Source: Pirellulales bacterium (lineage in GTDB: Bacteria > Planctomycetota > Planctomycetia > Pirellulales > Thermoguttaceae). Taken from it: 48,716 bases of DNA. The stretch spans positions 1 to 48,716 of the forward strand of contig JAFGFF010000063.1 of the NCBI GenBank assembly GCA_016931075.1, given 5' to 3'. The notes beneath the pieces were generated by a model, which was not told where the DNA came from, searched no databases, and was given only the letters and a program-made list of their open reading frames with translations. Made by a program: the position numbers and the translations under genes. Positions 1 to 48,716 of this stretch are shown here, one piece after another (position 1 is the first letter of the stretch; each line of letters begins with the position of its first letter).

Positions 1-171
1 CCGCCGGCCTGGTGGGACTACATGGACCACGCCCAGCGGCTGAACCTGCGGATCTTCGAGGAGTTTGAAAAGGCCGGGATCGACTTCGCCTTCCCGACCC
101 AGACCGTCTACCTCGCCCGCGACGCCCGACGCCAACCGGCCGTCGAAATGCTGGGGAAGGATCTTTCTTAG
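1..171 (+). CDS. MscS-family mechanosensitive channel, C-terminal fragment
   Basis: This is the last 56 codons of a gene that begins before the window. The translation includes a segment reading GIDFAFPTQTVYLA, which matches the C-terminal cytoplasmic end of small-conductance mechanosensitive channels, where a Phe-Pro-Thr-Gln-Thr strand is characteristic. The family forms membrane pores that release solutes on hypo-osmotic shock. The membrane domain lies outside the window, so the subfamily cannot be judged. The stop codon is TAG at 169-171, and a palindromic repeat follows within 40 bases. Confidence 0.8.
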   Translation, partial: PPAWWDYMDHAQRLNLRIFEEFEKAGIDFAFPTQTVYLARDARRQPAVEMLGKDLS

Positions 172-204
172 GCACTTTTCAAGGATAGACTAACTCATTC
201 GATT

Positions 205-277
205 TGTAGGAGGCGACTCCTGTCGCCGAATGTCCGCTAGTCGGGATCCCATTCGGCGACAGGAGTCGCCTCCTACA
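205..277. repeat. Palindromic repeat, GTAGGAGGCGAC family, copy 1
   Basis: Two perfect 27-base inverted arms (205-231 and 251-277) flank a 19-base spacer. The arm begins TGTAGGAGGCGACTCCTGTC. The same arm recurs as an inverted pair at 9375-9446, and a 13-base remnant lies at 15908-15920. No T-tract follows, so it looks like a dispersed palindromic element rather than a simple terminator. The rest of 172-400 shows no gene. Confidence 0.9.
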
Positions 278-400
278 GGATCTTCCCGGACAGGAACCCG
301 CGAATCAAGCTGGCAACGTGCTTTCAACACATTGAGGGACGCGTTCTTCCAACCACGGCCACGACAGAGCGTGGCCCTCCAGGAAGTGTGAGACGACCTG

Positions 401-1849
401 CTACCCTTCGGTCAGGATCGGCGGCACATTGGTCAGACCGAGGTGCGGTTCGCACCACTGGGCAAGCGTCAGTAGGTCCGTATCGTGGTGCCAGCGGCCG
501 ACGAGTTGGACAGCTCCAGGCATCCCGTCGTCGGCCAGGCCACAGGGGATCGAGACGACCGGCAATCCGGCCATGCTCCACGGGGCCTGGCATTCCGACG
601 TGCCTGTGTGGGCAAGTGTTGCCGGGGCTGTTGTGTGCGTCGAAGGGCAGAGCAACGCATCATACGATTCGACCAGCGGCACGACCTCCCGGCGGAACTG
701 CCGTTGCCAGGCCAGCGCCTCGGCGTAGTCGGCGGCCGAGGTGGCCAGGCCCAGGTCGAGCATCTCGGCGATCATCGAGCCGTACAGTTCGTGATGGGCG
801 GTGAAGTTGGCTCGATGGTACGCAGCTCCTTCGACGGCCATGATCCGACGGTGCATCGGCTTGGTCATGGCGAAGTCAACGTCCGTCTGGACCAACTCGA
901 CCGTCGCACCGGCCCGACGCAGCCGTTCAACCGCGCTGGCGACCAATTCACGGATCGCCGGATCGGCCACGTTGTGGAAAAACCCGCTCAACAGCCCTAG
1001 CCGGGGCGGTCGCGCGGCCTGGCCGTCGCCGGTCGTAGCCGGTGTTGACGCGGTCAAACCGCCTGGTGGGCCGAAATCGTCCGAGTGGGGCAGACAGCGG
1101 AGCATCAGGGCCAGGTCGGCCACACGCCGGGCCATCGGGCCGACGTGGTCGAAGTGGTAGCTCACCGGCACGACCCCCTGCCGGCTCACGCGACCGAACG
1201 TCGGCTTGCACGTCGCGATGCCGCAATACGTCGACGGCCGGACCAGCGAACCGCCCGTCTGCGTGCCCAACGCCCCGAGACACATCCCGGTGGCCACCGC
1301 CACGGCCGACCCACTGCTCGAGCCGCCGGGCGTGTGCCCAAGCTGTGGATCCCACGGATTGCGGGTGGGCGGCGGGTCGAAACAGGCGAACTCGACCGTG
1401 ACTGTTTTGCCCAACAGAATGGCCCCGGCCGCCCGCAAGGCGGCCACGACCGGCGCGTCTTGTTCGGCCGGCTCGATATTCTCTCGCAGTGGTGAGCCCG
1501 CCCGGGTGGGCCAGCCTTGGACGTCAATGATGTCCTTGATGCCCACGGGCACGCCGTGCAATGGACCACGGAACCGGCCGGCCGCCGCCTCGTCGGCCAT
1601 CCGCTGGGCCTCGCGCCGAGCCCCTTCTTCGTCAACAAACACCCACGCCCGGAGCCGGTCGTCAAACTGGTGTATCCGAGACAAGCACAGCTCGACCAGA
1701 TCGACCGGCGAGCATTGTCCGCGGCGAATCTGATCGGTCGTTTCGGCCAGCGTGGGCAAGGAAGGAGTCAGCGGAGTTCTCGTGTGGCTCGTGGTGCTAG
1801 GGGGTGGACCGACACGGCGGGGTTTCTTGGCAGGGCTGGTGTGCGGCAT
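401..1849 (-). CDS. Amidase-signature family hydrolase
   Basis: A 482-residue protein of the amidase signature family (GatA/AmiE-like), which hydrolyses amide bonds with a Ser-cisSer-Lys triad. The expected elements are present in order: the lysine in GIKDIIDV, the glycine/serine-rich block GGSSSGSAVAVA, and the nucleophile serine in TGGSLVRPS. I chose the ATG at 1849. The frame stays open upstream to 1969, but that part lies inside the glycosyltransferase gene. Even so, the first 50 or so bases overlap the end of that gene (stop at 1797). There is no GatB or GatC beside it, and it closes a polysaccharide cluster, so it may act on an amidated sugar or an unrelated small amide. The substrate is unknown. 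Confidence 0.85.
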   Translation of the reverse strand: MPHTSPAKKPRRVGPPPSTTSHTRTPLTPSLPTLAETTDQIRRGQCSPVDLVELCLSRIHQFDDRLRAWVFVDEEGARREAQRMADEAAAGRFRGPLHGVPVGIKDIIDVQGWPTRAGSPLRENIEPAEQDAPVVAALRAAGAILLGKTVTVEFACFDPPPTRNPWDPQLGHTPGGSSSGSAVAVATGMCLGALGTQTGGSLVRPSTYCGIATCKPTFGRVSRQGVVPVSYHFDHVGPMARRVADLALMLRCLPHSDDFGPPGGLTASTPATTGDGQAARPPRLGLLSGFFHNVADPAIRELVASAVERLRRAGATVELVQTDVDFAMTKPMHRRIMAVEGAAYHRANFTAHHELYGSMIAEMLDLGLATSAADYAEALAWQRQFRREVVPLVESYDALLCPSTHTTAPATLAHTGTSECQAPWSMAGLPVVSIPCGLADDGMPGAVQLVGRWHHDTDLLTLAQWCEPHLGLTNVPPILTEG

Positions 1850-3080
1850 GGCGCGGTGAGGTTCCCGAACGTTGACAGAGAGACTCGAAGAAGTCCGCCA
1901 GTCGACCGGCGGCCTTGGACAGATCGTGGTGCTGGAGGACGAACTCCCGGGCACGTCGGCCCATGGCAATCCGTTCCGCTTCGGCCGTGTCGCGGAGCCG
2001 GATCATCGCCTCGGCCATGGCCGCCGGGTCCTCGGGCGGGACGGTGACGCCCGCCCGGGCCTCCTGAATCGGATCGTAACACGAGTCGCAGGCGAACACA
2101 ACGGGCCGGGCCGAGGCCATGAAATTAAAGACCTTGTTCACACTCATCCCGTACCGCCGGACGACCGTCATCTTCCGATGGGCGTGGACGAAGGCGTGGC
2201 ACTGTTGGGACATCTCGGCCAGCTCGAGCTTGGTCACCAGATCGTGAAACTGGAGGTTCTCAAGTCCTTGCCGGGCCGCCTTTTCGACCAAGGGTTGCTT
2301 GGCCGGTCCGTCGCCGACCAGCCGGATCCGGATGCCCCGGCCGGCCGGGTCGGCCGCCAGCCGTGCAGCCGCCTCGACGATCGTTTCCATGTCGTTGCCC
2401 GAGCCAAATCGGCCGAAACAGGCGATCAGAAACGGCTCGGCCGGCGGCGGGTCCGGGGGCTCGGGAAACAGGTCCGGGTCGATCCCGTTGGGGATGTAGA
2501 TCACCCGGTCGGACGGCACGCCGTGGGCCACCGCATAGTCGGCGATCTTCGGCAGGACGCTCAGCACGCCGTCGGCCTGGGCGAACGCGCGGCGTTCCAG
2601 CCAGCGGAAGTGCCAGCAGATGGGATGCCACCGGGGCAGGCTGCCCAGGTCGATCAGCGACTGCGGCCAAATGTCGCGGATCTCGTAGACGAACGTCGCT
2701 CCGTGTCGCCGGGCCTGCCGGAAGCCCGCCTCGACCGCGTAAGGATGCGAAAGCGACCCGATCACTACCTCAGGCGTAGCCAGCCCCTCGTCAGCCCGAC
2801 AGGCGTTTCGGGCGTAGTGGTACATGTTCAACAGCCGTGTGACCGACCCGCGATAAGGCGTGGTGCGCACGTACCGGAACCGGACGCCTTCGTCCATCAC
2901 GTCGACAAAACGCTCGCCCGGCGGGATCTCGATCCCGGGGGCGTAATCCTGGGCGAACGACGCCGGGAACAGCGTCACCTGGTGGCCCGCCTGCTGCATG
3001 TAATACGCCATCACCGCATGGCCGGTCAGTCCGGTCCCATGCCGCCGGCAGGCGTAGTGATTGAAGATCCAAATACGCAT
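1797..3080 (-). CDS. Glycosyltransferase family 4 (WbuB-like)
   Basis: A 427-residue GT-B fold glycosyltransferase with no membrane segment. The N-terminal half begins MRIWIFNHYA and carries a Gly/His-rich acceptor-side loop. The C-terminal half has the donor-binding region, with NKVFNFMASARPVV followed by a conserved glutamate in PIQEARAG, as in WbuB and other GT4 enzymes of O-antigen and exopolysaccharide clusters. It probably transfers a nucleotide-activated sugar to a lipid-linked oligosaccharide on the cytoplasmic face of the membrane. It starts at the ATG at 3080, 24 bases after the epimerase stop, so the two are probably co-transcribed. Its last 50 bases overlap the start of the amidase gene. 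Donor and acceptor cannot be told from sequence. Confidence 0.88.
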   Translation of the reverse strand: MRIWIFNHYACRRHGTGLTGHAVMAYYMQQAGHQVTLFPASFAQDYAPGIEIPPGERFVDVMDEGVRFRYVRTTPYRGSVTRLLNMYHYARNACRADEGLATPEVVIGSLSHPYAVEAGFRQARRHGATFVYEIRDIWPQSLIDLGSLPRWHPICWHFRWLERRAFAQADGVLSVLPKIADYAVAHGVPSDRVIYIPNGIDPDLFPEPPDPPPAEPFLIACFGRFGSGNDMETIVEAAARLAADPAGRGIRIRLVGDGPAKQPLVEKAARQGLENLQFHDLVTKLELAEMSQQCHAFVHAHRKMTVVRRYGMSVNKVFNFMASARPVVFACDSCYDPIQEARAGVTVPPEDPAAMAEAMIRLRDTAEAERIAMGRRAREFVLQHHDLSKAAGRLADFFESLCQRSGTSPRHAAHQPCQETPPCRSTP

Positions 3081-3104
3081 AGGGCAAGATAATCCGTTAT
3101 CGGT

Positions 3105-4211
3105 TCATATTGAAGCAAGCTGCCCGATCAACGCGGCCGTACGCGAGGCGGCCTGGCCGTGGCCGTAGTAGGGGGCGGCGTCGGGCAGGGGGTCGGTTCG
3201 GGACCGGTGGTCGGCAACGGCTTGGACGATCCGGTCGGCCTGGGCGCTGGCCAGGCAGTTGGCCCCGACGTCGACCGTTTCGGTCCATTCGGTCTCTTCC
3301 CGCATTGTCACACACGGGACGCCCCAGATGAAGGCCTCCTTTTGCATTCCGCCCGAATCGGTCACGATCACGGCCGCCTCCCGTTCCAGGCAAAGCGTTT
3401 CGAAGTATGAAACGGGCGGGATGATGTGTAATCCCTTGGCGTCTAGCAACGGCCAGCCAGTCAGCCGGGCACGCGTCCGTGGGTGAACCGGGAAGACAAC
3501 CGGCACACTCCGGGCGATGGTTTCGGCCGCTTTAAGGATCTGGCCCAACCGGTCGGCATCGTCCGTGTTGCCCGCCCTGTGGCACGTCATCAGGACGTAT
3601 TCCCCCGGCTTCAGGCCAAGTTTCCCCAATGGATCCACCCGCCGGGCGGCCACCTCACCAAAGAGCCGCACGGCGTCGAACATGACGTCGCCCACCTGGT
3701 GCACGTTCCGGGTGATTCCCTCGGCGGCCAGGTGTTCGACGGCCTGTGTTGTCGGGCAGAGAAGCAGGTCGGCCACGCGGTCGGTCAGCACGCGGTTGAT
3801 TTCCTCGGGCATGGTCCGTTCGAACGAACGGAGACCCGCCTCAACGTGGGCGAGCGGAATGCCCAACTTCGCGGCGGCCAGCGCGCCGGCCAGCGTTGAG
3901 TTCGTGTCGCCGTAGACGACAACCGCCCTCGGCCGCCACTCCAGCAGCACCTCTTCGACGGCCGCCAGCATCCGGCCCGTCTGCGCCCCGTGGCCCGCCG
4001 GCCCGACACCCAGATTGCAGTCCGGCTTGGGCAGCCCCAGCTCTTCAAAAAACACCTCCGACATGGTCGCGTCGTAGTGCTGGCCCGTGTGGACCAATCG
4101 CTCGCGCACCTGTCCCACTTCGGCCAACGCCCGACTGACCACCGCCGCCTTGATGAACTGCGGCCTGGCGCCGACGATGGTGACGATTTCGGGTGTGGAG
4201 GGAGAAGACAT
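3105..4211 (-). CDS. wbpI: UDP-N-acetylglucosamine 2-epimerase family, WbpI-like
   Basis: A 368-residue non-hydrolysing sugar 2-epimerase. The start IVTIVGARPQFIKAAVVSRA and the later VYGDTNSTLAGALAAAKL, HVEAGLRSF, MPEEINR and DSGGMQKEAF blocks are family signatures. GARPQFIKA, rather than the GTRPEAIK of WecB, points to the WbpI/WlbD branch, which converts UDP-GlcNAc3NAcA to UDP-ManNAc3NAcA. That fits the WbpB-, WbpD- and WbpE-like genes upstream in the same cluster. WecB activity (UDP-GlcNAc to UDP-ManNAc) is the alternative. The ATG at 4211 lies 12 bases after the preceding glycosyltransferase stop, so these genes probably form one transcript. Confidence 0.88.
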   Translation of the reverse strand: MSSPSTPEIVTIVGARPQFIKAAVVSRALAEVGQVRERLVHTGQHYDATMSEVFFEELGLPKPDCNLGVGPAGHGAQTGRMLAAVEEVLLEWRPRAVVVYGDTNSTLAGALAAAKLGIPLAHVEAGLRSFERTMPEEINRVLTDRVADLLLCPTTQAVEHLAAEGITRNVHQVGDVMFDAVRLFGEVAARRVDPLGKLGLKPGEYVLMTCHRAGNTDDADRLGQILKAAETIARSVPVVFPVHPRTRARLTGWPLLDAKGLHIIPPVSYFETLCLEREAAVIVTDSGGMQKEAFIWGVPCVTMREETEWTETVDVGANCLASAQADRIVQAVADHRSRTDPLPDAAPYYGHGQAASRTAALIGQLASI

Positions 4212-4223
4212 AGAGGCTGGGGA

Positions 4224-5372
4224 TCAGGGATTGGGAATTGGGGATTGGGGTGTCGTGGGGGCCAGTAACTGTTCGTAGAACTCTACTAAGTGTGATGCCT
4301 CGGATCGCCAGTCGTAGTGGGCCAGGGCGGCGTCGCGGCCGCGACGGCCCATGGCTTGGGCTTCGGTCGGATCATCCAACAGTCGGGCGATCGCGGCGGC
4401 CACGGCGGCCGGGTCGTCGGGGTTGACGCACAGGCCGCAGCCTGACTCGTCGACCAGACGCCGGTAGAGCGGGAAATCGGACACCACCACCGGCAGGCCC
4501 AGGGCCATGTACTCGAGGATCTTCGTCGGCATCGACTCGACCAGGTTCGGCTGACGCTTCAACACGGCCAGGCCGACGTGACACGGGGCGATTCGCCGCC
4601 AGGCCTCCGCCGGCGGGAGATAGCCGTGCAGCCGGACGTTTTGCAGACCGAGTTGCGAGATCCTCGTTTTCAATTCCTGTTGATGGCGCGATTCGGCCGG
4701 GCCGATACACTCCAAGGTCGGTTCATGACCCAACCGTTTCAGTTCGACCAGCGCGTCGAGTATCGTCAGGCTACCCCGTTGGGCCGCGACCACGCCCAGG
4801 TAGGCTAGTGCAGGCTCAGGCGATCGGGCTGACTGCAACGGGACAAGTTCTTCCAGCAACGGGAGATTCCGAACGACGATACTGCGTTTGATCCACGGGT
4901 AGCAGGCCACGTAGGACTCTTCGGCGAAGACGACGGGCACCCGGGCAAGCCACCACCGCTCGGCTCGACGGACGGCCCAGGCCACCAGCCGTCGTAGTCC
5001 CCGGGGAATCCACGTCTTGCCCAGCACGGCCGCCGGCAGGTTTTCATGCATGTCGAACACAACCACCGCCCCTCGCTGGCCCAACCGCTTGACCAGCGGC
5101 ATCAGCTCGGGATCATGCAAATGATACAACGCGGCATTTTCTTCCAGCGCGGCCTGGAGCACGCGTCGGGTGGTGCCCAGTATCCGTCCGATCCGGCCCG
5201 GCCGCCGCGAGACGTAGCGAATGCGAACCTCCGAGTCAACGACCTCGCCCCGGCCTTCCGGTGCGATGAGCACCACCTCGTAGCCTGCCCTGGCTAGACT
5301 GCGACACTCCTTGTGCAGAATCCGGATGTCCCCGGCCGGATGCACGCTCGTTAGGTGGACAATCTTGGTCAT
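4224..5372 (-). CDS. Glycosyltransferase family 4
   Basis: A 382-residue GT-B glycosyltransferase starting MTKIVHLTSVHPAGDIRI. The C-terminal half shows the donor-site pattern MPTKILEYMALGLPVVVSDF and then a short acidic stretch. The frame is open to 5435, but the ATG at 5372 is preferred: it matches the usual family start and leaves a 10-base gap after the O-antigen polymerase stop instead of a 53-base overlap. The last residues (QSPIPNP) are encoded by a GGGATTGGGAATTGG-type simple repeat, so the natural C-terminus has probably been extended or replaced by repeat DNA. It should act in the cytoplasm on the growing lipid-linked repeat unit. Donor sugar unknown. Confidence 0.85.
   Translation of the reverse strand: MTKIVHLTSVHPAGDIRILHKECRSLARAGYEVVLIAPEGRGEVVDSEVRIRYVSRRPGRIGRILGTTRRVLQAALEENAALYHLHDPELMPLVKRLGQRGAVVVFDMHENLPAAVLGKTWIPRGLRRLVAWAVRRAERWWLARVPVVFAEESYVACYPWIKRSIVVRNLPLLEELVPLQSARSPEPALAYLGVVAAQRGSLTILDALVELKRLGHEPTLECIGPAESRHQQELKTRISQLGLQNVRLHGYLPPAEAWRRIAPCHVGLAVLKRQPNLVESMPTKILEYMALGLPVVVSDFPLYRRLVDESGCGLCVNPDDPAAVAAAIARLLDDPTEAQAMGRRGRDAALAHYDWRSEASHLVEFYEQLLAPTTPQSPIPNP
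4227..4250. repeat. GGGATTGGG-type simple repeat at gene end
   Basis: Two and a half imperfect units of GGGATTGGGAAT / GGGGATTGGGG occupy the last codons of the upstream glycosyltransferase, on the opposite strand. They give a low-complexity Pro/Ser/Ile/Asn tail. Such short G-rich units look like spreading repeat DNA rather than conserved coding sequence. Confidence 0.55.
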
Positions 5373-5382
5373 GGGCAGTTGG

Positions 5383-6705
5383 TCACTCAGCCGGGGCGTC
5401 GTCTTGTTCTCGCTCAGTCTGCACGATACACCCACGGCGTCGGCCGGGCAGGCAGGTCAGGCCCAACATGCCGAACAGAAACCGGTTGTCGGGCAGGTCG
5501 CCGGAGGTCATGGCGTTGGCTAGGGCGTTCACGAGCAACATAAGTACAATCAACCGAAGCGGATCGCTGGTCAACTGCCGCACCGGTCCGAGCGCTCGCC
5601 ACGCGGCCCAGAACAGGGCAATCAAGAGTCCCAGGCCCACCAGGCCCAACTCGGCCAGCGTCTCGATGATTAGGTTGTGTGGATACGCCCGCACATCGGA
5701 GTGCAAGTAGAGCATCGGCCAGGCCCCAATGCCATGGCCCAACAGGGGGCGTTGCCACCAGTATTCGATGCCTGCCGGATAGGCTTCCAGCCGCGATGCG
5801 GTCGAATGGCCCAGTTCGCCTTCCCAGAGCCGCTGCATCCGCTGGAGCGTCTGCGGGGCCCATTCGGAAAAGGACAAGGCGATGCCGCCGACCAACAGGA
5901 CGCCGAGCAGCAAAGCGTAGGTGGCCATCCGCCGGCGGACGCGCCGCCCGGGCTGAGAGACGATTGCCATGCCCAACGGCACCACCGCGCCGGCGACCGT
6001 GGCCAGCAGGGGCATCCGACCGCCGAGGATCAACAGCACACCGCAGAAGCCAAGGAATCCGGCCAGGGCCGCCCAGCGTTTGGCCCGCGAATCGGCCAGC
6101 AGCAACCCGTAGCCCAACAGGATCAACCCAGCCGCGCCGATCATCCGCCCCAGGCCGAGGTAGTTACCACCCAGCGCCTCGATCGAATGGCCGGCCTCGG
6201 TTTCCCGGAAGCTCCAAAGGCTCTCGGCTGCCAGCCACACGGCGAAGAGCGTCAGTAGCAGAAAAAAACGAACCACTCGTCGCCGGCCCGAGGCGATCAC
6301 GACCGCGCAGGCCGCCAGTGTCCAGAAAGTCAGCACGCCGACGTACAGGGCCTTGCTTCGTGCGTAGTCGCCGCCGGGCGTCCAGAGCAGGCTCAACACG
6401 GCGTAGCTGAAAAACAACCCTGCACAGACCAGCACCACTGGCGCGGAACGAGGAAACCGGTATCCTCGCCGCAACACAACCACGCCGCCGGCCAGGACGC
6501 TCAGGCCGAAGAACAGGGCCGTCAGGTCGATCGACAACCATTCGGCCAGCCGTTCGAATCGCGGATCGGCCTTGAACCGCCCAGCCATCAAGAAGAGAAC
6601 AAATAGTGTTTCGAACGAGAACAACGTCGTGACAATCCACGGGTCGGCTCGCCGGCCGTCGGGCTCCGGAGCATCGGTGCGGGCGGTGAGGACCGTGGGG
6701 CTCAT
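5383..6705 (-). CDS. O-antigen polymerase/ligase family (Wzy_C) membrane protein
   Basis: A 440-residue integral membrane protein with about ten to twelve hydrophobic segments. The conserved periplasmic loop follows residue 300: LLGHGIGAWP and then YPHNLIIETLAELGLVGL, the Wzy_C/WaaL signature including the His-Asn pair. Members either polymerise O-units or ligate O-antigen to lipid A-core at the periplasmic face, and sequence alone does not separate the two. Its ATG overlaps the stop of the preceding glycosyltransferase (ATGA at 6702-6705), so translation is probably coupled. The position between sugar-nucleotide genes and glycosyltransferases fits polymerisation of the polysaccharide made by this cluster. 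Confidence 0.87.
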   Translation of the reverse strand: MSPTVLTARTDAPEPDGRRADPWIVTTLFSFETLFVLFLMAGRFKADPRFERLAEWLSIDLTALFFGLSVLAGGVVVLRRGYRFPRSAPVVLVCAGLFFSYAVLSLLWTPGGDYARSKALYVGVLTFWTLAACAVVIASGRRRVVRFFLLLTLFAVWLAAESLWSFRETEAGHSIEALGGNYLGLGRMIGAAGLILLGYGLLLADSRAKRWAALAGFLGFCGVLLILGGRMPLLATVAGAVVPLGMAIVSQPGRRVRRRMATYALLLGVLLVGGIALSFSEWAPQTLQRMQRLWEGELGHSTASRLEAYPAGIEYWWQRPLLGHGIGAWPMLYLHSDVRAYPHNLIIETLAELGLVGLGLLIALFWAAWRALGPVRQLTSDPLRLIVLMLLVNALANAMTSGDLPDNRFLFGMLGLTCLPGRRRGCIVQTEREQDDAPAE

Positions 6706-8090
6706 TGCTGCCCTCCCCGCGAGTCGGTCCCCGCGACCAGGGTATCGAAGAACTTCGCAAGCACGGCCGCCTGGCGTTGCTTGCTGAATCGTTCGATCTG
6801 CTCCGGTGTGCCTTCGAACGTCTCGGCGCCGTTGCGAATCGCGTCGATAAACCGGACGATCTCTTTAGTTGTCGAGCAGACCCGACCTTTGGCCGTGCGA
6901 CGCAGGATGGGGCCCATGTCCGAATCGGCCCGGGTGATTGCCAGCACGGGCGGGCGCAGGGCGACCAGTTCGAGGAATTTGCCGGTGAGCGTTCCTTTTG
7001 CCCATTCGGGCCCCGGGCGGACGTCGTCCAACACGACGTTGGCCAACGCGCCGGCCGCCTCGGCCTGGATCATCTCGGGCGGGGCCGGCGGCAAGAGCTG
7101 GACTCGGTCGGCCACGTTTCGGCGTCGGGCTTCGGTCAGGATCTGGTCTTCCAGGTTTGTTGGACCGAGCGAACGGATCGTCCAAGAAAGGTCTGAACAC
7201 TTGGACAACATGTCGAGGATTTGGATCGCGCCTTCAAGACGCTCGGGATAGAACCGACCGGCGTAATGAAGGTAAGGAGACGAGCATTCGGATGGCGGCG
7301 TGCACTCACCCCCGGCCCCTCTCCCTGAGGGAGAGGGGAGAGTGGTGTCCCAGCCGTTGTAGATTGCGCGAGTTGGACGGCGATAGGTGCGTCGGAGGAT
7401 ACGGCGGAGGGTGGGGCTGACGGTGGTCAGACCCGAGGCCGAGCGTAGCAACGTCCGTTCGATCCGCCGATCGAGCCATTGAGCAAGCTGGCCTCGTTCG
7501 TCGGGTCGCAACGCGGCCAGGTCGCGAAAATCGGCCACCCAGGGAACTCGGAGGACTCTCGCGAAATGTCTTGCCAACCAGAGAGCGGCCGCTGGGCCGA
7601 ACGTGCCGAGGACCAAGTCGATTGACGGAAGCTTCGCCAACAACGTGTTTTCCTGACGAAGTACCTCGCGCCGCCAGGTCAGGCATGTGTAGTCGATCGC
7701 CCGAAAGCGAAGCCGTCCCAGGGCGAGCACCCGGCGCAATCCTTCGCCCCCGGTCGACAACCCCCGCCGAACCGGCCGGCCGGTGATCTTGTGGCATACT
7801 TCATTCTGGGTGGCACGGGCATCTTGCCCGTGGGGTGATTGCATCACTGGCGAGACGCCAGTGCCACTCGATGGAGAAGACGTCGGCGACTCTGGATGCC
7901 GGCCGATGCGGAGGATCTGTTCCGGCGACAGACGAACCGGCAACGGGCCGTCGGACTCCATGGTCAGGATCCAAGGACGCCATCCGACCGATTCCAGGTG
8001 CGGCGTCAGATACCCGAACCGTCGCGCCGCGATGTTGTTGTGCGGCGGGAAGCTCTGCGTCACAATCAGAACGTTCCGAAGCGGTTCCAT
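6702..8090 (-). CDS. Glycosyltransferase interrupted in frame by two palindromic repeats
   Basis: A 462-residue glycosyltransferase-like protein. The start MEPLRNVLIVTQSFPPHNN and the segment WVADFRDLAALRP are typical of GT4-like enzymes with a GT-B fold. Two stretches do not belong to the fold. GTGVSPV...HGQDARAT at about residues 75-94 is encoded by the palindromic element at 7809-7868. LPSPSGRGAGGE at about residues 252-263 is encoded by the palindrome at 7316-7338. Both keep the frame open and would form surface loops. Whether the enzyme is active is unclear. The gene ends with an ATGA overlap into the O-antigen polymerase gene. Donor and acceptor unknown. Confidence 0.8.
   Translation of the reverse strand: MEPLRNVLIVTQSFPPHNNIAARRFGYLTPHLESVGWRPWILTMESDGPLPVRLSPEQILRIGRHPESPTSSPSSGTGVSPVMQSPHGQDARATQNEVCHKITGRPVRRGLSTGGEGLRRVLALGRLRFRAIDYTCLTWRREVLRQENTLLAKLPSIDLVLGTFGPAAALWLARHFARVLRVPWVADFRDLAALRPDERGQLAQWLDRRIERTLLRSASGLTTVSPTLRRILRRTYRRPTRAIYNGWDTTLPSPSGRGAGGECTPPSECSSPYLHYAGRFYPERLEGAIQILDMLSKCSDLSWTIRSLGPTNLEDQILTEARRRNVADRVQLLPPAPPEMIQAEAAGALANVVLDDVRPGPEWAKGTLTGKFLELVALRPPVLAITRADSDMGPILRRTAKGRVCSTTKEIVRFIDAIRNGAETFEGTPEQIERFSKQRQAAVLAKFFDTLVAGTDSRGGQQ
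7316..7338. repeat. CCTCTCCC palindromic repeat inside a glycosyltransferase gene
   Basis: A perfect 10-base inverted repeat (7316-7325 and 7329-7338) with a 3-base loop. The core CCTCTCCC / GGGAGAGG is shared with the intergenic palindrome at 14848-14872. Here it is read as coding sequence, giving a Pro/Ser/Gly/Arg-rich insert. Confidence 0.85.
7809..7868. repeat. GGTGGCAC palindromic repeat inside a glycosyltransferase gene
   Basis: Composite palindrome: outer GTGGCAC/GTGCCAC ends, a left hairpin (ACGGGCATCTTGCCCGT) and a right hairpin CACTGGCGAGACGCCAGTG at 7846-7864. The right half is identical to the elements at 12583-12644 and 29207-29268. It is translated in frame on the minus strand as GTGVSPV...HGQDARAT. 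Confidence 0.88.
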
Positions 8091-8141
8091 CGGCTCTCAG
8101 ACAGCGTCACACCCTTTGTGCTTTATTGTGTATTTCGCGCT

Positions 8142-8158
8142 TTTCGTGGTTCCCCTCT
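8142..8158. repeat. Short dispersed repeat, copy 1
   Basis: A 17-base segment TTTCGTGGTTCCCCTCT is identical at 31283-31299, in each case preceded by T-rich DNA of similar character (TATTTCG...). It lies just downstream of the aminotransferase stop, probably a remnant of a dispersed intergenic repeat. Confidence 0.6.
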
Positions 8159-9318
8159 CACTTCGCCGCGACAATCGCCTCCTTGAGCACGCGAACCACT
8201 TCCTCGATTTCCTCCGGCCGAAGCTCGGGGAACATGGGCAGACTCAGGCACCGAGCGGCGGCCGCCTCGGCGTGCGGGAGGCTTCCGGGCTGGTAGCCCA
8301 AGCCGGCGTGGACCTCCTGCAAATGAAGTGGCACGGGGTAGTAGATGGCGTGGCCGACGCCCGCTTCTTTCAAATGGGCGGCAACGGCGTCACGGTTGTC
8401 GACCAGCACCGTGTACTGGTGATAGGCGGCATGGACAAGTTGCCCGTCCCCGGCCGGCGGCTCGCCCAGCGGCACGACCGGCCCGGTCTCGGTCAGTTCG
8501 TGAGGGCAAACAACCTCGTCGACGTCGGCCAAGAGCGTATTGTAGCGATAGGCGTGTTGTCGGCGAAGCTCGACCCAGCGCTCCAAATAGGGCAGCTTCA
8601 CACGCAGCAGAGCCGCCTGCAGTTCGTCCAGCCGGCTGTTCAGACCGAGTTCAGCATGGTAGTACTTCACCTGCCCCCCATGCCGGCGGAGCATCTCGAC
8701 CCGCCCGGCCAACTCTTCGTCGTTGGAGAGGACCATTCCGGCGTCGCCCATCGCGCCGAGGTTCTTGCTCGGGAAGAAGCTCAGGCAGCCGGCCGCGCCG
8801 AACGAGCCGACCGGCCGTCCGCGATACCGGGCCCCCAGCGACTGGGCCCCGTCTTCGACGACGTGCAGGTCGTGCTCTTGGGCCAGACGCATGATCGCGT
8901 CCATGTCGCACGGCTGGCCGTAGAGATGCACGGGCAGGATCGCCCGGGTCTTCGGCGTGATGGCTGCTTCGACCGCGGCCGGGTCGAGGTTGAACGTCTT
9001 GGGATCGACGTCGACCAGCACGGGCGTGGCGCCGACGATGCCGATCGCTTCGGTCGTGGCCACGAACGTGAAGGGGGTTGTGATGACCTCGTCCCCCGGC
9101 CCGATCCGCAATGCGCGAAGGGCCAGGTGCAGCGAATCGGTCCCGTTGGCCGTCCCGACGCCGAATCGGCACTCGCAGAGCTTGGCGACATCCGCTTCGA
9201 GCTGTTTGACGTTGGGGCCGAGTATGTAATGTGCCCCGGCGGCCACCTCGGCAAAGGCGGCATCAAACTGGTCCTTCAGGGCTTGGTATTGTCGTTTCAG
9301 GTCGCACAGTGGAATCAT
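8158..9318 (-). CDS. wbpE: DegT/DnrJ/EryC1 sugar aminotransferase, WbpE-like
   Basis: A 386-residue PLP-dependent aminotransferase that adds an amino group to a keto-sugar nucleotide. The fold starts MIPLCDLKRQYQALKDQ. The PLP-binding segment has the catalytic lysine in FFPSKNLGAMGDAG, the aspartate in VEDGAQSLGA, and the C-terminal YPVPLHLQ block. The frame is open to 9354, but the ATG at 9318 matches the family start. With the neighbouring WbpB- and WbpD-like genes, the likely substrate is UDP-2-acetamido-3-keto-glucuronate with glutamate as donor. Other 3-amino sugars are possible. A palindromic repeat at 9375-9446 separates it from the acetyltransferase gene. Confidence 0.9.
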   Translation of the reverse strand: MIPLCDLKRQYQALKDQFDAAFAEVAAGAHYILGPNVKQLEADVAKLCECRFGVGTANGTDSLHLALRALRIGPGDEVITTPFTFVATTEAIGIVGATPVLVDVDPKTFNLDPAAVEAAITPKTRAILPVHLYGQPCDMDAIMRLAQEHDLHVVEDGAQSLGARYRGRPVGSFGAAGCLSFFPSKNLGAMGDAGMVLSNDEELAGRVEMLRRHGGQVKYYHAELGLNSRLDELQAALLRVKLPYLERWVELRRQHAYRYNTLLADVDEVVCPHELTETGPVVPLGEPPAGDGQLVHAAYHQYTVLVDNRDAVAAHLKEAGVGHAIYYPVPLHLQEVHAGLGYQPGSLPHAEAAAARCLSLPMFPELRPEEIEEVVRVLKEAIVAAK

Positions 9319-9374
9319 GGAGTTATTGCCTCTTGGGAACGCTGGGGACGCCAACGAGCCTATCCTAGAGCACC

Positions 9375-9446
9375 TGTAGGAGGCGACTCCTGTCGCCGAA
9401 AGCCTGCCAGTCAGGTCCCATTCGGCGACAGGAGTCGCCTCCTACA
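9375..9446. repeat. Palindromic repeat, GTAGGAGGCGAC family, copy 2
   Basis: Perfect 26-base inverted arms at 9375-9400 and 9421-9446 with a 20-base spacer. The arms are the same sequence as the copy at 205-277, whereas the spacers differ. It lies between two genes of one operon, so as RNA it would form a stable intercistronic hairpin. Confidence 0.9.
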
Positions 9447-9454
9447 AATCGAAA

Positions 9455-10102
9455 TCAGTCAGTTATTTTTTCCTGCGAAGTGCCTTGCTCCGACTCCGGC
9501 AGGATTTGTCTGTCGGGCGAAGCCGGATCGCGGCGATAGCAGCGTCCGCACTTGGTGCATTGGGCCGTCTGGTCCGCGAAATCGAGCACCAGGCCGCACT
9601 CGCAGGCCCAGCCCCGTTGCCGGGCCGGGTTGCCGACCATCACAGCATACGCCGGAACGTCCCGCGTGACCACGGCCCCCGCCCCGATCAGGGCGTAAGA
9701 CCCGATCGTGTGGCCGCAGACGATCGTGGCGTTGGCCCCGATGCTGGCCCCGCGGCACACACGGGTGTGCAGACAGTCCTCGGGCCGGTTCCGGGGCACG
9801 GCGCTGCGGGGCGTGTGGACGTTGGTGAAGACCATCGACGGGCCGCAGAAGACGTCGTCCTCGAGCGTGACGCCCCGATAGACCGAGACGTTGTTCTGGA
9901 TCTTGACGTTGTTGCCGATCTGGACATCCGGCCCGATGACGACGTTCTGGCCGATCCGGCAGTCGCGCCCGATCCGGACGTCGCGCAGCACGTGGCAGAA
10001 ATGCCAGATCGACGTGCCCGGCCCGATCTCGACCGGCGAGTCGATGTAGGACGATTCGTGGACGAAGTAGTCGCGCTGTGCGCCAGGGTCGGACGGGGAC
10101 AT
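9455..10102 (-). CDS. wbpD: WbpD-like UDP-amino-sugar N-acetyltransferase with Cys4 tail
   Basis: A 215-residue left-handed beta-helix acyltransferase. Hexapeptide repeats run from about residue 18 to 150 (for example VEIGPGTSIWHFCHV, IGQNVVIGPDVQIGN), followed by AVVTRDVPAYAVMVGNPA, a standard end of the helix. It would acetylate the 3-amino group of UDP-GlcNAc3NA using acetyl-CoA in the cytoplasm. The C-terminus carries WACECG...CTKCGRC, a possible zinc ribbon of two cysteine pairs. The ATG at 10102 lies only two bases after the oxidoreductase stop, which argues for one transcript. A longer in-frame reading to 10705 is only the oxidoreductase gene read in another frame. Confidence 0.88.
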   Translation of the reverse strand: MSPSDPGAQRDYFVHESSYIDSPVEIGPGTSIWHFCHVLRDVRIGRDCRIGQNVVIGPDVQIGNNVKIQNNVSVYRGVTLEDDVFCGPSMVFTNVHTPRSAVPRNRPEDCLHTRVCRGASIGANATIVCGHTIGSYALIGAGAVVTRDVPAYAVMVGNPARQRGWACECGLVLDFADQTAQCTKCGRCYRRDPASPDRQILPESEQGTSQEKITD

Positions 10103-10104
10103 GT

Positions 10105-11196
10105 TCAGGCCAGACGCTCCGCGGTTGCCGAGGGCGAGAATCCAGCCGACACGCCGTCCTCCGGCGCGAAGCCTTCCGACACGCCCGCGAAGACGTGCGC
10201 GGGATGCAACTGCCGCTCGACGCGTTCCAGAACCCGGACCACGCGCAGTCCGTCCTCGCCATCGCTGCGCGGCGTGCGGTCGAAGAGCACGCAGTCGATG
10301 AAGTGTTGCGTCTCGATATCCAACGGCGGCTGACTGCTCAGATGAGGGACGTGGATGTCGCCGTGACGGACCGTGATGGGCGCAAGCGGCGAGGTCGCCT
10401 CGGTCGGAATCGTGGCCCCCTTGTCGAAAACGCGGATCTTCTCCGACGGGTGCATGTCGTCGAAGACCAGCATCTTCTCCGAACCGACCACGGTCATCTT
10501 GCGTTCTTTGTGCGGATCGAGCCACGAGACGTGGATCTGGGCCATCCGGCCGTCGGGAAAGCGGAGGTGGGCGAAAACGACGTCCTCGATCCCCTTCTGG
10601 AGAAAACAGGTCCCGGTGGCCGTGACCTCCTCCGGTTCCGAACCGAAGAGATACAAAATGATCGAAATATCGTGCGGCGCCAACGACCAGAAGGCGTTCT
10701 CGCACTGGCGAACCACGCCCAGGTTCAATCGCTGACAGTACATGTAGTGAATCTGCCCTAGCGCGCCGGCGTCGATTTGCTGCTTCATCAGGGTCACGGC
10801 CGGATGATACTCGAGCAGGTGGCCGACCATCAGCTTCCGCTCGCGCGATTTGGCCAGGTCGACCAGGTTCTCGGCCTCCCGGGCCAGCAACGTTAATGGC
10901 TTCTCGACAAAGACGTGCTTGCCAGCCAGCAACGCCTCGCGGACCATCTCGTAGTGGGCTGGAGCCGGCGTGACCAACGCCACGGCGTCCACTCTCGGAT
11001 CTCGCAGCACGGCCTCGTAGTCGTCCGTGGCTGTTGCCGTCGGGTAGAGCGGTGCCTGCCGGGCCAGGACGCCCGGGCTCTCGTCACAGACGTAACCCAG
11101 CCGGACTCCTCGGCAAGCGGCGAAGCTTCGAGCGACGTTCTTGCCCCAATTGCCCAATCCAACAACCGCCAGATTCACGCCGTCGTGGTCGTTCAT
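10105..11196 (-). CDS. wbpB: Gfo/Idh/MocA oxidoreductase, WbpB/WlbA-like
   Basis: A 363-residue NAD-dependent oxidoreductase. The Rossmann motif is VVGLGNWGKNVARSF, and the catalytic-lysine signature EKPLTL lies near residue 97. The APHDISI histidine motif follows in the substrate domain. WbpB and WlbA oxidise C3 of UDP-GlcNAc-uronate ahead of transamination, which fits the next two genes (acetyltransferase and aminotransferase). A good ribosome-binding site (AAAGGGG) precedes the ATG at 11196. It is the first gene of the minus-strand cluster as seen here. The preceding UDP-GlcNAc 6-dehydrogenase (WbpA) is not in the window. Confidence 0.87.
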   Translation of the reverse strand: MNDHDGVNLAVVGLGNWGKNVARSFAACRGVRLGYVCDESPGVLARQAPLYPTATATDDYEAVLRDPRVDAVALVTPAPAHYEMVREALLAGKHVFVEKPLTLLAREAENLVDLAKSRERKLMVGHLLEYHPAVTLMKQQIDAGALGQIHYMYCQRLNLGVVRQCENAFWSLAPHDISIILYLFGSEPEEVTATGTCFLQKGIEDVVFAHLRFPDGRMAQIHVSWLDPHKERKMTVVGSEKMLVFDDMHPSEKIRVFDKGATIPTEATSPLAPITVRHGDIHVPHLSSQPPLDIETQHFIDCVLFDRTPRSDGEDGLRVVRVLERVERQLHPAHVFAGVSEGFAPEDGVSAGFSPSATAERLA

Positions 11197-11771
11197 GCAA
11201 ACACCCCTTTCCTAGCCTCTTACGTACTCTGTTCCATAATAGTGCGAAATCGAAGCCTGCATACTCTCTAAACAAATCGCGATGCCTGATCCGGATTGAC
11301 GGAAATGAGGCACTCAGCGACAGTCAATAGCCCCCGGCCGCGCGGACGCTTTCGCGCCATGCCACGCCGGTCAAGAGACGATCAATGCATCTTATGAGAA
11401 GAGACAAAAGATAAGTGCTGTCCCAGCTCCGCCTAGAGCCGAGTAACCCGAGTAGGGCCAGCGGATGCCTGTTCCGTCTCACATCCCTGATTCGGTTGAG
11501 ACTAGCAAAGGCCGGGCCTTTGGGCAAGAGCGCGTTGGCCTAGATTCCAAATTTTTTACCGGGTGGTTTCCTTTGTTTGGACCCAGGGGATTCACTGGTG
11601 CCGTGGTAATCGGTTTCAGCCCGAAGATAGCTCCCCCCTTGGAAACCCAATCGACGACTGTAGCCCTGCGTTGTCACGGCCTGACGATTGCTCAAATCTC
11701 AGCCAGATGACCCTTACGAGGCTCGACGATCGAGAGCCGCCATGCCCCCTTTGATGGGGCGGCAGCGGGGC
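11197..11771. other. Intergenic stretch without a supported gene
   Basis: About 575 bases between divergent genes. Composition is less GC-biased than the flanking genes, and the short open frames lack start signals and recognisable products. It should contain the promoter for the polysaccharide cluster (minus strand) near 11200-11280, but I cannot pick a convincing -35/-10 pair. A short hairpin, GCCCC/GGGGC, lies near 11745-11760. Confidence 0.5.
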
Positions 11772-11800
11772 TTGCGGACCGCTTGATCTTGTGGCATACT
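11772..11800 (+). promoter_or_regulatory. Probable sigma-70-type promoter of hisA
   Basis: TTGCGG (11772-11777), a 17-base spacer and CATACT (11795-11800). Spacing is ideal and the elements are close to consensus. Transcription would start near 11807, about 30 bases before the GTG start of hisA. Confidence 0.55.
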
Positions 11801-11841
11801 GCACGTTTTGTCTCTGCTAGCGGGAGAGAGCCAAAACGTGC
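11801..11841 (+). promoter_or_regulatory. Inverted repeat overlapping the hisA start
   Basis: GCACGTTTTG (11801-11810) and its exact reverse complement (11832-11841) enclose 21 bases holding the ribosome-binding site GGGAGAGAG (11822-11830). The right arm includes the GTG start codon. If both arms are transcribed, the stem would hide the start codon. If transcription begins near 11807 the left arm is mostly lost, and the repeat is better read as an operator. Confidence 0.5.
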
Positions 11842-12554
11842 AAGTCTGGTCGGCGATTGACCTTCGCGGCGGAAAGTGCGTCCGGCTGAAGCAGGGGGAC
11901 TACGGTCAAGAGACCGTTTTTGGCGAAGACCCGGCCGCCATGGCCCGCCATTGGGTGGACCAGGGAGCCAAACGCCTTCACCTGGTCGACCTGGACGGGG
12001 CCCGGGACGGCCGACTTGCCAACTTGCCCAGCGTTGAAGTCATCCTGCAAAGTGTCGACGTCCCCTGTGAGTTAGGAGGGGGGATCCGCGACGAAGAGAC
12101 AATCGGCCTTCTCCTGGAGAGGGGGGTCGCCCGACTGGTGGTTGGTACCTTGGCGCTGAAGCAGCCCGACTGGTTCAGGCGGATGTGCCGAACCTTCCCG
12201 GACAAGCTGGTCCTGGGGATCGACGCGCGGGACGGTCGAGTGGCGACCGAGGGGTGGATCGAGACAAGTGATCAAACGGCGGTCGAGTTAGCCCGGCGTT
12301 TCGCCGAGGAGCCGATGGCCGCGATCAACTATACGGACATTGCGACTGATGGCATGATGAGCGGTCCGAACGTGACCGCAATGGCCGCGATGGCCCAGGC
12401 CGTCGACGTACCGGTGATCGCCTCCGGAGGCGTGACCACGGTCGAGGACGTCGCCCGGCTGCGGGAGGCTGGGCTGGCCGGCTGCATCATCGGACGCGCC
12501 CTGTACGAAGGAACCCTGTCGCTGGCCGACGCCCTGGCCGCGGCGGGAGAATAG
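11838..12554 (+). CDS. hisA: HisA, ProFAR isomerase of histidine biosynthesis
   Basis: A 238-residue TIM-barrel enzyme that isomerises the ProFAR intermediate of histidine biosynthesis (Amadori rearrangement) in the cytoplasm. The start VWSAIDLRGGKCVRLKQGDY carries the first catalytic aspartate. LVDLDGA, ELGGGIRD, TDIATDGMMSGPN (second catalytic aspartate) and VIASGGV follow in the expected order with half-barrel symmetry. I prefer the GTG at 11838, placed 7 bases after GGGAGAGAG, over the in-frame TTG at 11808. No other his gene is adjacent, so histidine genes are scattered in this genome. A palindromic repeat follows the stop. Confidence 0.95.
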   Translation: MQVWSAIDLRGGKCVRLKQGDYGQETVFGEDPAAMARHWVDQGAKRLHLVDLDGARDGRLANLPSVEVILQSVDVPCELGGGIRDEETIGLLLERGVARLVVGTLALKQPDWFRRMCRTFPDKLVLGIDARDGRVATEGWIETSDQTAVELARRFAEEPMAAINYTDIATDGMMSGPNVTAMAAMAQAVDVPVIASGGVTTVEDVARLREAGLAGCIIGRALYEGTLSLADALAAAGE

Positions 12555-12562
12555 CATACCAA

Positions 12563-12704
12563 ATCCGCATGACAGTTGTGATGGGTGGCACTGGCGTCTC
12601 GCCAGTGCTATCACAAGGACACTGGCGAGACGCCAGTGCCACCCAACCCACCATGTAGTGACCATGTCAATACTATCCGCATGACACTATCCGCATGACA
12701 GTTG
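12563..12704. repeat. GGTGGCAC palindrome flanked by 16-base direct repeats
   Basis: A perfect 25-base inverted repeat (12583-12607 and 12620-12644, arm beginning GGGTGGCACTGGCGTCTCGC) sits between two copies of ATCCGCATGACAGTTG (12563-12578 and 12689-12704). A third partial copy, ATCCGCATGACA, is at 12675-12686, 14 bases before the last. The direct repeats may mark insertion or a local duplication. Confidence 0.85.
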
Positions 12705-12744
12705 GGCGGAACAACCCGCCCGTCGCGATTCAAGGAATCTTTCG

Positions 12745-14844
12745 ATGGCCAAACACAAAGTGGACGACATTCGCAGCCTGGTTTTCTGTGGACACGGTTC
12801 GACGGGCAAGACGACGCTCCTGGAGACGCTTCTCTCCAAGACCGGCACGATCAAACACACCGGCAACGTCGATGACGGGACGAGCACGCTTGATTTCGAC
12901 GACGAAGAAAAGACGCACAAGTACACGATCGAGTCGACGTTGATCCACTTCGACCACGGCGGCAAGTTCTTTCAGGTGTTCGACACGCCCGGCTATCCCG
13001 ACTTCATCGGCCAGACGATCGGCGCGATGCGAGGCGTCGACACGGCGGCGATCGTCATCAACGCCCAGTCGGGGATCGAAGTCAACACGCGGCGCGTCTT
13101 CGCCGAGGCGGGCAAGGCCGGTCTGGGACGAATTATCGTCGTCAACAAGATGGACATGGACAACGTCGACTTCCCCGCCCTGATCGAGAACATCAAGGAG
13201 ACGTTTGGCGGCACGTGCGTTCCGTTGAACGTGCCGGTGGGTCACGGGAGCGGGTTCAAGGGCGTCGTAAGCACGCTCAAGACGCCCGACGACACCGACG
13301 GCGCCCTGATCGACCCGGCCGAAATCAGCGAGCCGTTGCTCGAGTCGATCATCGAGGTCGACGAAGAGGTCATGGAACGCTATTTCGAGGGCCAGCAGCC
13401 CACCGACGAAGAGCTTTCACGCTTGATCGTCCGCGCAGTGGCCGAGGGGAGCCTGATTCCGATCGTCTGCTGCTCGGGCAAGACGGGCGTCGGCGTCGGC
13501 GAGCTGCTCGACGCGATGGCCATGTGCGCGTTGCCGCCCGGGGTGGTCAAGCTCGCGGCGAAGGACGCTCAGGGCAACGAAGTCGAGGTGAAGCCGGACG
13601 AGGGCGGCCCGCTCGTGGCCCAGATCTTCAAGACCCGCATCGACCCGTTTGTCCAGAAGCTTAGCTTCATTCGCGTCTTCTCCGGCAAACTGGCCAAGGA
13701 CATGAACGTCGGCCTGGTCGGCGCCCGCAAGGGAGTGAAGCTCACGCAGCTCTTCCAGGTCCAGGCGAGCGAGACCCAGCCGGTCGACGAAGCCACCCCC
13801 GGCATGATCGTGGCCGCGGCCAAGATGGAAGAGCTCGAGACGGGCTCGTGCCTGGGCGAGACGGCCCTGCCGCCGATCGCCTTCCCCACGCCAATGGTCG
13901 GCCTGGCCGTGACGCCCAAGAGCCGTGGCGACCAGACGAAGCTCTCCGGCGCGCTGACCAAGATCGCTCAGGAGGACCCGACCTTCCGCCGGGAACTCGA
14001 CCCACAGACCAAGGAAACCGTGATCAACGGCATGAGCGAACTGCACCTGCAGATACTCCAGGAGCGGTTGAAGCGTCGCGAGAAGGTCGAGGTCGACACG
14101 AAGGAACCCAAGATTCCCTATCGCGAGACGATTCAGGTCAACGCCGAGGGGAGCTATCGCCATAAGAAACAGACTGGCGGAAGCGGCCAGTTCGGCGAGG
14201 TCCACATCCGCATGTTCCCGTTGCCCAAGGACACGAACATCGAGGAATACGCCGTCAAGTCCCGATTCCCCTCGCTCAAGGAACCGCACTACTATCCCGA
14301 ATGGAACTTCCTCTGGCTCGATTCCGTCGTCGGCGGGACCATCCCGTCGAACTTCATGCCGGCCGTGGAAAAAGGCTTCAAGGACCGGATAGAGCGCGGC
14401 GTCGTGGCCGGCTACCACGTGCAGGACCTCTGCGTCGAGGTCCACTTCGGCAAGCACCACCCGGTCGACAGCAACGAACAGGCGTTCAAGATGGCTGCGT
14501 CGATGGCCTTCCGCAACGTCTTCCAGCAGGCCAAGCCCGCGCTGCTCGAACCGATCGTCAAGCTCGAAGTGACCATTCCGGCCGACAAGGTGGGTGACAT
14601 CAACAGCGACATGTCGGGCCGGCGCGGCCGCGTGCTCGGCATGGACTCGGCTGGCGGCGGCATGCAAACCGTCACTGCCGAAGTCCCCCTGGCCGAAGTC
14701 ACCACCTACGCCCGAAGCCTCTCGAGCATCACCGGCGGTCAAGGCAGCTACACGATCGAGTTCAGCCACTACGACGTCGTGCCGGGCAACGTGCAAAAGG
14801 AAATCATCGCCAAGGCGACCATGAAAGAGGACGAAGACGACTGA
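12745..14844 (+). CDS. Elongation factor G-like translational GTPase
   Basis: A 699-residue protein with EF-G domain order. The GTPase domain has a P-loop [17 protein letters not shown] and NKMD. Domain II, the domain III segment [14 protein letters not shown], domain IV with [14 protein letters not shown] and domain V with [13 protein letters not shown] follow. It departs from canonical EF-G: the P-loop lacks the usual AHIDAGKTT, and the RGITI switch I motif is absent ([10 protein letters not shown] in its place). This is the pattern of EF-G paralogues (EF-G2-like) rather than the housekeeping copy. It may act in ribosome recycling, stress translation or another ribosome-linked step. Start ATG at 12745, preceded by AAGGA. 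Confidence 0.88.
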
Positions 14845-14847
14845 ACA

Positions 14848-14872
14848 AACCCTCTCCCTTGGGGAGAGGGTT
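14848..14872. repeat. CCTCTCCC palindromic repeat after the EF-G-like gene
   Basis: Perfect 11-base inverted repeat (14848-14858 and 14862-14872) with a TTG loop. The core is shared with 7316-7338. It lies 4 bases after the EF-G-like stop. No T-run follows, so termination activity is uncertain. Confidence 0.8.
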
Positions 14873-14917
14873 GCGACTCTGCCACCGGCAACCATGCCCA
14901 CACGGAGGGTCGAGGCC

Positions 14918-15868
14918 ATGAGTTCTGATTTGCCCGTCAAGGGCCAACTGGCCGACCTGACCAATCGGATCGTCCAGACCTACGTCGAGGTCGGCACGAT
15001 CCACCATTTGGGCCATTGCCCCTTGCCCAGCTACGACACGGTCGTGGCCATCACCGAGGACCTCAAGGAGATCCTCTACCCTGGCTACCGGCGGCGGAGC
15101 CGGCTGCACATGGGCAACGTGACCTATCACGTGGGCGAGTTGCTCGACGGGCTGCATGACCGGCTCATGCAACAGATCGCCCGGGCAAGCTGCCACGGCG
15201 CGGGCAAGACCGAGCAGTGCAGCGCCGAACAGAAGGCGGCCTTTGAAGACCTCGGGCGGAACAAGGCGTTTGCGTTCCTCGAACGGTTGCCGGAGTTGCG
15301 GTCCATCCTGGCCAAGGACGCCGAGGCGGCCTTGGTGGGCGATCCAGCGTGCAAATCGCTCGACGAGGTGGTCTTCTGCTACCCGGGCTTGCAGGCCGTC
15401 ACCGTCTACCGGCTTGCTCACGAGTTGCACCATCTGGAAGTGCCCCTTATCCCTCGGATGATGACCGAATGGGCCCATCGTCGCACGGGCATCGACATCC
15501 ACCCGGGCGCCGAGATCGGCGAATACTTCTTCATCGACCACGGCACGGGCGTCGTGATCGGCGAGACGTGCCAGATCGGCGATTGGGTCAAGCTCTACCA
15601 AGGCGTTACCCTCGGCGCGTTGAGTTTCCCGACCGACGAGCAAGGTCGCCTGGTCCGCGGCGTCAAGCGCCACCCGACGATCGAAGACCGCGTCGTTCTC
15701 TACGCCAACGCCACCGTCTTGGGCGGCGCCACCGTCATCGGCCACGACTCGGTCATCGGCTCGAACGTCTGGCTCACCCGCTCCGTCGCTCCCAACACGA
15801 CCGTCGCCCTGGAAAAACCACGGCTGCGCATGCGCGGCGGAGAGCAGGACGAGTTCGAGCCGGAATAA
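14918..15868 (+). CDS. cysE: Serine O-acetyltransferase-like protein
   Basis: A 316-residue acetyltransferase. After an alpha-helical N-terminal half (about residues 1-175) comes the CysE catalytic signature [20 protein letters not shown], then [14 protein letters not shown] and hexapeptide repeats ending near residue 300. CysE transfers acetyl from acetyl-CoA to serine, the first step of cysteine synthesis. The long N-terminal domain and the tail ([10 protein letters not shown]) fit the SrpH/EpsC-type plant-like subgroup. The ATG at 14918 is preferred to the in-frame ATG at 14894, because GGAGGG lies 8 bases upstream of it. It may be co-transcribed with the EF-G-like gene. No cysK is adjacent. 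Confidence 0.85.
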
Positions 15869-15870
15869 GG

Positions 15871-15901
15871 CCTCGCGTCAGATATAACTCGAGGTATTTT
15901 T
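15871..15901 (+). terminator. Weak possible terminator after cysE-like gene
   Basis: CCTCG (15871-15875) can pair with CGAGG (15890-15894), followed by TATTTTT. The stem is only 5 bases with a long loop, so the call is weak, although the position is right. Confidence 0.35.
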
Positions 15902-15907
15902 ATGTCC

Positions 15908-15920
15908 GTAGGAGGCGACT
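15908..15920. repeat. Remnant of GTAGGAGGCGAC repeat
   Basis: GTAGGAGGCGACT matches the first 13 bases of the arms at 205-277 and 9375-9446. The rest of the palindrome is absent, so this is a degraded or truncated copy. It abuts the stop of the minus-strand gene starting at 17376. Confidence 0.55.
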
Positions 15921-17376
15921 ACAGATTTCCTTTTGACTTGACTCGACGTTGAGCAGCAGCTTGGCTGACCAAGGTGATTTGGGTGACGCGACCGTCTTTG
16001 AGGACGAAGGAGAGGCCTAGGGGATTGTATTCGACACAGTGGAAAGAACGGAGTTCACCGGCGCCGGTTTTTGAAAGACTAGGAGGGCCGTAGGCCTTTT
16101 CAAGGTCGGCCAACGTGGAGCCGATCCGGATGCCCTTGGAGGTTCGACCGCTGAAGTCGCGGGCGTCGTGCCAGTCGCTCAGGCAGTTCACCGCGAGGAG
16201 GCCCTCGTCGTTGGCCACTTTCAGATGAAAGCCCCGGGCGTTATAGTCCAGGTCGACGCCGTCGGGCGGTCGATTGCCCGCGTCGACAGGGAATTTCTTG
16301 AGGACGGCTTCGAGTCGACGTATTGTTTCGTCCTCGTTGTAGCTCTTTTCCTTAGCTTCCTGAAGCACTTGGTCGATCGCCCGTTGTCGTTCGGGCGGAT
16401 TGTCCCAGAAAGGGCTGCGCCGGTCGGGCTTGCCCAGGAGGGCGATCACCTCGTCGACGCTCATCCCAAATCGGGCACGGCCGATCCCGACCAGGGCCTC
16501 GAGCACCGGGGAGGCCAACTCCTTGTCCTTCGGCGCCGGCGGCAGGTGGTCTTCTTTGGTGAGGGTGACGTCCTCGACGATCTTGTAGCCTTTTGGCGGC
16601 ACCGTGCCGAAGAGCTTCGGATCTAGCCGCGTGTTGAACGTGAAAGTGTAAACCGTCTCGATCGACGTCGCCCCGGGCAGAGTCGGATCGACGGCCGTGT
16701 CTTCCGCCCGGACGGGCAACCGGTTCTTGGGATCCACCCAGACAACTTGACGCAAGTTTTTATCTGGAGTTTGCATGCGAAACCCAACCAGCGTCTGGCC
16801 GTCGAACTTCTTCGTGCCAAGCCGCTCGATTGCCTCGGCGTCAATCCGGGTGTATTTGTCGAACATCTCTCGCGTGTGCTTTTTGAAATCGACTTTTAAG
16901 GACTCGTCTGTCTGGATTCGGGCTGTTTTCGATTTGTCGTTAAGGACCAGAGTCCGCCCCAAATTGCAGTCTAGGATGAACGTAATCGTGCCCGCTTCCT
17001 TGCGTACGGCGTTGTGTGCCCGGGCGACGTACATCTTCTGGTTATGCTCGGGCGTCTTCGGGTACTTGACGTCGATGATCGCCGTTTCGATTCGCTCGAG
17101 CGCTTTTTGGACGTCAGCAAAGGCCATGCCAGCCCCGGAGTTCATCGACCGAAGCCAGAGCGTCGCGGCGAGAAACACGACCACGACCGTCGCGGCCGCC
17201 ACGTATCGAAAGGTTCGTCCCATCATCCATCTCCTTATGCGACTGGGGGACAAGGATAAAGTCGAAGCCTCCAATGCCTCGATATGTTGCATCACCGACG
17301 GCGCGAGCGACGGCCGGGAGTTCAATTGCCCGGCCAGGGCCGCCAAACGAGCTTCGACGTCGCGTAGATTGTTCAT
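15919..17376 (-). CDS. Membrane-anchored partner of the ECF sigma factor (putative anti-sigma)
   Basis: A 485-residue protein. The N-terminal 55 residues are cytoplasmic (MNNLRDVEARLAALAGQL), then one membrane segment (YVAAATVVVVFLAATLWL). The rest is extracytoplasmic, starting with a LolA/outer-membrane-lipoprotein-sorting-like beta region (residues about 80-270, with WVDPKNRLPVRAE). A second part from about residue 295 carries FGMSVDEVIALLGKP-type motifs resembling SmpA/BamE-like repeats. The ATG at 17376 overlaps the sigma factor stop (ATGA), so the pair is translationally coupled. That arrangement, with a single-pass topology, suggests regulation of the sigma factor. No zinc-binding HxxxCxxC anti-sigma motif is visible, so this role is inferred from context. 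Confidence 0.6.
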   Translation of the reverse strand: MNNLRDVEARLAALAGQLNSRPSLAPSVMQHIEALEASTLSLSPSRIRRWMMGRTFRYVAAATVVVVFLAATLWLRSMNSGAGMAFADVQKALERIETAIIDVKYPKTPEHNQKMYVARAHNAVRKEAGTITFILDCNLGRTLVLNDKSKTARIQTDESLKVDFKKHTREMFDKYTRIDAEAIERLGTKKFDGQTLVGFRMQTPDKNLRQVVWVDPKNRLPVRAEDTAVDPTLPGATSIETVYTFTFNTRLDPKLFGTVPPKGYKIVEDVTLTKEDHLPPAPKDKELASPVLEALVGIGRARFGMSVDEVIALLGKPDRRSPFWDNPPERQRAIDQVLQEAKEKSYNEDETIRRLEAVLKKFPVDAGNRPPDGVDLDYNARGFHLKVANDEGLLAVNCLSDWHDARDFSGRTSKGIRIGSTLADLEKAYGPPSLSKTGAGELRSFHCVEYNPLGLSFVLKDGRVTQITLVSQAAAQRRVKSKGNL

Positions 17377-17903
17377 GGCCGAGACTCCTCGCGCCGGGCC
17401 CAACGCCGCAGCCGGGCCATGGCTCGCGACAACTGCTTGGTGATGGTGCCGACGGATCGGCCGGTGATTTCGGCGATCTCCGCCGTCCGGTGACCGTCGA
17501 GCCAGTGGAGTGACACTACCAACCGCTCGTGAACCGGGAGACGTTCGATCAGTTCAACCAGTACCACGTCGTCGTCGGGCGTTGGCCCAACGTCCCGAGG
17601 ATCGGCCGGCTCGGCGGTCGATTCGATTGGCATGCCAGTGGGCCGTTTCTTGGCCGCACGCAGAGCCTCGCGTCGGACGATTTGCAGCAGCCACGGGCCG
17701 AACTTGGTTCCGTCGCGAAGCGACCCGAGTCGGCAGTAGGCCGTGACGAATCCCTCCTGGGCTGCGTCCTCAGCCGCGTGCCAATCGCCCAGTACTCGTT
17801 GGGCCGCAACCCGGGCAGTGCGTTCGTACCGCGCTACCAATTCGGCGTAGGCCGCCGTCTGGCCCTCCCTGACCTGATTGACCAACGCCGAATCCGACTG
17901 CAC
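17373..17903 (-). CDS. ECF-type RNA polymerase sigma factor
   Basis: About 176 residues. Region 2 (AELVARYERTARVAAQRVL, then DAAQEGFVTAYCRL) and region 4 (LPVHERLVVSLHWLDGHRTA, then GRSVGTITKQLSRAMARLRR) are clear, with a short linker, as in extracytoplasmic-function sigma factors. The frame is open to 18047, but a GTG at 17903 gives a family-sized protein that starts just before region 2. No ATG lies between, so the start is uncertain. It is coupled by a 4-base overlap to a single-pass membrane protein that probably controls it. The signal sensed is unknown. Confidence 0.88.
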   Translation of the reverse strand: MQSDSALVNQVREGQTAAYAELVARYERTARVAAQRVLGDWHAAEDAAQEGFVTAYCRLGSLRDGTKFGPWLLQIVRREALRAAKKRPTGMPIESTAEPADPRDVGPTPDDDVVLVELIERLPVHERLVVSLHWLDGHRTAEIAEITGRSVGTITKQLSRAMARLRRWARREESRP

Positions 17904-18063
17904 GAGGGGGCTCTCACACGTGTAGGGCTTCTGTCTCTGAAGCTGAAGGTAAGAGGATTCTATCACGCCGATTGCGGCACGAATCCGAAGAAATGGCCCA
18001 ATTTTGTGCGACAGAAGGCCGCAAGACGGGGGGCAATGGGAACCCATGTCCTGGGGCAGTGTG

Positions 18064-19977
18064 CTATGAAGAGGCCTCGGTTGCCTCGATGTCCAGGTGA
18101 TTGGCGACGGCCGCGACGAAGCGATTGCGGTCGATGGGTTTTGTTAGGTAGTCGTCGCAACCGGCTTCGAGGCATTTGCGGCGGTCGCCTTCCATGGCGT
18201 GGGCGGTCAGGGCCACGATGGGGCCGAAATACCCGGCCGCGCGAAGGGCCTTCGTGGCTTCGTAGCCGTCGAGGACCGGCATCTGCATGTCCATCAGGAT
18301 GATGTCAAACGGCCGGCCGGCCTTCATGGCTCCGTGCGCTTGTTCCACGGCGACGGCCCCGTTCTCGGCCACGGTGACCTCCGCGCCGGCCTTGCGGAGG
18401 ATCCAGGAGAGAAGACGTTGGTTGTCCGGTCCGTCTTCGGCGAGCAGCACCCGGCCGGCAAGCGTCGCCGTGGGCAATTTGGGCTCCACCGACGGACCTT
18501 GCAGGGAGGACGATGGATCGCCGGACAATTGCAGCTCGTCAAGCGATCCGGCCGGGATGCGGACGGAGAAGACACTGCCTTCTCCTTTCCGGCTGGACAC
18601 GCTGAGCGTGCCTCCCAGCAGGGTACAGAGTCGTTTGGTGATGGCCAGGCCCAGTCCGGCGCCGCCGAAACGCCGAGTGCTCGAGGAGTCGACCTGGGTG
18701 AAAGGCTCGAACAGGGTATCGATTTGCGCCTCGGTCAGTCCAATCCCCGTATCGACGACTTGGAACTCGATGTCAGCCTTGCCATGACCGATCGGGCGGA
18801 GTCGTGTTTCCAGCCGGATGCTGCCATGGGGTGTGAACTTGACGGCGTTGCTGACCAGGTTGGTCAGAATTTGACGCAGCCGGGCGGGATCGGTCTGAAT
18901 CAGCTTGGGAATCGGACCGTCATGCACAACCTCCAGCACGAGTCCTTTGGCCTCGGCGCCGGGTCGGACGGAATCGGCCGCTTCGTCGACGATCTCGCTT
19001 GGCGAGCAGGCAATTCGCTCCACCGCCATCTCGCCCGACTCGATCTTCGAGAAGTCCAGGATATCGTTGAGCAACGCCAGGAGGCGCTGGCCGTTGCGAA
19101 GGATCGTTTCGAGGGCTTGAATGCGTTCAGGCGGCGCTTGGGAAACATCTCCTTCGGTATAGAGCAATTCGGCGTAGCCCAAAATGGCCGTCATGGGCGT
19201 GCGGATCTCATGGCTCATGTTGGCCAGGAACTCGTCCTTGAGTCGGTCGGCTATCTTCAAATGTTCATTCTGTTCCAGAATCGCACGGTGCGAGTCCTTG
19301 AGATTTCGTCGCATTTCGTTGAGCGTCTCGGCTAAACGTCCCAACTCGTCGCTTCGATCGAGCCGGATCTCGGATTCCCAGTTGCCCTTGCCAGCCGTGA
19401 CGGCCAGGGCTTCGAGTTGTTCGAGTGGTCGACCAACGACATACCGCACTGTGAGGGCGAACAGGACAATCAAAGCCGCGAAGGCCAACACCACCCCGAT
19501 CGCAAGCCGCCGAGTGTATCGGGCGACCTGGGCATCCGACTCACGCGTGGTAATGCCGATCGTCACGCTGCCCAGCACGGTCGGATCCTCCGGCGAAGGC
19601 GTCACCTTGCAGCGATGCACGCGGCACTGGCTCAACAACTCCGGATCCCGGGAACCGCCTCGCGGCGCTTCGGCCACCACAGTCCCGTCGTGCCTGAGGA
19701 TTCGAACGAACGAGACGTCATGCCCGTCTTCGACCAGCGTCTCGGCGTACGTCTCCAAGACCGGGTAGTCGGCCACGAGCAATGGCTCGATGCAGGTGAT
19801 CGACGACGCGCGAGCCAACGAGGCTCCCAAGGCATCGGCCTGCTGCTGGAGCACGCCTCTGGCGGTCCACGCCGCGTACCAGCCCACGGCGGCTGTCACG
19901 ATGGTGAGAAACACGAACGCCACAGCTATCAGGCGGACGGCCAGGTGCTGTCGAAAGTATCGTGGAATCAGCCCCAT
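18064..19977 (-). CDS. Hybrid sensor histidine kinase with receiver domain
   Basis: About 637 residues. Two membrane segments (near 15-38 and 158-178) bracket a periplasmic sensor of about 115 residues, followed by HAMP, a dimerisation domain with the phospho-accepting histidine in NMSHEIRTPM (about 256), and an ATPase domain with NLVSNAVKF and DTGIGL boxes. A receiver domain follows (acidic pair in LLAEDGPDN, phospho-acceptor aspartate in LMDMQMPVLDG, lysine in LTKPID). The output partner must be a separate phosphotransfer protein or regulator. The adjacent PhnD-like binding protein is 79 bases upstream in the same direction, suggesting it may present the ligand to this kinase. The ATG at 19977 is preferred to the GTG one codon earlier. 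Confidence 0.92.
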   Translation of the reverse strand: MGLIPRYFRQHLAVRLIAVAFVFLTIVTAAVGWYAAWTARGVLQQQADALGASLARASSITCIEPLLVADYPVLETYAETLVEDGHDVSFVRILRHDGTVVAEAPRGGSRDPELLSQCRVHRCKVTPSPEDPTVLGSVTIGITTRESDAQVARYTRRLAIGVVLAFAALIVLFALTVRYVVGRPLEQLEALAVTAGKGNWESEIRLDRSDELGRLAETLNEMRRNLKDSHRAILEQNEHLKIADRLKDEFLANMSHEIRTPMTAILGYAELLYTEGDVSQAPPERIQALETILRNGQRLLALLNDILDFSKIESGEMAVERIACSPSEIVDEAADSVRPGAEAKGLVLEVVHDGPIPKLIQTDPARLRQILTNLVSNAVKFTPHGSIRLETRLRPIGHGKADIEFQVVDTGIGLTEAQIDTLFEPFTQVDSSSTRRFGGAGLGLAITKRLCTLLGGTLSVSSRKGEGSVFSVRIPAGSLDELQLSGDPSSSLQGPSVEPKLPTATLAGRVLLAEDGPDNQRLLSWILRKAGAEVTVAENGAVAVEQAHGAMKAGRPFDIILMDMQMPVLDGYEATKALRAAGYFGPIVALTAHAMEGDRRKCLEAGCDDYLTKPIDRNRFVAAVANHLDIEATEASS

Positions 19978-20056
19978 CACTCAACCAACTCGACTACTCA
20001 ATAATTTGAATTACAACTCGTGATTTGCTCTACGGTTGGATTAAGTCACCCAACGT

Positions 20057-20926
20057 TCATTGGAAGAATTTCTCGGAACGCTTCATGCCGTCGCGGACGA
20101 ATTGATAGTCGGCATCCTCGGCCGGGAGGAATCCGGAGAACTTCAACGCCTTCAAGGCCGCGGGATCTTTGATTGCCAACAGGCTTTCGCGAAGCGGCGA
20201 GAGCAGCTTCGGATCCAGCCCGGAGCGGGCGATCCACGGCTTCATGACGTTCTCGAACCGATGCAGGACCCGCAGCTTGCCGTCCTGGTTGAGCTTCTTG
20301 AACGTGTTTTCCTTGACCGAACCCGCGTCGTAGTCTCCCAGGGCGACGGCCTTGGCCACCGTGTCGTGGCGATCCAGGTAGGCGTATCCGGCCAGGTCTC
20401 GGGCGTGGACACCCGCCTTGGCGAGGACGTCCTGCACCAGGTACCGGCCGATCGTCGAGTTCTCATCACCGAAAGCGAACCGCGAACCTTTCAGATCGGC
20501 CAACTTCTGGACCGGGCTATGCTCCGGAACGACGATCACTCCGTGGAACCGCTTTTTGCCCTTCTCATGCTCCATTGCCAGGAGCGAAATGTCCGGATTG
20601 CGATCCTTGGCCAATACATATGACGCCGGACCGAATCGCACGAAGTCGACCTCGCCGTCGACCAACGCCTGGTTGGCTTCTTCGTACGTCTTGAAGATCA
20701 CCATGTGGATCCGCACGGGCCGGCCCAACCGCTCACCCATGTTCCGCTCGATCTGCTTGATGACCGGTGTAAACTGCTGGTACATCGTCGACGGTTTGTC
20801 TGTCTGGTAAACACCAAAAGACAGGTTCACGTCGTCCCCGGCGTCCTCTGCCCGCGCCGACGCGAGGTTCATCAACACTACAGACAACGCGACGACACTT
20901 GCCCACCATAAGAACGTTCTCATCAT
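20057..20926 (-). CDS. PhnD-like phosphate/phosphonate-type periplasmic binding protein
   Basis: A 289-residue exported binding protein. The signal peptide (MMRTFLWWASVVALSVVLMN to about residue 27) is followed by NLSFGVYQTDKPSTMYQQF, GEVDFVRFGPASYVLA and SRFAFGDENSTIGRYL. The last matches the Ser/Thr anion-binding loop of PhnD-type proteins (type II periplasmic binding fold). PhnD proteins bind phosphonates or phosphite for ABC import, but no permease or ATPase gene is present. The next gene on the same strand is a hybrid histidine kinase, so a sensory role is as likely as transport. The ligand cannot be named from sequence. Confidence 0.85.
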   Translation of the reverse strand: MMRTFLWWASVVALSVVLMNLASARAEDAGDDVNLSFGVYQTDKPSTMYQQFTPVIKQIERNMGERLGRPVRIHMVIFKTYEEANQALVDGEVDFVRFGPASYVLAKDRNPDISLLAMEHEKGKKRFHGVIVVPEHSPVQKLADLKGSRFAFGDENSTIGRYLVQDVLAKAGVHARDLAGYAYLDRHDTVAKAVALGDYDAGSVKENTFKKLNQDGKLRVLHRFENVMKPWIARSGLDPKLLSPLRESLLAIKDPAALKALKFSGFLPAEDADYQFVRDGMKRSEKFFQ

Positions 20927-21387
20927 CAACTCCCATCAAACACCGTCGATGGCTGCCCTCGAAATGATCTCGTCCGGCATTGCGGATCGCGCGGCGTCCC
21001 CAACGGAAACCCGCAGCCCGGGGCTTCCCGTCGCGGAGCACCCTCGACAGACACGCAAGTGCTCTCATGCTCAGACGTTACTTCGCTAGGCAAAGATAGG
21101 TCGTCCAGCGGTTTCATCCCGGCAGGTGGGTGGCGGGAAATTTCAGATACTCCTTATCCCAAACGTTTCGTGGGCCTGGCCGGTCTGAACCACTGCATCA
21201 GGACAAGCAGCCCAAAAAAGCCTGAACAATATTCCGGTTGTATGTCTTCGTCCAAAGCCAGACCGCGAAACCCAATCCGTTCTTGTCCTGCCCCAAGCCA
21301 CCACAGCCGGACTTGTCACCGCCCGAAAGGCCGGGTATCCTGGCGGACGTTTCTCTGGCAAAATCTCCCCGCCGCAACAGTCGGCCC
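20927..21387. other. Intergenic stretch without a supported gene
   Basis: About 460 bases between divergent genes. No open frame here has a plausible start and product. A longer in-frame reading of the downstream gene from 21238 is Pro/Ser-rich and lacks family similarity. Promoters for both flanking genes should lie here, but I see no convincing pair. Confidence 0.5.
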
Positions 21388-22419
21388 ATGCAATTCCAAC
21401 TGCGAACGTTGCTGATTTTCTTCCTCGTGGTCTTCTCCTCTTTCGCCGCTTTCGGATTGGGGGGGATCGTTGCGATTCTCTTCATTGGTTATCAGGCAAT
21501 CCACATGCGGCGGCGGGTTGACCGCATTACAACCATCGTGTTCTGGGCGGTTATTTGGCTCTTGGGAACCGCGGCCGTCCACGGACACCGCGAAAGCTCT
21601 CGGTGCTGCTTATGCCAGAACAATCTCAAACAACTTGGGATCGCTCTGCACGACTACCACAACGCTCACGGCCAGTTCCCGCCGGCCTACATTGCCGACG
21701 CGCAGGGCAAGCCCATGCATAGTTGGCGCGTGTTGTTGCTGCCATATCTGGATCTCGATGCACTTTATAAGCAGTATCGCTTTGATGAACCGTGGGATGG
21801 TCTGAATAATCGCAAGCTCATGGCAACGGTGCCGCCTGTTTTTCGATGCAGAACCACCGACGACGCAGAGCCGGGCACACCCGGTATGACTCACTATGTG
21901 GCAGTCACCGGCTCCGGCACGATATGGCCCGGAACAGAAAGCACGAAAATACGCGATATTCACGACGGGACGTCCAACACCATCGCGCTTGTTGAAATCG
22001 CCGATTCCGACATCCCGTGGACGGAGCCTCGCGATGTAACCCTTGAACAAGCATTGTCGATCGAAAATGGCAAGACCAGAGCGCCTTCCTCTCATCACTT
22101 CCAAGAACGCACCTACTACTACACCAACACTTATCCGATGGTCGGGAACTATCTACTCGCCGACGGTTCGGTGTATTGGCTGGTGGATCCTGTTCCACCA
22201 GATGACTTGGCTGCCGCGCTGACGATCAACGGCGGCGAGCCGGTCGATCCTCAGTCGGCCGCGTTCTGCTGGCGTCAAGCCCGTTCTTGGTGGGACACTT
22301 CACGTCTGGTCGGTACGGTATTGTTTTTTATCTCGATGATCTGGCTCTTCTGGCGCAACCCACCCTCGTTTCTTCAAGCCCCGCCCCCAGCCGTGAACTC
22401 GCCCGACTCGGCCGGCTGA
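21388..22419 (+). CDS. DUF1559-type membrane protein (planctomycete family)
   Basis: A 343-residue protein starting MQFQLRTLLIFFLVVFSSFA, an N-terminal hydrophobic anchor followed by a second membrane segment (about 50-66). The core (about 70-300) carries the DUF1559 signature NNLKQLGIALHDYHNAHGQF, SWRVLLLPYLD, and the closing LLADGSVYWL motif (the H-x9-DG type end). A third hydrophobic segment lies near the C-terminus. DUF1559 proteins are hugely expanded in planctomycetes, often pilin-like at the N-terminus, and of unknown function. This one lacks the usual type IV prepilin cleavage motif and has extra membrane segments. It stands alone ahead of the selenocysteine locus. Confidence 0.75.
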   Translation: MQFQLRTLLIFFLVVFSSFAAFGLGGIVAILFIGYQAIHMRRRVDRITTIVFWAVIWLLGTAAVHGHRESSRCCLCQNNLKQLGIALHDYHNAHGQFPPAYIADAQGKPMHSWRVLLLPYLDLDALYKQYRFDEPWDGLNNRKLMATVPPVFRCRTTDDAEPGTPGMTHYVAVTGSGTIWPGTESTKIRDIHDGTSNTIALVEIADSDIPWTEPRDVTLEQALSIENGKTRAPSSHHFQERTYYYTNTYPMVGNYLLADGSVYWLVDPVPPDDLAAALTINGGEPVDPQSAAFCWRQARSWWDTSRLVGTVLFFISMIWLFWRNPPSFLQAPPPAVNSPDSAG

Positions 22420-22639
22420 TGAGGCGTACCATGCTTGGCCGAACCGTGTTGTGCCCGTGTCTACGGCAAATCGGTGGGGCTATTCTGAGGTTCATCGACT
22501 GAATGGAGACCAAAGGCCTCCAATACGAAAGACCTTGTCTGCAGGCAGTCCGCTTGTACAATTCTATTCGTAGGAAAAGCGGTTTCTTCTTCGTATTGGT
22601 TTGTCGACGTAATCGGCCTGACAAGCAAAGGACGATCGG

Positions 22640-23815
22640 ATGACTCGAATAATGATGGCAATTCTGTTAGCCTGTTCGTGTCTGCCCGGTGTCTTGAAGG
22701 CGGCGGACGACGTGGGGCCGCGACCGCGAGTTCATGTTCAGCGATCGGGGACGTTCCTCCGAATGGATTTCGTGTCGGCCCAAGACGGGCGAGGCAATAG
22801 CCTGCGATCGGTCGGTTCGGTGGAGAACCCGCGGTTCGAGGTCTTCAAGGACGAGCAGCGGATCGGCGGCGGCCGGTTCGCTTATGGATGAGGCGGAACG
22901 TGCGGGTGCTCGTGGCGAGTGCCCACCTCGGTCGGCGACGGACCGTTGACGGTCGTGGCCGTTCAGGACCTCGGCGCCAGGCGAATACTGCGCAGCCGGC
23001 CGGTCGACGTGCCCTGGCGGTGGTACGACGGGATGCCGGGCGTGCTCGTCTGGATTGCTCTGCTGGGCCTGGGCTTCGGACTGCGCGACAACCGCCGCGA
23101 TCGGGCGTGGCTGTTTGTGCTCGTGCCGCTTGGGCTGACTCTTTTCTGGCTTGGGGCGACGCCGGCCCTGATCGGGCCGTTCGACGGTGGCCGGGCGCTG
23201 CTCCTCTGGCTCGACGGGATCGCCTTCATGTCGATCTCCATGTCGCTCCTGGGCACGGCCGTGTTGCTGAGCCGGTCTTGGTTGTTCACGGAAGGTCGAT
23301 TCGACCCGAGGCGTTTGCTCCTTGTCCTTTTCGTTGCCGTTATGTTGTTGGCGCAAAGCGGTTACATTGGATTGAGTCGTTCGGAAACGAGCACCGGCCC
23401 GTCACCCGCGGCGTGGGGGGCTGCCGCCATATTACTGGCTGTGGCAACGTGGCTAATCGCCTACCGGTTCAGCCAGGCTACCAGTGAGCAAAAACGTCTG
23501 CTCGGTTGGCCGGCTGTTCAACTTCTCCTTGTCTCGGTGGTGTGCGTTGTTCTGTTTGTCACGTTGCCCCAGTTCCGCGTGCAGTGGCAAGACGCAAACA
23601 ATGCCGGTGACACGATCGGTCTTCTGCTGAGGACCGTCTCGGGCGTAGTGCTGTTGCCGCTGGCGCTGTGCATCGTGAATCTGCCCTTCACGTGGTTCTG
23701 TCTGACGGTCCTGGGACTGGCGGGCGGTTGGGGGTCTTCGTTGGCCCCCGACGAGAGTGAACCTCTTGAGGTTGGCTGGTCGAACACCCCGCGGGAACCC
23801 CCGTTTTCTGGGTGA
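22640..23815 (+). CDS. Candidate membrane selenoprotein, in-frame UGA at codon 84
   Basis: Read through the TGA at 22889-22891, the frame encodes 391 residues: a signal peptide (about 1-21), a short extracytoplasmic domain ending FAYG-Sec-GGTCGCSWRVP, and about seven or eight membrane segments from residue 130 on. A conventional caller would report an 83-residue fragment and a separate protein starting at the GTG at 22919. Both halves are in the same frame. The residues around the TGA match those around the in-frame TGA of three secreted paralogues at 27252-33218, and a SECIS-like hairpin follows at 22904-22924. AAAGGA lies 7 bases before the ATG. Sec84 with Cys88 and Cys90 suggests a redox site outside the membrane. 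Function unknown. Confidence 0.85.
22904..22924 (+). promoter_or_regulatory. Putative bacterial SECIS hairpin (membrane selenoprotein)
   Basis: Nine-pair RNA stem, GGGTGCTCG with CGAGTGCCC, and a TGG loop (22913-22915). Two of the pairs are G-U wobbles. The loop begins 21 bases after the TGA, the same spacing and loop as in the other three genes. Bacterial SECIS elements lie in the coding region just downstream of UGA and are bound by SelB. Confidence 0.8.
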
Positions 23816-23844
23816 TCCACGTCGACGGGCCCTGCCATCCACCC

Positions 23845-23873
23845 TTGCCACGCCTGGGTGGGGGTGGTACGAT
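23845..23873 (+). promoter_or_regulatory. Probable sigma-70-type promoter of selD
   Basis: TTGCCA (23845-23850), a 17-base spacer and TACGAT (23868-23873). Five of six and four of six bases match consensus, with ideal spacing. Transcription would begin near 23880, which disfavours a start codon at 23876 and supports one further downstream. Confidence 0.55.
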
Positions 23874-23935
23874 GAGTGAATCGTTTGTCGAGGGGACTGA
23901 ACGGAGAAGGGCTCGGGGCATCAAAGGGCCGTCGC

Positions 23936-25561
23936 GTGATCGACTTGGAGAAGCGAAAGCGGGTGATGGCCCGATCGATGCGGCTGGGACACTGCATCTG
24001 TGATCCCAAAAAGCCGTGCCCCTGCGACGTCTTCCGGCAACACGACCTCTGCCCTTGCGCAGGCGAGAAGCCCGAGATCGTGGCCAACGGCCCGGTACGT
24101 CTGACACAGATGGTCCACCGCCCGGGCTGTGCGTCGAAGATCGACGCGGCCGTGTTGCGCAAGCTCCTCGTCGGGCTACCCGAGATCAACGATCCGCGGG
24201 TGCTGATCGGGATGCCGGCCGGCGACGACGCGGGCGTGTATCAACTCGACGACAACGTCACACTCGTTCAGACGGTCGACGTATTTTCTCCGTCGGTTGA
24301 CGATCCCTATATGTTCGGCCAGGTCGCGGCGGCCAACTCGGTCAGCGACGTCTACGCGATGGGCGGACGACCGCTGACGGCCCTGTCGATCGTCGGGTTC
24401 CCGATCTACACGGCCCCTGATGAGGTGCTGCAAGAGATCCTCCGCGGCGGGATCGACAAGATGAACGAGGCCGGCGTGGCTGTGATCGGCGGACACAGCA
24501 TCAACGACAACGAGATCAAAGCCGGCTTTGCCGTCACGGGTGTTATCCATCGCGATCAAATGGTATCCAACGCCGGGCTGCAACCGGGCGACCGGCTGAT
24601 CCTGACCAAACCGTTGGGCACGGGCGTGCTGGCCTTCGCGGCCCAGATCGATCGGGCGCCAGAAGAGGCGTTGCTGGCGGCGGCCGAGTCGATGACCAGG
24701 CTGAATCGCACGGCAGCCGAACTGATGGTCGAGTTCAAAGCCCACGCCTGCACCGACGTGACAGGCTTCGGCCTGATGGGCCACCTGGCGTCGATGGCCG
24801 CGGCGAGCAAGGCCGACGTCGAAATCGTTTGGGACGACCTGCCCGTGTTGCCCGGCGTGCTGGAATGCTTGGCCGAGGGCATCGCGGCCGGCGCGGTCGA
24901 GCGGAACCGCGAGGCCTCGGGCCACGCCCTGCGTGCCGAAGAGGGCGTCAGCATGGCGATGCTCGACCTGTGCTTCGATCCGCAGACGTCCGGTGGCCTG
25001 TTGATCGCCGTGCCCGAGGCGGTCGCCGACAAACTGCTCGACCGATTGCACGAACAAGGCGTCACGGAAGCGGTTGCAATCGGCACGGTTCGCGGCCCGG
25101 GCGAAGGCCAGATATTCATCCGCACGACCGGCGCCCGCCCGTTGCCCGAACGAAAACGACAATCGCCGCCGCCCGCCACCCCCACCCCCGTGACCGCCGC
25201 ACCAGCCGCGGACGACGAGTTCCGCTGTTGTCCTGAAGGGCTGCCCGAGGTCGCCGATTCAGCCCCGGCCGAAAGCCTACCAGCCGGACTGAACGTCCGG
25301 GTGTCGGAAGCCGAAGCCCGATTCCAGGCGTTCATGCAAGCGGCCAACGCACCTGGCGCCTTGGACGCCCGGACGAAACAGGCGATGGCCATCGCTCTGT
25401 CCGTGGTAACGAAGTGCGAACCGTGCCTGAAGAGCCACATTAAAAAGGCCCGGGCGATGGGTTTCTCGCAGGAAGAGATCGACGAGGCCGCCTGGATGGG
25501 GATCTCCTTCGGCGGGGCTCCCCTGATGATGTTCTACAAACCGCTGCGAAGAACCGAATAA
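23936..25561 (+). CDS. selD: Selenophosphate synthetase SelD fused to an AhpD-like domain
   Basis: About 541 residues in three parts. (1) A Cys-rich leader, CICDPKKPCPC...LCPC (about 20-41), possibly metal binding. (2) A full SelD, which makes selenophosphate from selenide and ATP. LTQMVHRPGCASKI carries the catalytic cysteine (about 65) and the lysine three residues on; the second cysteine of the usual GCGCK is serine. GDDAGVYQLDD, TVDVFSPSVDDPY and DVTGFGLMGHL follow. (3) After a Pro/Ala linker from about 405, an AhpD/carboxymuconolactone-decarboxylase-like domain with KCEPCLKSH (CxxC about 494-497). Start: the GTG at 23936 has AAAGGG 7 bases upstream; the ATG at 23966 and the GTG at 23876 are alternatives. 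The tRNA-Sec gene begins 24 bases after the stop. Confidence 0.93.
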   Translation: MIDLEKRKRVMARSMRLGHCICDPKKPCPCDVFRQHDLCPCAGEKPEIVANGPVRLTQMVHRPGCASKIDAAVLRKLLVGLPEINDPRVLIGMPAGDDAGVYQLDDNVTLVQTVDVFSPSVDDPYMFGQVAAANSVSDVYAMGGRPLTALSIVGFPIYTAPDEVLQEILRGGIDKMNEAGVAVIGGHSINDNEIKAGFAVTGVIHRDQMVSNAGLQPGDRLILTKPLGTGVLAFAAQIDRAPEEALLAAAESMTRLNRTAAELMVEFKAHACTDVTGFGLMGHLASMAAASKADVEIVWDDLPVLPGVLECLAEGIAAGAVERNREASGHALRAEEGVSMAMLDLCFDPQTSGGLLIAVPEAVADKLLDRLHEQGVTEAVAIGTVRGPGEGQIFIRTTGARPLPERKRQSPPPATPTPVTAAPAADDEFRCCPEGLPEVADSAPAESLPAGLNVRVSEAEARFQAFMQAANAPGALDARTKQAMAIALSVVTKCEPCLKSHIKKARAMGFSQEEIDEAAWMGISFGGAPLMMFYKPLRRTE

Positions 25562-25585
25562 AAGAAGATACGAAGCCCCCTTTGT

Positions 25586-25681
25586 GGAGGCGACTGGTGC
25601 CTGGTGGTGCCCCTGGTCTTCAAAACCAGTGTTGGGCCTGCAAGGGTCCTGGGTGGGTTCGATTCCCATTCGCCTCCGCCA
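25586..25681 (+). tRNA. selC: tRNA-Sec (selenocysteine), anticodon TCA
   Basis: The gene is 96 bases long with CCA encoded. Acceptor arms GGAGGCGA (25586-25593) and TCGCCTCC (25670-25677) form the 8-pair stem typical of bacterial tRNA-Sec. The discriminator base is G (25678). The anticodon stem CTGGT/ACCAG encloses CTTCAAA, with TCA at 25620-25622, which reads UGA. A long variable arm follows (GTTGGGCCTGC...), then the T arm with GGTTCGATTCC. The layout matches E. coli selC closely. It lies just after selD and is probably made from the same transcript. Confidence 0.97.
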
Positions 25682-25711
25682 TTTTTTGTGCGACGACGTG
25701 AGGACCGGCCC

Positions 25712-26167
25712 ATGTGGCGGATTCTGCGACGAGGACTGATGCCCGTGGCCCTGTTGGGCGTCGGGATCGCTTCGTTGGTCTACGGGGTCGCTTACCACAC
25801 GGTAGTGGTTTGGGAGGAGCACGAGGAGGAGATCACGATCGGGCCGCCGCCGGGATTTTTTGAGGGTCCGGGGGCGCCGGGCGGTTTTGACGATCCTGAA
25901 GGAACGGGAGAACCGGGGGACGGATTCGGCGGGCCCGAGGATGGCTTTGGCCCACCCCCGCCTGGACCGTGGGGACCGCCAGGAGGAGCCGGAGCCTTCG
26001 GCGCGCCGCCCCAAAAACAAACCGTCACCCAGGTCATCTCGGTCAAGAAGATCGACACCGAAATGACGGTACTGCGCGACACGACGATCGGCGGGGTGGC
26101 GATGCTGGAGACGGGTGAATTGATGCGGACCTACACGGGCACGCCTCCGTCACTGTGCCCTACGTGA
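25712..26167 (+). CDS. Small Gly/Pro-rich exported protein, unknown function
   Basis: A 151-residue protein with an N-terminal membrane segment (LMPVALLGVGIASLVYGVAY). An acidic patch (EEHEEEITI) follows, then a long Gly/Pro/Asp/Glu-rich region, and a compact C-terminal part (VTQVISVKKIDTEMTVLRDT). I do not recognise a family. GAGGA lies about 8 bases before the ATG. It ends 18 bases before the polyferredoxin gene, so the two are probably one unit. It could be a small partner or anchor of that iron-sulphur protein. Confidence 0.7.
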   Translation: MWRILRRGLMPVALLGVGIASLVYGVAYHTVVVWEEHEEEITIGPPPGFFEGPGAPGGFDDPEGTGEPGDGFGGPEDGFGPPPPGPWGPPGGAGAFGAPPQKQTVTQVISVKKIDTEMTVLRDTTIGGVAMLETGELMRTYTGTPPSLCPT

Positions 26168-26185
26168 GTGAAGTGACCGGAGGTC

Positions 26186-27100
26186 ATGGTGGCCATGGCC
26201 AAGAAAAAACCCAAACGCTTCCTGCTCCGACTGGCCGGCCGACGTATGTGGGTCCAGGCCGCGTTTCTCCTGGCGTGGCTTGATCCGCTGATGCTGCGAA
26301 TGCACGGGATCTGCTCGCCCGTGTTCCACTGCCATTCGTGTCCCGCGGCGACGTTCGCCTGCCCGATCGGCGTGTTGGCCAACTTCGGCGCGATCCACGT
26401 CTTCCCCTTCCTGGCGCTGGGCGTGCTGGCGGCGACAGGGGCCCTGCTGGGGGCGTTCGTTTGCGGGTGGCTCTGCCCGTTCGGTTTCCTGCAAGACCTG
26501 ATCGGCAAGATCCCGGTCCGCAAGTTCACGTTGCCCGCATGGGTGGGCTACTTCCGATACGTCGTCCTCATCGGTCTGGTGTTGGCCGTGCCCTATTGGT
26601 TCGGCAAGGAGAACAATCCATATTACTTCTGTAGCCTCTGTCCGGCCGGCGCGTTGGAAGGAGCCATGCCCGAGATTGCCAAGAAGGCTATAGCCGGCGA
26701 GGCGTACGAATGGCCCAGCGAGTTGAAGCTCTCGATCGTGGGCGTGTTGCTCGTGTCGATGCTGTTCGTCTGGCGGCCCTGGTGCACGCTGTTTTGCCCG
26801 TTGGGCGCGTTCTACAGCCTGTGCAATGCGTTTTCATTCTTTTATGTCCGAGTGGACCAGAATAAATGCACCCAGTGCAACGTGTGCAAGTCGCAGTGCG
26901 GGTTCGGCGCGGGGCCCGTCCAACGGGCAAGCGACCTGCGGTGCATCGGTTGCCTCGATTGCACAACCTGCAAAGCGGTGGGCGTGTCAAGCGTGTTCGA
27001 ACGATCGTCGAACGGCTCGGGAGGCTCAACCGACCCAGCGCCGCAATTGGTCGCGCTTAGTCCACCAAAATCGTCCACCTCGGAATCCGAGGGAGATTGA
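26186..27100 (+). CDS. NapH/MauN-like membrane polyferredoxin
   Basis: About 304 residues. Four or so membrane segments are interspersed with cysteine motifs: CHSCPAATFACPIG, CGWLCPFG, CSLCPAG and CTLFCPLG. A C-terminal ferredoxin-like part has CTQCNVCKSQC and CIGCLDCTTCK, enough for two 4Fe-4S clusters. This is the layout of NapH/NosR/MauN/RdxA-type proteins that pass electrons from quinol to periplasmic redox partners. The Shine-Dalgarno GGAGG (26179-26183) is too close to the ATG at 26186, so the GTG at 26189 or the ATG at 26195 may be the true start. It sits between selC and the tandem selenoproteins, so it could supply their reductant; that is inference from position only. Confidence 0.85.
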   Translation: MVAMAKKKPKRFLLRLAGRRMWVQAAFLLAWLDPLMLRMHGICSPVFHCHSCPAATFACPIGVLANFGAIHVFPFLALGVLAATGALLGAFVCGWLCPFGFLQDLIGKIPVRKFTLPAWVGYFRYVVLIGLVLAVPYWFGKENNPYYFCSLCPAGALEGAMPEIAKKAIAGEAYEWPSELKLSIVGVLLVSMLFVWRPWCTLFCPLGAFYSLCNAFSFFYVRVDQNKCTQCNVCKSQCGFGAGPVQRASDLRCIGCLDCTTCKAVGVSSVFERSSNGSGGSTDPAPQLVALSPPKSSTSESEGD

Positions 27101-27180
27101 TACCGGCAAGAAATCAGACAAACACAAGGCACCCCCCGATGCAGGGAATTTGCCCTGGGGCATGGCAAGCGAATCGGTGG

Positions 27181-27186
27181 TACAAT
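27181..27186 (+). promoter_or_regulatory. Possible -10 element upstream of selenoprotein gene 1
   Basis: TGGTACAAT ends in a near-consensus TACAAT hexamer about 65 bases before the ATG. There is no good -35 at the right distance, so this is tentative. The same TACAAT hexamer is part of the stronger promoter of the third paralogue. Confidence 0.3.
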
Positions 27187-27251
27187 AGGTCCGCGTGACG
27201 TTGCGGGGTCGGGCGACCGACCGTGAACCATAACCGTGGAGGGTCTTGCTT

Positions 27252-29114
27252 ATGAGGAAGAAGAGGTCATGGCATCTGGCCGGCGTGTTGGCCGTCGTGG
27301 CGCTAGTCGCGCTGGCGGCGGACGTCGGCGGGGCCACCTGCAAGCTTGAATTGAAAAAGCCGGGCGACGTCAAGCCGGTGTTGGTCAACGGGGAGTACGT
27401 GCAGCCGATCGAGTCGCTGTTCGGATCCACCCAGTCCCAACGGTTTTCCATTCGAGTTGGCGGCCCGCAGGGCGCTCGAGCCCGCGCCGCTCAGCAGGGA
27501 ATCCCCGAGTTCTCCGAAGTCATCACGAAGGAGCTGGACAAGTACCAGTCCGAAAAACCCTTGCGGGGCGTCGTTAAGCTAGGAACGGAGTACTATGGCT
27601 TCGTCCTGGACACCGAACCCCCGAAGCCCAAGCCCGAGAAAAAAGAGGCCGAAGCCAAAGACGAAAAGAAGGAGGAAAAGAAGGCCGAGAAAAAGTCCGG
27701 CTCCGTTGCGAAGCGTTCCATAGCGTCGTCCGGCCGACGTGTCGTTCTAATGGACGGAGGTCTCGTCTTTCTCAACGGGGACGAGGGCGAGCAGACCGAG
27801 GTTCCGCCCTACACACGGCTTTACCTCGACCTGAATCACAACGGCGATCTGACCGACGACAAGGTGATCGAGGCGGACACGTCGGCCGACAGCCGGCGGC
27901 GCGTCTATCGGTCGTATGCCTACTACACGTTCCCGGTCATGACGGTTCCGATCGAAGTGGACGGGGCGAAGGCCGACTACATGTTCCGGATGAGCGTCAG
28001 CGTGAACGCTCGAGGCGAGCAGATCTACGCCAATGGCTCGGTCCAAGCGGCCGGTTACCGTGAAGGCCAGATCACACTCGACGGCCAGGAATACCGCGTC
28101 GTCGCGATCGACTTCAATGGCAACGGCCGGTTCGACGACACGACCTCGATGCGGACCGCCGGCAGCCCGACCAGACGATACATCCGTCCGGACTTGGGCG
28201 ATCTCCTGTTTCTGGTCAAACCCGACAGCCGGGTGAGCTACGGCAGCGTCTATTCGCCGTCGACCCAGCAGACGGAACACCTGGTCGGTAAGCATCTGAA
28301 CGTCAAGGGCCGCCTCTACGAGATGAAGCTCTCGCCGGTGGGCGATGAATTGACCCTCGTGCCCGTCGAAGGAGCACGGGGATTCGTCACCAACCCGAAC
28401 GAGGGCTATCAGGCCGTCGTGTACAACGATGAGATGGGACCTTTGAAGATCTCCGGTGATGCCTCGGGCAAAGCCGAACTGCCGCCCGGCGACTGGAAGC
28501 TCTACTCCTACACGATCGACCGGACCACGCCGCCGAAGGCTGAAGAGAAAGCCGAAGCGGACACCGCGTCGGAGAAGACCGATGAAGCCAAGTCGGAGGA
28601 GAAGAAAGCGAAGAAGGTCATCCGGCCGCGCCGGGCCCGACCGACGGACACCATGGTCTACGCCCGGGCGATGCCCGAGTACAACGCGGTGACCGTCGCC
28701 GAAGGCGAAACGGTCGAGATGCCCTTCGGCCCTCCCTTCCAGCCGATCGTCACGGCTTCGTATAACAAGAAGAACAATCGCGCCTCGCTTGGGATGAAGC
28801 TGGTCGGCGCGGGCGGCGAGTCGTGCTCCGGCCTGGTCCTCAAAGGCAACCGGCCCGACAAGCCGACGTTCACCGTCACCACGCCCGACGGCACGGAGGT
28901 GGCCAAGGGCAATTTCGAGTATGGATGAGGCTTCACCTGCCGGTACTCGTGGCGAGTACCAGAAGACCTGGCGGACCAGTACATCATCGTCGTGAAGCTG
29001 GACGCCGGACCCTTCAAGGTTGAATCCGATCACCGCAACGTCATCAATACGACCGGTTGGAAACCGAAGGAGACGTCCGAAGAAGAAAAAGAGCCTTCTG
29101 ACGAGAAGGAATAG
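27252..29114 (+). CDS. Candidate secreted selenoprotein 1, UGA at codon 559
   Basis: Reading through the TGA at 28926-28928 gives 620 residues ending at TAG 29112-29114. Signal peptide about 1-28. The body has two EF-hand-like acidic loops, DLNHNGDLTDD (193-203) and DFNGNGRFDD (287-296), and two Lys/Glu-rich linkers (about 124-150 and 430-455). A C-terminal beta-rich module ends FEYG-Sec-GFTCRYSWRVP. A conserved cysteine (525) lies 34 residues before the Sec in all three paralogues, and Cys563 lies four after it. GGAGGG precedes the ATG at 27252 by 8 bases. The extension past the TGA is conserved in paralogues 2 and 3. Family unknown; a calcium-dependent extracytoplasmic redox role is a guess. 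Confidence 0.87.
28942..28960 (+). promoter_or_regulatory. Putative SECIS hairpin, selenoprotein 1
   Basis: Perfect 8-pair stem GGTACTCG/CGAGTACC with a TGG loop at 28950-28952, 21 bases after the TGA. It is identical to the hairpin of paralogue 3. Confidence 0.82.
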
Positions 29115-29123
29115 TCAACCCGC

Positions 29124-29162
29124 CCGGGAGGTCGAGCCCGCCTCGACCTCCCGGTTTCTTTT
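29124..29162 (+). terminator. Rho-independent terminator of selenoprotein gene 1
   Basis: Perfect 13-base stem (CCGGGAGGTCGAG at 29124-29136 with 29142-29154) followed by TTTCTTTT. It lies 9 bases after the TAG that ends the read-through frame, rather than after the internal TGA, which supports the longer reading. Confidence 0.88.
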
Positions 29163-29206
29163 GAGGAAAGAGAATCGCTAAAGCATTTTTCATGAACCTG
29201 TAGCGT

Positions 29207-29268
29207 GGTGGCACTGGCGTCTCGCCAGTGCTGGGACCAGAAGACACTGGCGAGACGCCAGTGCCACC
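29207..29268. repeat. GGTGGCAC palindromic repeat between selenoprotein genes 1 and 2
   Basis: Perfect 24-base inverted arms (29207-29230, 29245-29268) with a 14-base spacer. The arms match 12583-12644 and the right half of 7809-7868. Confidence 0.9.
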
Positions 29269-29347
29269 CATCGGGCCCGCTACGTATTCGTGGGAAGCAC
29301 TTTATAGGTTCTGTCTCGAAGCAACCTGTTTATCGGAGGGCCTGCTT

Positions 29348-31192
29348 ATGAAGAGGTGGTTGCACCGTCTGGCTGGTGTGATCGTGGCCGCGGGAATGCT
29401 TGCGCTCGCGGCCGGCGCCAGGGCGGAAACCTGCAAGCTGGAGTTGAAGAAGATGGGCGAGCCGAACAGCCGACGATCCGCTGGAGTGCTTTACTCCATG
29501 CTCAGTTCGGCGGACGCCCAGTCGTTCTACATGCAGACCGGAGCCGACGGTCGTCTTGTTCATCGGGACGACGGCCCCAAGAAGCCCGCGTTTTCCAAGG
29601 TCATCACCAAAGAGCCCGAGAAGTACGTCTCGAAACATCCGTTTCGCGGCGTGGCCAAGCTGGGTTCCCAGTACTACGGCTTTGTCATCGACGCCTCGCC
29701 GCCCAGAAAGAAAGAGGGCGACAAGGCCAAGAAGAACAAGCCGGAGGACGAGGACGAGAAGGCCGAAGCCAAGGAAGACCAGGGCGACGGCAAGAAGAAG
29801 GACAACGAGTCGGGGTCGCTGGCTAAGACCATCGCCAAGGCGGTGACTGAAAAGAAAAAGGAAGAGGATACTCCGCTTGCCTACACCCGAGTTTTCTTCG
29901 ACCTGAACCACAACGGCGATCTAACCGACGACAAGGTGATCGAAGTCGAAGGCAATCAGGGTTATGCGATGTCTCCGGGCTTCCACCACGTTTCATTCCC
30001 GGCAACGGATATCACCCTGACCGTTGACGGCAAGAAGATCGAGTATGCCTTCTCGATGTACGTCTACGGGCAGTCGAGCAAGACGTATTCCTATCTCAAC
30101 GCGGGGCTCCAGGCCGCCGTCTATCGAGAAGGGAAAATGACCTTCGGCGGCAAGGAATACCGTGTCGTTGTGTCTGACTACAACAGCAACGGCCAATTCG
30201 ACGACGCCTCGGTCGTCACGGACGTGGACCCCTCGTCGACCGAGGCGATCTATCCCACGACGGGCGACATGGTCTTCCTGGTTGAATCGGGTTCCAAGCC
30301 CAAACGGGTCAGTCCGTATTCCATCACGGATAACGACTGCATGCACTTCGTCGGCAAGATGATCCAGGTCAATGGGCAATTCCACAACCTGAAGGTTACG
30401 CCCAGCGGCAACGAACTGACGATCGACGACGAAGCCCTGCCGACCGGGACCATTTCCAATACGAACCCCAATTTTCAAGCCGTCTTTCGCGGGCCGGGTG
30501 GATTTTTGAAAACGTCCGGCGATGCCTCTGGCAAGGTGCCCCTGCCGGCCGGCGAGTGGACCCTCCTCTCCTACACCATCCGCCGGGAAGATGATCCCGA
30601 CAAGAAAAAGACGGAGGAAGAGGAGAAAGCCAAGCAAGAGGCGCAAGGCAAAGAGGGCAAAGACAAGGTCGCCCAGAAAGAAAGCTCGTCGTTTTTGGGT
30701 GCGTTGCGTAAAGCATTGAGCGCCCCGCCCCGGCCTTCCCGGTCGCCGCGGATGCCCCGGTCTAAGTATTCGTCGGTCACTGCCCGCGCGTCGGGCAAGA
30801 CGAAACCGGTCAAGGTGGTCGCCGGCGAGACGGTCGAGATGCCCTTCGGCGGACCGTACAGACCGATCGTCTCGGTCCAGTATCGTTCGGACAACCGGCA
30901 CGTCTCGCTGGGACTCGCCCTGGTCGGCACGGCCGAGGAAGTCTGTTCCGACATGGAGGTCTTCGGCAACCGGCCCGAGGAACCGGCCTTCACCATCACC
31001 ACGCCCGACGGCAAGAAAGTGGCCACCGGCGCGTTCGAGTATGGGTGAGGCTTCACCTGTTCGTACTCGTGGCGAGTACCCAAGGAACCGGCCGATGTCT
31101 ACCACGTCAAAGTCGTCATGAAAGACGGCCCCTTCAAGTTCGACCTGGATTACGTCAGCACGATCACCAAAGAAGACCTGGCTGGCAATTAG
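29348..31192 (+). CDS. Candidate secreted selenoprotein 2, UGA at codon 567
   Basis: Reading through the TGA at 31046-31048 gives 614 residues ending at TAG 31190-31192. Layout as in paralogue 1: signal peptide about 1-26, acidic loops DLNHNGDLTDD (185-195) and DYNSNGQFDD (277-286), and Lys/Glu-rich linkers near 120-175 and 415-445. The block GETVEMPFGGPYRPIV is followed by the C-terminal module with Cys533 and FEYG-Sec-GFTCSYSWRVP. GGAGGGCCTGCTT precedes the ATG at 29348, almost the same leader as in paralogue 3. The sequence differs widely from its neighbours in the linkers but not around the Sec codon. A true stop at the TGA is unlikely, because the next 48 codons are conserved among the copies. 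Function unknown. Confidence 0.87.
31063..31079 (+). promoter_or_regulatory. Putative SECIS hairpin, selenoprotein 2
   Basis: Seven-pair stem GTACTCG/CGAGTAC with a TGG loop at 31070-31072, 21 bases after the TGA. The base below the stem differs from the other copies (C opposite C), which shortens it by one pair. Confidence 0.78.
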
Positions 31193-31219
31193 TCTCCTTT
31201 CAACCTGAGAGATTCCCTC

Positions 31220-31260
31220 GCCGGGAGACCGACCCCGAGTGGGCCTCCCGGCTTTTCTTT
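31220..31260 (+). terminator. Rho-independent terminator of selenoprotein gene 2
   Basis: GCCGGGAG (31220-31227) pairs with CTCCCGGC (31245-31252), followed by TTTTCTTTTATATTT. It is related to the terminators of paralogues 1 and 3 and follows the distal TAG, not the internal TGA. Confidence 0.82.
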
Positions 31261-31282
31261 TATATTTCGTGGATTTTGTGTG

Positions 31283-31299
31283 TTTCGTGGTTCCCCTCT
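31283..31299. repeat. Short dispersed repeat, copy 2
   Basis: TTTCGTGGTTCCCCTCT, identical to 8142-8158, again beside T-rich DNA with TTTCGTGG-like units. Confidence 0.6.
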
Positions 31300-31326
31300 T
31301 CGCCCTCCCGGCTGGGGGGCTTTGCC

Positions 31327-31355
31327 TCGACAGGCGTCCAAATCCGCCGTACAAT
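31327..31355 (+). promoter_or_regulatory. Promoter of selenoprotein gene 3
   Basis: TCGACA (31327-31332), a 17-base spacer and TACAAT (31350-31355), five of six matches in each element. With the terminator at 31220-31260, this makes the third paralogue a separate transcription unit with a leader of about 95 bases. Confidence 0.65.
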
Positions 31356-31457
31356 GCGACCTGATGCACTGACGTGGTCGAACGTTCGACCGGAACCTGT
31401 TTTGTCGGCGCGCGAGTGAACCACGCGCCGGAGGAATCCGTTTTGGAGGGCCTGCTT

Positions 31458-33218
31458 ATGAGAAGATGGTTGCGTCACGGCGTCGGCCTGTGCGCGGTCG
31501 CGGGACTGCTTGTCCTGGCAACCCATGCCGGCGCGGCAACCTCCGAACTGACGATGAAAAGGACGGACCAGGTGAAGCCTGGCGACGGTAATCGCGCGTC
31601 CGTGGTGCGCAACGTCGTTCGCTATGCGCGAAGCCAGTCCTTTTTCCAACAGATCGGAGGAAAAGGCAGGGTGCACGGCCCCGAACCGCCGGCCGGAACG
31701 CCCGAGTTTTCGAAAGTCATCGAGAAGGAGCCGGCCAAGTACAATTCGGAACATCCGTTCCGAGGCGTGGCCAAGCTCGGCTCCCAGTACTTCGGTTTCG
31801 TCTTCGACACCGATCCGCCCAAGAAACCCAAGGAAGAAAAGAAGGCGGACGAGGATAAAACCAAAGACGACGAGAAAAAGGACGCGAAAGAGAAAAAGGG
31901 ATTCGCCGCCGCGTTGGCCAAAGCGATTACGGCCGAGGCCCGTAAGAAGGAAAATCCCGACGTGGCCACCTACTCGCGGCTCTATTTCGACCTGAACCAC
32001 AACGGCGACCTGACCGACGACAAGGTCATCGAGGCCGAAAAGCCCCGGATCCACGACTTCGGCGACAGCTACTACTACAACGCTTCATTCCCCGTCACGA
32101 ACGTCACGATCGACGTCGATGGAACGAAGGTCGAGTACGCTTTCTCCATGCGGGCAGGCGGGCAGATCGGGAAGAAGATGTCCTCCATGTCCTATGTCAA
32201 CGCGTCACTCTCCGCCGCCGCGTTCCGCGAGGGGAAAATCACGTTCGACGGAAAAGACTACGTCGTCGCCCTGGTCGACTTCAACAGCAACGGCCGTTTC
32301 GACGACGCAACGGAGATTCCCAAGGGAGTCCGTGGGCCGAGAGGCAGCGTTTATCCGACCCCGGGCGATATGCTCTACCTGATCGACGCCGAGGGCAAGC
32401 TGAAGAGCATGAGTCCCTACGACCCGACGCAGAACGACTACGCCCATTTCGTCGGGAAGCTCGTCCGGGTCGGCGACGGATTCCACGGCCTGAAGATCTC
32501 GCCCGCCGGCGACGAACTGACGATCGACTCCGAAACCGTCCCGGTCGGCTTCGTCTCCAATCCGAACGGCGACTATCAGGCGATCGTCTACGGGCCTGGC
32601 GGGTTGCTCAAGGCGGTTGGCGACGACTCGGGCAAGGCCCCCTTGCCCGCTGGAGAGTGGAAGCTTATGGCCTACACCATCCGGCATGTCGAACAGCCGA
32701 AGGAAGAGCCGGAAGCCAAAGACGAGGAAAAGAAGGACGATTCTTCAAAGGAAAACGCGAAACCGGCGAAGAAACGCCCCGTCCGGCCTCGCGTGTCGAT
32801 CGTGAGCGCTCGAGCCATGGGTGACTACGAGCCGGTCAAGGTGGTCGAAGGCGAAACGATCGAGTTGCCCTTTGGCGGACCGTACAAACCGGTCGTCGAT
32901 GTCCAGTATCGTTCCGGTCAGAATTCCGTCTCGCTTGGTCTGACGCTGACAGGCATCGTCGGCGAGTCCTGCAGCGACATGGAAATCAACGGCCGCCAGC
33001 CCGCCGAACCGACGTTCATCATTACCACGGCCGACGGCAAGGAGGTGGCCACCGGCAAGTTCGAGTATGGGTGAGGCTTCACCTGCCGGTACTCGTGGCG
33101 AGTACCCGAAGAACTAGCCGACGTCTATCACGTTAAAGTCAAGATGGACGGCGGGCCCTTCAAGATCGATACCGATCACGTCAGCATCATCCAGAAAGAA
33201 AAATTGTCCCAGAGGTAG
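31458..33218 (+). CDS. Candidate secreted selenoprotein 3, UGA at codon 539
   Basis: Reading through the TGA at 33072-33074 gives 586 residues ending at TAG 33216-33218. Signal peptide about 1-26 (MRRWLRHGVGLCAVAGLLVL). Acidic loops DLNHNGDLTDD (178-188) and DFNSNGRFDD (274-283). Lys/Glu/Asp-rich linkers near 120-148 and 413-440. C-terminal module with Cys505 and FEYG-Sec-GFTCRYSWRVP, then about 37 residues with a conserved GPFK motif. It lacks the N-terminal Thr-Cys-Lys of copies 1 and 2, so that cysteine is not essential. GGAGGGCCTGCTT precedes the ATG at 31458. It has its own promoter (31327-31355) and terminator. Function unknown. Confidence 0.87.
33088..33106 (+). promoter_or_regulatory. 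Putative SECIS hairpin, selenoprotein 3
   Basis: Perfect 8-pair stem GGTACTCG/CGAGTACC with a TGG loop at 33096-33098, 21 bases after the TGA. From the TGA through the hairpin it is base-for-base identical to paralogue 1, including synonymous positions. Confidence 0.82.
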
Positions 33219-33244
33219 CTTCGCGGCACTTCATGACAGTCTTA

Positions 33245-33285
33245 CCGGGAGGTCGGCGCCGTGCCGGCCTCCCGGTTTTGTTTCT
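33245..33285 (+). terminator. Rho-independent terminator of selenoprotein gene 3
   Basis: CCGGGAGGTCGGC (33245-33257) pairs with GCCGGCCTCCCGG (33263-33275) with one G-U, followed by TTTTGTTTCTT. It follows the distal TAG at 33218. Confidence 0.88.
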
Positions 33286-33950
33286 TGGCCCTGTGACTTC
33301 TAATGTGGGTGAATTCCCATTGGAGTATTGTTCTTCGGCCGGGCTTCGTGCGACAAGTCGGCCATGTGGAGGTGTTGAACAGTTCGCCGTTTCGTGGAAT
33401 ACCCTCTCTTGAACGCAGGGCTTGTTCCGCTGCAATCGGTACAAACCACACTACTATACCACCTGTCTTGCGGGGAAACGCAGAACTCGCATCGTGAATC
33501 CGTCTATTTAGGGGGCCATTTTCACCCTCTTCTACTTGCTTACAGGGGTATGCAACCTACCTTTTCACATAACATTGATCCGGGGATGGTATCGCGCCTC
33601 GGGAAGAAATGGGAGTCCTCACGGACGGTTGCAGTAGGCCAAGGGGGGCAATCCGTGAGTTTCAGATTCATCGCATTTCGTTCTGATGCATCATTGGCTG
33701 AGAATGCCCGCTAGCCCTAAAAAAGGTGTTCGTGGCATGGTTGCACCAACCAAGAGACCGTGCGATGTGTGTCTAGTGCGTTGTGATAGCTGGAAGAATA
33801 AATCGGCAGTGATATTTCGTTATTGATTGGAGTTGTGTCCATTGTTGCTCGAACCCGCCCTGTCTGGTCATGTCCGCAAATGCTGACTGCATCCGCGGCA
33901 TGGGCGTTCGGAGGTTCGATGGGTATTTCCGTTTCCTGTTGGAGGAACTG
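33286..33950. other. Intergenic stretch without a supported gene
   Basis: About 660 bases with visibly lower GC than the flanking genes. Several short open frames exist, but none has a recognisable product or a good ribosome-binding site. The promoter of the binding-protein gene must lie here. I could not identify it with confidence. The change of base composition marks a boundary between the selenoprotein block and the next unit. Confidence 0.5.
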
Positions 33951-35219
33951 ATGATGAAGAGGTTCATGATTCTCGCGTTGTGTGTGTGTTTCGTGTTGAC
34001 GGCGTGTGCCGTCGCCGAGAACGTCAAGGTCGGGTTGAACTACCCGAAGACCGGCCCCTACTTTGTGCAAGGGGCGGATCAGTGGCGGGCGGCCAATCTG
34101 GCCGCGGAAGAAATCAATGCGGCCGGCGGCATCCTCGGCAAGCAGGTCGAGATCGTCTGGCGTGATTCGCAGTCCAAACCGGACGTGTCCGTCGCCAATG
34201 CCACCGAGTTGATTGACAAGGAAGGCGTCAAGATGATCTTCGGCGGCTCGTCCAGCGGCGTCGCCGTCGCTGTGGGCAACGTCTGCCAGGAGAAGAGCAT
34301 TCCGTTCTTCGGCACGTTGACCTACTCGACCGCTACCACCGGCAAGGACGGCCACCGGTACACCTTCCGCGAGTGCTACGACTCGTGGATGGCCGCCAAG
34401 GCTCTGGGGTCGTACCTGAAGAAGCAGTATCCCGGCAAGAAGTACCTCTACATCACGTCCGACTACACGTGGGGTCATACGACCGAAGCGTCGATGCGGA
34501 ACTTCACGGACACCGAGGACAAGAACGTCCACAAGGTGATTACCACGCCGTTCCCCGGCGCCAAGGACGCCGATTTCAAAAAGGCGGTTGCCTTCGCCAA
34601 GATGGTCAAGCCGGACGTCCTAGTTCTGGTCCTCTTTGGCAATGACATGGTCAACTGCGTTCGCCAGGCGACAGCCGCTGGTTTGAAGTCGCAGATGCAG
34701 ATCGTCGTTCCGAACCTGACGCTCGGCATGGCCGAGGGCGGCGGGCCCAAGGTCATGGAGGGCGTGATCGGTGCCTTGCCGTGGTGCTGGAACGTTCCCG
34801 ACAAGTACAACTTCGAGAAGGGCAAAAACTTCGTCGAGACCTACTCGGCCAAGTACGACCGCTATCCGAGCACCTCGGGCGGCTCGGCCTACACGATCCT
34901 ATACCAGTTCAAGGACGCGGCCGAGAAGGCCGGTTCCTTTGATGGCGAGAAGATCGTCAAGGCGCTCGAAGGCCACAAATACGTCTCGCTGAAGGATGAA
35001 CAGCAGTGGCGGGACTTCGACCATCAGTCGGTCCAGACCGTCTACACGGTCAAGTGCAAGCCGGAGGCCGAAGTCAACAAGGACAAGTTCAAGCTCGACT
35101 ACTTCGAGATCATCGGCTCGCTGCCCGGCAACGAGGCCGTGTGCACCCGCGAGGAGTGGAACAAGGAGCGTGAAGCGGCCGGCAAGCCGACGCACCTTGA
35201 GCCGCTGGCTGGTGAATAG
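33951..35219 (+). CDS. LivJ/UrtA-type periplasmic binding protein
   Basis: A 422-residue exported binding protein of the Peripla_BP_6 type. The signal peptide ends near residue 22 (FVLTACAVAENVKVG). The mature protein begins VKVGLNYPKTGPYFVQGADQ, followed by NAAGGILGKQVEIVWRDSQS and GGSSSGVAVAVGNVCQ, the standard ligand-contact region of branched-chain amino acid, urea or amide binders. The C-terminal lobe has a Trp/Cys segment (GALPWCWNVPDKYNF). GGAGGA lies 4 or 7 bases before the paired ATGs at 33951 and 33954. No permease or ATPase is adjacent, and the next gene is a chemotaxis receptor. It may feed a transporter elsewhere, or the receptor. A strong stem-loop follows the stop. Ligand unknown. 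Confidence 0.88.
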   Translation: MMKRFMILALCVCFVLTACAVAENVKVGLNYPKTGPYFVQGADQWRAANLAAEEINAAGGILGKQVEIVWRDSQSKPDVSVANATELIDKEGVKMIFGGSSSGVAVAVGNVCQEKSIPFFGTLTYSTATTGKDGHRYTFRECYDSWMAAKALGSYLKKQYPGKKYLYITSDYTWGHTTEASMRNFTDTEDKNVHKVITTPFPGAKDADFKKAVAFAKMVKPDVLVLVLFGNDMVNCVRQATAAGLKSQMQIVVPNLTLGMAEGGGPKVMEGVIGALPWCWNVPDKYNFEKGKNFVETYSAKYDRYPSTSGGSAYTILYQFKDAAEKAGSFDGEKIVKALEGHKYVSLKDEQQWRDFDHQSVQTVYTVKCKPEAEVNKDKFKLDYFEIIGSLPGNEAVCTREEWNKEREAAGKPTHLEPLAGE

Positions 35220-35232
35220 TCCAACCAACCGA

Positions 35233-35331
35233 GGCGCCGTGCTTGCGCGGCGCCGGCGGTCCCTTCGTCCCCTGCGGGGGACGGGGGCCCGCCCCGGTCT
35301 CCCCGGCCTAAAACGCGGAGACCGAGGCGGG
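35233..35331 (+). promoter_or_regulatory. Stem-loops between binding protein and chemoreceptor genes
   Basis: Three inverted repeats follow one another: GGCGCCG/CGGCGCC (35233-35254), GTCCCC with GGGGAC (near 35267-35282), and a 15-base arm starting CCCGCCCCGGTCTCC (35288-35302) with its near-exact complement at 35317-35331. No T-tract follows the last, so this may be an attenuator or an RNA-stabilising structure rather than a simple terminator. Confidence 0.6.
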
Positions 35332-35408
35332 ACCCTAGGGTCCACGATCGAAACAGAATTTGGGGCAAGACCATTTCAATATTGAACCGGGTTTTGAGGG
35401 GAACCATC

Positions 35409-37496
35409 ATGTTTGCGTTGAAAAAGTGGAGCGACTGGAGCATCCGGGCCAGGATCAACGCGATCCTCCTGCCCGCGGCGCTGCCCATGATCGCCGTTGG
35501 CGTGATCACCTACAGGTCGGACTCGAATTCCTCCGAGAAGACCAGCCAGCAGATGGCGCAGTACATCGTGGCCAGCAACGCCCGGGAAACGGACGCCATG
35601 CTGACGACGCAGAATAATGTGTTCCAGAAATGGACCGCCGAGGACATTTATGGCCTGGCGATCGAGTTCAATACACTCGACGAACTGGGAAAAAAGTTCC
35701 AGGAAATGACCTCGGCGGCTTCACAGTTCAGTCTGATTGTCCTGGCGGATCCCAGCGGGAAGGTCCTGCTGGCCTCTAGCCGGGACGCAGGCAAGTCCAC
35801 CCAGGTCGCCACCCTGAAAGGAACCGTCCTCAAGGAAGCCCAGCAGCTTGCTCAAACCACTACCCGGACCGTCGAACTGATCGACACGGAGGCTCTCTCC
35901 CGTCTGGGGCTTGGCTCGTCGGAGACATTCCTGTTCAGCTATCCCAGCAAGGACTCGTCGGGCAAGTCCAACGGTGTCTTCCTTGCCTACCTCAACCCTT
36001 CGGCGGTTCAGCATTCGGCAACAAGCACGCGAGATAATCTCGTGCAAAATGGATTTCCCAATGCGAGAACGCTTCTCGTCGACACGAGAACCGGTCAGGT
36101 GGTCGCCCGGTCCTGTGTGGAAGGCGATAAGTCGCAATGGTCGCTCGTCGACGAAGCCAACGGCTGGTTGCAGGACGCGGCCAACGCCGGGCAGACAAGG
36201 ACCTTTGACATCAGCGGCGCGTGGCAGTACGTCACGTTCGCCACGGTCATGGGGCCCGATCAACTCGCTTCAGGCGAGAACGACACTGCTGAAAATGCCG
36301 ACGGCAAACAGACTGCTGCTGCCTCCCCCTTGCGGTTAGCAGTGGCCGTTCCCTCGGCTGATGTCTTCGCCCGGGCCAAGACGGTGATGTGGTTCAACAT
36401 TGGAATCGTCCTGGCTGGCGGTGCATTTTTGATGCTTATATTCTGGTGGACGGCCCGATCCATTACCAAGCCGCTGGACCGTACAATCCTCTTGCTCAAG
36501 GACATTGCCCAGGGCGAGGGAGATCTGACGAAGCGACTAGACGCCTCGGGCAAGGATGAACTGAGCCGGCTGGCGCGGTGGTTCAACACGTTCGTCGAGA
36601 AGCTGCAAGGCATCATTCGCGACGTGGCCGTGGACGCCACGAGCGTGTCGACCTCGTCGGCCGAGTTGGCCAACACGGCCAGAGCGATGGCCGCCGGCGC
36701 CCAACAGATGTCGTCGCAGTCCTCCGCGGCCGCCAGCTCGGCCGAGGAGGTGTCCAGCAGCATGGTCAACATGTCGGCCTCTACCGAGCAGATGACGGCC
36801 AACGTCAAGACGGTCGCCGACGCTGTTCGCGAGATGACGGCCAGTATCAGCGAGATCGCCAAGAACGCCGAACAGGCCTCGTCCGTTGCGGGGAACGCCG
36901 CCCACCTGGCCCAATCAAGCAACGAGAACATCGGCCAGCTCGGCACGGCGGCCGACGAAATCGGCAAAGTGATCGAGACGATTCAGGACATCGCCGAGCA
37001 GACGAACCTGCTGGCCCTGAACGCCACAATCGAAGCCGCCCGGGCCGGAGACGCCGGCAAGGGATTCGCCGTCGTGGCCACCGAGGTCAAGGAATTGGCC
37101 AAGCAAACGGCCGAAGCGACCGAAGACATCCGGGCAAAGATCGAAGGCATTCAAACCTCGGCCGAGGAAGCGGTCCGATCGATCGTCGAGATCAGCAACG
37201 TGATCCAAGAGGTCAACGGCGTTTCGAAGACGATTGCCGCCGCGGTCGAAGAGCAGAGCGCCACGACCGGCGAGATCGCCAAGAATATCTCCGAGACGTC
37301 CAACGCGGCCCAGATGGTTGCAGCCGGCGTGGCCGAATCGGCGACGGCAACCCAAACGATCGCCCAGAACGTGACTGAAATGGATGAAGCCCTCAAGCAA
37401 ACGGCCGAAGGGGCTAACTCCACCCAAGCGGCCAGCGGCCAACTGACCGAAGTTGCCACCCGGCTGCAACAACTCGTCGGGCAGTTCCAGACTTAA
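35409..37496 (+). CDS. Methyl-accepting chemotaxis protein
   Basis: A 695-residue chemoreceptor. Two membrane segments (about 18-37 and 325-350) bound a periplasmic Cache-like sensor of about 285 residues. HAMP follows (about 350-400), then a long coiled-coil signalling domain. Its hairpin tip reads [20 protein letters not shown], the conserved CheA/CheW contact. [15 protein letters not shown]-type heptads contain likely methylation sites. The ATG at 35409 has GAGGGG 7 bases upstream. The in-frame GTG/ATG further upstream lacks this. It is in the same direction as the LivJ-type gene 190 bases before it, so the binding protein may present ligand to the sensor. No other che gene is in the window. 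Confidence 0.94.
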
Positions 37497-37529
37497 CGCC
37501 TGGGCTATAATAATCAGAGATCGAAAACC

Positions 37530-37580
37530 AACTCGCGTGTCACGGCTGAATGCAAGCCGCGGCACGCGAGTTTCTTTCTT
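37530..37580. terminator. Rho-independent terminator after the chemoreceptor, probably bidirectional
   Basis: AACTCGCGTG (37530-37539) pairs with CACGCGAGTT (37563-37572), with an inner GGC/GCC extension. TTTCTTTCTT follows on the plus strand. On the minus strand the stem is followed by GGTTTTCG, so it may also stop the SIMPL-like remnant. A perfect TATAAT (37506-37511) lies just upstream. Confidence 0.85.
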
Positions 37581-37639
37581 GGTCTGATGGTGTCATTGCC
37601 GGTCGAGGTGATTTTCTGCTGGCGTGGCGCGATCTTGAT

Positions 37640-38130
37640 TCACTTGCCAACACGATACGACGCGGTAATGCCGAACTGGAATGTGACCGGACCGAGGGTC
37701 TGGCTGACGTGGACAAGGGGGTCGGGTTCGCCCGTGCTGGTCAGATCGGCGTCGACGAACTGGTTCAGGTATTGGTGTTGGCGATAGGAGTAGGGGCTGG
37801 AGATCATGGTCTCGATTTCGTCCGTCGCGCCTCCGTTGCCGCCAGCTAGTCCGACCAACTCGCCCAACGGTCGTCCGGCCGCCTTGGCAAGTCGCTCGGC
37901 ATGGGCCTTGGCCTTCTGGAAGGCTTGTTCCATCGCCTGATCGCGCTGCTGGTCTTCGTCGGCTCCTGGCGGATCGTGGCCTGGCCCATGCCGACCACAA
38001 CCTGGCTGCCAGGAACTCCGGCGTTCATCGTGACAGACGACCAGGGCCTGAACTGCCCTCGCGCCGAATCGGCGCCGACCAACCCAACAAATACTCCACA
38101 CCATACAATCACGGCAGCACGTCTGAGCAT
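37640..38130 (-). pseudogene. SIMPL-domain (DUF541) gene, internally deleted and frameshifted
   Basis: From the ATG at 38130 (GAGGA 8 bases upstream) the frame encodes a signal peptide and the first strand of a SIMPL domain (SQVVVGMGQATIRQEPTK). It then loses similarity and ends at 37846. A second frame offset by one carries the end of the same domain: FQKAKAHAERLAKAAGRPLG...GPVTFQFGITASYRV, to the stop at 37640. The junction is near 37960-37990. The central 120-150 residues normal for the family are missing, so deletion plus frameshift is more likely than a single sequencing error. An intact family member is a small exported protein of uncertain function. Confidence 0.7.
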
Positions 38131-38181
38131 GGTTCGCTTCCTCACGGTTTAAAAAGAATCAGAGTCATCTTTGAATCGCGG

Positions 38182-41100
38182 CTACAGCGACACATTCTCG
38201 GCGGCCGCTTCTTGCCGGAGTTGTTTGCGGTACTTGAGCATCTCGGTCCCGCTCATGATGCGAACCGTCCAATAGAACCGCCCGAGATTCATCCCCTCCA
38301 AGCGGGCGCGTATCTCCTTGAGCACGGGCAGTTGGCTCTCGTCGTCGAGCCGGGCGATCGCCCGATAGACCATGATGTCGAGCACCTCGGTGTCCAGGAC
38401 CATCTCCTCTTCATGGTCGTGCCAATAGCGCAACAAGGGAGAGAGCCCGGCCGGTTCCTTCATCACGGCCATCAGATAACCGGCCATCGCGGCCGTCCGC
38501 TTGTCGGAGTCCTTCAACAAAGGCCGGACGTCTTCCGGTTTCAGGCCGGGCGGCGCCTCGGGCACGATCGGCCCTCCAGGGCTGGAGTAGGTATTCTTGC
38601 CGAGAAAGTCGTCATACTCCTCGAAGTCGACGTTCAGGTGGTCCATGGAGTACACAAACGATTCGGTCCCGACGGCCAGATACTGCAGCGCGACTTTCCG
38701 ACGCTCGGCCGACTTGCCCTTGAGCGCGGCGACGGCCGTCTTGATGCGGTCTTGCTTCGGTTGCGCGGCCAGGAGCACGCGAAACGCGTGGTCCTGGGCC
38801 TCCTTGTCTTCTTTCGGATCGTGAAGCATGGCCTCGGCCGCCTTGGCCGCCTCGTCGCGCGATCCCTTCAGAAGGATCGAAAGGGCCACCATCCGTTGCC
38901 AACGGCTCTTTGACACGAGATGCGGTCGGGCTTCCTCGACCATGGCCTTGCGCTTCTCCGGCGGAGCGTCGGAAGGTGAATAGTGTGCCTGGCCAAGGTA
39001 GCTCTGCGCCAGCCCGTATTGGGCCATCATCACCGTGTGGAGATCCATCTTCTCGTCGGCCAGAATCTCCCAAAACAGGTCGCCGGCCTGAGCGTCCTCC
39101 AGTTCGGAGAGCGTCATGGCCAGACGCTGCCGTCCGTCCGTGTTGGCGTGTTTCCAGAGCCGTCGGAAGGCGTCGCCTCGCTCGGGCCAGGGCAGCCACT
39201 GCAGAACGCCGACCGCCTGCGCCGGCACGGCCGGGTCGGACTCGGCCGCGTCGAGAATCAACGGCAGGGCCTTTTCCGACTTGCCCAACGCCACCAACGC
39301 CAACGCGGCTGCCACGCGCTCCTCGGCCTCCTTTGCGGAGAGCATCTTCTCGAGCGGCTCGACCGTCTTCGTCATCCAATCCGGGCGGCCCTCGCCCGCG
39401 AGGAACTTGACCAGCCGTTCCTTTTTCGAGAGCTTCGCCAAGGCCGGGGCCACCGTTGCCGGCGCGGTCGAGGGAGGCGCCATGCCCGGCAGGGATGGCG
39501 GCGACACAAAAACCGTCCCACCCATCCCACCCGTCACCGCCGCTTCGCCTGATGGACCGGCCGGATACACGATGGCCGGCGGCGTGACCGGGGGAACCCC
39601 CGTGGCTGGAACGGCTACGGGCGGCGTCGTTGGCGGCGTGGTTGGCGGTATGGTCGGCGGAGCGTAGGGATCCCAAGCCGGAGGAGGCGGTGATACGGCT
39701 GGCGCCGTACCGCCCGGAAGCATGGGCGCGCCCGGCCCGGGGGCATTCGGCACGGGCACCAAACGCGTGGGCACCGGCCTTCCTGGCATGACCGGCACGG
39801 CCCCGGGACCAGGGACTGGTTCCACGGGAACGAACGTCCCGCGTCCATCCGGAGCCGTCACGACGATGCCCAGAGGACGCAGCATATCCGGAGGGGCCGG
39901 CTGCGGCGGAAGAACAGGCACCGTGCTGTTCGGAGCAACCGGAACCGGCGTCATCGTGCCCGGTGCGGGCATGACGGTCGGGCGATAACGCGGCGTGCTT
40001 GGCGCGGAGGTCTTATGCTCCGCACCTTCCTTCGTTTTCGATGTCGGCGTCGAGGACCGGAACGGATCGTACTTTTCCCAGTCCCGGTCGGGTCGAACCG
40101 GCGTCGCCGCCGCCCCCTTGGTTGTTGCCCTGTATGGTTCAGACACGCCCGAAGGCACGGGGAGCATTGAATCCGAATACGGCGCCGGATCGACAGGAAC
40201 ATACGGCGGCGCGGCAACCGGTTTGGACACCGGGCCCTTCGTGGCCGGCTGTTTGGTTGGAACGTTGATCGGCCAAGGCATCATTCCCGACTGGACCAGT
40301 GTGTCCGGGGCCGGGGGTTGAACCGGCTGGGCGCCCGGCCTGGCGGGCTGCCACTTTGGCGCTTCCATCGGGACCAGCGGCGCGTCCGGTTGAGTGTTGA
40401 ACTTGAGATCGACGCGCATTTCCAAACGACCGTCTTTGTTTTTCACCTCTTTCCATGTGCCCGGCTTCCAGTCGAAATCACCCTCAATCTTCAAGACACC
40501 GCCTTCGACCGCTTTCGCATCGCCCTTATCTTTTTTCTTTGTCGGGTCCATGCCCATGGCTTCGGCTGCCTTGCCAAACCAGGTTTTTTTCTTCGACTCC
40601 TGGACGGGCTTGGGGGCGGGTGGAAGCGGCGGCGCGTCATGCACGAATGCAGGCTGCGGCACGTCCACCCATACCTTCCTCCCGTTCACTTCGTATTCCA
40701 CCCGTGCGGTCGGACGCGACTTCTTCAATCCCAATGCCTCCAGAGCTGACCCAAGCCACGACTGCTCCTCGGGCGGCTCCGGCTCGATCCACTCAACCGT
40801 ATCGCCTTGAACCAAAACGTTTAAGCCGTGAGGCGAGACGGTTATATTGGCGTTCTCGGCCGCCTCGTCGATCGCCTTCTTCTGCTTCTCCAGCAACCGG
40901 ACGAGCGTCCCCGCGGCGGCCACGCGGACCGCGCTGTCCTTGTCCGACAGGGCCGACAGGACGACCTTTTCCATCTTGTCCGGCGTGGTCCGAGAAAGCC
41001 CTTCGACGGCCGCCGCCCGGATCTCGGGCGTTTCGTGCTGGGCGAACTCCATCAAGTGGGGCAGGGCCTTGTCACGCAGCGTGTCGTTGCCGGTAAGCAT

Positions 41101-43395
41101 CCCGACGATCGACACGGCCAGGGTCGGATGCTTTTTGGCAGCGGCGACCAGCGGCTCGACGGCGGCCTCGTTGCTCGTGCGGGACAGCCCTTCGATGGCC
41201 TTGCTGACCACGAATGCGTCCGGGTCGCCAAGCAGCTTGATCAGGGCGTCTTGGATCTGCTTCTGAAACGGCTTGGTCTTTTCCTCCTGACGAACCGTCC
41301 GGCCGTTGAACGAGACGTAGCTATAGCTGTGGCTTCGATCCAGGTGAGCGGCGATGCCGACGGCGGCTTCGGCCCGGACCTGCCAGCTTTCATGATCCAG
41401 CAGCCCGAGCATGGCCCTAGCGGCCTCCTCGCAGCTTGCCGCGCGGAGGAACCGGATGGCGTGGACCAACAGGTCGGGGTCCTTCTCGGTCTTGAGATAC
41501 TCGGCCACGGCGGGGACCATGGTCTGCTGCGGCTTCTCTTCAAGCTGTTTCAGGACGGCCGCCCGAACGTTCGGCTCCGGGTCGGCCAACAGCTTGACCA
41601 GCGCGGCGGTCGCCTGGGGGCCACCGATGTTTTGCAGGCCGCGGAGGCTGATCTCGCGGACCAGCGGATCGGAATCGCTGAACAGCTCCAGCAACAGGGC
41701 CTGGTCGGCGGCTCCGGCCATCTTGGACAATTGCTCGGCCGCCTGTTGACGCCCTCGCGAATCGGCCGAGGCAAGCTGCACAATCCCGCCGGGCCAACGT
41801 AGCGCCAGGGCGTCGCTCGTGACCAGCCGGTAACGCAACGCCATCAACCGGCCACGGTCCTGGTCCGAGGCGGCGTCCTTGAGCCGGGCATAGACCTCGG
41901 GCATCAGCGCCGGGCCCCAGCCGGCCAACCGCTCGCGGATGGCGGCCGCTTCGGCGTCGTCGACCGAGAGCATCCGGGCGATTTGCTTGCCCAGCTCGAC
42001 CTGCTGGGCCTCGGTGAGCTTCTCGGGCCGGGTCGGCGCCGTGTCGGGCGGGTTCTTCGCCCAATCGGCCAACGCGGCCAGGCGTTCCTTGGTCAGCGTC
42101 TTCGGTTGCCACGGGTCGACACCCTCCAGCGGAGCGTTCCACTCGTCCAACAATTCGAGCGCCGCCAACCGCGTGGACAGGTCGCCCTTGCGGAAGGCGT
42201 CGACCACCGTCGGGCCGCTCGACTTCGGATGGGGCAACAGCCGGCGGACGGCCGCCTCGCGAATCACCGGGCTGCGGTCGGTGAACTGCCCCACCAGGGT
42301 CATCGTGTCGTCCGCGCTCGGCGGGCCGGAGCGCATCAGGACGTCCGCCGGCGCGGCCGAAGCTTCGGCCTGATGCTCGGCCAGCCACTTGACCAGGTCC
42401 TCGGCCGAAAGGTAGCCCACCTTCTCGGCGATCTTGACGCCCTGGGCGTTCTGGATCTGCCATGTGGGCACGGCCTGAACGCCCAGCCGGGTGGCGTCTT
42501 CCGACGACCCGTTTGTCACGTCGATATAAACTCGCGTCCAGCCGCCCAGCGCTTGCTGGACCTCGGGCTTTTCGATTTCCTTGGCCACCCGTTTGCACAC
42601 CGCGCACCACTCGGCCCCCACGCGAATCAGGATCGGCGTCTGATGGGTCAAGGCCTGACGGTGGCCCTTGGCCAGGTTGTCGACCCATTCGGTCGGCACC
42701 TCGCCGGGCGGCGTCGGCTTGCCCGTCGAGCCCGGCTGCAAGCCGCTGCCGAGATCGAGAGTAACCGAGCCGAACGGGGAAGACGGCGGGGGCGTTACCT
42801 CCGGAGGAGGTGAGTCCATCTGAACAAGCGGCACTGTGCTCGACTCCGGCTCGACCGATTCGAGCAACGCCCGGATCAGGGCGGCCGTCGCGCGTCGTCC
42901 GCTAGGTTTTTTTGAAGGAGAGGCGTCCGCGTCGGGCGCGGACGGCGGCTCGGGTTGCTTTTCTGCGACGAGAACGGCCGTCTGGAGTTCTTTCAAAACC
43001 CCAATGGCCTTGTCTGGCGGGCCTTTCTCCATCGCGTCCAGAAGCCTTGCCGTTTCTTCCGGCGTCAGCGTTCTCTTGGAGTCCTTCTCGTCGCCGCTCT
43101 TTTTATTTGTGCTGTTCTTCTCCTCTCTCGTGGCGGCTTTCTCTTGTACAGCCTTCTTGAGCTCGGCCACCCTCTTCTTCTCGTAATTTGCGACATAAGC
43201 CTTGCTGGAGGCTAACTCCTTCTCTCGTGCCTCGATATAGGCCTTTTCGGCAGCCTTTTCCTCTTCGATATCCTTCTTCTCCGCCGAGGACTGTGGAGGC
43301 GGGTCCTTAATCGCCAGACCGAGTGACGGGCACAGCCCGAGCAGGACAATCGCGGTCAAGACGATCGTCGTTCGAGGATATTGAAGGGCCTTCAT
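38182..43395 (-). CDS. Giant exported HEAT-repeat protein with thioredoxin domain
   Basis: A 1737-residue protein. Signal peptide about 1-28 (TTIVLTAIVLLGLCPSLGLA), then a Lys/Glu-rich coiled coil (about 35-105). A thioredoxin-like domain lies at about 235-342, with catalytic GAEWCAVCKR (cysteines 264 and 267) and the cis-proline loop AVPTW; it resembles the DsbD C-terminal/thioredoxin_7 group. A long HEAT-repeat array runs from about 360 to 900, then a Pro-rich region (about 990-1330) and a further HEAT-like part to the C-terminus. The array should be a binding scaffold, with the thioredoxin domain reducing or isomerising periplasmic disulfides. The ATG at 43395 overlaps the stop of the cytochrome gene (ATGA). 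An upstream in-frame extension to 43536 lies inside that gene and is rejected. Confidence 0.85.
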   Translation of the reverse strand: MKALQYPRTTIVLTAIVLLGLCPSLGLAIKDPPPQSSAEKKDIEEEKAAEKAYIEAREKELASSKAYVANYEKKRVAELKKAVQEKAATREEKNSTNKKSGDEKDSKRTLTPEETARLLDAMEKGPPDKAIGVLKELQTAVLVAEKQPEPPSAPDADASPSKKPSGRRATAALIRALLESVEPESSTVPLVQMDSPPPEVTPPPSSPFGSVTLDLGSGLQPGSTGKPTPPGEVPTEWVDNLAKGHRQALTHQTPILIRVGAEWCAVCKRVAKEIEKPEVQQALGGWTRVYIDVTNGSSEDATRLGVQAVPTWQIQNAQGVKIAEKVGYLSAEDLVKWLAEHQAEASAAPADVLMRSGPPSADDTMTLVGQFTDRSPVIREAAVRRLLPHPKSSGPTVVDAFRKGDLSTRLAALELLDEWNAPLEGVDPWQPKTLTKERLAALADWAKNPPDTAPTRPEKLTEAQQVELGKQIARMLSVDDAEAAAIRERLAGWGPALMPEVYARLKDAASDQDRGRLMALRYRLVTSDALALRWPGGIVQLASADSRGRQQAAEQLSKMAGAADQALLLELFSDSDPLVREISLRGLQNIGGPQATAALVKLLADPEPNVRAAVLKQLEEKPQQTMVPAVAEYLKTEKDPDLLVHAIRFLRAASCEEAARAMLGLLDHESWQVRAEAAVGIAAHLDRSHSYSYVSFNGRTVRQEEKTKPFQKQIQDALIKLLGDPDAFVVSKAIEGLSRTSNEAAVEPLVAAAKKHPTLAVSIVGMLTGNDTLRDKALPHLMEFAQHETPEIRAAAVEGLSRTTPDKMEKVVLSALSDKDSAVRVAAAGTLVRLLEKQKKAIDEAAENANITVSPHGLNVLVQGDTVEWIEPEPPEEQSWLGSALEALGLKKSRPTARVEYEVNGRKVWVDVPQPAFVHDAPPLPPAPKPVQESKKKTWFGKAAEAMGMDPTKKKDKGDAKAVEGGVLKIEGDFDWKPGTWKEVKNKDGRLEMRVDLKFNTQPDAPLVPMEAPKWQPARPGAQPVQPPAPDTLVQSGMMPWPINVPTKQPATKGPVSKPVAAPPYVPVDPAPYSDSMLPVPSGVSEPYRATTKGAAATPVRPDRDWEKYDPFRSSTPTSKTKEGAEHKTSAPSTPRYRPTVMPAPGTMTPVPVAPNSTVPVLPPQPAPPDMLRPLGIVVTAPDGRGTFVPVEPVPGPGAVPVMPGRPVPTRLVPVPNAPGPGAPMLPGGTAPAVSPPPPAWDPYAPPTIPPTTPPTTPPVAVPATGVPPVTPPAIVYPAGPSGEAAVTGGMGGTVFVSPPSLPGMAPPSTAPATVAPALAKLSKKERLVKFLAGEGRPDWMTKTVEPLEKMLSAKEAEERVAAALALVALGKSEKALPLILDAAESDPAVPAQAVGVLQWLPWPERGDAFRRLWKHANTDGRQRLAMTLSELEDAQAGDLFWEILADEKMDLHTVMMAQYGLAQSYLGQAHYSPSDAPPEKRKAMVEEARPHLVSKSRWQRMVALSILLKGSRDEAAKAAEAMLHDPKEDKEAQDHAFRVLLAAQPKQDRIKTAVAALKGKSAERRKVALQYLAVGTESFVYSMDHLNVDFEEYDDFLGKNTYSSPGGPIVPEAPPGLKPEDVRPLLKDSDKRTAAMAGYLMAVMKEPAGLSPLLRYWHDHEEEMVLDTEVLDIMVYRAIARLDDESQLPVLKEIRARLEGMNLGRFYWTVRIMSGTEMLKYRKQLRQEAAAENVSL

Positions 43396-45056
43396 GGGTT
43401 CTTCCCCTTGTCTGTTTCGGACATCTTCGTTTTCGGTTCCGTCCCTTCGGCCGCCGGCACGCCGTGCTGGATCTGCGGCCAATAGGTCGAGTAGTCGAAA
43501 CGTGGACTGTTTTCCTGGTCGTGACAGACCGTGCACCGGTCAGTCGCGCCGGCGCCGTAGGTCGTCTTGTAGGTCTCGGGCTTCTTCACGTGGGCCAGCG
43601 AGGGGCCGTGGCAGTCTTCGCAGCCGACATTGGTCAGTTTGGGGCTCCGCGTCACCGAGCGGAATCCGCCGGGCAGCCCGTAGCCGACCGTGTGGCACCG
43701 CTGACAGGCCGGGTCGACGTGAGCCCCTTTCTTCTCCAGCGACTGCCAGGCGTGCGCGTGACGCGACTTGCGCCAGACGGCCGCTTCCTCCTCGTGGCAC
43801 TCAAAGCAGGACGTCGTGCCGGCCACGCGGTAGTCGTCAGGCAGCCCGGTGGGCAATGCCTTGACCAGCGACGTCTCTTCCGGCGTCAGGTCCCGGCGGC
43901 CAAGTTCCTCATAGAACTGTTTGACGTTTTCCACCTGGCAGGAATCGTCGGCGAAGCTCTCGTCCAATTCGACCACGCTGCCCGACCAGGCGCCGGCCGG
44001 ACCCTTCTCCGGCAAGTCGAGCCGTATAACGAACTTGCCCTCATTCGTGGCCGAGGACAACAGCGTCGGCCCTTGCCGCTTGGGCACGATCGGCTGGCCG
44101 GTCGGGCCGCCCAGGACGACGTCGACCTCGGGCAGCGCCTGGGCCAACTCGCGGAGTTCATCCTCGGGCAGATAGGCCAGGACGATGGCCGTGTCGAATT
44201 TCCCTTTTACCTCTCGAAGCGTCTCCAAAACGGCCTCGCGAGGCGGCCGGACGGTCAGCCCGGGCGCGGCGAAGCGCTGGCTCAACACGCCGATCACCGC
44301 CAGACGCCGGCCTGCCTTCTCGATCAGTCGAACGGCGGGGGCCACCGGCTGGCCTTCCGCGTCCAGCACGTTGGCCGAGATAAACGGCACGCCCGTCTGG
44401 TTGGCCAACTCCATGAGCACGTCCGGCCCGAAGGCCGCTTCGGCCTCGCCGATGTTGTGGGCAGCAATACCCATGGCCTTTTCACCCCGGAGGATGGCCT
44501 CGAACTTGATCCGGTCGTAGACCGACGTGCCGGCCGGCGCGCCGCCCACCTCGACCACGACGACCTGGGCCTCGCCTCGCAGCCGCTCGACAAGGGTGGC
44601 TCGCCGGGGCAGCCCGCCCGACTGGTTCGACGTGCATCCACACGGCACGATCCGCCCGCCCGTGTCGCCGCTGGCCAATACGACCAACGGAGCCGGGTCG
44701 TTGCTGGTCCAGCAACCGGTGGCAAAGGTGAGTGTGAGCAGCAAGATGAAAGAGGGGGCGAGGGGCGAGGGGCGGGGGACGGGGGAATCGATGTTTTCCT
44801 GGGGTGCCACTGCTGGCTTGGACAGCAGTGTGGATCGAACGTCTCCCAAGAAGCACTGCTGGACAAGCCGATAGTGGCACTCGGCAAGGAACCAGAGGTG
44901 AGGGACGGGAGGGCACGCTCCGGGTGACACCGGCTCGGCCCACACCGTCATGGTGCGAGTATTCAAGCACGGACGGCACCCGCGGGATGTAGCGCGCAGA
45001 CGCCCCCGTCCCTCGCCCCTGGTCCCTTGTCCCTTTTCTTCTGCCAGCACTCGCAT
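43392..45056 (-). CDS. Phosphoesterase-like lipoprotein with tetraheme cytochrome c domain
   Basis: About 554 residues as read. The N-terminal 100 or so are encoded by repeat DNA and are probably not native. The native part starts at a lipoprotein-like signal (FILLLTLTFATGC). An UshA/calcineurin-like domain follows: ASGDTGGRIVPCGCTSNQSG then GGLPRRATLV, a variant metal site; NIGEAEAAFGPD; LGGPTGQPI. The C-terminal third holds four haem c motifs, CFECH, CQRCH, CEDCH and CTVCH, with extra His residues as distal ligands. It is translationally coupled to the HEAT/thioredoxin protein, whose disulfide chemistry could serve CxxCH maturation. The start at the ATG 45056 is uncertain. Similar phosphoesterase-cytochrome fusions are known in anaerobes, and the role is probably electron transfer. 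Confidence 0.8.
   Translation of the reverse strand: MRVLAEEKGQGTRGEGRGRLRATSRGCRPCLNTRTMTVWAEPVSPGACPPVPHLWFLAECHYRLVQQCFLGDVRSTLLSKPAVAPQENIDSPVPRPSPLAPSFILLLTLTFATGCWTSNDPAPLVVLASGDTGGRIVPCGCTSNQSGGLPRRATLVERLRGEAQVVVVEVGGAPAGTSVYDRIKFEAILRGEKAMGIAAHNIGEAEAAFGPDVLMELANQTGVPFISANVLDAEGQPVAPAVRLIEKAGRRLAVIGVLSQRFAAPGLTVRPPREAVLETLREVKGKFDTAIVLAYLPEDELRELAQALPEVDVVLGGPTGQPIVPKRQGPTLLSSATNEGKFVIRLDLPEKGPAGAWSGSVVELDESFADDSCQVENVKQFYEELGRRDLTPEETSLVKALPTGLPDDYRVAGTTSCFECHEEEAAVWRKSRHAHAWQSLEKKGAHVDPACQRCHTVGYGLPGGFRSVTRSPKLTNVGCEDCHGPSLAHVKKPETYKTTYGAGATDRCTVCHDQENSPRFDYSTYWPQIQHGVPAAEGTEPKTKMSETDKGKNP
44759..45032. repeat. Composite repeat cluster at the 5' end of the cytochrome gene
   Basis: A G-rich run, GAGGGGCGAGGGGCGGGGGA (44759-44785), and its approximate inverse (about 45000-45032) surround an imperfect 27-base inverted repeat, GTGCCACTGCTGGCTTGG (44804-44830) with its partner at 44854-44880. 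Together they fill the space between the DUF4159 stop and the lipoprotein signal and stay open in frame. Confidence 0.7.
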
Positions 45057-45066
45057 CAACTTCCAC

Positions 45067-45810
45067 TCAATATGTCAGGGCGTAAGCCAAGATATTCACG
45101 CTGATTTCGATGGCGTTTCGCAACTCGTTGCCGCCACAGCAGCAGCAGCCTTGGGTGTGGCCCGTGTCGTTGAGCCCGTCTTGGGAATAGACCACCCCGA
45201 GGCGGCCCTCCAACGTGACGCCGGCTAGCGGCTTGGGCTTGCCGTGGGCGGCCTGGAGTTGCTTGATGTCGTAGACCGTGTGGAACATCGGGTGGTCCAT
45301 GCCGATGGGCTTCAGCGGGTTGTCGGGGAAGATGGTGGCCATCTCGCGGCGGAAGGACTTGTCCCATTCGGTCGACGAGCAGCCGGCCGAGGCCAGAAGC
45401 AGCCCGCCGCGTCGGACGTAACGCCGCAGGTTGGACCGTTCGGCGTCGGAGAGCCGGAAGTCGCCCTCGCCTGTCATGATCAGAAGCGGATACTCGAAAA
45501 TGGCCTTCTCGCTGAGCTTGACGGCGTGGAACCGGCGGCTGGTCGAGATGGACGAATCTTTCTCCGCCTTGATCAGGAAATGGTCGGAGAAGCACCGGCT
45601 GCTCTTCGTGCCGGCGTAGACCAGATTGGCCACCTGGACGATCCCGTCCGGCTCCCCGCCCGACTGCTTGGCGTCGGGGACGAACTTGACGGGCGACTTG
45701 GCCGGGTCATCTGCTTGAACGACCGGAACCAGCAGGATCGCCAGCAACAGCGCGGCGAGCGTCCGCCGGGCCGCACCCCGTAGGGATGAACTTGCCACAG
45801 TGTTATTCAT
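45067..45810 (-). CDS. DUF4159-domain exported protein
   Basis: A 247-residue protein with a signal peptide (RTLAALLLAILLVPVVQA) and a DUF4159 core: FPDNPLKPIGMDHPMFHTVYD, RRYVRRGGLLLASAGC and LEGRLGVVYSQDGLND. Near the end it has an unusual run of four cysteines (QGCCCCGGNELRNA). DUF4159 domains resemble a glutamine-amidotransferase-like fold and usually travel with BatA/DUF58/MoxR gene sets in planctomycetes. The same-strand neighbour starting at 48652 fits such a set. Start: the ATG at 45810; the GTG two codons upstream is possible. Its stop is 10 bases before the ATG at 45056 of the cytochrome frame, so co-transcription is likely. Confidence 0.8.
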   Translation of the reverse strand: MNNTVASSSLRGAARRTLAALLLAILLVPVVQADDPAKSPVKFVPDAKQSGGEPDGIVQVANLVYAGTKSSRCFSDHFLIKAEKDSSISTSRRFHAVKLSEKAIFEYPLLIMTGEGDFRLSDAERSNLRRYVRRGGLLLASAGCSSTEWDKSFRREMATIFPDNPLKPIGMDHPMFHTVYDIKQLQAAHGKPKPLAGVTLEGRLGVVYSQDGLNDTGHTQGCCCCGGNELRNAIEISVNILAYALTY

Positions 45811-45841
45811 TTTCACGGGATCGTTCCCTGTTCAATCGGGT

Positions 45842-48652
45842 TTAATCGCGAGTTTCCTCGGCTACGCGTTGGTGATATTGGCCGACGCGTCGCCAAAATC
45901 GGGGCGGGATGATGGCGTGGCTCGCACCGGCCGCGCCGTCCACGCCCGGGGCTTCGATCAGGTTCGTGTCGTCGGCGCTGGCGCCGGCGCCGCGGAACTG
46001 GCCCGGCCGTCGGCTGTCGGGACCGCGTCCCTGTCGCATGGCGAAGGGCATGTGTCCCATGCCGGGCAGCCCGCCGTAGAGGCCATAACCCCGCCGGGCG
46101 CTGAAACCGCCCATGCCCATCCCCATGCCCGAGCCCATGCCGCTGCCCGGGTTGAACCCCATCGCCGCCAAGAGTTGTTGGAGCGACTGGCCCATGCACT
46201 GACCCAGCGTCGGCTGGAAACTCAGACACATGCCTGCGCAGTCACCCATGCCCTGGCAGTTGCCTTTTTTCACGAACTTATCGAGGATGTCGGCCGCTTC
46301 CTTGGCCTTTTCGTGGGCTTTGGTTCCTTGAAAACCGGCCAGGGCCATTTCGGCCTCGTTCATCACCTCGTCGGCCCCCTCCTTGCGGAGATCCTTGGCG
46401 TACTTCGAGGCCGTATCACGCAGCTTGTCGAACATCTCGTCGTCAGGCAGACGCTTGACGTGCTCTTCGATGTCGTCCAGCAATGACTCCAACTCCTGGC
46501 GCAGCTCGCGCTGTTCCTCTTCCAGGTCGCGCATCCGCGCCTTCAGCGCGGGGTTGTCCTGGTTATCCTTGCCCTTGAGCGCCGCCAGCCGTTCGGCCAG
46601 ATCGCGTTGGCGCAACACGAGTACCTCGAACCGCGACTTGTCGACCAGCAAGGGGAAGACCGCTTCGAGATGTTCCAATGGCATCATGGCCTGTTTTTCG
46701 TATTCGTCCTTCTGGGCCCCCATCCGCTTGGCCATCTCCTTGATCTTGTCCGAGGCGTTCTTGTTCAGGAGATCCTTCTGCTTGAGCAGCTTTTCGAGCT
46801 CCTCGGCCATCTCGTCGGTCATCGAAGCGACCTTTTCGACTTGCAGTCCCAGCTTTTTATCCAAGTCGACGTCCAGCTTGTAGTCGGCCAATTTGCGCAG
46901 GGCCTCTGACTCGCGCCGCAGCCGCCGGGCCATGCGGCGGAGTTCCTCCTTGGTTTCCTTCGACGCCTTCGAGTCGGGCGACTGCTTGCGGAGTTTTTCC
47001 TGAAGCTCTTCGGTTTTCTTTTTCAGGCCTTCCAAGCGGCGTTGGCCTTCGCGGTATTTCGACATGAGCACTTCGAGTCCCTCGCGGAGTTGGAGCATTC
47101 GCTCGAACTCCTCCTGCGAGATGATCTGGACGGTGACCACGCTGCTTTCGGCCCCTTTAGCGCCGGCCGGGTCATTGTCCTCCACCCGGGCGAACAGCTT
47201 GATCACGTCGCCCGGCTGCAGGCCGTAATCACGAAGCGGCAACAGGACCTGCTCGCCGAACCGCCGCGGCGCCGTGCTCGGCATCGGCACGTCGGCCGGC
47301 ATGGGCCGCGAATCGTTCAGGCTGCGATAGAGCTGCACGCGTGACAGCCCGTAATCGTCCTCGGCCGAAATCTCGACCGGCAGGATTACGTTGGGCGTGG
47401 CCATAGACATGGGCTCGGGCTTGAGGATCCGGACCAACGGCCGGTGGTCGGCCAGCAAGCTCACTGTGCCGGTGAAGCTTTCTTGCGACCACTGCTCGTT
47501 GACGTCTTGGACCCGGACCGAAAACGTCCCGTCGGCCGTGATCTCGAACCGGCCGACTACTTCCGAATCGCCATCGGCCACCGGCGTCATGGGCACGTCG
47601 ACCGGCGGCGCGGCGACGGCGCCATTGCCGTTGGTCTTGGCGGCGGGCGTCAGGGTGATCGTTCCGCCCGAGAGCGGGCGATTGCTTCGGGCCCAAATCT
47701 CGACGACTGTGCCCGGCAGCCCGGCCAACCCGTCGGCCGGCACGGACCCTTCGTCGGCTCGGCCCCGGGTGTAGGCGGGCGGCGTGACGCGGACACGGAC
47801 CTTCTCGATCTGAGGGACCGTGATGACCGTGATCCGATACCGCTCGCTCCGGGCTCCGTACGAGCGGACGTGATAGACCGTCTCGGCCGTGACCTTGGCC
47901 AGCACGGCCCGCCAGCTTCCCTGGGCGGTCGGGAACATGGGCAGGGCCTCGGACCGACCGGACGTGTCTTCCAGTACGAGTTCGGCCTGCTCGACGGCCG
48001 GGCCTTCGACCGCCGCTTCGATTTCCAGCGAGTCGCCGTAGCGGACCTCCTTGTCGCCCGGCGTGACGAGGAACGTGGTCGGCGAATAGGGTACGACGTC
48101 GTCGGTCGGATGGGCGAACCGGTTCCACTGCGTTCGGGCGACGTCCGGCAGGCAGAGCGCCAACACGACCACACCCAAAAGCAGCCCGGCCAACGTGCCC
48201 ATCGAACGCCCCAACGGCCGGGCGGGCACGGCCGCCGCGACGTTGACACCGGCGGCCAACGTGGCGGCCCGATCGACGGCGATCGCGGCCATGCCGTGGC
48301 TCAACTCGGCATGCGGTCCGTCGTTGCGGTAGTCTTCCAGTTCCCAGCCGGTCAGGATGGCCCCACCGGTCTGGCCGGTTCGATCGAGCCGTCGGGCGAC
48401 CGGCCGGTTCTGCCCGGCCAGGAGGGTCAGCCCGACGAGCACACCCATCAATCCGACGCCCAATCCAACGGCGACTAGCAACGTGGCGATCCGCCCGGCG
48501 GCCGGCAGGTCCCAAAGAAGATCGAGCCAGACGCCGGCCAGCAGCAACACGACGGCCCCGACGGCGCCCCAGGCCACGGCCCTGCCTGTGCCCAACAACA
48601 CCAACCGCCGCCGTACCCGTCCAAACAGCATCCGCAGCGAGGCGTTTTTCAT
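45842..48652 (-). CDS. Large coiled-coil membrane protein (DUF4175-like)
   Basis: A 936-residue protein. Three hydrophobic segments lie near the N-terminus (about 26-46, 55-80, 150-170). An extracytoplasmic beta-rich region follows (about 180-520) with Ig-like stretches such as LEIEAAVEGPAVEQAELVLE. A Lys/Glu/Arg-rich coiled coil (about 530-790; EGQRRLEGLKKKTEELQEKL and similar heptads) comes next, then a Gly/Met-rich tail (MGSGMGMGMGGF). This architecture is common in planctomycetes beside DUF4159 and BatA/MoxR genes and is of unknown function. It probably forms an envelope complex with the next gene, whose start lies 31 bases after this stop. The start at the ATG 48652 is clear. Confidence 0.78.
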   Translation of the reverse strand: MKNASLRMLFGRVRRRLVLLGTGRAVAWGAVGAVVLLLAGVWLDLLWDLPAAGRIATLLVAVGLGVGLMGVLVGLTLLAGQNRPVARRLDRTGQTGGAILTGWELEDYRNDGPHAELSHGMAAIAVDRAATLAAGVNVAAAVPARPLGRSMGTLAGLLLGVVVLALCLPDVARTQWNRFAHPTDDVVPYSPTTFLVTPGDKEVRYGDSLEIEAAVEGPAVEQAELVLEDTSGRSEALPMFPTAQGSWRAVLAKVTAETVYHVRSYGARSERYRITVITVPQIEKVRVRVTPPAYTRGRADEGSVPADGLAGLPGTVVEIWARSNRPLSGGTITLTPAAKTNGNGAVAAPPVDVPMTPVADGDSEVVGRFEITADGTFSVRVQDVNEQWSQESFTGTVSLLADHRPLVRILKPEPMSMATPNVILPVEISAEDDYGLSRVQLYRSLNDSRPMPADVPMPSTAPRRFGEQVLLPLRDYGLQPGDVIKLFARVEDNDPAGAKGAESSVVTVQIISQEEFERMLQLREGLEVLMSKYREGQRRLEGLKKKTEELQEKLRKQSPDSKASKETKEELRRMARRLRRESEALRKLADYKLDVDLDKKLGLQVEKVASMTDEMAEELEKLLKQKDLLNKNASDKIKEMAKRMGAQKDEYEKQAMMPLEHLEAVFPLLVDKSRFEVLVLRQRDLAERLAALKGKDNQDNPALKARMRDLEEEQRELRQELESLLDDIEEHVKRLPDDEMFDKLRDTASKYAKDLRKEGADEVMNEAEMALAGFQGTKAHEKAKEAADILDKFVKKGNCQGMGDCAGMCLSFQPTLGQCMGQSLQQLLAAMGFNPGSGMGSGMGMGMGGFSARRGYGLYGGLPGMGHMPFAMRQGRGPDSRRPGQFRGAGASADDTNLIEAPGVDGAAGASHAIIPPRFWRRVGQYHQRVAEETRD

Positions 48653-48696
48653 GATCCGTTCCTTATGACTCGTTCAATCCGTCGCAATGCTGTAGG

Positions 48697-48716
48697 GTGG
48701 GGCACACCTGCCCCAC
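48697..48716. repeat. GTGGGGCA palindrome at the window edge
   Basis: GTGGGGCA (48697-48704), a 4-base loop and TGCCCCAC (48709-48716), preceded by TGTAGG. It is a third palindrome class, cut by the window end. The rest of 48653-48696 shows nothing further. Confidence 0.6.

Follow-up and report, generated by a model that had tools for sequence, protein, structure and literature searches.

A candidate family of Ig-like-fold selenoproteins in Planctomycetota and neighbouring phyla, represented by three tandem genes of a Pirellulales bacterium

Do three tandem genes, each with an in-frame TGA at the same place, encode selenoproteins of a family that has not been catalogued, and if they do, how might the selenocysteine (Sec) be used? 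The question is raised by a contig of 48,716 nt from a Pirellulales bacterium (JAFGFF010000063.1 in assembly GCA_016931075.1), referred to here as the window. A first-pass annotation, made from the letters of the sequence, had proposed three tandem secreted selenoproteins of an unrecognised family. The present analysis follows up this proposal with homologue searches, pairing statistics and structure modelling.

Reading frames, hairpins and the Sec machinery

With TGA read as Sec, each of the three genes on the forward strand contains a single in-frame TGA and ends at a distal TAG. The coordinates and lengths first proposed proved exact: copy 1 occupies 27252..29114 (620 aa, Sec559), copy 2 occupies 29348..31192 (614 aa, Sec567) and copy 3 occupies 31458..33218 (586 aa, Sec539), with the Sec UGA codons at 28926..28928, 31046..31048 and 33072..33074, respectively. 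Alignment confirmed that FEYG-U-GFTC(R/S)YSWRVP is common to all three copies and that copies 1 and 3 are identical from the TGA through the hairpin that follows it. As had also been claimed, terminators follow the TAG: strong terminator-like hairpins were found at 29124-29154 for copy 1 and 33244-33276 for copy 3, and a weaker one at 31241 for copy 2. From their hydrophobic N-terminal segments alone, the three proteins appear to be exported.

The selD and selC genes reported just upstream were both recovered on the forward strand, the former as an open reading frame at 23876..25561 that encodes SelD with a C-terminal AhpD/CMD domain (368 bits to TIGR00476), the latter as a tRNA-Sec at 25586..25681 (RF01852, 75.8 bits). 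The selA and selB genes, on whose presence the first-pass reading had been made to depend, stand next to each other on contig C223 of this genome (549.8 and 323.8 bits, respectively, in a profile search), and the genome thus contains selA, selB, selD and tRNA-Sec.

Downstream of the UGA lies a stem of 8 bp with a UGG loop that starts 13 nt after the UGA. It is found on the forward strand at 28942..28960 in copy 1, at 31062..31080 in copy 2, where 7 of the 8 pairs are formed, and at 33088..33106 in copy 3, with folding energies of -16.3, -11.7 and -15.8 kcal/mol, respectively. When the whole region was compared with synonymous shuffles, its folding energy gave no signal, probably because the genes are GC-rich, and this test was therefore replaced by a pairing test of the specific stem, which alone beat the shuffles. 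Over 153 distinct homologous sequences, 6.85 of the 8 pairs were Watson-Crick, compared with 3.67 after codons had been swapped for synonymous codons drawn from the same gene (p=3.7e-27, a value that overstates the number of independent events, as the 153 stems are phylogenetically non-independent). Compensatory changes were observed as well, with the pair types TA, CG, GC and AT at three positions of the stem. Members with HLWQVP (TGCCGGCACTTGTGGCAAGTGCC) illustrate this: their Y-to-H and S-to-L replacements are matched on the opposite arm by a change of the Val codon and an R-to-Q replacement. In addition, the Val codon at the stem site is GTA in 73% of cases, compared with 8% in the rest of the same genes. 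As TGG (Trp) forms the loop, conservation of SWRVP may partly be an RNA constraint. The published bSECIS consensus has a loop of 3-9 nt, a G in the first two loop positions and 16-37 nt from the UGA to the loop (PMC13188914), and the geometry of the module hairpin is consistent with this model. The arrangement of UGA, conserved coding sequence and hairpin recurs in more than 160 homologous modules, which, together with the three folding energies, argues against chance.

The first-pass reading would also have lost its footing if homologues lacked conservation after the TGA, and the reverse was found. Beyond the hairpin, 77 homologue pairs showed 457, 326 and 882 changes at the first, second and third codon positions, respectively, with a dN/dS of about 0.20, a pattern which indicates that the downstream codons are under purifying selection. 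In membrane-type members of the family, the part encoded after the UGA is roughly 270-320 residues long and contains transmembrane helices.

These results bear directly on the possibility that the TGA is an ordinary stop, in which case the downstream similarity would be a remnant of duplication, or the hairpin would have some other RNA role. TGA is the usual stop in the window, and the copies are tandem paralogues, two of them with the identical stretch described above; both observations would suit such an explanation. However, many families and phyla share conservation of the frame beyond the TGA; intact modules have TGA at the site without exception, whereas the true stops in the window also include TAG and TAA; some 300 residues follow the TGA in the membrane-type family; and the stem stands at the position required of a bSECIS. 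We therefore regard an ordinary stop as very improbable. Reading of the UGA as another amino acid (Trp, or through a suppressor or a reassigned code) is fainter still: reassigned UGA codes do occur in some bacterial lineages, but UGA terminates other genes of the window, including an open reading frame of 699 aa, so that the code is not reassigned here, TGG at the site is absent among the matches listed in the scan described below, and the strong linkage to SelB and tRNA-Sec and the SECIS-type pairing both point to Sec. Taken together, the conserved coding after the TGA, the pairing of the hairpin and the Sec machinery in the genome support the first-pass proposal, and copies 1 to 3 are very probably genuine selenoprotein genes that belong to an uncatalogued module family.

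The three copies are accompanied by other selenoprotein genes, as the window was found to hold five and at least two more lie elsewhere in the genome (contigs C229 and C400). Two of the five, both on the forward strand, had been missed in the first pass. The gene at 22640..23815 would encode a membrane-type protein composed of a signal segment, a short YGUGGTC module (Sec codon 22889-22891) and then transmembrane helices, with its bSECIS hairpin at 22905..22923 (+). The gene at 25712..26176 would encode a small membrane protein that ends in LCPT-U-VK-stop (Sec codon 26165-26167), hereafter CPTU. Its hairpin at 26182..26200 (+; 8 bp, UGG loop; MFE -12.0, z -2.1) overlaps with the beginning of the following gene, a membrane polyferredoxin (26186..27100, +) that is distantly NapH/MauN-like (Fer4_5). 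Among the loci with an identifiable CPT end, the window included, 23 of 23 have TGA at this position with a stop 1-2 codons later. Most of these loci also have a hairpin, typically an 8-bp stem capped by a UGG loop, some 14 nt beyond the TGA and over the polyferredoxin start. On this comparison, CPTU is probably a second new selenoprotein.

Distribution of the module and the codon at the Sec site

A profile of the UGA region found, throughout Planctomycetota, a module of approximately 90 residues, GxFxYG-U-Gx[TSA]C...WxVP. The three-paralogue family first described stands insofar as three tandem copies are present; it is not merely local, as the Sec module is widespread and occurs in several architectures, namely short proteins, long (GEVED-like) proteins and proteins with multiple transmembrane helices. 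A profile of the three proteins, run against 100 related genomes, retrieved relatives in 18; nearly all matches spanning the site have exactly one TGA, and most of the TGA-less matches end before the site. A profile restricted to the C-terminal module was run against a sample of 392 genomes from the phylum and matched 22 of them, spread over about 20 GTDB families; its matches nearly always contain a single TGA. A richer module profile raised the number of genomes to 28.

The codon at the site was then left open in a scan for [YF]-G-(TGN)-G-x-[TSA]-C-x-x-x-W-x-V-P over approximately 85,000 genomes, one per species, which retrieved at least 114 stretches. Among the matches listed, 126 have TGA, or 125 without one chance match from Clostridiales (L128), and none has TGC, TGT or TGG in an open frame at the Sec site; the sole match from viral contigs, with TGT (L186), lies in a frame full of stops and was discarded as chance. 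The record titles are mostly of Planctomycetota, and Verrucomicrobiota, Lentisphaerae, Omnitrophota, Sumerlaeota/BRC1, Hydrogenedentota and Riflebacteria are also represented, although the phylum labels of single MAG contigs need care and at least one is clearly wrong. For instance, the module sequence of a Planctomycetota genome (G016, L017) recurs unchanged in a MAG that bears the label Nealsonbacteria (L079).

Homologues with Cys in place of Sec, suggested at the outset as a way to check the reading, turned out to be essentially absent. The single convincing Cys form is a divergent QCCGN sequence of the membrane type (L060/L206) in genome G482, in which no SelB above the cut-off was detected (best SelB-profile match 2.6e-60, far weaker than in Sec-decoding genomes). 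Other stop-free candidates were rejected: two weak matches (L059 and L062) are, by eye, macroglobulin-like Ig domains of proteins of 1,600-1,700 aa, and L216 and the second copy in L217 are paralogues that lost the U motif. As far as these sequences indicate, Sec in the module family is almost never replaced by Cys.

Fold, genomic neighbourhood and possible function

The 81 long members have no invariant residues other than G-U-G and the Cys at +4, and these do not vary among 38 membrane-type and 19 short members either. In the most distant sequences (L205, L207, L208 and L210-L212), YGUG is kept and the second Cys has been lost, so that a disulfide-type mechanism of U-x-x-x-C would not be universal. 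An AlphaFold model of copy 3, built with Cys replacing Sec and with 81 homologues, reached a pLDDT of 89 and a pTM of 0.85. In this model, Sec539 lies between strands 529-534 and 543-548, and residues 445-579 are all-beta with an Ig/FN3/MG-like appearance, a likeness that is generic (Z about 7-8). The loop YG-U-Gx[TSA]C that carries the Sec is thus placed by the model in a C-terminal Ig-like beta-sandwich, and no thioredoxin fold was seen around it. Foldseek and VIA returned generic Ig/FN3/macroglobulin matches and no specific structural relative; the module was not found in any solved structure (best E 0.08), and no plasmid was found to encode copy 3.

In the genomes, the module is associated with SelD, tRNA-Sec, the CPTU membrane selenoprotein and the NapH-like membrane polyferredoxin. 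Among the at least 114 loci retrieved with the module, 28 of those listed have a polyferredoxin homologue and about 18 have SelD, and tRNA-Sec occurs in 18 of 60 scanned loci, a non-random choice. Membrane-type and soluble-type modules are often in tandem (13 pairs). Polyferredoxin (E<1e-40) was detected in 20 of the 28 module-positive genomes, with none found in the other 8; it was detected in none of the 28 SelB-positive genomes that lack the module and in none of the 4 SelB-negative ones. Strong SelB was present in 17 of the 19 genomes of the 392-genome sample with a TGA module, and the other two genomes are incomplete (83% and 56% complete).

The UGA is very probably decoded as Sec by the organism's own SelA, SelB, SelD and tRNA-Sec by means of the hairpin about 13 nt downstream. 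The genomic associations suggest how the proteins might work. Electrons may cross the membrane by way of the polyferredoxin and reach the CPTU arm, which would reduce the U-x-x-x-C selenylsulfide of the Ig-like modules, and these in turn may reduce an extracytoplasmic substrate, for which peroxide, a disulfide and a metal or metalloid are candidates. We infer redox use of the U-x-x-x-C pair, and propose the polyferredoxin-fed extracytoplasmic selenol/thiol relay as a whole tentatively, with a confidence that falls just short of even.

The main functional rival accepts the selenoproteins and takes the Sec loop as a carrier site that binds metal, metalloid, selenium or sulfur. G-U-G is the most conserved element and distant members lack the second Cys, selD often adjoins the module genes, and the fold is Ig-like; SoxY, too, is Ig-like with a Gly-flanked Cys, and SoxYZ was one of many weak matches of the membrane-type model. 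Against this, the main families show no variation in the Cys at +4, and the electron-transfer and CxxU neighbours fit redox chemistry better; we consider a carrier role rather unlikely. In broader terms, a hitherto undescribed, selenium-obligate extracytoplasmic electron-transfer system may exist in Planctomycetota and neighbouring phyla, made up of the polyferredoxin, CPTU and expanding Ig-like UGxTC families, in which Sec is irreplaceable by Cys and is perhaps a main reason that these lineages keep the Sec trait. We judge the case for this wider proposal to be evenly balanced.

Relation to known selenoproteins

The description of the family as unrecognised held against each resource consulted. 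No Pfam family exceeds the cut-off over the module (weak GEVED in 27/81 and MG2 in 8/81 long members; SHD1 is an additional domain in 5/81), no NCBIfam model of June 2026 matches it, and its motif is absent from all 119 families of the 2026 catalogue (PMC13188914). No description of the motif was found in a literature search of main texts; planctomycete selenoprotein candidates are tabulated in Table S9 of PMC4807772. What is new would be a large selenoprotein family of Ig-like fold in which a genome has several paralogues and a Cys form is almost lacking. This would explain why methods based on Cys homologues miss it and why standard annotation would list its members as truncated proteins. 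The module family is a concrete candidate for the role of selenium in many Planctomycetota, and CPTU would add a second new selenoprotein, whose SECIS runs over the start of the gene that follows.

Like bSECIS selenoproteins such as formate dehydrogenase FdhF, the module genes have a hairpin within the coding sequence close after the UGA and occur with selA, selB, selD and selC, but they differ from the catalogued examples in their Ig-like fold and match none of the catalogued models. The UGSC-containing protein (NF041046) and the DUF1573 UGC selenoproteins also have a Gly after the Sec and a Cys close by, whereas the module does not match their models and differs in motif and context. The polyferredoxin of the window is a distant relative of the NapH/MauN ferredoxin-type proteins with which it shares Fer4_5; unlike NapH, it falls far below the cut-off (37.4 bits to TIGR02163, against 213), has invariant cysteines of its own (C39, C42 and C49) and sits with selenoprotein genes. 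Bacterial selenoprotein catalogues consist mostly of thioredoxin-fold proteins, many of them homologous to thiol-based oxidoreductases (PMC13188914). With the thioredoxin-fold selenoproteins (UxxC/CxxU) the module shares a Sec with a nearby Cys and probably a redox function, but its spacing is U-x-x-x-C and its predicted fold is an Ig-like beta-sandwich.

Additional members of the Sec module family

The first-pass annotation described three tandem selenoprotein genes at 27252-33218 of the window. It did not mention a further gene of this Sec module family, at 22640-23815 and immediately 5' of selD, whose product is of the membrane type. The fourth long member of the genome, L006, is found on another of its contigs, C229. 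Its N-terminal repeats are of the WTSRDGKF type and resemble the SHD1 domain, which Pfam detected in 5 of the 81 family members, and its SECIS stem carries compensatory Y-to-H and S-to-L changes.

In the distant members L210, L211, L212, L205, L207 and L208, YGUG is retained while the second Cys is absent, indicating that the core is Sec-Gly rather than the U-C pair. At locus L217 (G331:C34), a Sec copy is followed by a paralogue with a decayed U motif (ERSDARGF).

A probable selenoprotein gene and Sec machinery genes

The gene at 25712-26176 encodes a small membrane protein ending in LCPT-UGA-VK-stop, and its SECIS-like hairpin overlaps the next gene. The TGA and a closely spaced second stop were retained at all 23 loci examined (23/23). 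The product is probably a new C-terminal CxxU selenoprotein.

At 23876-25561, SelD is fused to a C-terminal AhpD/CMD domain containing a CxxC and bears a Cys-rich N-terminal extension (CICDPKKPCPC). A second SelA-like gene of the same genome (G000:C467:14922-16256) scored 272.5 bits, barely over the cut-off. The window also contains a 1784-aa ORF on the minus strand (38182-43536).

Neighbourhoods of the module

Among the genome-contig loci, seven module neighbours matched 2-hydroxyglutaryl-CoA dehydratase D (HGD-D) and one matched a BadF-type ATPase; these neighbours may link the modules to a double-cubane reductase.
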